Origin: a virus
Reading direction: 5' to 3' (one strand)
IMG/VR virus record: IMGVR_UViG_3300027896_000143
Location: 1-31,603 of that record
Length of the DNA: 31,603 nucleotides
Numbering within the stretch: position 1 is the first letter of the stretch; each line of letters starts with the position of its first letter. The notes beneath the pieces are model-generated. The model was not told the origin of the DNA and made no database searches. It worked only from the letters and a program-made list of their open reading frames with translations. Of this stretch, positions 1-31,603 are shown piece after piece. Both the position numbers and the translations under genes were made by a program.

Positions 1-163
1 GCACTGGCAGCAGCCCTGGCAGCAGCACTGGCATCACTGGCAGCAGCACTGGCAGCCCAGGCAGCAGCACTGGCAGCAGCCCTGGCAGCAGCACTGGCAT
101 CACTGGCAGCAGCACTGGCAGCCCTGGCAGCAGCCCTGGCAGCAGCCAGCTCTTCATGTGTAG
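1..163. repeat. 66-bp tandem repeat within the Imm5-like gene, left end
   Basis: Bases 1-66 and 67-132 are almost the same, giving a 66-bp period (22 codons) built on GCA/GCC-rich units such as GCACTGGCAGCAGCC. Bases 1-91 recur exactly at 31513-31603. Near identity at the DNA level suggests recent slippage or recombination, and is the likely reason the contig breaks here. Confidence 0.9.
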
Positions 164-479
164 CCAAACCTTCGGCGAATTTTCGCGATACCTGTATGGC
201 CGCTCTTGGCCTACCGTCACCTGGATATTTTTTTTCAAAAATCGACAAAACCCTTTCGGCCCACGTGCAGGCTAATAACCTCATATTTTTATCACTTATG
301 TAATCGGGGCGCAAGAGGAGCCACAGTTTATCAGTATGCGGAACCGTTTTTAGGTGACAAAAATCAATGATATCGATGGCTCTTCCGCCGATTGCCTCAA
401 CTATTTTTTCTTCTGGCCAAATATAGCAAGGGTTGAAGCTCATGATTTTTTCAATTGTTATCGTTTTTTTCTTTTTCAT
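1..479 (-). CDS. Imm5-like putative immunity protein, N-terminal part (runs off window start)
   Basis: ATG at 479 has the Shine-Dalgarno GAGGAAAGG. The frame is open to base 1 and continues at the other end of the window (31603 to 31392); joining at the 91-bp overlap gives 600 nt, 199 residues. The N-terminal half (about 105 residues, including LLACTWAERVLS and GDGRPRAAIQVSRKFAEG) resembles phage and bacterial proteins annotated as putative immunity protein, Imm5 type, which typically continue into alanine-rich AAW/AAR repeats. Here the repeats are 22 residues long with positions for R, S, D and W among alanines, predicted helical. It is the last gene of the recombination operon; the start overlaps the 40-aa ORF upstream. 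In polymorphic toxin loci the family is associated with immunity; its role in phages is not known to me, so anti-defence or toxin protection is only a guess. Confidence 0.7.
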   Translation of the reverse strand, partial: MKKKKTITIEKIMSFNPCYIWPEEKIVEAIGGRAIDIIDFCHLKTVPHTDKLWLLLRPDYISDKNMRLLACTWAERVLSIFEKKYPGDGRPRAAIQVSRKFAEGLATHEELAAARAAARAASAAASDASAAARAAASAAAWAASAAASDASAAARAAAS

Positions 480-573
480 ACCTTTCCTCGCCATTAGACA
501 ACCAGTCTTCAAACTCCTGCTCAGGGTCAAGAGAGATTGGCTCATTTTGCTTCCAGGTGTCGTAGTTATCCAT
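451..573 (-). CDS. small acidic hypothetical protein (40 aa)
   Basis: A 40-codon frame starts with an ATG at 573 that overlaps the stop of the upstream nuclease gene (TAATG), which suggests translational coupling. It begins MDNYDTWKQNEPIS, is rich in Glu and Asp, and ends in a charged tail (EKEKNDNN). It overlaps the start of the Imm5-like gene by 29 nt in another frame and contains that gene's Shine-Dalgarno site. No family recognised. The tight packing matches its neighbours, but the only evidence is the coupled start and open frame. Confidence 0.5.
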   Translation of the reverse strand: MDNYDTWKQNEPISLDPEQEFEDWLSNGEERYEKEKNDNN

Positions 574-1598
574 TAAAACAACTCCAACGAATCGGTATTT
601 GTTTCAAGTTCGACGTGGATTTTTTCTTCTTTTCGGTAGCTGCTTTCAATCACATCCTGTTTGTTGATTGATGAGCAAATGTCGAAGTATGAGCAGGTTC
701 CAAACGTTGTACACTGGTTGGTATTGCGGTAAAATCTGTCATTGATTTGGCATTGCCTAAGATCCTTTTGGATGTCCCACAATTCTCGTCGCCATTGGTT
801 TAAGTCCTCAATTGGGAAGGTCAAATATTCCCGGTAGAAATATTGCTTTCTGTTGGCTTCTAGAAACGTCAAAAAATCAGCATAATCCTTTTCATCAAGA
901 TTATTGTCGATGATCGCCTGACGGTACAGTTCCGGGGTTGTGCATTGGGATTTATTGATAGATAAACCACCTTTTTGTAAAACTACTGGCTTATGGGGAA
1001 CGGACTTAACCAAAACGTTGTAGATCACGCCCTGAATCTCAATTCCCATTAATCGTTGCATGGCCTCAATATAGAGGACAGATTGACCGTCAATGGTTAA
1101 TCTCTTTTTGTATTGGTTATCAATACTTTTGGCTGTCTTGTGTTCGACAATCCAATACTTGCCGTTTTGTTTAACCAACATGTCAATTTTCCCGGCAACA
1201 TCAAACAAAGAGCTTGGATGATTTGTTTCTGGATTATAAATTTGTACTTGGAATTCCTTTTCAATGGCCACAACTTCAAACGGTTCAACCGGATAGTTTT
1301 TTCTATAACGGTCAAACATGGCATAAGTAAGACGCTTTTCAGCGTCCCACTTTTCAAGCCTTTCCAAATCATTTTCATCCGGTTCATTTTGATTGAAATA
1401 TTCTTCGATTTTGAATAAGATATAATCCAATTCACTACCGTTGTAATGATTCTCAAGAGCCAAATGGATAGCGTGACCAGTGTCAAAGTATAGGGGTCTT
1501 TCAATTGGTACCAATCCTTGTTCATATTTAAATTGGTATCGCTTCCTGCATGATTTAAACGCCTGGATACTACTGTAGGTTAATGATTTTTCAGCCAT
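573..1598 (-). CDS. PD-(D/E)XK exonuclease, RecB/Cas4-like with Fe-S cysteines
   Basis: 341 residues. The N-terminus (SLTYSSIQAFKSCRKRYQFK) is typical of the PDDEXK_1 family of Cas4/AddB/RecB-like nucleases. Residues about 130-160 hold the catalytic D in GKIDML and the E-x-K of IVEHKTAKS, followed by a Q-containing helix (DGQSVLYIEAM). Cys17 with the C-terminal CTTFGTCSYFDIC gives four cysteines placed as in nucleases that bind a 4Fe-4S cluster. Known members resect DNA ends to single strands. The gene follows an SSB-like protein and a Sak4-like ATPase, so the likely role is the exonuclease of a phage recombination module. The start is just 8 nt from the SSB-like gene's stop. Confidence 0.88.
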   Translation of the reverse strand: MAEKSLTYSSIQAFKSCRKRYQFKYEQGLVPIERPLYFDTGHAIHLALENHYNGSELDYILFKIEEYFNQNEPDENDLERLEKWDAEKRLTYAMFDRYRKNYPVEPFEVVAIEKEFQVQIYNPETNHPSSLFDVAGKIDMLVKQNGKYWIVEHKTAKSIDNQYKKRLTIDGQSVLYIEAMQRLMGIEIQGVIYNVLVKSVPHKPVVLQKGGLSINKSQCTTPELYRQAIIDNNLDEKDYADFLTFLEANRKQYFYREYLTFPIEDLNQWRRELWDIQKDLRQCQINDRFYRNTNQCTTFGTCSYFDICSSINKQDVIESSYRKEEKIHVELETNTDSLELF

Positions 1599-1606
1599 GT
1601 TGGCGC

Positions 1607-2059
1607 CTAAAATGGGTCATTGGTTGACGAACGTTGGGAGTTGTCATCCTCTGGAGTCCAGGCTGAATCTTTGGGCGGGAAATCGTCTTGCTTTGGTTGT
1701 TGATGGTCTTTTTTAATCGATGAAAAATCTATGACTGTAGGATAATTCTTGCCATCTTTCCCTGTTTTGGAATCAACTTTTATTGTTATTTCATGGCCGC
1801 AAAGATCGTTTGTGTCAAAGTTTTCAAACTCATCCTCGCCAATTCCAGCAGCTCGTGCAAGTTTCTTAATCCTCCAGCCAGCCTCACGAGTCATAAAAAA
1901 TGTTTCCTTGCAAGTTCCACCCATTTTCTGGTCCTTAAAAATAACGTCAATCGCGTTCTTATCGTTGATTGTTTTATCTTTAACCTCATAAATAAAGCAA
2001 TCGTAGACACCTGGTTCCAAAAACCTTGAGTCAGAATAATTATTCAAGTTTGCCCTCAT
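1607..2059 (-). CDS. single-stranded DNA-binding-like protein with acidic SSB tail
   Basis: 150 residues. Residues 1-115 look like a beta-rich OB-type domain (PGVYDCFIYEVKD, CGHEITIKVDSKTGKDGKNY), followed by a disordered Gln/Pro/Asp-rich linker and a C-terminal tip SSTNDPF. An acidic tail ending in Pro-Phe is the known partner-binding tail of SSB proteins. The start overlaps the stop of the ATPase gene (ATGA). It resembles the small DUF669/SSB-like proteins found with Sak4 recombinases, though I cannot fix the family. The likely role is to coat ssDNA made by the adjacent nuclease and to recruit the annealing ATPase. Confidence 0.72.
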   Translation of the reverse strand: MRANLNNYSDSRFLEPGVYDCFIYEVKDKTINDKNAIDVIFKDQKMGGTCKETFFMTREAGWRIKKLARAAGIGEDEFENFDTNDLCGHEITIKVDSKTGKDGKNYPTVIDFSSIKKDHQQPKQDDFPPKDSAWTPEDDNSQRSSTNDPF

Positions 2060-2805
2060 GCTGCTATCTCCTTGCCAATTTTTGCATAATGCTCTTTAAT
2101 CTTTCCGAAAATCAAAGACCAGTCAGCAGGTTCATAAAATTCAAGAGCTCCAGACCTATCCTTTGTTATTGTTTTTTCTGTTTTACTGGTCAGCAAATAT
2201 CTGGCATGTGGCTTCCCCTTTTCTTCTTCTTTTGTGATAAGTCTGAAAATTTCATCAAAATAGCCCCCCAACTGATATTGCAATTTACCATTAAGGGCAG
2301 GTAATGATTTTATATACCCGGTTTCCTCGTCTTTTTTGTCATCCTCTCCACATGTAAAAATTTGATGGTAAGGAAGGTCTCTAAATAACCTTATCATGCG
2401 CCTCATTTTGGTATCAAGTAAGGAATAATCTTGTTGAGTAAGCAGATCGTCATAAACTTTGCCAATTTCTATTTTTTTTTGTGGTCGCTCCACTTTGATG
2501 ATGTGTTCCTTGCAAAGGTCGTTTAATTCATTGAGAGAATCGATAAATAACACCCTGTATTTATCTTGATTTTCAGCTTCCAAAAGTTCTTTATACGTGT
2601 TTAATAAATCATTCCAGCTTTTGATTGGTACAAACTGGAAATCATGCCCGGCCAAAGGAAGCAAGCCTTTTTCTGTGGATAAAATTAATGTTTTTTCAGT
2701 TGGCAAAGTTTTTGCGCTGGAGGTTTTACCAGTCCCGCTACCACCATATACAATGCAATTTATGTACTCAAGTGCTTTTTCTTTTGTACTCTCGGTTTTA
2801 ATCAC
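2056..2805 (-). CDS. Sak4-like RecA-fold ATPase / ssDNA annealing protein (AAA_24)
   Basis: 249 residues from a GTG start at 2805, preceded by GGGAGGTGAGGG and overlapping the upstream stop (GTGA). Walker A is GGSGTGKTSSA at about residues 21-31, and a Walker B-like strand is VLFIDSLNEL near residue 90. QIFTCGEDDKKDEETG and the LPALNGKLQYQLGGYFDEIF segment are typical of phage nucleotide-binding AAA_24 proteins, the RecA-like core family that includes Sak4 single-strand annealing proteins. These work with a phage SSB; here the SSB-like gene is next in the operon, followed by an exonuclease, so the three genes form a coherent recombination set. Confidence 0.85.
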   Translation of the reverse strand: MIKTESTKEKALEYINCIVYGGSGTGKTSSAKTLPTEKTLILSTEKGLLPLAGHDFQFVPIKSWNDLLNTYKELLEAENQDKYRVLFIDSLNELNDLCKEHIIKVERPQKKIEIGKVYDDLLTQQDYSLLDTKMRRMIRLFRDLPYHQIFTCGEDDKKDEETGYIKSLPALNGKLQYQLGGYFDEIFRLITKEEEKGKPHARYLLTSKTEKTITKDRSGALEFYEPADWSLIFGKIKEHYAKIGKEIAA

Positions 2806-2993
2806 GCCCTCACCTCCCCGGCACGCAACATTTTGCGTTGAAGCGACAACAGGGCGTTGTAGCCCTCAATGGCGTCGCTGCGTTGATCATCCGGCAATTG
2901 TGCCATGGTGATGTGCTGCATTGCCTTTAGCGTCCTGTCTACCGTCACCGGCAAAGGTGTTTTGTCAAGTTTTAAATCGTTTTTTTTGTTCAT
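2802..2993 (-). CDS. small hypothetical protein (63 aa)
   Basis: 63 residues, ATG at 2993 with AGGAGAT upstream. Mostly helical and polar (LKAMQHITMAQLPDDQRSDAIEGYNALLSLQRKML). Its stop overlaps the GTG start of the Sak4-like gene, so the two are probably coupled. No known domain recognised; location suggests an accessory to the recombination module. Confidence 0.65.
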   Translation of the reverse strand: MNKKNDLKLDKTPLPVTVDRTLKAMQHITMAQLPDDQRSDAIEGYNALLSLQRKMLRAGEVRA

Positions 2994-2998
2994 TGTTT

Positions 2999-3316
2999 TT
3001 ATCTCCTATTTTTATTTAAAATCACAATTGTTTTGTCTTTTGGAATTAAATTTAAAATTTCTGTAAATGATGGTTTGTTTTTTATTCCTAAAAATTCTTC
3101 TATCATTTTTTTATGAAATGCAAATTCATGTGTCCAAACTGGTCTATTCAGTATCTTTTCTGCTGTTTTATGAAATATTTCAAACGGAATACACAGCCGT
3201 TTTTGGTACAGTTGCATTTCGAATAATTCAAACTCGGACATTTTTTCCCATGATTTTGAATGATAAAATTCAACGGCTTCCGTTTTAGTTAATTGTTTTT
3301 TATCCCATAGTCTCAT
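2999..3316 (-). CDS. conserved phage hypothetical protein (105 aa), DUF7736-like
   Basis: 105 residues, with AGGA before the ATG at 3316. The N-terminus (RLWDKKQLTKTEAVEFYHSKSW) and the segment with PVWTHEFAFHKKMIEEF resemble a phage protein family I recall as DUF7736, often found in early gene regions; this assignment is from memory. Charged, mixed alpha and beta, no signal peptide or membrane segment. First well-supported gene of the leftward recombination operon, lying after a structured leader of about 480 nt. Function unknown. Confidence 0.65.
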   Translation of the reverse strand: MRLWDKKQLTKTEAVEFYHSKSWEKMSEFELFEMQLYQKRLCIPFEIFHKTAEKILNRPVWTHEFAFHKKMIEEFLGIKNKPSFTEILNLIPKDKTIVILNKNRR

Positions 3317-3782
3317 GCTTTATCCTATTTTTAATTTGCAAATCGCTTAAAATTAATTTCTCTGACTCTAAAACCTTAATTAGAATCCGCCATTGTTCGA
3401 GTGATTTTTCCTTAACTTTTTCCCCCTTTTTACCAAACCCTAAAAAGGTTGCACCGGGCTTGTGTGTGGAAATGGCGGCCCGGTGCAATTTATCGCAAGA
3501 GTGACTTTTTTTGCGCGGTGCCCCTGTACAATTTTGGAGGAAAGACGGGACACCACGGAACCTAGGAGATAAGCAAGTTAAGGTAAGAGTGCCCGGCGCT
3601 GCCGGCATGGCCTGCGCCGGTTTGGTGTTTAGGTTGCAAATTTCGTGTCTTGTTGCCTCCTGGAATATTGTATGAAAAAAATTAGAGTCGATATTAAAAG
3701 AAGGGCGGTATGATGGTCCACTTGCCAGGGATGGCAAAAAGGAACCGCCCTTCATTATTTCTTCATTCGTTTGTTTTTTCAT
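3300..3782 (-). CDS. doubtful 160-codon leader reading frame
   Basis: An open frame begins at the ATG (3782) that directly follows leader arm A and runs into the next gene by 17 nt. Its start (MKKQTNEEIMKGG) matches the start of the leader frame at 31305 (MKKQIEKIKG). The middle part has odd composition (Pro, Cys, Arg and Ser rich) and is dictated by strong RNA hairpins, including a terminator-like stem, so it does not look like a normal protein. The last 40 residues look more ordinary, but no internal start with a Shine-Dalgarno site was found. I read it mainly as a leader RNA whose first codons may be translated for regulation; a real protein is possible but not favoured. Confidence 0.25.
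   Translation of the reverse strand: MKKQTNEEIMKGGSFLPSLASGPSYRPSFNIDSNFFHTIFQEATRHEICNLNTKPAQAMPAAPGTLTLTCLSPRFRGVPSFLQNCTGAPRKKSHSCDKLHRAAISTHKPGATFLGFGKKGEKVKEKSLEQWRILIKVLESEKLILSDLQIKNRIKHETMG
3442..3488 (-). terminator. intrinsic terminator-like hairpin in the leader
   Basis: On the leftward transcript TTGCACCGGGC (3488-3478) pairs perfectly over 11 bp with GCCCGGTGCAA (3459-3449), loop 18 nt, then CCTTTTT (3448-3442). This fits a strong rho-independent terminator placed about 330 nt after the promoter and before the first well-supported gene, so transcription must pass it for the recombination genes to be made. A second GC-rich stem (CCGGCGC/GCGCCGG) lies just upstream, around 3596-3621. 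Confidence 0.55.
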
Positions 3783-3797
3783 TGTGAACCATCATAC
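3700..3797 (-). ncRNA. structured leader element, copy 2 (recombination operon)
   Basis: In transcript order: arm A GTATGATGGTTCAC (3797-3784), then ATGAAAAAACAAA (from 3782), outer stem 5' arm GAAGGGCGGT (complement of 3744-3753), a perfect 6-bp hairpin TTGCCA-TCCC-TGGCAA (3722-3737), arm B GTGGACCATCATAC (3708-3721; pairs with A at 13 of 14 positions), and outer stem 3' arm ACCGCCCTTC (3700-3709) followed by TTTT. A-B pairing and the outer stem interleave, and share two bases (3708-3709). The layout matches 31223-31320 although the stems differ in sequence. Probably an RNA regulator at the extreme 5' end of the transcript. Confidence 0.6.
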
Positions 3798-3802
3798 CCA
3801 CT

Positions 3803-3830
3803 ATTATAATTAGGAAAAATAGATTTGCAA
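3803..3830 (-). promoter_or_regulatory. leftward sigma70-like promoter of the recombination operon
   Basis: On the minus strand: -35 TTGCAA (3830-3825), 16-bp spacer, perfect -10 TATAAT (3808-3803). The predicted start falls at about 3797, the first base of leader arm A. It is divergent from the promoter at 3947-3975, about 115 bp away. Confidence 0.65.
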
Positions 3831-3855
3831 CTATTTTTTGCATTTTCTATATTTT

Positions 3856-3899
3856 GTGTGTTGGAATTATTAACACACTATATATAGTGTTGATAACAC
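3856..3899. promoter_or_regulatory. palindrome-rich operator region between divergent promoters
   Basis: Three overlapping dyads: GTGTGTT (3856-3862) with AACACAC (3872-3878); a perfect 16-bp palindrome ACACTATATATAGTGT (3875-3890); and GTGTT-GAT-AACAC (3887-3899). All repeat the half-site AACAC/GTGTT. The position between two divergent promoters suggests a repressor or activator operator. The ribbon-helix-helix protein encoded at 4845-5030 is the nearest candidate ligand, by inference only. Confidence 0.55.
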
Positions 3900-3946
3900 A
3901 ACTATCAAAGAATCTACACCTTTCTCATTATTTTTTCATTTTCCTA

Positions 3947-3975
3947 TTGACAAATCGTTTTGGCAATACTATAAT
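3947..3975 (+). promoter_or_regulatory. rightward consensus sigma70 promoter
   Basis: TTGACA (3947-3952), 17-bp spacer, TATAAT (3970-3975): a full consensus match. Expected start near 3982, giving a short leader with AAAAGGAG before the ATG at 4007. Confidence 0.85.
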
Positions 3976-4006
3976 GTAGGTGTAAGATCGAAAAGGAGAT
4001 AAAACG

Positions 4007-4384
4007 ATGAAAAACGAAGTGAGATGGATAGCCGGGACGGGCCAACGAGCCATGGTAACAATAGAATTGGAAACATCAAGGGAAATCAACCTGGATGGCG
4101 ACAAATCAACCATGTCCTGTTGTGATATGTACATCCGGGGAGAAATTGACGGTCAAACAGTTGGTTATGCCATCGAAAAAATAACTGGTCACCCGGTCTG
4201 TGTGGCCAAAATTGGCAAACTTGGTATTAAACAAACCGAGTATGATTTAATTAAAAAGGCGATTTCGGAAATCGAAAATACTCCAGAATGGCAAGAAAAA
4301 CTGGCCAGAATTGCCAAATCAGAAAAAGAATCCATGGAATATGAAAAACACCGTAGATTCATGAACAAAATAATGAGCGAATAA
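4007..4384 (+). CDS. hypothetical protein (125 aa), first gene of rightward operon
   Basis: 125 residues, ATG preceded by AAAAGGAGATAAAACG. The N-terminal 60 residues look beta-rich (VRWIAGTGQRAMVTIELETSR), with CC at about 44-45; the C-terminal half is helical and highly charged (NTPEWQEKLARIAKSEKES). No family recognised. Strong promoter and ribosome site suggest early, high expression. The operon is the only rightward block of the genome. Confidence 0.75.
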   Translation: MKNEVRWIAGTGQRAMVTIELETSREINLDGDKSTMSCCDMYIRGEIDGQTVGYAIEKITGHPVCVAKIGKLGIKQTEYDLIKKAISEIENTPEWQEKLARIAKSEKESMEYEKHRRFMNKIMSE

Positions 4385-4401
4385 AAAAAGGAGATAAAAA
4401 A

Positions 4402-4677
4402 ATGAAAAAACAACAAGGTAAATGGACAAAAAAAAGTTACAAGGCTATCTTTGATTGGTTGCAAAAAGAAAAGCGGCCACAAATTAAGGCCATCCTTTTG
4501 GCGGATGGTTTGCGGGATGTCATTGAACGTCTGGAAGCAGCCAAAAATATGGGAGAATGGTACAGGATCACCAGTGAGGCAGCGGAAGCGGTAGGGGAAA
4601 AAATTGTTGAACAATCCGCAAATCAGGCGGAAAAAGAATTGGACCGGATCTGCCCAAATAACAGGAGGGAAGTATGA
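4402..4677 (+). CDS. hypothetical protein (91 aa)
   Basis: 91 residues, with AAAAGGAGATAAAAAA before the ATG. Basic N-terminus (MKKQQGKWTKKSYKAIFDWL) then helical charged sequence. Its stop overlaps the next start (ATGA). No family recognised; a small helical early phage protein. Confidence 0.7.
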   Translation: MKKQQGKWTKKSYKAIFDWLQKEKRPQIKAILLADGLRDVIERLEAAKNMGEWYRITSEAAEAVGEKIVEQSANQAEKELDRICPNNRREV

Positions 4678-4841
4678 AAAAAAAATACAGAAAAGAATCG
4701 CTAAAAAGTTATGCCAAATTGGCCAAAGAAGGCAATCGTAGAAATGATGTCGTCATGCAAAGACAATGGTCTATTGCTTGGAGAGATTTGGCGACCCAGG
4801 CAGAATTAAAAAGAGCGCCAAATTATATTAATTGGGATTGA
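4674..4841 (+). CDS. small basic hypothetical protein (55 aa)
   Basis: 55-codon frame whose ATG at 4674 overlaps the previous stop and follows AGGAGGGAAGT. Starts MKKKYRKESLKSYAKLAKEG, rich in Lys and Arg, with three Trp and ending NYINWD. No domain recognised. Spacing (3 nt to the next gene) and strong ribosome site support translation. Confidence 0.65.
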   Translation: MKKKYRKESLKSYAKLAKEGNRRNDVVMQRQWSIAWRDLATQAELKRAPNYINWD

Positions 4842-4844
4842 ACA

Positions 4845-5030
4845 ATGACCAAACGAGTATGGCAAGATAGCGGGCGGCCCGAATTGCCGCCTGATAAAAA
4901 GCGGTCCTGCTCCGTGCAACTCATGGTGACACCGGGCGAAATGTCCAAATTGAAGGCCCTGGCAGAAAAGGAAAACTGCCGGGTGTCTGAGATTGTCAGA
5001 CGGGCGATTGGGAGGGAATTGTGGAAATGA
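4845..5030 (+). CDS. ribbon-helix-helix DNA-binding protein (61 aa)
   Basis: 61 residues. After a short N-terminal arm, residues about 23-60 (SCSVQLMVTPGEMSKLKALA, then ENCRVSEIVRRAIGREL) match the ribbon-helix-helix pattern: one beta strand for DNA contact, then two helices for dimerisation, as in Arc/CopG-type repressors. The genome has no visible CI-like repressor, so this is the best candidate regulator; the operator region at 3856-3899, upstream of its own operon, is a plausible target. The stop overlaps the next start (ATGA). Confidence 0.75.
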   Translation: MTKRVWQDSGRPELPPDKKRSCSVQLMVTPGEMSKLKALAEKENCRVSEIVRRAIGRELWK

Positions 5031-5170
5031 CCGACCTTGAAAAAATTGTCATGGAAATAAACAAGGCCTGTGACGATTTAAAAAAGGCGCTTGCACAAAT
5101 GCCTGAAATTATTGAAAAATACCTAGAATCTAATCCTAAGCCCCCCGAAGGCCCCAAACCTGATCTTTGA
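5027..5170 (+). CDS. small hypothetical protein (47 aa), convergent overlap
   Basis: 47-codon frame coupled to the upstream gene by ATGA. Starts MTDLEKIVMEINKACDDLKK, a helical acidic protein with a Pro-rich tail (NPKPPEGPKPDL). The last 48 nt overlap the 3' end of the convergent leftward gene at 5123-5464, so the two operons run into each other. No family recognised. Confidence 0.55.
   Translation: MTDLEKIVMEINKACDDLKKALAQMPEIIEKYLESNPKPPEGPKPDL
5080..5103 (-). terminator. possible weak terminator of the 26-kb leftward block
   Basis: On the leftward strand GGCATTT-GTGC-AAGCGCC forms an imperfect hairpin followed by TTTTTT, 20-40 nt after the stop at 5123. It lies inside the opposing small gene. 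The stem is weak, so this is tentative. Confidence 0.3.
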
Positions 5171-5464
5171 CGGGTCGGTTTTGTTGCGAATGTCGGTAAT
5201 CAACCCAGCATCCAATCTCATTTTGATTTTGCTATCAGATTTGCTTACATCTATGCCAGCAGCCGCTCCAATTTCTCCCAGGCTGTCCGCAATCAAACCA
5301 AAGTCAACCTTTTTGGTGATGTCCAATAGTTTTACTTTCAGGTAGGTAGCGGCCTTCATTTTAAGGAATGAATACCCGGTCCCCACGCTGAAATTTATTC
5401 CCCCTATCGTCAATCCCTGCTGGATCGTGTCAAAAATACTCGTATCAGTTTTTGTTTCTGCCAT
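5123..5464 (-). CDS. hypothetical late protein (113 aa)
   Basis: 113 residues, GGGAG before the ATG at 5464, overlapping the upstream gene end. Contains glycine-rich, beta-like segments at both ends (GLTIGGINFSVGTGYSFL and IRFGAFGGLRIRF) and a helical middle. No cysteine, signal peptide or membrane segment. Last gene of the late block. I do not recognise it; location near small membrane proteins suggests lysis or virion accessory function without proof. Confidence 0.65.
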   Translation of the reverse strand: MAETKTDTSIFDTIQQGLTIGGINFSVGTGYSFLKMKAATYLKVKLLDITKKVDFGLIADSLGEIGAAAGIDVSKSDSKIKMRLDAGLITDIRNKTDPSKIRFGAFGGLRIRF

Positions 5465-5948
5465 TTTGTCTCCCGTTTATTCGGTCTCGGTTATCATCGC
5501 CTTTTGCTTGAGCCTGTTCCATTTCCCGATTTAAATTATCAAGTCTTGAATTTGTTTGGCCTTTGAAATGGGCACTATCTTCTTTTATTGATTGAATTGA
5601 ATCTTCGTTCTTATCAGATTTTTGTTTCAAATCATTGACATCCTTTGTGAATACTGATTCAATTTTTATCATCAATTCTTTAGTTAACTTTACATCTCCT
5701 GCTATTGCAGTCATGGTCAAAACTGCTTTCTGCAACTCGTTTCCTATTTTTGATTCAAATCTGTCTAGGGCCTGACGGTCGCTTGCATCGTCATTGTCCG
5801 CTTTCACCCTATTGTCATCAATTTTTTTTTCCGCCGACACGAAACATTTCATGCATTCTGGCCTCATCGCACGAAATTTCAAAAATATTGCACCTGAACC
5901 AAGTATTAATAAAACCGCTGAAATCAATATTATTATTTCCTTTGCCAT
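5445..5948 (-). CDS. membrane-anchored coiled-coil protein, possible i-spanin-like lysis protein
   Basis: ATG at 5948 (a TTG at 5951 is also possible) follows GGGAAGGGAT. 167 residues: an N-terminal membrane helix (EIIILISAVLLILGSGAIFL) with a short cytoplasmic start, then a Cys pair (ECMKC) and a long charged helical region (about 40-150) typical of a periplasmic or extracellular coiled coil, ending in a Gly/Asn/Arg tail. Topology is like phage inner-membrane spanins, but no partner lipoprotein is nested here and the length is large. Neighbours are other small membrane proteins after the tail genes, where lysis genes commonly sit. Confidence 0.6.
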   Translation of the reverse strand: MAKEIIILISAVLLILGSGAIFLKFRAMRPECMKCFVSAEKKIDDNRVKADNDDASDRQALDRFESKIGNELQKAVLTMTAIAGDVKLTKELMIKIESVFTKDVNDLKQKSDKNEDSIQSIKEDSAHFKGQTNSRLDNLNREMEQAQAKGDDNRDRINGRQNGRNKN

Positions 5949-5951
5949 CAA

Positions 5952-6161
5952 TTATCCCTTCCCAAAAAATTTCAACACAAAGTCAAGCAGTCCGGTTCCG
6001 GGAAGCCCTTTCTCAACCCGGTTTGCGTCAAAATAAAACCGGCCTAAAATGACGACCACTATCGCCCATTCAATACCGCCAATTCTGCGAAACCACACCA
6101 AAAAAGTAGACAAGGAAAGGGCCAGAAGGGTAAACAAAAACTTCCGGCCCAGGAATTTCAT
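5952..6161 (-). CDS. small membrane protein, holin candidate (69 aa)
   Basis: 69 residues with two hydrophobic stretches (FLFTLLALSLSTFLVWF and IEWAIVVVILGRFYF) and a positively charged start. The ATG overlaps the upstream stop (ATGA). Size, two membrane spans and position after the tail genes fit a holin, but holins have no diagnostic motif, so the call rests on topology and context. Confidence 0.55.
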   Translation of the reverse strand: MKFLGRKFLFTLLALSLSTFLVWFRRIGGIEWAIVVVILGRFYFDANRVEKGLPGTGLLDFVLKFFGKG

Positions 6162-6481
6162 TTTGTAAAATCCAACAAGGTGTTATCGCCCAGACCAAAC
6201 TTATCGCAGCCAGCCTTGGCGCAAGCCAACAACTCCTCAACGGTGAACTCCGGCTCAGTCATTTGGCCGGCCACATAATCCAAAACGTCCTTGATTTTTT
6301 GGACCGTCTCGGGATTCACTTTTGCTACCTTGTGGCTCAATAGCCCCAAAGCGTCCAAATCGGTTTTAACCAGGTCCAAACCTTCATCAACCGTAAATTT
6401 GTTGTCAGCTACGGCCCCGTTTACCTGGGCCAGCGACCCGAAAATAAGGACCACGATTTGCGAAAATGTAATTTTTGCCAT
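6158..6481 (-). CDS. hypothetical helical protein (107 aa)
   Basis: 107 residues, with AAAAGGAGTAAAAAT before the ATG. A weak hydrophobic start (FSQIVVLIFGSLAQ) is followed by acidic helices (VDEGLDLVKTDLDALGLL, FTVEELLACAKAGCDKFGL). No enzyme motif. Coupled to the holin candidate. Function unknown; may belong to the lysis region. Confidence 0.65.
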   Translation of the reverse strand: MAKITFSQIVVLIFGSLAQVNGAVADNKFTVDEGLDLVKTDLDALGLLSHKVAKVNPETVQKIKDVLDYVAGQMTEPEFTVEELLACAKAGCDKFGLGDNTLLDFTK

Positions 6482-6494
6482 ATTTTTACTCCTT

Positions 6495-6659
6495 TTATGG
6501 TATAGGCATCCAAAAGATGCCTATACCTGCATTTTCAAGACCAAATTTGTACAGCCCGGATCTGATAATATCAACATACTGCCTGGCGTTGATATTATTA
6601 ATCTTGCTGGCCTCTGCATTAACCCAACTGTAAAGTTGCATCGCTGGAATTTGTGGCAT
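6495..6659 (-). CDS. small hypothetical protein (54 aa)
   Basis: The ATG at 6659 has a near-perfect ribosome site (AAAGGAGGTAAC), preferred over an upstream in-frame ATG at 6695 that lies in the previous gene. Starts MPQIPAMQLYSWVNAEASKI and ends in a hydrophobic FWMPIP. No family recognised. Confidence 0.65.
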   Translation of the reverse strand: MPQIPAMQLYSWVNAEASKINNINARQYVDIIRSGLYKFGLENAGIGIFWMPIP

Positions 6660-6669
6660 GTTACCTCCT

Positions 6670-8154
6670 TTATTTCTTCGGCGCTTTCTTGCCAAATATT
6701 GCGTAAATTATTGATGCGACGGCAGTTGCCGCCAGGCCAATTATTGCCCAGGGTGAATGTTTTTTTGTTATCACGGGTTGCGCCGGGCATTGCGCGCCCG
6801 TGTCAATTAAGCGCCTGGCTCCGTCTGAGCAGACCTGGCACCGCTTAACAACGATTGTTGAGCCGTCCCAACATTTTTGAGTTACGTCATTTTGGCACTC
6901 GTCCGGGGGCGGTATAACCGGGTCGAGGTAAACGTATTCCTGCCCCTGCCACCTTGTCATATTCTCCGGAGGCCCATAGCGCCGGGTATACTCGTCAATA
7001 ACTCCCCTGAAGCCATCCAGGATGCAGCCAAGGTTGATTAATTTATCCTTTACTGGTTGCTCGTTTTCCCATATCCCCTCGTTTATGGTTTCGATAATCC
7101 ACAATTTTGTTGTAGGCCCCTTGGCATCGCAGGCCCAGGAGAACATTAATTTTTGTTCTTCCCGGGACGGCTTGCAGTCATGCCGGCCAAAGTTGTCGGC
7201 GCAGTCGCAGGGACTTTTGCCAATCCAAATGCCATCATTGCTGAGGAACCATGCCGTCGAGCTTCCGCCCATGTAGCGGAGGAAATCCTGCAACATTTTG
7301 TCCACGATTCCCACGCCATGAATCTGGCGACGTAGGACCGTACCAAGGTCAATGTGGTATTTCGGGCCTAACCACATATCCAAGTAGCCCTTGATATCGT
7401 CGGCCTGGCTTTTTACGTTGCTTGAGCAGGCGCCAATCATCATCCGATCGAATGTCACCCCATGGCTGAGCAATATTTTCATGGTCCTGGCATGCAGCAA
7501 ATAATTACCGGTTATTTTATTTTTGGGAACGCCAGCGCCAAGAATCTCATTCACCAGGGCATCCGCCTGGCCAAACCCCGGCCCTTCCTGTGATTCCAAT
7601 TCATTGCCCACGCTGAAAATTACGTCATACCCCTGGCACTGTTGCCATAGAAATTCAACCCATTCCGCGCGGCGGCTGATCATGTCGGGCGCGTCCTCAA
7701 ACAGGCCCGGCCCGAATGGCATAAACTGAGCCCAATCGGGATCGGCCTCTGTCCCTTTCCCCCTGTAGGGTTGGCAGAAAATATCCAGCACGGTTTGCAT
7801 GTTATATTTTTTCTGCATCTCAAGATACCGGCGCAGCGCCGGGCCAAACTCAGGGTTGATATGGCCGCCCTTGTAGGCCGGTACCATTATTTTGTCAGCT
7901 TCGGCCTCCGTCCTGTTTGCAATCCAGCCCCATGCCATGATGCGCTGGGTGTTTGCTCCTACCAATCCCACTAACTGCCATTCAACGCGCTCTAACAGGT
8001 TGGGATTGTCAATTACCACCCGATAATTCCAGCAATCGAAAAGAACACTCGGGGAAAGGCCCCATTTGTCACCTGCCGGTAACAGCGCGGCCAGTAAAAT
8101 TAATCCAAAAAATAGGCGCTTCATTTTTGCATTTGTTTTTGAAATTTCTGGCAT
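6670..8154 (-). CDS. glycoside hydrolase-like TIM-barrel protein with signal peptide and C-terminal membrane anchor
   Basis: Start at 8154 is chosen for GGGAGG about 8 nt upstream; ATG 8169 is possible. 494 residues. Residues about 11-27 (KRLFFGLILLAALLPAG) form a signal or anchor helix. The barrel follows (about 28-385): VIFSVGNELES has the Asn-Glu expected of the clan GH-A acid/base, and TKLWIIETINEG the Glu expected of the nucleophile strand. Then comes a Cys-rich linker (CQNDVTQKCWDGSTI, CQVCSDG) and a C-terminal membrane helix (WAIIGLAATAVASIIYAIF) with a basic end. It directly follows the baseplate/receptor protein gene. It may cleave a host glycan for entry or lysis, but substrate and catalytic activity are inferred from motifs alone. 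Confidence 0.65.
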   Translation of the reverse strand: MPEISKTNAKMKRLFFGLILLAALLPAGDKWGLSPSVLFDCWNYRVVIDNPNLLERVEWQLVGLVGANTQRIMAWGWIANRTEAEADKIMVPAYKGGHINPEFGPALRRYLEMQKKYNMQTVLDIFCQPYRGKGTEADPDWAQFMPFGPGLFEDAPDMISRRAEWVEFLWQQCQGYDVIFSVGNELESQEGPGFGQADALVNEILGAGVPKNKITGNYLLHARTMKILLSHGVTFDRMMIGACSSNVKSQADDIKGYLDMWLGPKYHIDLGTVLRRQIHGVGIVDKMLQDFLRYMGGSSTAWFLSNDGIWIGKSPCDCADNFGRHDCKPSREEQKLMFSWACDAKGPTTKLWIIETINEGIWENEQPVKDKLINLGCILDGFRGVIDEYTRRYGPPENMTRWQGQEYVYLDPVIPPPDECQNDVTQKCWDGSTIVVKRCQVCSDGARRLIDTGAQCPAQPVITKKHSPWAIIGLAATAVASIIYAIFGKKAPKK

Positions 8155-8156
8155 CG

Positions 8157-10268
8157 TTAAGCCTCCCATGTCATTAATGCCGTAGGCACTGTATAGCCAT
8201 TACCGATTGATATAGACGGCAGGGCGTTATAATCGTTTGAATAGGATATTCTAAGTTCTGCAATCTGCCCCTTAAACCAATAAGTTCCGGCAAAATTCCC
8301 GATTACGAAATCAGCCGCAAAGGCTTGAATATCCGAATTTGTCAAATAGGCCACTTGCGCGCCGTCAATATATAGGCCCCACCTGGTAGTACTTACCCGG
8401 CAAATCATATAATGGTGCCATTTTGTGTCATTTATGGCGACATTTGAAACCATCTGGACGGTCCCCCCCGAAACGGTGTGAACCCAATAGCATTTATTAT
8501 CTGCCTGCCAGCCAAGGCCCCAATAATGCGTTGCATCCTGGTATTTTCCAAATGGCACCGCAAAAACTCCAAGGTTTGTGTTCATAAGCCACATGGAAAT
8601 TGTGAAATTTGTTTGTGCCAAAATCGCCGGAGCCGGAGAACATGAAAGATATGCTGTCGAGCCGTCAAAATCAACTGAACTATATCCAAACTTTTTCTGA
8701 GCAAGACTATGTTTTACCGCCCCATATGGGGTTATTACCGTTTTGCCATCGGGCGAAAAATCAAAAAACAAAACATCGTTATTTGAAAAAGTATTCGATT
8801 GCAGAAAAAATTTGATATTAAGCATATTGTCAACTATGGTCGAAATATCCAAGCATCTAAAAGTTTTTGTTCTCTCCATTGGCGAAACAACAAAGGACAT
8901 CACCATTAATATTCTCATCACGTTTGGGTGATTTCCCTCGGGCGCCGTCAGTTGAATGAGTTGTCCACAGGTATCGAGGGCCATGCAGACGTCAAAATCA
9001 AGGGTAAAAGTGACATATTCCTTGGGCTTGTTCCAAAAAAACAAGTACCTCATGGCGGCTTTATAAGAATTTTGGTGGCGTATATAATTTCTGGAGTCGA
9101 AGAATCCAGTAGTCGATGACCACGCGGTCGGCAATTCGCAGTCAACCGGCTGGCGGTTATATTTATTCAGCCGGTATTGATAGCGGTACTTCCGCTGTAT
9201 TTCGTCATGTATTTTGGTGTAGTCAATCTCCGGCTTGTATGTCCCCTTCAGCCAGGCGTAATTAACAACCAGATCCGGCGTATAGTCAGCCGTCAATTTA
9301 TATTCCATCTGTTTTAGGTGGAAATAAAACAAATCGGGATAGGCAGAATCAACATGCGGGCAAACAAAACAATCAAATTCCGCCGCCAATTCGACAATAA
9401 AATCACAATTTTTTTTGCTGCCTTGATTTAGCACTGAAACATAGGTGCCATCATACCCCATGGCCGCAAAATTGGCAATCATGGCCGCATATGCTATGCC
9501 ATCGAGGTTGTCAAAAATATAATTTGCAAATTGGGTATCTCTAAAAACAAAAGGAATGCTTGCTAAATCGGTGACAGAAACATAAATAAAGGGATCCGCC
9601 GACGTATAGGCAATAAGGTCATAGGTCGCGCCAGTAATCGGGGGGTAAACTCCAGTTGTCAAACTGCATGATGCCGTTATATCGACTTCATTTTGATCAT
9701 AGACCTTACTGAGTGCCTTGCTGCCGCCACTCATTATGCCAATCAAATATAAATTTGTGTCAATTCTCCAAGCCGTTATCTGGCCCTTCTGGTCGCCGCC
9801 GGTGAATGCGTCGCTATTGTACCCAGTGCAAGGGTAGGCCATCCATTGACCGTCTGCGTTGTCATGACAAGCTGGGAAAATTGTTCTTTTGATTAGGCGC
9901 CCGCGTTCTTCATCCAAATATGCTTTGTTACGGTCACAATTTAAGCTTATTTTGTCAGGGGTTGATATGTCAATAGCCCTGATTCCGCCTGACATGATAG
10001 GGACCGATGAGGCATAATCGCTCCCCTCTCGAATGACAATGACCCGGCCAATGATGTTTTTATCTGACCCAGCCAAAACTATCGCCCATGAGCTGTTTGT
10101 ATTATCAAATTCGACTGAAAAAGAGGGGTTTTGGATAGCCCGAAAGACATCCATTGAGAAAGTGCAAGTTGAAACGTTTAATAGGCCGGGATAAACCCCG
10201 AGTTCCGGCAAAACGCCATATGCTTTGACGCCAGAATTGAATGCGATTGTGGCATATAATCGTGACAT
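8157..10268 (-). CDS. tail tip / baseplate hub protein with C-terminal LamG-like lectin domain
   Basis: 703 residues. The N-terminal two thirds is beta-rich and lacks a clear enzyme motif; its place after the distal-tail-like gene fits a baseplate or tail-hub protein. Residues about 510-690 have the concanavalin/LamG pattern: SVDFDGSTAYLSC, FTISMWLMN, KWHHYMICRV, GLYIDGAQVAYL, VIGNFAGTYWFKGQIAELR. Such domains commonly bind sugars, so it likely contributes to host recognition. The start overlaps the upstream stop (TAATG). Virion protein, exposed at the tail end. Confidence 0.7.
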   Translation of the reverse strand: MSRLYATIAFNSGVKAYGVLPELGVYPGLLNVSTCTFSMDVFRAIQNPSFSVEFDNTNSSWAIVLAGSDKNIIGRVIVIREGSDYASSVPIMSGGIRAIDISTPDKISLNCDRNKAYLDEERGRLIKRTIFPACHDNADGQWMAYPCTGYNSDAFTGGDQKGQITAWRIDTNLYLIGIMSGGSKALSKVYDQNEVDITASCSLTTGVYPPITGATYDLIAYTSADPFIYVSVTDLASIPFVFRDTQFANYIFDNLDGIAYAAMIANFAAMGYDGTYVSVLNQGSKKNCDFIVELAAEFDCFVCPHVDSAYPDLFYFHLKQMEYKLTADYTPDLVVNYAWLKGTYKPEIDYTKIHDEIQRKYRYQYRLNKYNRQPVDCELPTAWSSTTGFFDSRNYIRHQNSYKAAMRYLFFWNKPKEYVTFTLDFDVCMALDTCGQLIQLTAPEGNHPNVMRILMVMSFVVSPMERTKTFRCLDISTIVDNMLNIKFFLQSNTFSNNDVLFFDFSPDGKTVITPYGAVKHSLAQKKFGYSSVDFDGSTAYLSCSPAPAILAQTNFTISMWLMNTNLGVFAVPFGKYQDATHYWGLGWQADNKCYWVHTVSGGTVQMVSNVAINDTKWHHYMICRVSTTRWGLYIDGAQVAYLTNSDIQAFAADFVIGNFAGTYWFKGQIAELRISYSNDYNALPSISIGNGYTVPTALMTWEA

Positions 10269-11005
10269 TATATCAGGCTCGCGTTAGCCACGAATGACAA
10301 TTGCATGGCCCCCAGAGCGTAATTTATTGATTCCTGCATTGACAGATTTTCTGTCACGCCAAAAATGCAATCCATCAGGCCGGAATCGGGAATAAAACAC
10401 AAGGTCGATTTACCCAAAATGGTTTCCAATATAGCGACTTGTGCGGCAGCAAGATTTTCAAAATCCAAAATATATTTTTTGTTTTTGGAAACCATGTTTT
10501 TGTTGCTCTGGCCCCAATTACTGTTGCCTCTGCCGAAAAGCTGGGGAATTACCTGCCAAGGGTTATTATAATTTCTGACAAAAACGTAATTGTTTTGCCA
10601 ACCGCAATATTCGCCGATGCTCATCTGCCTGGGAGTGGCGGGGGTAATGATCTTTTTCAAGTAGCGGTAAGATTGCGTTGAACTCCACAAATAATAAAAA
10701 TCATTCCCGCTGGTCAACGTTGTCAACACATTAACCGGCGTCGTGGCGAAATTATCATCCGACATTTGTACCCGGATTTTTTCCCCGGCAACAAGATTGT
10801 GTCCATGCAGGCTCACGCCCTTAATGCTTAATTTCTTGCCGCCTCCAGCATCGAAAACAACCGATAGGCTGGCACCAGTATATTTATGGGTGCTGGCCGG
10901 ATATCCATCATACCCATTTGTCAGAGGGTAACCGGCATCTGACCCGGTAGCTGTCGGCACTATCCCGGCAAACGCATTGTCATAAGCAACCGCTCCATTA
11001 GCCAT
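10268..11005 (-). CDS. distal tail-like protein with galactose-binding-like fold
   Basis: 245 residues. The first 130 residues resemble a discoidin/galactose-binding-like sandwich (ASLSVVFDAGGGKKLSIKGV, SLHGHNLVAGEKIRVQMSDD, YRYLKKIITPATPRQMSIGE), common in phage proteins between tape measure and hub. The C-terminal half is mixed alpha and beta. Overlaps the tape measure stop. Likely joins the tail tube to the baseplate; could bind carbohydrate. Confidence 0.6.
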   Translation of the reverse strand: MANGAVAYDNAFAGIVPTATGSDAGYPLTNGYDGYPASTHKYTGASLSVVFDAGGGKKLSIKGVSLHGHNLVAGEKIRVQMSDDNFATTPVNVLTTLTSGNDFYYLWSSTQSYRYLKKIITPATPRQMSIGEYCGWQNNYVFVRNYNNPWQVIPQLFGRGNSNWGQSNKNMVSKNKKYILDFENLAAAQVAILETILGKSTLCFIPDSGLMDCIFGVTENLSMQESINYALGAMQLSFVANASLI

Positions 11006-14000
11006 TTGTCCCCACTGCCCCCTTTAGATATGGTATAAGTCCGCCGATATTGTCCCGGACTATCATCTGGATTTGCTGGGCCAGAACCTGCTTGTTGACA
11101 TCCGCCCCCATTCCCGGCGGCAGCATCACGTTAAGATTCACGACTACGCTTTTACCGCCCCTATCATCGCCCGCCCTTGACACCGTGACACGTTCCGGCG
11201 CTCCGTCTGATCTATCACCAACTCGAATGATTTGCGGCCTGTAGGCGATGAAATCACCGCCGTTTGCATAAGACGGGACGCCATGGGGACCTGGATTGTT
11301 GTCGCCGCCGTCTCCCACGGGTAGCGGGGGGATATTTTTAATAATATCTCCATATTTCCGGGCCGCTTCCGCGGCTTTGTCTGTGGCTCCCGGTATGTCA
11401 ACGCTAAAAAATGTTGCTATTTGTTGCAGCACTTCCAGCATCTTCGACATGGTATCACTCATCGTTTGCTGAGGATCTTTGATTTTTGTCCAATCTATCC
11501 CTTGCTGCTCAAGCCACTTCTTCGTGGTCTCATCAATCTGATAACCGTAGGCATTGGCAAGCTTGGCCTGCTCAATCAGTAGGGGCATAATGGCCTGTAG
11601 AGCCTGCTCGCTGGTTGCTCCGCCTTTGATAAGTGAGTCGTACATAGATTGGGTGTCAAGGCCAAATTGCTTGAAAGATTTGTCGGTGAGATAACCAGTC
11701 GAACCAAGGGCAATCATCACCTTGTCAAGAGCCGCTACTTGCCCAAGGGTTTGTTTGTTTGCTTCAACAAATTTGCGCTCCGCCTCGGGCATGGTCTCGC
11801 CCATGAGGTCGTAAATCTCCAGCATGGATTTGCCTTGCTTGCTGAAAGCATCGTAAAAGTCTTGGGCATACGCTTTACTGGAAATCAGGGCGGCGTCATG
11901 TTGCTGTTGCAACTTTATTTGTTCCTGGATTTTTGCGTTTATCTCATCATATTCTGCTTTATGAGAAGGATCGAGGTTTAATTTCAAGGAATCCTGTAAC
12001 TTTTTGAAATCGGTATTTGACAACATTTCGGCTGAGGCCGCCGCGTAATCTCTGAGAGCCTTGGCACCATCGGCAAGCCCCTGATTGACAAAATCGTTGA
12101 CCTCTTTGCTCTGGATGCCGCGCTCGCGCAGATCCCGAAGCAAGGAGATTGTTTCCCTGGTATAGGTTATTCCAAGATCCTTGGCCTTGTCCATGAGCGC
12201 CTGAAATGCGTCGCCGACTTCCTTGCCTGCCTCGGTTGCACTCATCTTATACTCATCAACCATGGTCAAAATGTTGTGAACGTCCCTGGTCCATTCGTCA
12301 AAGTTGGACTTGGTGACATTTCCCGCCTGGATTGCCTCATCCATAAGGATAAATGAGGCTTTTACCGCGTCGCCTACTTCATCGGCCAGCTTGTGCATTT
12401 TTTCGGCCAGAGCGTCAGATATTCCGCCAATGCTGGCAAATGTGCGGGCAATGGCTTCTTGGGCTCCGGTTGAGCCAAACAATTCACCCAGGGCCTTAAT
12501 CAATCCGCCGACTGCCTGAGTTGCACCCGCAATCATACCGGCAATGTCATGGGTCGCGAGAGCGGTCGCAAAGGTCGCAACACCAGACGCCATTTTTCCA
12601 AAATCGGCTACGACTCCATCTGTTTTTATTCCAAGGTCTCCAAGCAAACCCAGGAAGCTCTGATATGCCTGGTTGATCATCTCTAACTTGTCATGCAGAG
12701 TTTCATAGGTTTTGACAGACTCTTTGACCGAATATCCAACGTCATAATTTATTTTTTCGTTCTCAACCAAAACTCCATTTAATTTTGAAGCGTCGCCGAG
12801 GATCCAATTCAACCCACCGGCCAAGTCCTCTGTTGGTTTAAGCAAAGCGTCAAAACTTTCCTTAAGCATTTTTTGCACTTCTGCTTCCCTGGTCTGTTCA
12901 GTTGATAATTTCTTTGAAAATTCAATCCCGGCAGGCATCAGTTTCAATTGTTCTTCAAACGCTTTATTCTCCAGTTTTAGGGCTTCGTATAATTCTTTAA
13001 TGCGAAGAGCCCGTTCTTTTTCGGATTCGATATGCTGCTGGATTGGCGGTATAATTGATTTTGTTGTTTCCCCGGTCTTGGCTAACAATTTTTCCATTTC
13101 GCCAGTGGATTTGTTTTGGTCATCAATATTTTTTCTGGCGATGGCCACCGCTGAAGCAAATTCCTTATAGTAAGGATCTCCACTCTTAATGGATGCAAGG
13201 AGTTTATTTAGTTTTTCGGCGCTTGACATAGAGGCTCCGCCCTGGTCGTTTAGGGCTTGCTGCAATTCCGCCATTGGTATTCCGGCTTTGGTTAATTCAT
13301 TTTGCCAAGTAATGAACCGGTCGTTTTGTACCTGTTGCACGCTTGCCTGTCGATCTTGTACTCCAGCCAATTCTTTTTGCTGCGCAATAAGACCCGCAAT
13401 GGTCGAAGTTGCTGCAATAATATTCCCAACGAATTTCGCCAACAAACTAACAATATTTGCAATACCTTTGATAAATTCAGGATTATTAAATGCGTCGGTT
13501 ACTTCTTTTAAGGCATCCTTAAAATTTTTATTTTCTGTGATAGAAGCTCCGACCTTCTTTTTCATCTCATCAATTGCTTTCTGAAATTGGTTAAATCCAC
13601 CGGCCACAGTATCAGCCGCCGCTTCGCCAGCCCCCTTGTAAGTCTTTGTAACCTTCTCTAAAATTTCTTTACTGGCCTCATATTGTTTCCCTTGATCAAC
13701 CAAACTTTTAATATGATCAATCTCTGATTGACTCAATAAAATATTCATCTGGCGTAAAGTTCGGCCTGCATTTTCCGGCTTTTCCATCGCGCGGGCCAAT
13801 ATTTCCGTGGCCCTGGGAACATCCACGCCTAACCGTGCGGCCACATCGGTTGCCGTCTTGATTACCTGCGGAAACGCATCGCCAGAAATGCGCCTGAATG
13901 AAAGCAGCAATGTTTCGGCTGAAATTACCTGCCCCTTGGTGGCCAAAGTAGTATGGGCCAGCTGTTCGGCCAGCCCCTTAAGGCCCTCAATGTTTTGGCC

Positions 14001-14303
14001 AGCCGCCCCGGCATTACTCTGCAACGCATTGGCCAGCAGGGCAACCCTCTGCTCACTTTCACTGTAGAGTTTTACCGAATCGACCAAGAAATCTTTTGCC
14101 CCATGGATGGCGCTTGAAAAGGCGTTGGCAGCGATCACCCCTATTGAAAATGATTTCCATAATCCGCCAAATCCCTGTTCCGCTTTCCCGGTGGCTTCCG
14201 TGGCCGCCTTCATATCGGCTTCAACCGTCTTGCGGAAATTTTCCACATGGGTTGAACCCTGATCATCAACCTTGATTTCCAGCGTTAAATCATTGTCTGC
14301 CAT
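10998..14303 (-). CDS. tail tape measure protein (1101 aa)
   Basis: Longest gene. Starts MADNDLTLEIKVDDQGSTHV and has long helical coiled-coil stretches, Ala/Gly-rich amphipathic helices near 600-650, and LSFRRISGDAFPQVIKTATD-type sequence in the N-terminal 200 residues, typical of TMP/TP901-like tape measure proteins. The C-terminus is Gly/Pro-rich then beta-like (SVVVNLNVMLPPG). It follows the frameshifted chaperone pair, the standard siphovirus order. At the usual 0.15 nm per residue, tail length would be near 165 nm. It also serves in DNA ejection in known phages. Confidence 0.92.
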   Translation of the reverse strand: MADNDLTLEIKVDDQGSTHVENFRKTVEADMKAATEATGKAEQGFGGLWKSFSIGVIAANAFSSAIHGAKDFLVDSVKLYSESEQRVALLANALQSNAGAAGQNIEGLKGLAEQLAHTTLATKGQVISAETLLLSFRRISGDAFPQVIKTATDVAARLGVDVPRATEILARAMEKPENAGRTLRQMNILLSQSEIDHIKSLVDQGKQYEASKEILEKVTKTYKGAGEAAADTVAGGFNQFQKAIDEMKKKVGASITENKNFKDALKEVTDAFNNPEFIKGIANIVSLLAKFVGNIIAATSTIAGLIAQQKELAGVQDRQASVQQVQNDRFITWQNELTKAGIPMAELQQALNDQGGASMSSAEKLNKLLASIKSGDPYYKEFASAVAIARKNIDDQNKSTGEMEKLLAKTGETTKSIIPPIQQHIESEKERALRIKELYEALKLENKAFEEQLKLMPAGIEFSKKLSTEQTREAEVQKMLKESFDALLKPTEDLAGGLNWILGDASKLNGVLVENEKINYDVGYSVKESVKTYETLHDKLEMINQAYQSFLGLLGDLGIKTDGVVADFGKMASGVATFATALATHDIAGMIAGATQAVGGLIKALGELFGSTGAQEAIARTFASIGGISDALAEKMHKLADEVGDAVKASFILMDEAIQAGNVTKSNFDEWTRDVHNILTMVDEYKMSATEAGKEVGDAFQALMDKAKDLGITYTRETISLLRDLRERGIQSKEVNDFVNQGLADGAKALRDYAAASAEMLSNTDFKKLQDSLKLNLDPSHKAEYDEINAKIQEQIKLQQQHDAALISSKAYAQDFYDAFSKQGKSMLEIYDLMGETMPEAERKFVEANKQTLGQVAALDKVMIALGSTGYLTDKSFKQFGLDTQSMYDSLIKGGATSEQALQAIMPLLIEQAKLANAYGYQIDETTKKWLEQQGIDWTKIKDPQQTMSDTMSKMLEVLQQIATFFSVDIPGATDKAAEAARKYGDIIKNIPPLPVGDGGDNNPGPHGVPSYANGGDFIAYRPQIIRVGDRSDGAPERVTVSRAGDDRGGKSVVVNLNVMLPPGMGADVNKQVLAQQIQMIVRDNIGGLIPYLKGAVGTNG

Positions 14304-15008
14304 ATTTTAACCTGAATAGCTGCCGTAATTTAATGACCTGCCATCCCACGTCCCGAATCTCTGGAAACTCTTTGATAAAAGCGATAATTGCCCCGATATT
14401 CGGGCAAACTGCGCCGCTTGGCAAAATATTGATCTGGTCAAATAAGTTTTCCCACAGTTCAAATGTTTCACGCGTTTCATTGCTTTCTATTGGCCGGGTC
14501 TTTGTCAGGTATTCGAGAGTTGCAACCGCTTCCGGATGCTGCTGGGCAAAAAGCTCTAATTGTCTGTCGTCAAGCCTTTCGGGGCTATTTTTATACCGGA
14601 AGCATGCGATAAATTTTCCAACTCCTGAGCAACTAATTGATTGTGGACCTCTGGAAGTTTCCCAATTGACTTGATTAAAAAAGCGTTAAAAGTAGGGCTC
14701 GCGTTTTCAATCAAATCCTTAAGGTTTTCTTGGCTAAACTCAATTTCTTCGTCAAGGTTTGCCGATGGATCTAATTCAATGGCCTTGCAAACCTGCAAAA
14801 GTATCCGGTTTGTCAATCCTTTCCAACCGGTTACTGACAGCATTACCAGTTCCTTGCCGAATTTTGTCCAGTCTGTTTCATCCTTCCGCTTGTTCTTCTC
14901 AACAAGGTAATCCCGCTTCTGTTGCCCGATGTCCTGAACCTGTACCTCGAAACCATCGCCCCAATCAAACCAAGTCGGCTTGATAGCGGCCTTTTTAATT
15001 GAAAGCAT
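14290..15008 (-). CDS. tail assembly chaperone GT-type fusion made by -1 frameshift (239 aa)
   Basis: Reading from 15008 to the heptamer at 14616-14610 and then in the -1 frame to the TGA at 14290-14292 gives 133 + 106 residues. The -1 extension (starting IACFRYKNSPERLDDRQLEL, including HPEAVATLEYLTKTR) is open with no start codon or ribosome site of its own and fills the otherwise empty 14304-14556 region. This is the known G/GT arrangement of lambda-like tail chaperones upstream of the tape measure. The extension would bind the tape measure and the G part the tube protein. It overlaps the tape measure start by 14 nt. Confidence 0.8.
14556..15008 (-). CDS. tail assembly chaperone, G-type (150 aa, zero frame)
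   Basis: 150 residues, AAAGGGAGGTTC before the ATG. Mixed alpha and beta N-terminus (IKPTWFDWGDGFEVQVQDI) then helices with SPTFNAFLIKSIGKL. Lies between the tail tube and tape measure genes, the expected position. The zero frame ends at a TAG (14556-14558), 54 nt past the slippery site. Confidence 0.8.
   Translation of the reverse strand: MLSIKKAAIKPTWFDWGDGFEVQVQDIGQQKRDYLVEKNKRKDETDWTKFGKELVMLSVTGWKGLTNRILLQVCKAIELDPSANLDEEIEFSQENLKDLIENASPTFNAFLIKSIGKLPEVHNQLVAQELENLSHASGIKIAPKGLTTDN
14610..14616 (-). promoter_or_regulatory. slippery heptamer A AAT TTA for -1 frameshift
   Basis: Minus-strand heptamer AAATTTA in register X-XXY-YYZ with the zero frame (GAA AAT TTA). Both tRNAs can re-pair after a one-base slip. 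No clear downstream pseudoknot was found; a small GCC-CCGAAA-GGC hairpin starts about 25 nt on. Confidence 0.75.
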
Positions 15009-15026
15009 TGAACCTCCCTTTATTTT

Positions 15027-16220
15027 TTAGTCGAACGTTGCCGTGCATTCATCATCACCGCCAAGTGACGACGGGATGGCGGTGAACTTTAGTTGTTGCG
15101 TTTGCTCAACGTCCCCCGTTTTGGTCGCCTCATCAAATTCACAATTTACCAGCTCAAAAACTCCACGGTCTTTGGCCGAACTCGCCCACGTGGTGAACGC
15201 CATAGGCAATTTCATGGACTTGTTTGCCTGGGTGATTGTCTCCCGTCTTGCGGCGGTTCCGGCAGCTCTAAAATACCGATCAATTGTACCAGTGATAATC
15301 CGCTTGCCTTTGGCATATCTATTGGGGCAGCCATCATCGGTCTTTTCTTTTTGATCGGCGCGCCAGCCGTTGTCATAGTTTAGAGTTGCAACAGTAATAA
15401 AACCATTGGCGTACCCGGCTCCCACAACTTGATCCTGGAACATCCCAAATTGACCAAATAAATGATTGACATTGATCAAGGTGGTCATGCCCGGAACCCA
15501 ACCTTTGACTACTGCATCCTTTGGTTGCTGAGTAACAAGCCCCGGCGTGATTGTCAGATTGTTGCCAACGATGTTGCTTATTGTATGGGCGCCCGTTGGG
15601 CTACTAGTCCCGACTACAATTTTTGCCCCAATGTCAAACCGTAAACCATTGACAACATGGATCGTAGTGGCGTTGTCCGCCTCAATCTGTGTCAATTTGT
15701 CAGTTCCTGCATACAGCATGTGGGTAAATTCACCGTCGAATTGTCCGCTAAATAGGTTGTCCGCATTGCTGCCGACGTCCCACTTAAAAACGCCTTTTTC
15801 GCAAACGACGTCGTAAACAAATTTTGTTTCCAAGCCGTTAAGCACCAGCATGGAAAAATATACCGGTGAGTCATCGGTAAGAGTTGTGTACGGCGCAAAT
15901 TCAACCGTGCTATATGGGGTGCTTCGTTTCCCAAAAAGCGATTCCATGACCTTGTCGGGGACAATAGTTGAGCCAGCGCCAATTGAGTGCATGTGGCATT
16001 TCAGGGTGAAAACGCCCGGCTTGAAACCGTTAGCCGAAATCCTTGGATTTTTACCAAGGGAACTATTCCATTCCTTATTCTCAAAGAAAATCGGTTCCTG
16101 ATCACATTTCACATGGTCAATCACCTTCATAAGGTTAGAAGATGTTGGCCAAACTGGCGCCCCCAACGTGGGCTGCGCCTTTATCCAAACTACTTGATTT
16201 AGTCCTAAATTTACGTCCAT
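15027..16220 (-). CDS. major tail (tube) protein, enlarged (397 aa)
   Basis: 397 residues, AAAGGAGCAAGAC before the ATG. Beta-rich sequence with KFVYDVVCEKGVFKWD and a C-terminal LVNCEFDEATKTG, QQLKFTAIPSS as in phage tail tube proteins. Residues about 185-245 look like an inserted beta domain (LRFDIGAKIVVGTSSPTG, HTISNIVGNNLTI). Position before the chaperone pair supports the call. It is long for a tube subunit, and the insert may decorate the tail surface. Confidence 0.75.
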   Translation of the reverse strand: MDVNLGLNQVVWIKAQPTLGAPVWPTSSNLMKVIDHVKCDQEPIFFENKEWNSSLGKNPRISANGFKPGVFTLKCHMHSIGAGSTIVPDKVMESLFGKRSTPYSTVEFAPYTTLTDDSPVYFSMLVLNGLETKFVYDVVCEKGVFKWDVGSNADNLFSGQFDGEFTHMLYAGTDKLTQIEADNATTIHVVNGLRFDIGAKIVVGTSSPTGAHTISNIVGNNLTITPGLVTQQPKDAVVKGWVPGMTTLINVNHLFGQFGMFQDQVVGAGYANGFITVATLNYDNGWRADQKEKTDDGCPNRYAKGKRIITGTIDRYFRAAGTAARRETITQANKSMKLPMAFTTWASSAKDRGVFELVNCEFDEATKTGDVEQTQQLKFTAIPSSLGGDDECTATFD

Positions 16221-16402
16221 TGTCTTGCTCCTTTTTTAGATTTTGGCCGAACCGTCGGCAATTGTTCAATAGGCAAAACCGTCGGCCAGGTGTTATCAAG
16301 TCCAGCCGCGATATGCGCTGGAACTTCTTTTACTTCGCCCGGCAAAAACTTGCCGACGCCGTAAACATGCCGTTCCTGTTTATGATCATTTTTTTTCAAC
16401 AT
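16211..16402 (-). CDS. small hypothetical protein (63 aa)
   Basis: ATG at 16402 with AGGAGGTTTT; an upstream ATG at 16441 lies in the preceding gene. Basic, begins MLKKNDHKQERHVYGVG and contains FLPGEVKEVPAHIA, reminiscent of short phage proteins of the head-tail joining region. Function unknown. Overlaps the tube gene start by 10 nt. Confidence 0.65.
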   Translation of the reverse strand: MLKKNDHKQERHVYGVGKFLPGEVKEVPAHIAAGLDNTWPTVLPIEQLPTVRPKSKKGARQWT

Positions 16403-16410
16403 AAAACCTC

Positions 16411-16839
16411 CTAAATAGTGGGCCAATAGGTCAGATGGCAACGGAAAAGTATAATCAGATAATTATCCTTATACTCGGATGTCTCGAAACCCTTCAGCTC
16501 AAAAATCGGCTGTGTTCCAGGTGGAAATTCTGCCACAAGTTCAGACTCAATGACTTCGTTAAGATCAACCGCCGCCATGTACTTTGCCGTCCGGCTGCCC
16601 TTGGCCGGAAACTTCAAGGCAATGAAAATTTCAACATCTGGCTCGGTTCGATAAAGAGCACTCATCTTTTCCTGCAATATCTGTTGTGCTGCCTTTGTCA
16701 CCAGCCGGTAATTTTTGTCCATTATGCTGGCCGGGACGCTGTCGAAATCGAATACCTGTGCACTTTCAACAAGTCCTACAGTCGCCGAAACCAGGCGCCC
16801 TTTTATCCTGCCAATATAAGATGACAACACGCCCGGCAT
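16411..16839 (-). CDS. tail terminator / neck-like protein (142 aa)
   Basis: 142 residues, start overlapping the upstream stop (TAATG). Contains DVEIFIALKFPAKGSR and a C-terminal beta strand series (YKDNYLIILFRCHLTYW). Size, mixed alpha/beta pattern and position just before the tail tube fit a tail terminator or neck protein; no certain family. Confidence 0.5.
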   Translation of the reverse strand: MPGVLSSYIGRIKGRLVSATVGLVESAQVFDFDSVPASIMDKNYRLVTKAAQQILQEKMSALYRTEPDVEIFIALKFPAKGSRTAKYMAAVDLNEVIESELVAEFPPGTQPIFELKGFETSEYKDNYLIILFRCHLTYWPTI

Positions 16840-17531
16840 TATCTGACCAGCTCCACGGTTGAAAATGTTTTCTCTGCGTCAATAACATTGTCCTCATCGT
16901 TATCCATTCTGACTCGCAAGCCATCGAATAATTTTTGGTAACGGTCTGATTCCTTAAGGTATCGTTGCCACCAAATATCATTCGTGTCTTTGGCGAAGTC
17001 AAAAAAGATTTTTTCAAACGTCTTAGCAACAATAAGATGCTGAATCTGTGAGGCGTCCAACAACATGGCCGGCCGACTTCCTTTTTGTTTCAACTCCCGC
17101 TTGACATCCTCAAACGCGTCCTTAATCTGATTGGTATAGGTTATCTGCCCGGTCCAGATATCGCTCATAATATCCGGGTGTTCCGCCTGTAAATCCGTGT
17201 CTGTTACCGTGCATGTCAAAGGATGCAGAACCACATCAAAAAGAAAATCTGAGTACGTGTCCTCTCCTGATACCGTGCATTTGAGTTGAATTTGATAATC
17301 CTGTTCTAATGTGTCAATGATTCCCTTGGGCACGACATAGGAAATTAACGATGTGTACGGGTCAATTGTGCAAGCCGCGCTATTAACTATCAACTCGCCA
17401 TTGTAGCTCCATATCATTATCCTGGCAGAGGACGGCCCAGTTAAAAGACCGTCCTTGTAAAGCTCAAAATTTGCTGTATAGTCAAGTCCCTTTCTCACCT
17501 CGTTGCCAGAAACCATTTTGACGCTGATCAT
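16839..17531 (-). CDS. head-tail adaptor-like protein (230 aa)
   Basis: 230 residues. N-terminal 105 residues are beta-rich (DYTANFELYKDGLLTG, YQIQLKCTVSGEDTYSDFLF), then a helical part (QIQHLIVAKTFEKIFFDFA, DIWWQRYLKESDRYQKLFDG) similar in pattern to head-completion or adaptor proteins. Sits between the capsid and tail terminator genes. The start overlaps the preceding stop (ATGA). Assignment is by position and pattern. Confidence 0.5.
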   Translation of the reverse strand: MISVKMVSGNEVRKGLDYTANFELYKDGLLTGPSSARIMIWSYNGELIVNSAACTIDPYTSLISYVVPKGIIDTLEQDYQIQLKCTVSGEDTYSDFLFDVVLHPLTCTVTDTDLQAEHPDIMSDIWTGQITYTNQIKDAFEDVKRELKQKGSRPAMLLDASQIQHLIVAKTFEKIFFDFAKDTNDIWWQRYLKESDRYQKLFDGLRVRMDNDEDNVIDAEKTFSTVELVR

Positions 17532-17803
17532 TTTTTATGCTTTCCGCGCTTTTTTGTCCCTTTTTCAACTATTTTTTCTTTGCCAGTTTTAACGACTTTC
17601 TCTACCGTCTTTTGCCTAACCGTTTCAATTTTCTTCGGCTCCGCTGGTCTAATCGTTTTGACCGTTGCTTTAGTGCCGGAGTGAATCGGAGGCATTACTA
17701 ATTCCAAGTCTGCGTCTTTGGATAAATCGGGCCAAAGATAATCAGGAATTAGCTCCGTGTTCCCGGTTGGTTTATGCCTGACCTTGAGCGTTAAATGCTC
17801 CAT
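17528..17803 (-). CDS. small Lys-rich protein after the capsid gene (91 aa)
   Basis: 91 residues. N-terminus MEHLTLKVRHKPTGNTELIP, then a very basic tail (EKVVKTGKEKIVEKGTKKRG) that is probably disordered. Position right after the major capsid gene suggests a head-associated protein. No family recognised. Confidence 0.6.
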   Translation of the reverse strand: MEHLTLKVRHKPTGNTELIPDYLWPDLSKDADLELVMPPIHSGTKATVKTIRPAEPKKIETVRQKTVEKVVKTGKEKIVEKGTKKRGKHKK

Positions 17804-17813
17804 GTTGGCACCA

Positions 17814-18677
17814 TCACAGCCAGGCGTTCAGTAAACCGTTTGCCTGTCCGTTGTACAGCATCTTTGCGCCATAAACGCAGAGGCTCTTAACGGCGGTTCC
17901 AAAACGTCTCTCCGGTACATAGGCAATATTTACCGCATCAGGTGGAATCTGCCGGGGGAATGTAATCCCCATTTTGTGACCGGCTAGACATTTGTGAACG
18001 TCTTTTTTTCCGGCTACGCTGGAAACAGCCTCGTTTACAATTGGGACATTGGACGATAGATAAATATCAAAACCGCAAAACTTGCCAACATAGCCGTCAA
18101 CCGTTGCCTGATCGCCCAGGCTGGTATTTTTCCCGGCTAAGTACTGATTGATGACTTCTAAAATGTAGGCGTCAATCACCAAAAATCTTGGCGACAGTGG
18201 AACCTTTGAAACGGTAAGTCTACGCTGAAGTTCCGCGCAATAGGTGTAAATATTGCTTGGACTTAGGCGGTGATGCATTGTCACTTTGTTTGCATTGGCA
18301 ACATAAACGTAATATCCCAAAATAAATAGGTCCATTACATCGCGCATTGCGTAATGGGCGCGGCCATCAAACAGATTTAATAGATTGAGAGGGATTTGTT
18401 TGATGTCAACACGGTCCAAAAAATAGTTGTACATTTTTTGTTGTGTGATATAGATAATATCATCCGTGTTTGACATGGTTTGCGGTGTCGCGTGGTCCGT
18501 GTTTTTGACATAGTTTGTGATGGTAACATCACCGGCCAAGAAAGCGTGTACGGTGTCGCCCGCTTGATTGAAATCGCCGTCATAATCCTGGTTAGTTATG
18601 TTGTCAGCAACTAACAGTTTGTTAAGGTTGGCCAAAGCCAACTTACTCCATATTTCTGGTGTAAAATTCAAAGCCAT
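17814..18677 (-). CDS. major capsid protein, HK97 fold (287 aa)
   Basis: 287 residues, TAAGGAGTTAGAAA before the ATG. Pattern of P22-like/HK97-fold coat proteins: N-terminal ALNFTPEIWSKLALANLNKL, AGDTVHAFL, VDIKQIPLNLLNLFDGRAHY, and GFDIYLSSNVPIV in the second half. Comes straight after the scaffold gene. There is no long N-terminal delta domain, consistent with a separate scaffold. Confidence 0.82.
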   Translation of the reverse strand: MALNFTPEIWSKLALANLNKLLVADNITNQDYDGDFNQAGDTVHAFLAGDVTITNYVKNTDHATPQTMSNTDDIIYITQQKMYNYFLDRVDIKQIPLNLLNLFDGRAHYAMRDVMDLFILGYYVYVANANKVTMHHRLSPSNIYTYCAELQRRLTVSKVPLSPRFLVIDAYILEVINQYLAGKNTSLGDQATVDGYVGKFCGFDIYLSSNVPIVNEAVSSVAGKKDVHKCLAGHKMGITFPRQIPPDAVNIAYVPERRFGTAVKSLCVYGAKMLYNGQANGLLNAWL

Positions 18678-18680
18678 TTT

Positions 18681-19295
18681 CTAACTCCTTGATAAGTCAA
18701 TTGTTCCGCCTGGTATTTGCCCCTGAATTTCCGGCAGACGTTTCATGATCTCCTCAGGAGACGCATTATTTAGCCATGCCTGGGTAATTCCCGGCCCGGT
18801 GAATCCGGCTGGCGGTTGGCCATTGATTACCGGTTTGCGAGCTTGTTCAGCGGTATTAAACAGGTAAGGTTTTTGCTCTTTGAGTTGGTTGAATACGTCA
18901 TCAGCATTTTTGGCTTCCAAATTTTCATCAAATTCCAGTTTTGCCGATAAAATCTGAGAGTAATCATCATCAACCAAACCATACTTTTGCATGAGGTACT
19001 TTGTCTCTTTGATTTTCAGTAAGGCCGCCGTGGAATCAATCTTTTTATCCTTTTCGGCTATCAGTTCAGTTAATTTCCCTTCGGCCTTCAGTTTTTCCGC
19101 TCTGGTTTTTTCGTCTGCGTCCTCAAAGCCTTTTAGTTTCGACTTCACCTGTTTTAATTCGCTTAACAGTTCCTTGTTTTTTGCAAGAATCCCTTCAAGG
19201 TTCGCTTGCTGAGTCGTGGACTCTTTAATGTCCGCCGCTGGCGGATTCTGCTCACTACCCGCAGGGCTTTGAGCCGAATTTGTTTCATTAGCCAT
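18681..19295 (-). CDS. capsid scaffold protein
   Basis: ATG at 19295 has GAGGTAAAG upstream; an in-frame ATG at 19325 exists but has no ribosome site. 204 residues, acidic, with a coiled coil at about 35-100 (AKNKELLSELKQVKSKLKGF, EKLKAEGKLTELIAEKDKK) and a low-complexity start, typical of phage scaffolds, which shape the procapsid and then leave. The C-terminus (SPEEIMKRLPEIQGQIPGGT) resembles scaffold ends that bind coat. Upstream 19296-19382 is non-coding. Confidence 0.78.
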   Translation of the reverse strand: MANETNSAQSPAGSEQNPPAADIKESTTQQANLEGILAKNKELLSELKQVKSKLKGFEDADEKTRAEKLKAEGKLTELIAEKDKKIDSTAALLKIKETKYLMQKYGLVDDDYSQILSAKLEFDENLEAKNADDVFNQLKEQKPYLFNTAEQARKPVINGQPPAGFTGPGITQAWLNNASPEEIMKRLPEIQGQIPGGTIDLSRS

Positions 19296-19382
19296 AGTTT
19301 CTTTACCTCTGCGAATAGTTAACAATATTGCTAAAACTTAAGCCAGCGCGTGTTTTATGCTATTTGAGCGTACTTGCAAAAA

Positions 19383-19874
19383 TTATAGAATTTCTCCGGG
19401 AGAGGGATTAATTACCTTAAAATCGAGATGCTGTGAACCGTGCATTAAAAAAATTTTATTGGGATGCTGCAAACCGATTCTTTTAAAACCATCAATTTGA
19501 TTTTCGTAAACACTTCTTGATAGGTCAAATCCTTGCAGATATATCTTGTTTACTGCCTGTTTAACCAAAAATTCCAGCAAAAAAACCCCGGTGCCACTCC
19601 GGGAAACCTTCAAATCGAATTGTCTGACGTCGGTATTACGCAGTACTAACAGCGGCATATAGGCAGGAGTGACAGCGAAGATATCCTCACCATGCGCCCA
19701 TACTGTCGCGCAAAAATCAGCGGGGTAAACTGCTGCAGCTCTATTAATGGCAATCGTTAATAATTTTTGGCGGTTAAAAATATATTTAAGCTTGCTTTCA
19801 CCGTCTCCGATGAGAGCAACATTACTGTTTTTTAGCAGGGGTAGCATGTCACCCAAAAAATAAACCAGCCTCAT
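19383..19874 (-). CDS. DUF115 / sialyltransferase-like Rossmann protein in the head module
   Basis: 163 residues. LKNSNVALIGDGESKLKYI near residue 20 is a Rossmann-type nucleotide-binding turn; TIAINRAAAVYPADFCATVW follows, and TGVFLLEFLVKQAVNKIYLQ-GFDLS at about 95-118 matches the pattern of DUF115 and bacterial sialyltransferase-like proteins. It is short for these enzymes. It sits between the gpG-like and scaffold genes, which is unusual for a sugar enzyme. It may be a cargo gene expressed with the head genes, or a virion glycan modifier; catalysis is unproven. ATGA overlap with the upstream gene. Confidence 0.55.
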   Translation of the reverse strand: MRLVYFLGDMLPLLKNSNVALIGDGESKLKYIFNRQKLLTIAINRAAAVYPADFCATVWAHGEDIFAVTPAYMPLLVLRNTDVRQFDLKVSRSGTGVFLLEFLVKQAVNKIYLQGFDLSRSVYENQIDGFKRIGLQHPNKIFLMHGSQHLDFKVINPSPGEIL

Positions 19875-20353
19875 CTTCTGGCAGCCCTTATTTTATCGTT
19901 TAGCATTTCCTTAAGTTCTTTCATGATATATTTTTTGTCATCGGCGGTTAATCCAAAAAATTCTCGCCGTGTCATGTTGAAATGAGGCGGCCTGCCGGAC
20001 AATAAACCATAATCATGTACCCTGGATAGATTGAAAGAATCAATCCCCTTATGGGCGGTTGGTTCAACGTAAATACGAACTACCTTTTTGTCAGCCTTTT
20101 TTCTGATGGCACGCAACATTTTTCCGCTTTGGTTTAGATCCGGTGTTGTCTTTCCGGTTTTCTCTTCGTACTTCTTGCTATAAGGGTCAAACGGTCTATT
20201 ATTGACGTCAACTCCCTGGGCCGTCCGGGTTAGCATGGTGTCAATTGCAGTCCCGCCAATGCTACTCATAATTGATTGATCGCCATTTTTCATGGCGTTT
20301 TGTATCCTTAATAATCGCTGGTTGAATCGATATAAACCCTTCATCTGGCTCAC
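19871..20353 (-). CDS. Mu gpG-like virion morphogenesis protein (160 aa)
   Basis: 160 residues from a GTG at 20353 overlapping the upstream stop (ATG 20344 is the alternative). Contains FDPYSKKYEEKTGKTTPDLN and HDYGLLSGRPPHFNMTRREF, ending FFGLTADDKKYIMKELKEML; the pattern S/TG..R..H-G...R..F.G is that of phage virion morphogenesis (gpG-like) tail-completion proteins. Role: head-tail joining or tail completion. Confidence 0.75.
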   Translation of the reverse strand: MSQMKGLYRFNQRLLRIQNAMKNGDQSIMSSIGGTAIDTMLTRTAQGVDVNNRPFDPYSKKYEEKTGKTTPDLNQSGKMLRAIRKKADKKVVRIYVEPTAHKGIDSFNLSRVHDYGLLSGRPPHFNMTRREFFGLTADDKKYIMKELKEMLNDKIRAARR

Positions 20354-20808
20354 AGTTCACCGTCCAGCCATTCAATCATCTTGTCAACGTCGGCCAACTC
20401 AAAGAATGTCTTTGGCAATGGCCGCGATTCCCCCGTTTTGTACTTCCATTTATAGATTTTATTTTCCAGTTCATCAACCCGGTAATATGGCAGAGAGTCT
20501 ATACCGGTAATTTGATCAAAATCATTAAGCAGCAATGTTTTACCGCTTCGTAAATCAAATTTAATGCCACCAAGCATTTCGTTTACTGCTTCATCTACGG
20601 CGTCGTCAATTTGTTTTTGTAGCTCATCTTTGGTTATGTCCGTTGTCATCATCATGCAGCGACAGTCGCCGTCGCAAATTGTCCCGCGCTCTCGAGGTAA
20701 TCCAGATGCAGTCCAATTTTCCCAAGTGTCAACCTGTCCGCCCAGCTCGACACAATCCGGGCATTCCCGGTCATCACCGATATCAACCCACATCCATTCA
20801 TCAGCCAT
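20350..20808 (-). CDS. C-terminal half of a MuF-like minor head protein (152 aa)
   Basis: 152 residues. The opening holds ECPDCVELGGQVDTWENWTA and TICDGDCRC: the CxxC ... CxC zinc-knuckle-like pattern of the C-terminal end of Mu F/SPP1 gp7-type minor head proteins. The N-terminal helical part expected in that family is absent here and seems to be supplied by the gene just upstream, which overlaps by 8 nt. The C-terminal 80 residues are acidic helices. Probably a portal-associated head protein. Confidence 0.6.
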   Translation of the reverse strand: MADEWMWVDIGDDRECPDCVELGGQVDTWENWTASGLPRERGTICDGDCRCMMMTTDITKDELQKQIDDAVDEAVNEMLGGIKFDLRSGKTLLLNDFDQITGIDSLPYYRVDELENKIYKWKYKTGESRPLPKTFFELADVDKMIEWLDGEL

Positions 20809-21238
20809 GTTTTACCACCATTACCTGTCCGAGATGGCCAGCATTTGTTACCATTCCCCGGATTGCCCGCTTTATTCCATTTACGTATTCGCCAAAGATC
20901 AATTCCCGCTGTTTGTCCAGCCGGTCGCGTTTCAATTTACTTTTTCTGTGATTATTTTTTAAGTTGTAGACATCCTGAGCCACTTTGATATTTGCCAGAT
21001 AATCTTCCATTATTTTACGTTTTGGGAAATCAATCTTGATGTTTTTCCCGGTGATGAAATTCCCAAACTTAAGTCCTTCGCCGAAAGAATCCGTTGCCAA
21101 CTTCATTCCTAATTTTGCCAAGCGTACCCGGTCAACAAGCATGGTATTATTCGTTAGCATCGCCGGTACCAATGCATCAATGTCTTTGTAGATTTTCTTC
21201 AGGCGAATTGAAAAAGCGGCATAAAGAAACTTACCCAT
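20801..21238 (-). CDS. N-terminal half of a MuF-like minor head protein (145 aa)
   Basis: 145 residues, helical and basic (DALVPAMLTNNTMLVDRVRL, KSKLKRDRLDKQRELIF). Ends in RAIRGMVTNAGHLGQVM, like the region that precedes the cysteine motif in MuF-like proteins. The next gene starts within its end in another frame, so the ancestral protein appears split in two. A single frameshift or sequencing error is an alternative. Confidence 0.5.
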   Translation of the reverse strand: MGKFLYAAFSIRLKKIYKDIDALVPAMLTNNTMLVDRVRLAKLGMKLATDSFGEGLKFGNFITGKNIKIDFPKRKIMEDYLANIKVAQDVYNLKNNHRKSKLKRDRLDKQRELIFGEYVNGIKRAIRGMVTNAGHLGQVMVVKHG

Positions 21239-21377
21239 TTTTCTTTGATTTTCTCAGCGCCTTCTTTTTGATGTCGAGCGCAATGGCCACGGCTTGTTTA
21301 CGTGGTTTTCCTTCTTTTATCAGCTTTTTAATGTTGCTGCCGACCGTTTTGGAACTATGTCCTTTTTTAAGTGGCAT
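21231..21377 (-). CDS. small basic conserved phage protein (48 aa)
   Basis: ATG at 21377 overlaps the portal stop (TAATG). 48 residues, beginning MPLKKGHSSKTVGSNIKKLI and containing RKQAVAIALDIKKK. This pattern (MPLKKG...I..LI..G....QAVAIAL) is common in short phage and plasmid proteins near head genes. Function unknown. Overlaps the start of the next gene by 8 nt. Confidence 0.75.
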   Translation of the reverse strand: MPLKKGHSSKTVGSNIKKLIKEGKPRKQAVAIALDIKKKALRKSKKNG

Positions 21378-22849
21378 TATTTTAATCCTCCTGCCATTCC
21401 CGGCGGTAATTTCAATGGCTGGTTCGTATCACCTCCCGAATTAACCGAAGATGCAACCGAATAGCCAGAGTCCTTGGCATCTGAAAGTTTTTGCAGATTT
21501 GCCAAAATGATTTTCTCCGCTTCTTCGATTGATAAGTAGGGATGATTCCTGACGTATATGTCGGCTAAGGTGACTTGGCCATGATCTATGTCCCATTGGT
21601 CTTGCAATTGCTGCTCTTGCTGTGTTGGTTCAACGTCCATTTTGGCAAATTCGATTTTGAATTGCGCGTCCTCTGGAATTTTGTCTTTTTCTGAGTGGTA
21701 GTTCCAGACCATCTTTATTTTTTCAGCCATCGCCATTTCTGCCTTTCTGAAAATTTTAACCTGTGAATTGCGGATTTCCTTAAGTCCACGGTTTCTGACC
21801 TTTAGGGCTTCACCGCTGGCCTGCTGAGGGCTCACGGCGAACATATCAATACTTAGGCCATAGGTGCTTAGGAAATCATTCTGGTCTGAAGATATAACCT
21901 CATTTAGTTGAGCAAAATTAACTTGCAAGTCGATTATCCCTACTTGGCCGTCAGGTCCTTCAACTTTTATCGCCTGCAATGGATCAATGAGCAACCTAGA
22001 TGATAAGTCGCCAGCTGCACCCCGGACCCAAATCTGTTTGAATGAGTTAGTTTTGAAGGCATAGTCTTTCATGGTTTTCTTGACGCCATTAATTACCGTG
22101 CCAGTGATTATGTCGTCGCCGTCATCAGGGTCCCAAAACATGCCGGGGCGTTGCTTTTTCTTTATCCAGATCACCGGAATTTGCTCATAGCCGTTAATAA
22201 ATTGGGGGTTGCTTTGGTCTGGTGTAGGATCATATTGGATGCCCTTTTCATCAAAAATAAACCATTGCCAATCATCCCAAAACATATAGTATTGCTTTTT
22301 TTCGGCCTTGAACTGAGTATCTAGGTAATTTATTTTCCAGAATACTCCAGCGGCTTCTTCTGGGACATTCGTCCGCTGAATCACAGACGTGTTGGCCGGT
22401 GTGAGAATTGAAATTTTAAGTTTCTGCCGGTCATAATCCCACCAAAAATAAAGCCCAATTACGTTCATCAAATTCAAATAGCGATTGGCTAAATCCATGG
22501 TCTCGTTGATGTTATCAATTTTGGAGAAATTAAAACCTGTGTCGTCTCCACTGGCATTAACAAAGGCTCTTATTGGCTCATCTTTGTACACCAGACTTAT
22601 TTCATTGACCACCTTTTTTGTTATGTTGTGGCTCGTGTTTTCGCACAGTTTAATATTCTTGAAATTGTCTGGCTGGAATTGCCTGGCCAGTTCCGTCATT
22701 AAGATATCCTTCCATGCGTCGTGATAAATTGCCAGCCTGATACTGGCCTGGTCCTGCCTGCTTTTTTCTTCTGCCCCTTTGGCATCCAAAAAACTTTTTA
22801 GCATCGTTTGCGGTACCAAACTACGAAACAATTGATTATCTCCGCTCAT
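21377..22849 (-). CDS. portal protein, SPP1 gp6-like
   Basis: ATG 22849 (or 22852) is preferred because GAGGT lies just upstream; an ATG at 22882 is farther inside terminase. About 490 residues. Features of Siphovirus portals: N-terminal helices (IRLAIYHDAWKDILMTELAR), ITKKVVNEISLVYKDEPIRA, the beta-rich wing with YYMFWDDWQWFIFDEKG, a GLSIDMFAVSPQQASGEALK segment near the long helix, and LSIEEAEKIILANLQKL. Forms the dodecameric DNA entry ring and docks terminase, which is encoded just upstream. Confidence 0.85.
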   Translation of the reverse strand: MSGDNQLFRSLVPQTMLKSFLDAKGAEEKSRQDQASIRLAIYHDAWKDILMTELARQFQPDNFKNIKLCENTSHNITKKVVNEISLVYKDEPIRAFVNASGDDTGFNFSKIDNINETMDLANRYLNLMNVIGLYFWWDYDRQKLKISILTPANTSVIQRTNVPEEAAGVFWKINYLDTQFKAEKKQYYMFWDDWQWFIFDEKGIQYDPTPDQSNPQFINGYEQIPVIWIKKKQRPGMFWDPDDGDDIITGTVINGVKKTMKDYAFKTNSFKQIWVRGAAGDLSSRLLIDPLQAIKVEGPDGQVGIIDLQVNFAQLNEVISSDQNDFLSTYGLSIDMFAVSPQQASGEALKVRNRGLKEIRNSQVKIFRKAEMAMAEKIKMVWNYHSEKDKIPEDAQFKIEFAKMDVEPTQQEQQLQDQWDIDHGQVTLADIYVRNHPYLSIEEAEKIILANLQKLSDAKDSGYSVASSVNSGGDTNQPLKLPPGMAGGLK

Positions 22850-24143
22850 CATTACCTCGATATAGCTCGACGCCACCGGCACGCATGGGGAAAAGGTATG
22901 AAACCAAATACCCCAAGGCTGCGCTGATGTGGCCTATTTGCTGCTTTTCTTGATCTTTATTTAATCTGCCGTCTGGCATGATTTCTGCTTTATTTATGTC
23001 GTTTATTGTTTTTGGACAAGTATTGGGATTGATGAAAAAGCGCCGGGAGCCGTCCATAGATTTAAACCTGCCGTTCATCGCGTTTACCCGGTCCCGCTGG
23101 CGTGGATTTACTGAATGCGCCCGGATGACAAACCCTGAGTCTTTCAATATTTTCATGTCGCTGGCCGTCGCGTTTGTTTCTCTGGCCTGACCTGTGCTGT
23201 CGGGGTAAATGACACATTGACGCGGGTTGAATTTTTCAGCCAAATATCTGGCCATTTCGTAAGTGTTTGAATTTTTCAGCCAAACCTCTCCCCACTGATA
23301 AATAGTATCTCCGCAAACATGGCATAAAACTGCCGTCATTGGGTCAACATTGAAATCCATGCCAACATGGACTATTTGGTTTTGGTCTCGTTGAACAATT
23401 TTTAGATTTTCTTCACAAAAAGCATAATAAGCGCGCCCCTCTTCTCCCTCAAAGCTCCCTTCATACTCCTGGCGATAGGTACGCTCGTCAAGTTCACGTT
23501 TTACTGCTGCTATTTCACCAGCTGACAGAACGTCGCTGGAAAACCAAGAATAGAACGCCCATTCAGGATCACTTAAATTTTCTGCATAGGCCCCTTGCAG
23601 TGGAATGGTAGGAGGGATTGCACCGCCAGCGGCATAAAGAGCTTTATCGTAATAGTGATTGCGCCCTTCTGGGACACCATCAAGAATAGCAAAACCGTTG
23701 GTATCTGATAGCACTGGCCGAATATTCTCAGACCATGCCTGTGGTTTAATGTCGGCCATTTCTGTGATCATGCAGCCATCCCAAGGTCGGCCTTCTATCC
23801 TTGCCGGTTTGTCAAGCCCTACAACGTGGATTTCAGCGCCGTTTAACAGTTGTACATATAGATTTGTAGCATTCGTTTTTTTAATACAAATTCTTGGCAC
23901 ATTTCGCAGTAGTCCGGCGTGTGGACCTTCCCAAAATATCGCCTTGGCTTGGCCTTCAGTGGGAGCTGCCAGAAAATAGCGTTTGCCGGGGTTTTCCAGT
24001 GCAGCCAACAAAACCCGACGCGCTCCAATCAAAGTTTTACGTGATCTCCTTCCAGCGGAAACAACAAGAAACCTGTGTTTATCATGGTAGTATTGCTTTT
24101 GAATTGGGGTTAAGTCGTGGAGTCGCAATGGTAAATTAACCAT
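22836..24143 (-). CDS. terL: terminase large subunit
   Basis: 435 residues. ATPase domain: VVSAGRRSRKTLIGARRV at about 28-45 as an atypical Walker A, GRPWDGCMITEMADI as Walker B with the catalytic Glu. Nuclease domain: VHVGMDFNVDPMTAVLCHV (first Asp), CVIYPDSTGQARETNA (second acidic site) and GHISAALGYLVSYL near the end (last Asp/His position). Packages DNA into the procapsid with the small subunit and the portal. Overlaps both neighbours by a few bases. Confidence 0.92.
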   Translation of the reverse strand: MVNLPLRLHDLTPIQKQYYHDKHRFLVVSAGRRSRKTLIGARRVLLAALENPGKRYFLAAPTEGQAKAIFWEGPHAGLLRNVPRICIKKTNATNLYVQLLNGAEIHVVGLDKPARIEGRPWDGCMITEMADIKPQAWSENIRPVLSDTNGFAILDGVPEGRNHYYDKALYAAGGAIPPTIPLQGAYAENLSDPEWAFYSWFSSDVLSAGEIAAVKRELDERTYRQEYEGSFEGEEGRAYYAFCEENLKIVQRDQNQIVHVGMDFNVDPMTAVLCHVCGDTIYQWGEVWLKNSNTYEMARYLAEKFNPRQCVIYPDSTGQARETNATASDMKILKDSGFVIRAHSVNPRQRDRVNAMNGRFKSMDGSRRFFINPNTCPKTINDINKAEIMPDGRLNKDQEKQQIGHISAALGYLVSYLFPMRAGGVELYRGNDERR

Positions 24144-24546
24144 CGGTGCTCCGTATGGCCGCTGCCAAATCGGACATTGAGTCAGTCAGTTGCTTTTCGT
24201 TTAATATTTCCTGTTCTGATTTTTCGATATAGCCCCGCCCCTTGCCCTGGCATTTAAGAAAAAAACAAATAGCCCAAGACTCTCCCCGCTCGATGGCCTT
24301 AACAAGTTGATTTTCGGCAAGATCGAGAGTTATTTCTCTTGAGTCGGTGAGTGATTGTTCTAAGGTTGGGCTTTTATGGATTCTTATTGAAAGATTTGAT
24401 CGGCAAACATTTAATACTTTTGCCGCCTCGGAGATATTGCCGAAGTTTTTTGTAAGTGCATCAATAATAGCGTGGTCAGTAACATGCCTTTTTATATTGT
24501 TAGATTTTGTGGTTCCATTTTTGGCAGCCGCTTCTTTCCCATTCAT
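24136..24546 (-). CDS. terS: terminase small subunit-like DNA-binding protein
   Basis: ATG at 24546. 136 residues: helix-turn-helix at about 25-60 (DHAIIDALTKNFGNISEAAK, VLNVCRSNLSIRI) then helices (DLAENQLVKAIERGESWAIC, FFLKCQGKGRGYIEKSEQE) as in phage small terminases. Recognises the packaging site. No clear Shine-Dalgarno site; a weak promoter-like pair (TTGAAT 24582-24577, TAATAA 24560-24555) would put the start almost at the ATG, so a leaderless late transcript is possible but unproven. Confidence 0.78.
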   Translation of the reverse strand: MNGKEAAAKNGTTKSNNIKRHVTDHAIIDALTKNFGNISEAAKVLNVCRSNLSIRIHKSPTLEQSLTDSREITLDLAENQLVKAIERGESWAICFFLKCQGKGRGYIEKSEQEILNEKQLTDSMSDLAAAIRSTDG

Positions 24547-24596
24547 CAATCATATTATTAGTATGCGTTGATTTTAATTCAAGCACGCAATTTGCC

Positions 24597-24851
24597 TTAA
24601 TTGCGCGTACTCTCCCTTTTTTTTTCTTTCTCTTCCATAATTTTGATAGCGCGTGAATTTCCTTTTGTTAGCATTTCAATTAAGCTTTCCCTGGTAACAA
24701 AACGAGACCCGTTCATTTTGAACGTCTCAATTCCGTATCGTTTGAGCCACTCACAAATGGTATTACGCGCCTTATGCAGAATGTTAGCTACCTGGTAAAC
24801 CTGGTAAACCTTTTCGGGAAAAAGTTGTTTAAAAAATGTCTCCTTTTCCAT
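24597..24851 (-). CDS. MerR/excisionase-like helix-turn-helix protein (84 aa)
   Basis: ATG at 24851 with AGAGGTGAT; the longer frame to 24902 lacks a ribosome site. 84 residues; VYQVANILHKARNTICEWLK and RYGIETFKMNGSRFVTRESL match HTH_17-like DNA-binding domains used by excisionases and small regulators. No integrase was found, so a role in gene control or packaging is more likely than excision. It sits just before terminase. Confidence 0.7.
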   Translation of the reverse strand: MEKETFFKQLFPEKVYQVYQVANILHKARNTICEWLKRYGIETFKMNGSRFVTRESLIEMLTKGNSRAIKIMEEKEKKRESTRN

Positions 24852-24852
24852 A

Positions 24853-24999
24853 TCACCTCTCTTTGAAATCTTCGCAGCAAAGATCAAAGCTATAAAAAAC
24901 AATCAATTTGCCGAGTTGTCTTTTCAGGCACTTCCACCGGGCCAAGTTATTTTGCAGCGCCCAGTCAAAATTTTGGCAGTGGTAGCAGCATCTTTTCAC
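24853..24999 (-). CDS. small cysteine-rich putative zinc-binding protein (48 aa)
   Basis: GTG start at 24999 overlapping the upstream stop (GTGA); stop lies 1 nt before the next ATG. Cysteines in KRCCYHCQNF, RWKCLKR and FDLCCEDF match the three-part layout of short phage zinc-binding proteins. Too short for a firm family. Confidence 0.6.
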   Translation of the reverse strand: MKRCCYHCQNFDWALQNNLARWKCLKRQLGKLIVFYSFDLCCEDFKER

Positions 25000-25169
25000 T
25001 TTTTATCTTCCGGTTTTTCTTTTGGGTGCCATTTGGTAATATTGATTTCCTGGTGGTTTCTGGATGCCGTGTCGATGCACATTAATAGCTCGTGAAAATA
25101 ATGCACTTCTTCAATGTTGCCATATTTCACCAGATATTTACCCTCTTTATGCTTTTTTCTGAAGTTCAT
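24996..25169 (-). CDS. small hypothetical protein (57 aa)
   Basis: ATG at 25169 overlaps the lipoprotein stop (ATGA). 57 residues, MNFRKKHKEGKYLVKYGNI at the start, ending in a Lys/Pro-rich tail. No domain recognised; fills what would otherwise be a gap. Confidence 0.6.
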   Translation of the reverse strand: MNFRKKHKEGKYLVKYGNIEEVHYFHELLMCIDTASRNHQEINITKWHPKEKPEDKK

Positions 25170-25609
25170 TTTATGCTGATTCCAATCTTCTGTTTGGTTG
25201 CCCCTCGGGAGTTCTTGGCCGTGAGCTCAAACTCGAAATGGCCCCGATTTGGGGCGACGTAGACGGCTATCTGGCCGGCAACGGTTTGCAGCTCGTAAAG
25301 ATGCTGATTGACAAGATCCCAAATGTACCAGATATAGGCATTATCTGATGTTGACCAGCTGAGATTTATTGCCATGTTGCGGCCGGCATAGCGGTTGTCA
25401 ATTTCGCCTCTAAAATAGTAAATTGTGGGCCTGCCAAGAATTCCTGGCGTGACCGTGGCGGCGACTTGAATATTTTCCATATCATTGGCCACAATAGACT
25501 TAGATTGTCTCCTGGCATCCGGTAGCACGCTGCAGGCGTCCAGCAAAAACGCCAGCACAAATAACAGTGCCAGCAAAAGCAAAATTCCCAATCCTGATAA
25601 TTTTTTCAT
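25166..25609 (-). CDS. putative phage lipoprotein (147 aa)
   Basis: 147 residues with a classical signal: MKKLSGLG, hydrophobic core LLLLALLFVLAFLLDAC, Cys26 in an LDAC lipobox. The mature part is beta-rich (IQVAATVTPGILGRPTIYYF, GHFEFELTAKNSRG). GGAGACTTACTC precedes the ATG. Likely lipid-anchored on the cell surface or periplasmic face. Early-region phage lipoproteins are often superinfection-exclusion factors; that role is inference. Confidence 0.65.
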   Translation of the reverse strand: MKKLSGLGILLLLALLFVLAFLLDACSVLPDARRQSKSIVANDMENIQVAATVTPGILGRPTIYYFRGEIDNRYAGRNMAINLSWSTSDNAYIWYIWDLVNQHLYELQTVAGQIAVYVAPNRGHFEFELTAKNSRGATKQKIGISIK

Positions 25610-25773
25610 GAGTAAGTCTCCTTTTTCTTAATTTCGATTTCCTGTCGCCTAAGTTCCAACTCGTAAATTTTGATCGCCAGTTGGATTCTATTTTGCAAAT
25701 CAACTTCGTAGACCATGGTTGGATTTGAAAGTATTTCTTTCGCCAGAGAAAAGATTTCTTTTGCTGCTTTCAA
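25606..25773 (-). CDS. small helical hypothetical protein (55 aa, TTG start)
   Basis: TTG at 25773 with a perfect AAGGAGG six bases upstream, overlapping the previous stop (TTGA). 55 residues, helical (KAAKEIFSLAKEILSNPTM, DLQNRIQLAIKIYELELRR). The stop overlaps the lipoprotein start (ATGA). Function unknown. Confidence 0.65.
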   Translation of the reverse strand: MKAAKEIFSLAKEILSNPTMVYEVDLQNRIQLAIKIYELELRRQEIEIKKKETYS

Positions 25774-25889
25774 TTTGCCTCCTTGTACTCCGCCTCAATA
25801 ACATCATCCTCAACCGGTTTCGGTTTTGGCTTCGGCTGCAAACCCTGGCAGATTCTTTCCGCTTCTTTGATTGTTTCCTGCAGGTCCAT
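25770..25889 (-). CDS. tiny Pro/Lys linker-like protein (39 aa)
   Basis: ATG at 25889 overlaps the upstream stop (TGATG); ATG 25898 is possible. Starts MDLQETIKEAERICQGL then PKPKPKP and an acidic end. No family; carries the ribosome site for the next gene. Confidence 0.5.
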   Translation of the reverse strand: MDLQETIKEAERICQGLQPKPKPKPVEDDVIEAEYKEAN

Positions 25890-26167
25890 CACAGCCATCC
25901 ATTTTCCTTAAGCACCGCGTAAATCCCGGCTGACAATGCCGTAGTTTGCGGCTCTGATATTTTCAGCCCAAGCCCGGCAGAAATGGCGTGAATTACTTCG
26001 TGGATTAATGTTTGCTCTGCCAAATTTCGCGGCATGTCGGAACGTAAAGAAATTATGGCCAGCGCGTCATCCATCCTGCCCATAAACCGATCATCTCTGC
26101 TATTCGGTGCCAATGTTTTGATATCGTAATCAATCCCAAGAATTTTGATTTTGTTTGGTATTTCCAT
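25889..26167 (-). CDS. HEXXH metallopeptidase-like phage protein (92 aa)
   Basis: 92 residues. TLIHEVIHAISAGLGLKI at about 54-71 holds the zinc motif HEVIH; SEPQTTALSAGIYAVLKENG follows, as in short phage proteins related to ImmA/IrrE-type peptidases. IKILGIDYDIKTL is the usual start. Possibly cleaves a host or phage regulator; could also be an inactive zinc protein. No partner repressor adjacent. Confidence 0.65.
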   Translation of the reverse strand: MEIPNKIKILGIDYDIKTLAPNSRDDRFMGRMDDALAIISLRSDMPRNLAEQTLIHEVIHAISAGLGLKISEPQTTALSAGIYAVLKENGWL

Positions 26168-26173
26168 TGTCCG

Positions 26174-26353
26174 TCACCACGTGAACATTTTGCAGCGCCA
26201 TGAGGCAGACCAAACGTCAAAAATCAAGTTCGGACACGCCCCAGGGCAGGCGCTAAAACTTCTTACATCCTTGCTACTTCCTACCGGCTCCAATGGGCAT
26301 CTGGTAAAAAGTTGTTTCTTCGTAACAAAAAATCGTTTGCTGAATAGTTTCAT
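26174..26353 (-). CDS. small cysteine-containing protein (59 aa)
   Basis: AAAAGGAGGTCAA before the ATG at 26353. 59 residues, basic start MKLFSKRFFVTKKQLF, four Cys in RCPLEP, ACPGACPN and a WRCK near the end. May bind a metal. Not recognised. Confidence 0.55.
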   Translation of the reverse strand: MKLFSKRFFVTKKQLFTRCPLEPVGSSKDVRSFSACPGACPNLIFDVWSASWRCKMFTW

Positions 26354-26460
26354 TTGACCTCCTTTTGATCCAATGAATTTTGTTTCGGCCAGCAGCCATT
26401 ATGAATCCCGTCGCAGCCAGGGCATGACCAGCAGGCGTTCGAACCTTTAATTTCCGCCAT
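26350..26460 (-). CDS. tiny CxxC protein (36 aa)
   Basis: ATG at 26460; stop overlaps the next start (ATGA). Cys pattern ACWSCPGCDGIHNGCW suggests a metal-binding knuckle. Contains the next gene's ribosome site at its end. Very short, so tentative. Confidence 0.45.
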   Translation of the reverse strand: MAEIKGSNACWSCPGCDGIHNGCWPKQNSLDQKEVK

Positions 26461-26466
26461 TTCGTT

Positions 26467-26634
26467 TCACTGGTCCCTGATGGCGTCGTCATCGCGCTGG
26501 ATCTTTTGCAGTTCCCCTTCTGACAATTGCGGGTTCCAGTTGTTAATCTGGTAATAGCGGTATTTTTCAATAATTATTCCAACTGGAATGCCGCTGCCGA
26601 AAATTACAAACGCGCAAATTATAATCAATAACAT
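26467..26634 (-). CDS. single-pass membrane protein (55 aa)
   Basis: AAGGAGGCATC before the ATG at 26634. An N-terminal membrane helix (LLIIICAFVIFGSGIPVGII) then a charged tail. Unknown role. Confidence 0.6.
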   Translation of the reverse strand: MLLIIICAFVIFGSGIPVGIIIEKYRYYQINNWNPQLSEGELQKIQRDDDAIRDQ

Positions 26635-26643
26635 GATGCCTCC

Positions 26644-26778
26644 TTATTTTTCATTGTGGAAAATAGCGAAAAGAGCAATCAGAAAACCGAAGCACAACCA
26701 TTTTGTGCTCATTGGGTATTCACATGAAAATAAAACCGCCATTACTATCACGTACCCTATCCAGAAAAACGATCTCAT
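26644..26778 (-). CDS. two-span membrane protein (44 aa)
   Basis: ATG at 26778 overlaps the upstream stop (ATGA). Two hydrophobic parts (FFWIGYVIVMAVLF and LCFGFLIALFAIF). Too short for a family; the pair of membrane proteins 26467-26778 may act together. Confidence 0.55.
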   Translation of the reverse strand: MRSFFWIGYVIVMAVLFSCEYPMSTKWLCFGFLIALFAIFHNEK

Positions 26779-27059
26779 TTCCCCTTCCAGAACCTTTTTA
26801 GGTTATCGTTTAGTACCTCAATATTCAACCATTTTTTCTCAATACCATTAATTATAAAGTCGGCCATTTTGTTTGGGTTGTAACTACCCAAAGTGTCTGG
26901 TCGCATCACCGCGAGTTCGGTCGCGGTGAAGGCTGCAATCCAATACGGGTCTTCGTCTGTTTCCGTATAACAAAACGCGCTAATCTGCGCCACCCCCAAA
27001 TCCTTCAGCCGCCGAGATGTTTCCCGGTTAGTTACCAGGGATTCAATGTTGGGGATCAT
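26775..27059 (-). CDS. conserved phage hypothetical protein (94 aa)
   Basis: ATG at 27059 with GGAGGCACAAA. The opening (MIPNIESLVTNRETSRRLKD, LGVAQISAFCYTETDEDPYW) and FTATELAVMRPDTLG resemble a widespread phage family of unknown function that begins with a LVTS..L..KLKELGV motif. Start 27086 of the longer frame lies in the previous gene. Confidence 0.65.
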   Translation of the reverse strand: MIPNIESLVTNRETSRRLKDLGVAQISAFCYTETDEDPYWIAAFTATELAVMRPDTLGSYNPNKMADFIINGIEKKWLNIEVLNDNLKRFWKGK

Positions 27060-27207
27060 TTTGTGCCTCCATGTTAGGTATTGCATTCACTCTTTGTTGT
27101 AATTTGTCTCTAAGTATGACAATTTCTTCCCTTGGCATAAGTAAGGCATAAGGCCCCAATATGCCGCATAAAATTTTTCTCCAATTTCCAATTTGTATGT
27201 CAGTCAT
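27043..27207 (-). CDS. small hypothetical protein (54 aa)
   Basis: ATG at 27207 follows GAGGAGGAAAGG and overlaps the upstream stop (ATGA). 54 residues, middle IVILRDKLQQRVNAIP helical. The 3' end overlaps the next gene by 17 nt. Not recognised. Confidence 0.55.
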   Translation of the reverse strand: MTDIQIGNWRKILCGILGPYALLMPREEIVILRDKLQQRVNAIPNMEAQNDPQH

Positions 27208-27587
27208 CCTTTCCTCCTCTTGGCCTCTTCCAGCATCTCGCTGGCTAGTTTAAATGACCATTTTGCAATATTTTCGATCTGGCCTATATCGGTATTTTCA
27301 TATGACTTTTCATATGACAAAACTCCCTCCATCGCCGCCTTGGCGAACTCCATGAGGTTGAGGTCATCAACGGCGGATTGGTAACGGGAATTAAGCACTC
27401 CTAAATTCTCTTCTGTGTAATATTTAATTTCGTCCACAACCACGTAAGGATTTTCATTTTCATCTTCCCCAATAAAAGACACCTTCTCAACATTTGCGAT
27501 AAACAAACTCGACGACACTATCCTAATCCCATTTTCAGATTCATTTGTAATTTTGTAGCAACTCATAAACTCAAAGTTTTTTATCAT
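27204..27587 (-). CDS. hypothetical protein (127 aa)
   Basis: ATG at 27587 with AAGGAGAAAAAGA chosen over the longer frame to 27680, which runs into the previous gene. The N-terminal half is beta-rich (GIRIVSSSLFIANVEKVSF, PYVVVDEIKYYTEENL), the C-terminal half helical (LMEFAKAAMEGVLSYEKSYE, NIAKWSFKLASEMLEEAKRR). No family recognised. Confidence 0.65.
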   Translation of the reverse strand: MIKNFEFMSCYKITNESENGIRIVSSSLFIANVEKVSFIGEDENENPYVVVDEIKYYTEENLGVLNSRYQSAVDDLNLMEFAKAAMEGVLSYEKSYENTDIGQIENIAKWSFKLASEMLEEAKRRKG

Positions 27588-27798
27588 TCTTTTTCTCCTT
27601 AAAATTGCAGGTGACAACCTGCTTTTCAAAATCATCCTTAATAGAATATCCACATTGAAAATGGCACCACTCACTACCAACCTTGATGGACGCTTTCCAT
27701 GGGCATGGCGTTAGGCATTCCAGGAGTTTGCCAATTCGGGCTATCTTATATCCAATCTTCTCCCCCTTCGCTTTCCGTGGTGCTTGGCGCGGGTTCAT
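27571..27798 (-). CDS. small zinc-finger-like protein (75 aa)
   Basis: 75 residues with Cys in LECLTPCPWK, VGSEWCHFQCGY and VVTCNFK: the CP...VGS..C..C....C layout seen in short phage zinc proteins. Basic N-terminus. The start overlaps the previous stop by 4 nt. Confidence 0.65.
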   Translation of the reverse strand: MNPRQAPRKAKGEKIGYKIARIGKLLECLTPCPWKASIKVGSEWCHFQCGYSIKDDFEKQVVTCNFKEKKNDKKL

Positions 27799-27947
27799 TT
27801 TGTTTGCTCTCTTTCAATAGCATCAGCGATCATTTTTTTATTAAATTTTTGGTCTGACTTTATCTCTTTGATTATATTATTGATAGCCATACCATTGGTT
27901 TTTGTTTTTAAACTTTTTATAAAATTGATAACCTCTTGTTTGATCAC
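27795..27947 (-). CDS. small hypothetical protein (50 aa, GTG start)
   Basis: GTG at 27947 overlaps the upstream stop (GTGA) and follows GGGTGG; the longer frame to 28004 starts within the previous gene. 50 residues, Lys-rich helices (EVINFIKSLKTKTNGMAI). Unknown. Confidence 0.5.
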   Translation of the reverse strand: MIKQEVINFIKSLKTKTNGMAINNIIKEIKSDQKFNKKMIADAIEREQTK

Positions 27948-28129
27948 TTCGCCACCCTTTTCCCCTTGCGGATAATCCGCCAGTCGATTTGCAGTGACTC
28001 CCAATTGTCCACGACTAAACAGAGAGCAGTACCCGCTACCACCCCGAACAAAAACGACCTGCCGCTAACCGGCTTGGCGATCAGCAGCCCGAACAACGCA
28101 GACGACAGCATCCAGGGGAGGGACTTCAT
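27944..28129 (-). CDS. small membrane protein (61 aa)
   Basis: ATG at 28129 overlaps the upstream stop (ATGA). Two hydrophobic parts (LPWMLSSALFGLLIA and FLFGVVAGTALCLVV) and a basic tail (RIIRKGKRVAK). Unknown function. Confidence 0.6.
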   Translation of the reverse strand: MKSLPWMLSSALFGLLIAKPVSGRSFLFGVVAGTALCLVVDNWESLQIDWRIIRKGKRVAK

Positions 28130-28305
28130 TTGGCACCCCCGATCTTGGCCTTGAGTTTTTGCCAGGCAATTTCCCATTCTGGCGCACAACCTCTCACGAC
28201 TTTTGCTATTTTCTCCAGCAGTTCAAACATCTCCGGAGCGGCGGAGATTAGTGGGTCGTATCTGGCACTAACGTTGATTGATCCGCAAAACTGGCATGAT
28301 TCCAT
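28126..28305 (-). CDS. small CxxC protein (59 aa)
   Basis: ATG at 28305 with AAGGAGGTATAAT; the longer frame to 28392 starts within the nuclease gene. Begins MESCQFCGSINVSARYDPLI then helices and one further Cys. One half of a zinc ribbon is visible. Unknown. Confidence 0.6.
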   Translation of the reverse strand: MESCQFCGSINVSARYDPLISAAPEMFELLEKIAKVVRGCAPEWEIAWQKLKAKIGGAK

Positions 28306-28306
28306 A

Positions 28307-28684
28307 TTATACCTCCTTTTCAAGTCCGATAATTCTGATAACTTCATCCAAATTGTCGTGGACAATGTAGTAGCAAAATCCAAGTTTGGCATAATTCTCT
28401 CGAATTTGCAGTTGTAAATCCGTCATTGTCCCCCGACCAGTCTTAAGTTCAATCAAAACCAATTTTCCATTTGGCATGAATACTAAATAATCTGGCTGGC
28501 CACTCATCCCAGGAACTAACACAAATATTTTTTTTCGGCATGAACGGCAGGATGTCATCATGCATGTCTTAAGATGCAGGTAAGTTATTTTTTCCCGGTC
28601 AAAATATGACTGGACAATCTTTTCAAAAACTTTTCCAGCGGATTTCGCCTTAAATCCCCCTGCTACCCGGTTAATATTCTTCAT
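28307..28684 (-). CDS. VRR-NUC-like / Holliday-junction-resolvase-like nuclease (125 aa)
   Basis: 125 residues. Catalytic pattern of PD-(D/E)XK enzymes: Glu in the first helix (KVFEKIVQSYFDRE), VPGMSGQPDYLVFMPNGKLV (Asp), LIELKTGRGTMTDLQLQI (E-x-K and a helix Gln), as in VRR-NUC domains. An insert with CMMTSCRSCRKK may bind zinc. Likely a structure-specific endonuclease for phage replication or recombination intermediates. AAAGAGGTGAAGGG precedes the ATG. Confidence 0.78.
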   Translation of the reverse strand: MKNINRVAGGFKAKSAGKVFEKIVQSYFDREKITYLHLKTCMMTSCRSCRKKIFVLVPGMSGQPDYLVFMPNGKLVLIELKTGRGTMTDLQLQIRENYAKLGFCYYIVHDNLDEVIRIIGLEKEV

Positions 28685-28887
28685 CCCTTCACCTCTTTTC
28701 GCTCATTCCAAGCCTTAATTGCCTCCACTGGATTGCAGGCAATTGGACCCTGTGCGCTGCAAGAGCGGCAGAGGCAATAATAATCACCTTGGGAACGGTC
28801 ATAAATCTGATGAATATGATCTGACATACAAAACGGGCATGGTACCATCTCATGTTTAACGCCATCTGATGTTTCAATTTTGCTCAT
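28681..28887 (-). CDS. Lar-like restriction alleviation / zinc-ribbon protein (68 aa)
   Basis: 68 residues: VPCPFCMSDHIHQIY then YYCLCRSCSAQGP and NPVEAIKAWNERK, the CPFC...C..C.A.GP...A...WN layout of the Lar family. Known Lar protects phage DNA by modulating type I restriction-modification; many related phage proteins are untested. AAGGAGGTGAAGGG before the ATG. Confidence 0.75.
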   Translation of the reverse strand: MSKIETSDGVKHEMVPCPFCMSDHIHQIYDRSQGDYYCLCRSCSAQGPIACNPVEAIKAWNERKEVKG

Positions 28888-29135
28888 CCCTTCACCTCCT
28901 TGGCTTTGGCGGTGAAGTGGTCAATAATTTCTCTGGTTGACCGCAAATTCACGCTGCATAACATGGGGACTGACTGACAAAATTTCAAAAGTTCATTCGC
29001 AATCAGCTCAATCACTATGTCCTTTTCGGCAAGGGATTTTTTCGCCTCAGTCAATTCTTTTGCCTGGTTGTCAATTACCCATTGGCAATTCTCGCAAAGC
29101 ATGTCGTAGCATTCGCAATCACTATAATGGTTCAT
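28884..29135 (-). CDS. hypothetical Cys-containing protein (83 aa)
   Basis: 83 residues. Cys cluster at the start (DCECYDMLCENCQW), a charged helix (AKELTEAKKSLAEKDIVIEL) and two more Cys. Ends HFTAKAKEVKG, a type of tail seen in other small phage proteins. Not recognised. Confidence 0.6.
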   Translation of the reverse strand: MNHYSDCECYDMLCENCQWVIDNQAKELTEAKKSLAEKDIVIELIANELLKFCQSVPMLCSVNLRSTREIIDHFTAKAKEVKG

Positions 29136-29299
29136 GATTTCACATCCTCTTTTAATATTTTCTCCAAAAATTGTAATAAGTTAACGGTTTGTTTTTTGCT
29201 CAATGAGACGTTCATCTGGTGCTCTTTGCCATCAGTTTGGTATATTTTTAACATAAACCTATCAATGCCAATTTCGCTGTCAAAAGTTATACTTTTCAT
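29132..29299 (-). CDS. small hypothetical protein (55 aa)
   Basis: ATG at 29299 overlaps the previous stop (ATGA). Beta-like N-terminus (MKSITFDSEIGIDRFMLKIY), then a Lys-rich helix. Stop overlaps the next start. No family. Confidence 0.6.
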   Translation of the reverse strand: MKSITFDSEIGIDRFMLKIYQTDGKEHQMNVSLSKKQTVNLLQFLEKILKEDVKS

Positions 29300-29454
29300 T
29301 TTCTTACCACCTTAATTTTCTTGCCGCAATTTGGGCAATAGTGTGTATAATCAAAATCTTCCTCATAGTACATTACATCGCAGCATTTGCGATCATAAGT
29401 ATCCTCAAGAAATTTACTTGGCGTCCATTCGCAAAACTCTTTTTTATCGTTCAT
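29296..29454 (-). CDS. small zinc-ribbon protein (52 aa)
   Basis: GAGGTGAAAAG before the ATG at 29454. Cys in EFCEW, RKCCDV and HYCPNCGKKIKVV: a classical C-terminal zinc ribbon half. Unknown partner. Confidence 0.65.
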   Translation of the reverse strand: MNDKKEFCEWTPSKFLEDTYDRKCCDVMYYEEDFDYTHYCPNCGKKIKVVRK

Positions 29455-29458
29455 CTTT

Positions 29459-29503
29459 TCACCTCGATTTTTTTAAAATGCCAACAGCGCACAGGTCTTT
29501 CAT
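29459..29503 (-). CDS. possible 14-residue coupling peptide
   Basis: ATG at 29503 overlaps the upstream stop (ATGA); the frame MKDLCAVGILKKSR ends in the ribosome site of the next gene, five bases before its ATG. It may only couple translation across the gap. Confidence 0.3.
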   Translation of the reverse strand: MKDLCAVGILKKSR

Positions 29504-29685
29504 TTGGCTGCCTCCAAAAGGCATTTCGGTTTTTTCATAGCAAAACCGCAATCGAAATAAACATATTTTTTACAAGTTTTTTTTAGGGGGCATTTTTTTT
29601 GCAATGTGTCGAACACCCCGTCGAAGTCATCTTTTTCGGGGTATGTCAACCACCACGTAGAGCCTGATAAAATATAGGGTTTCAT
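29500..29685 (-). CDS. small Cys-rich protein (61 aa)
   Basis: ATG at 29685 with CAAGGAGGCGCGCCA; the frame to 29730 starts within the DnaC-like gene. Cys in KKCPLKKTCKKYVYFDCGF and KKPKC. May bind a metal. Unknown role. Confidence 0.6.
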   Translation of the reverse strand: MKPYILSGSTWWLTYPEKDDFDGVFDTLQKKCPLKKTCKKYVYFDCGFAMKKPKCLLEAAK

Positions 29686-30458
29686 TGGCGCGCCTCCTTG
29701 CGGTAATCTTTCCCTTTCAAAACTATCCAAGTGGAGTTTTCATGCAGCCTGGAAACAATCTTTTGGCCGTAAATATTTTCCATATCGTGTTTTGTGAGAT
29801 TGGTAGTCACCACAATTTTCCCTTTAAATTCGTCCAGAAGTTCCTTGAAGCCATGATTGAAAACGTTTGTTTCTGTCTGCTTTTCGTCTCCCAAATCATC
29901 AATAATAACAATCGCCGAATTGTATATTGAATCAAGTGCATCGTCATAGATTGGGTCATAATCGTAGCCTGCAATCTCCCGGTAAAGATTATAAAATTTA
30001 CTGGCTGAAATCATCCTGCATTTTCGATATTCAATCTCCGTTTGATTGACAATTGCACTGCATAGATGAGTTTTTCCTGTTCCAGTAGGTCCGCAAATAA
30101 CTATTATTTTATCTGGGTTATTTATCCAAACTTTAATTTTGTTTACTTCTTTTTGCAGGTTATTAAATTTTGGATCGAAAGATTTAAAAGTTTTGGCTTT
30201 GGATTTAATAAAAAATCTGTTTTCCAGTTGGTTTTCAATTTTTTCAACTTCTATTTTCCTTTCATCTATTTCTTTTTTTAAATGGTCTTGCAACCAATAT
30301 TCTTGACTATCATCATAATCCGGGCATTTTTTGCTGAACATTCTTTGGCTGATAGAAAACTCATTTCCTCTATTACCAAAATTATAATAATGATAATTCC
30401 CGTCACAGTATTCCGGAAATCCTTGCGGATGATCTGGCAATAATTTCATATCACACAT
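29682..30458 (-). CDS. DnaC-like helicase-loader ATPase (258 aa)
   Basis: 258 residues. After a helical N-terminal part (DHLKKEIDERKIEVEKIENQ), the AAA+ core: IIVICGPTGTGKTHLCSAI (Walker A, about 130), AIVIIDDLGDEKQTE (Walker B), KIVVTTNLTKHDM (sensor 1) and KIVSRLHENSTWIVLKGKDY-R (arginine region), as in DnaC/IstB-like loaders. It follows the replication initiator gene with an 8-nt overlap, the usual pair for recruiting host DnaB helicase to a phage origin. Confidence 0.88.
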   Translation of the reverse strand: MCDMKLLPDHPQGFPEYCDGNYHYYNFGNRGNEFSISQRMFSKKCPDYDDSQEYWLQDHLKKEIDERKIEVEKIENQLENRFFIKSKAKTFKSFDPKFNNLQKEVNKIKVWINNPDKIIVICGPTGTGKTHLCSAIVNQTEIEYRKCRMISASKFYNLYREIAGYDYDPIYDDALDSIYNSAIVIIDDLGDEKQTETNVFNHGFKELLDEFKGKIVVTTNLTKHDMENIYGQKIVSRLHENSTWIVLKGKDYRKEARQ

Positions 30459-31200
30459 TTTTACTTAACCCCAAACGTTCATTTTCTTTTTGTTCAGCGT
30501 CCCAGTCGGTTTCTTGGCCTCCATTTTTTATTGCCGAAAGTGGTTTCTCTTCTTTCCATTTTTTTCCATTAAGATTCCAGGTAGCAGCAGCGGCATGCCA
30601 ATTTTTCATTTTTACTTTTCCAATAATCCAGCCTTTCGATTCATGATGATTCCAGAATTTTGTAGCCTGATATTCCGGGTCTAAATAATTTTTCTCTTTG
30701 AAATAATAAATTACTTGGTCGATGGTGGGGGGGACAAAGTTCCCTCTCTCTCTCTTCTTATCATTCTTCTCATTCTTCTCATTCTTGTATGTGGTCGCTT
30801 GTTGGTCTTTTGTTGGTCGCTTGCTGGTCGCTTGAGGTACGCCTTGTTGGTCGTTTTGCTGGTCGTTTTCTATGTCATCACATTGGTATTTCTCCCAATT
30901 AATCAAGGTTACGATGGAAAATTTGTTGGTCGTCTTGACTGACAGGTTGTTGGTCGTTTTTAGCGTGTTTAGACAAGTGCGGACCTCTCTTTCTGAAAGA
31001 TTCAAGGCGGCTGCGGCTTTCAGGCGACCAAAAATAAATTGACCAGGCTGTAAAGTTATCTCTTGGAATCCCTCGAAAACTTTAATTTCTTTGTGTGTCG
31101 CACTCATAAGACAATAACTCCAAAATACCCAAAGTTTATGATTTCTGAGCCATCCATTTTTAAGCGAACGCCTGAAAAGTTTAACATACCCGTCCTTCAT
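30451..31200 (-). CDS. replication initiator with winged-helix N-terminus (O-like)
   Basis: 249 residues. Residues 1-105 (YVKLFRRSLKNGWLRNHKLW, FGRLKAAAALNLSEREVRTC, FSIVTLINWEKYQC) match phage replication proteins with a winged helix. The middle is a Gln/Lys/Asn-rich linker with NDQQ repeats and three NEK units, encoded by the iterons. The C-terminus (FVPPTIDQVIYYFKEKN, KFWNHHESKGWIIG, WHAAAATWNL) is typical of the same family. No Shine-Dalgarno site: the ATG directly follows the TAA of the leader frame (TAAATG), so translation is probably by coupling. The origin likely lies inside the gene, as in lambda O. Confidence 0.82.
   Translation of the reverse strand: MKDGYVKLFRRSLKNGWLRNHKLWVFWSYCLMSATHKEIKVFEGFQEITLQPGQFIFGRLKAAAALNLSEREVRTCLNTLKTTNNLSVKTTNKFSIVTLINWEKYQCDDIENDQQNDQQGVPQATSKRPTKDQQATTYKNEKNEKNDKKRERGNFVPPTIDQVIYYFKEKNYLDPEYQATKFWNHHESKGWIIGKVKMKNWHAAAATWNLNGKKWKEEKPLSAIKNGGQETDWDAEQKENERLGLSKNV
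30791..30960. repeat. iteron array, candidate replication origin
   Basis: Eight direct copies of an 11-12-mer close to TTGGTCGYTTG on the plus strand: four in tandem at 30791-30834 (GTGGTCGCTTG, TTGGTCTTTTG, TTGGTCGCTTG, CTGGTCGCTTG), two at 30847-30870, one at 30926-30937, one at 30950-30960. The 11-nt step is one helical turn, so bound initiators would lie on one face. A 9-bp CATTCTTCT triplet lies at about 30761-30786. Position inside the initiator gene is as in lambda-like origins. Confidence 0.7.
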
Positions 31201-31305
31201 TTAATTTTCAAAAATATAAAATAGGGTTTGCCCTGTGTGATGACACTGAGCTTGAAGCTCAAAAGTCCAGGACAAACCCTTTATTTTTTCAATTTGTTTT
31301 TTCAT
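31201..31305 (-). CDS. leader peptide frame (34 codons) coupled to the initiator
   Basis: Begins at ATGAAAAAACAAA just after arm A, has no Shine-Dalgarno site, and ends with a TAA directly next to the initiator ATG in the same frame. Encodes MKKQIEKIKGLSWTFELQAQ and a further 14 residues. Its start matches the frame at 3782. Likely regulatory: its translation would open or close the RNA stems and reload ribosomes on the initiator. Confidence 0.5.
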   Translation of the reverse strand: MKKQIEKIKGLSWTFELQAQCHHTGQTLFYIFEN

Positions 31306-31320
31306 TTTGTGTCATCACAT
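31223..31320 (-). ncRNA. structured leader element, copy 1 (replication/late operon)
   Basis: In transcript order: arm A ATGTGATGACAC (31320-31309), ATGAAAAAACAAA (from 31305), outer stem 5' arm AGGGTTTG (31280-31273) continued by CCTG after one mismatch, hairpin TGAGC-TTCAA-GCTCA (31247-31261), arm B GTGTCATCACAC (31246-31235; pairs with A at 11 of 12), and 3' arm CAAACCCT (31230-31223) then ATTTTATATTTTT. Same order and spacing as 3700-3797, with different stem sequences. A-B centres are 74 bp apart here and 76 there. Confidence 0.6.
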
Positions 31321-31324
31321 TTTT

Positions 31325-31353
31325 ACCTTACCACTCCAAAAACTAAAAGTCAA
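31325..31353 (-). promoter_or_regulatory. leftward promoter of replication/late block
   Basis: Minus strand: -35 TTGACT (31353-31348), 17-bp spacer, weak -10 TAAGGT (31330-31325). Predicted start is at about 31318-31320, at the beginning of arm A. The good -35 with poor -10 suggests a weak or activated promoter. Confidence 0.5.
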
Positions 31354-31391
31354 TAGGGAAAATTAAAACTCATCCCTTTCCGCTTCCATTT

Positions 31392-31603
31392 TTATTCAGG
31401 CAATTCCAATTCAGAAACATTTTTCAAAACTTCGACAATATTGTCGATTTGCTCATCCCAGGCAGCAGCCCAGGCAGCATCACTGGCAGCAGCACTGGCA
31501 GCCCAGGCAGCAGCACTGGCAGCAGCCCTGGCAGCAGCACTGGCATCACTGGCAGCAGCACTGGCAGCCCAGGCAGCAGCACTGGCAGCAGCCCTGGCAG
31601 CAG
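31392..31603 (-). CDS. Imm5-like putative immunity protein, C-terminal part (runs off window end)
   Basis: This is the continuation of the gene that begins at 479. It holds further copies of the 22-residue alanine-rich unit, a degenerate final unit (DAAWAAAWDEQ), and a short acidic tail ending SELELPE before the TAA at 31392-31394. Simple end-to-end concatenation (479 + 212 nt) would break the frame, while merging the 91-bp overlap keeps it; this supports a circular molecule. The stop lies about 40 bp upstream of the -35 box of the next leftward promoter, and I see no strong terminator between them. Confidence 0.68.
   Translation of the reverse strand, partial: AARAAASAAAWAASAAASDASAAARAAASAAAWAASAAASDAAWAAAWDEQIDNIVEVLKNVSELELPE
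31452..31603. repeat. 66-bp tandem repeat within the Imm5-like gene, right end; 91-bp terminal overlap
   Basis: The same repeat family at the other end of the window. The last 91 bases equal the first 91, as expected of a circular assembly closed in a repeat. Overlaps shorter by one 66-bp unit would also keep the frame, so copy number is unresolved. Confidence 0.9.

Follow-up and report, generated by a model that had tools for sequence, protein, structure and literature searches.

In the window analyzed here, a complete IMG/VR virus record of 31603 bases, both leftward operons begin with a leader in which two long-range helices interleave, one (A:B) starting at or near the 5' end of the transcript and the other (O5:O3) running into a U-tract, while an open reading frame (ORF) without a Shine-Dalgarno sequence (SD) crosses the whole structure. 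Both window leaders (W1 for copy 1, W2 for copy 2) are confirmed as real, and the interleaving of A:B with O5:O3 recurs in related phages (leaders L018, L019, and L022), so that it is present in five of five leaders from four phages. Our preferred reading of these sequences, to which we give about an even chance, is that each element would act in cis, where a phage operon begins, to attenuate transcription in a ribosome-dependent manner. More tentatively, and with appreciably less confidence, we propose that these phage leader RNAs form a class not yet described: a footprint-long linker would separate the interleaved helices, and the choice between termination and readthrough would depend on where the first ribosome stands on a leaderless or nearly leaderless ORF.

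The two window leaders share one order of parts on the minus strand: promoter, arm A at about +1, A-rich linker, outer-stem arm O5, small hairpin, arm B, outer-stem arm O3, and U-tract. Every part that a first-pass annotation of this DNA had named was recovered there. The copy 1 promoter (31325-31353), assigned by eye, consists of TTGACT (31353-31348), a 17-nt spacer, and TAAGGT (31330-31325); its -10 is weak and preceded by TGG (an extended -10 TG), and it is absent from the list of our consensus promoter scan. Scanner and sequence place arm A (TGTGATGACAC) at 31309-31319, followed by a 28-nt linker, L1 (31281-31308), that matches roughly one ribosome footprint in length, is 75% A, and contains the ATG at 31305. 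O5 (AGGGTTTGTCCTG, 31268-31280) and arm B (GTGTCATCACA, 31236-31246, 11 bp with A), both found by the scanner, flank a small hairpin predicted by RNA folding (TTGAGCT TCA AGCTCAG, 31246-31262), and O3 (CAGGGCAAACCCT, 31223-31235, scanner) pairs with O5 over 13 bp and is followed on its 3' side by a terminator-like U-tract (ATTTTATATTTTT, 31210-31222). Copy 2 has a sigma-70 promoter found by the consensus scan (TTGCAA-16-TATAAT, 10/12 matches, 3803-3830) directly upstream of the leader, arm A (GGTATGATGGTTCAC, 3784-3798, scanner and sequence), a 30-nt A-rich linker L1 (3754-3783) containing the ATG at 3782, O5 (GAAGGGCGGT, 3744-3753), a small hairpin from RNA folding (TTGCCATCCCTGGCAA, 3722-3737), arm B (GTGGACCATCATACC, 3707-3721, 15 bp with A including one G-U), O3 (ACCGCCCTTC, 3700-3709, 3 nt in common with B), and the U-tract TTTTAAT (3693-3699); O5, B, and O3 were again located by the scanner. 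We measured the A-B spacing, start to start, as 73 and 77, close to the 74 and 76 given before.

Chance inverted repeats, or a repeat acting at the DNA level, would be one explanation for such an arrangement, and loose interleaved stems do arise by chance in coding DNA. To weigh this, we used a purpose-written scanner that looks for a pair of interleaved helices, A:B and O5:O3, in which B is immediately followed by O3. When 8 bp was the minimum helix length, both copies were recovered from the window, plus one overlapping plus-strand pair in the copy 2 leader. At a strict setting (both helices at least 9 bp, score at least 24, linker and U-tract required), the window gave two matches and 60 window shuffles gave none; a looser setting gave eight matches in the 60 shuffles, or 0.13 per window. 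The RNA folding z-scores were -5.4 (copy 1) and -4.3 (copy 2). Together with recurrence at promoters in relatives and base-pair changes that fit RNA pairing (below), the strict counts make the chance or DNA-repeat explanation scarcely credible.

A terL-guided search brought up phages with terminases 51-61% identical, and the same layout was present in three of them (L018, L019, and L022; terminases 57-60% identical), with stem sequences unrelated to those of the window copies. These elements lie on the minus strand at 6899, 2889, and 2690, respectively, upstream of terS/terL and directed away from them, each with a sigma-70 promoter just upstream (10-11/12 matches). Their downstream operons carry genes for primases, helicases, and additional replication proteins. 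In the window there is, as had been noted before, one copy per leftward operon: copy 1 stands ahead of genes for DnaD-like and DnaC-like loaders, and a Sak4/SSB/exonuclease operon follows copy 2. Thus, in these contigs the element marks the starts of early/replication operons. The L018 element departs from the others in having no small hairpin and in its arm A, which starts about 13 nt past both +1 and the ATG. In the small hairpin's place, L018 has TGCTTACCA (L018:6780-6913, minus strand), which is complementary to TGGTAAGCA at the extreme 5' end and could form a third crossing helix.

Conservation lies in the pairing and not in the sequence. Beyond short chance runs, the arms have nothing in common among W1, W2, and L018 or between these and L019/L022, and W1 and W2 share only the linker. 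An exact 13-mer (ATGAAAAAACAAA) shared by the two window leaders is not a family feature, the relatives' linkers being other A-rich, G-poor sequences. A MAFFT alignment of the five leaders was unusable, their stems being unrelated. L019 and L022 are similar enough for a comparison of individual base pairs, which reaches past the scanned core. Of their 25 stem pairs, seven differ, none is broken, and two of the changes are two-sided: A:B has 14 pairs (12 identical, one with a one-sided change, and one with a two-sided change), and O5:O3 has 11 (six identical, four one-sided, and one two-sided). The one-sided changes exchange G-C or A-U for G-U, a pair that RNA allows and DNA does not. The search itself gives biased G-U counts, since the scanner permits at most one G-U per helix. 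The first-pass annotation had seen what looked like compensatory change between the two window copies; pairing is indeed kept in L019/L022, but two copies in one genome cannot demonstrate covariation at homologous pairs. The annotation's preference for RNA over DNA function is borne out by the promoter, the U-tract, the G-U pairs, and the pairing kept through sequence change in relatives.

The absence of conserved stem sequence explains why sequence-based searches miss the element. Searching phage records by blastn with the L019, L022, and W2 elements gave no match or just short A-rich ones. Protein-guided scans (dnaD, sak4, dnaC, exonuclease, a relative's dnaB, and, twice, terL) and a scan with one DNA pattern found carriers only in L018, L019, and L022; the element is absent upstream of dnaD in the dnaD relatives L004-L006, and a prophage search in genomes found neither host nor element. 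Scanner matches in L005, L016, L018 (at 18796), L021, L023, and L025 lie within coding frames and were rejected. A different interleaved pair at L087:3090-3170 (ACGGGCTGA/TCAGCCCGC and AAAAAAAGTGTTAA/TTAACACTTTTTTT) has no promoter or ORF and was excluded; it lies just upstream of a plus-strand gene with an SD, is a candidate H-type pseudoknot, and has no Rfam match.

The A:B and O5:O3 (O) folds are close in predicted stability. Their energies (A:B/O, kcal/mol) are -29.9/-35.8 for W1, -35.5/-30.8 for W2, -18.6/-29.6 for L018, -35.2/-32.4 for L019, and -28.7/-35.7 for L022; thus, the two folds are 3-7 kcal/mol apart in four of five leaders, and in L018 A:B is 11 kcal/mol weaker than O. When we folded the growing transcript, A:B was predicted to reach P>0.9 before O3 was complete in four of five leaders; at full length W1 shifts to O and W2 retains A:B, all of these with tools that score no pseudoknots. 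The W2 helices have 3 nt in common, so both cannot be complete together. Both window leaders are interleaved, in agreement with the earlier suggestion of a pseudoknot or competing folds. With A:B spanning 9-15 bp and arm A beginning at, or close to, the predicted transcript start, the helix could instead serve as a 5' protector that shields the transcript from 5'-end-dependent decay. We consider this quite improbable: the outer stem, the U-tract, and the open frame would be left unexplained, and the L018 arm A begins about 13 nt into the transcript.

The leader ORF was overlooked by the first-pass annotation, which had noted ATGAAAAAACAAA without a ribosome site; neither the ATG at 31305 nor that at 3782 has an SD. 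In all five leaders an SD-less, 5'-proximal ATG within or beside arm A opens a frame across the full structure, and exactly one frame per element runs without a stop from the 5' region to the end of the U-tract, always the one set by this ATG. The copy 1 ORF (31201-31305, minus strand; 34 codons, MKKQIEKIKG...FEN*) spans all stems, and its TAA abuts the ATG at 31200 of the first gene of operon 1, dnaD (30451-31200, minus strand; DnaD-like helicase loader, phrog_2514, 1.8e-31), which has no SD. The copy 2 ORF (3300-3782, minus strand; 160 codons) overlaps the first gene (2999-3316) by 17 nt. In the relatives, the ORF overlaps the first gene (L022), ends 11 nt short of it (L019), or is in frame with it (L018). 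To estimate how often such openness would arise by chance, we shuffled each leader while preserving its stems, its pair composition, and the makeup of every individual loop; the frame was open in 2.5, 7.2, 7.1, 6.9, and 3.3% of the shuffles for the five leaders. The product is ~3e-7, to be read with the facts that the rule (ATG within the first 26 nt) was set after inspecting the sequences and that the leaders are not fully independent, L019 and L022 being close kin and W1 and W2 coming from the same genome; taking one per related pair (W1, L018, L022), the joint value is ~6e-5. The W2 frame also continues, about 200 nt farther on, through a second hairpin of terminator-like form (approximately 3435-3488, minus strand; 11-bp stem, 18-nt loop, CCTTTTT, -21.6 kcal/mol), and this 160-codon openness has a shuffle p of 5e-5. 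The loop of this hairpin (CCGCCATT) can pair with AATGGCGG farther downstream. Codon use in the W1 and W2 frames is unlike that of the phage's genes, and the leader peptides are not conserved. From a frame that is kept open with noncoding-like codon use and unconserved peptides, we infer that the act of leader translation is under maintenance rather than the peptide.

Two further explanations were considered. In the first, A:B would be a translational start lock that hides the leader start on finished transcripts, so that only ribosomes loaded before B emerges translate, and the outer stem would be nonterminating. The ATG inside or beside A in five of five leaders, the prediction, for four of five, that A:B forms at P>0.9 when B has emerged, and the coupling of the first gene to the leader ORF (the TAA-ATG junction of copy 1) all suit a start lock, which has no need for O5:O3 or the U-tract, yet both are present in all five; moreover, the first genes of L018 and L022 have their own SD. 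We regard the start lock as unlikely. In the second, the terminated leader of ~105-120 nt would itself be a structured phage small RNA. The unit from promoter to U-tract is self-contained and its folds are very stable, but there is no conserved sequence for a target, an open frame is present, and the first gene starts 10-40 nt 3' of the U-tract in four of five leaders, making this explanation very improbable.

The preferred reading, ribosome-dependent attenuation, draws on the spacing of the parts. The linkers are unstructured, measure 28, 30, 39, 29, and 35 nt in the five leaders, and are 65% A and 6% G overall; only ~1% of coding-strand 30-mers are as A-rich and G-poor. A ribosome spans ~30 nt (PMC4824070). 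In all five leaders O5:O3 would form 10-13 bp, with a long loop holding an internal hairpin in those that have one, and is followed by a T-rich tract. A ribosome moving along the leader would thus always block one helix or the other. Placed on the start codon or first codons, it would cover A, leave B unpaired, and let the terminator O5:O3 form; about one footprint farther on it would cover O5, no terminator would form, and transcription would proceed, with leader translation then handed on to the first gene. Without a ribosome, A:B would form first and close the start region, and the outcome would be set by competition from O5:O3 or by its coexistence with A:B in a pseudoknot. Operon output would thereby be coupled to timely translation of the nascent leader. 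Terminators within a leader ORF can be blocked by ribosomes (pyrBI, PMC10135430; also PMC4824070). Terminators placed within the first 100 bp of an E. coli coding region often remain effective, since ribosomes lag, unless a pause helps (PMC4824070), and for this reason the model requires a pause. A candidate for the signal that would hold RNA polymerase and let the ribosome catch up is the small hairpin lying between O5 and B, though L018 has none. If the model is true, these phages tie early/replication gene expression to prompt loading of host ribosomes on the nascent leader with no protein regulator, by a compact design in which linker length is expected to match the ribosome footprint and one architecture with freely changing sequence serves several operons.

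By analogy of layout, the nearest working analogue is pyrBI (pyrL) of E. coli, where a leader ORF runs through an intrinsic terminator and the coupled ribosome prevents termination (PMC10135430, PMC4824070). Judged from the DNA, all five phage leaders have an open frame into or through a putative terminator, a stem and U-tract between promoter and first gene. The pyrBI leader has a normal ribosome site, in contrast to the SD-less ATG here, and senses UTP via pausing on its U-rich leader; we know of no long-range 5' arm in it interleaved with the terminator, as in the phage leaders. The trp/his attenuators share mutually exclusive RNA pairings, a leader ORF, and a terminator with U-tract, but their ORF carries regulatory codons and ends before the terminator, whereas the phage ORF crosses it in all five leaders and reaches the first gene. 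The five leader ORFs have no conserved codon run beyond general A-richness. The T4 gene 32 leader likewise places a pseudoknot-capable 5' leader beside an A/U-rich single strand ahead of a phage replication gene; its pseudoknot is a protein-binding site for translational repression, with no terminator and no ORF through it, and the phage leaders have both a terminator-like stem and a crossing ORF. The parts are thus familiar, and the combination of an interleaved 5' arm and an SD-less, nearly leaderless ORF matches no described family in the open-access literature. Nor is there a match in Rfam 15 at the gathering threshold, and single elements scanned permissively gave no hits above chance level; the first-pass annotation, too, had known of no described family with this layout.

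The first-pass annotation had likened the two copies to the put sites of phage HK022 and spoken of a cis-acting attenuator or antiterminator. Attenuation is the part we retain as the best reading. In a put-like antiterminator the folded 5' RNA would bind the elongating polymerase and read through later terminators, and one structured nascent RNA near the start of each of two operons, right at the promoter, is the likeness; operon 1 may extend ~26 kb, and the second hairpin of the copy 2 leader is a further strong terminator-like structure. However, HK022 put is ~70 nt of two separate stem-loops with sequence common to its copies, and it binds the beta' zinc-binding domain of RNA polymerase (PMC9378689). 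Here the stems interleave in five of five leaders, the second stem runs into a U-tract, the arms are unrelated between copies, leaving no conserved sequence for recognition by a polymerase surface, and a ribosome translating the leader ORF would unfold the fold. In the relatives' contigs, the element was seen on the early operon only. We therefore regard put-like antitermination as unlikely. In HK022 itself, a pair of interleaved helices lies in a 48-codon ORF (MTKQLSPYQDK...) overlapping gene O (L139:2890-3040, 29889-30039); it has no U-tract and was judged a nonmember, and the pair at L139:2900 is probably chance (~1 per 22 kb expected). The position of this ORF resembles that of copy 1 before dnaD. 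A second HK022 pair, downstream of the repressor gene, has no linker, was likewise judged a nonmember, and is probably operator DNA.

Several neighboring features were observed. In the window, the divergent region at 3800-3990 and 4845-5030 (plus strand) has a perfect TTGACA-17-TATAAT promoter (plus strand, 3947-3975) and GTGTT/AACAC palindromes, and a small gene nearby shows similarity to ribbon-helix-helix repressors (NikA-like, PHROG transcriptional repressor). Adjoining the copy 1 promoter, window positions 31450-31603 contain tandem repeats of the CTGCTGCC type, in a frame that the contig end truncates. In L019, repeated TAGGTTGTAT motifs in both orientations (2080-2390, minus strand) lie upstream of a helicase/primase gene and are possibly replication iterons.
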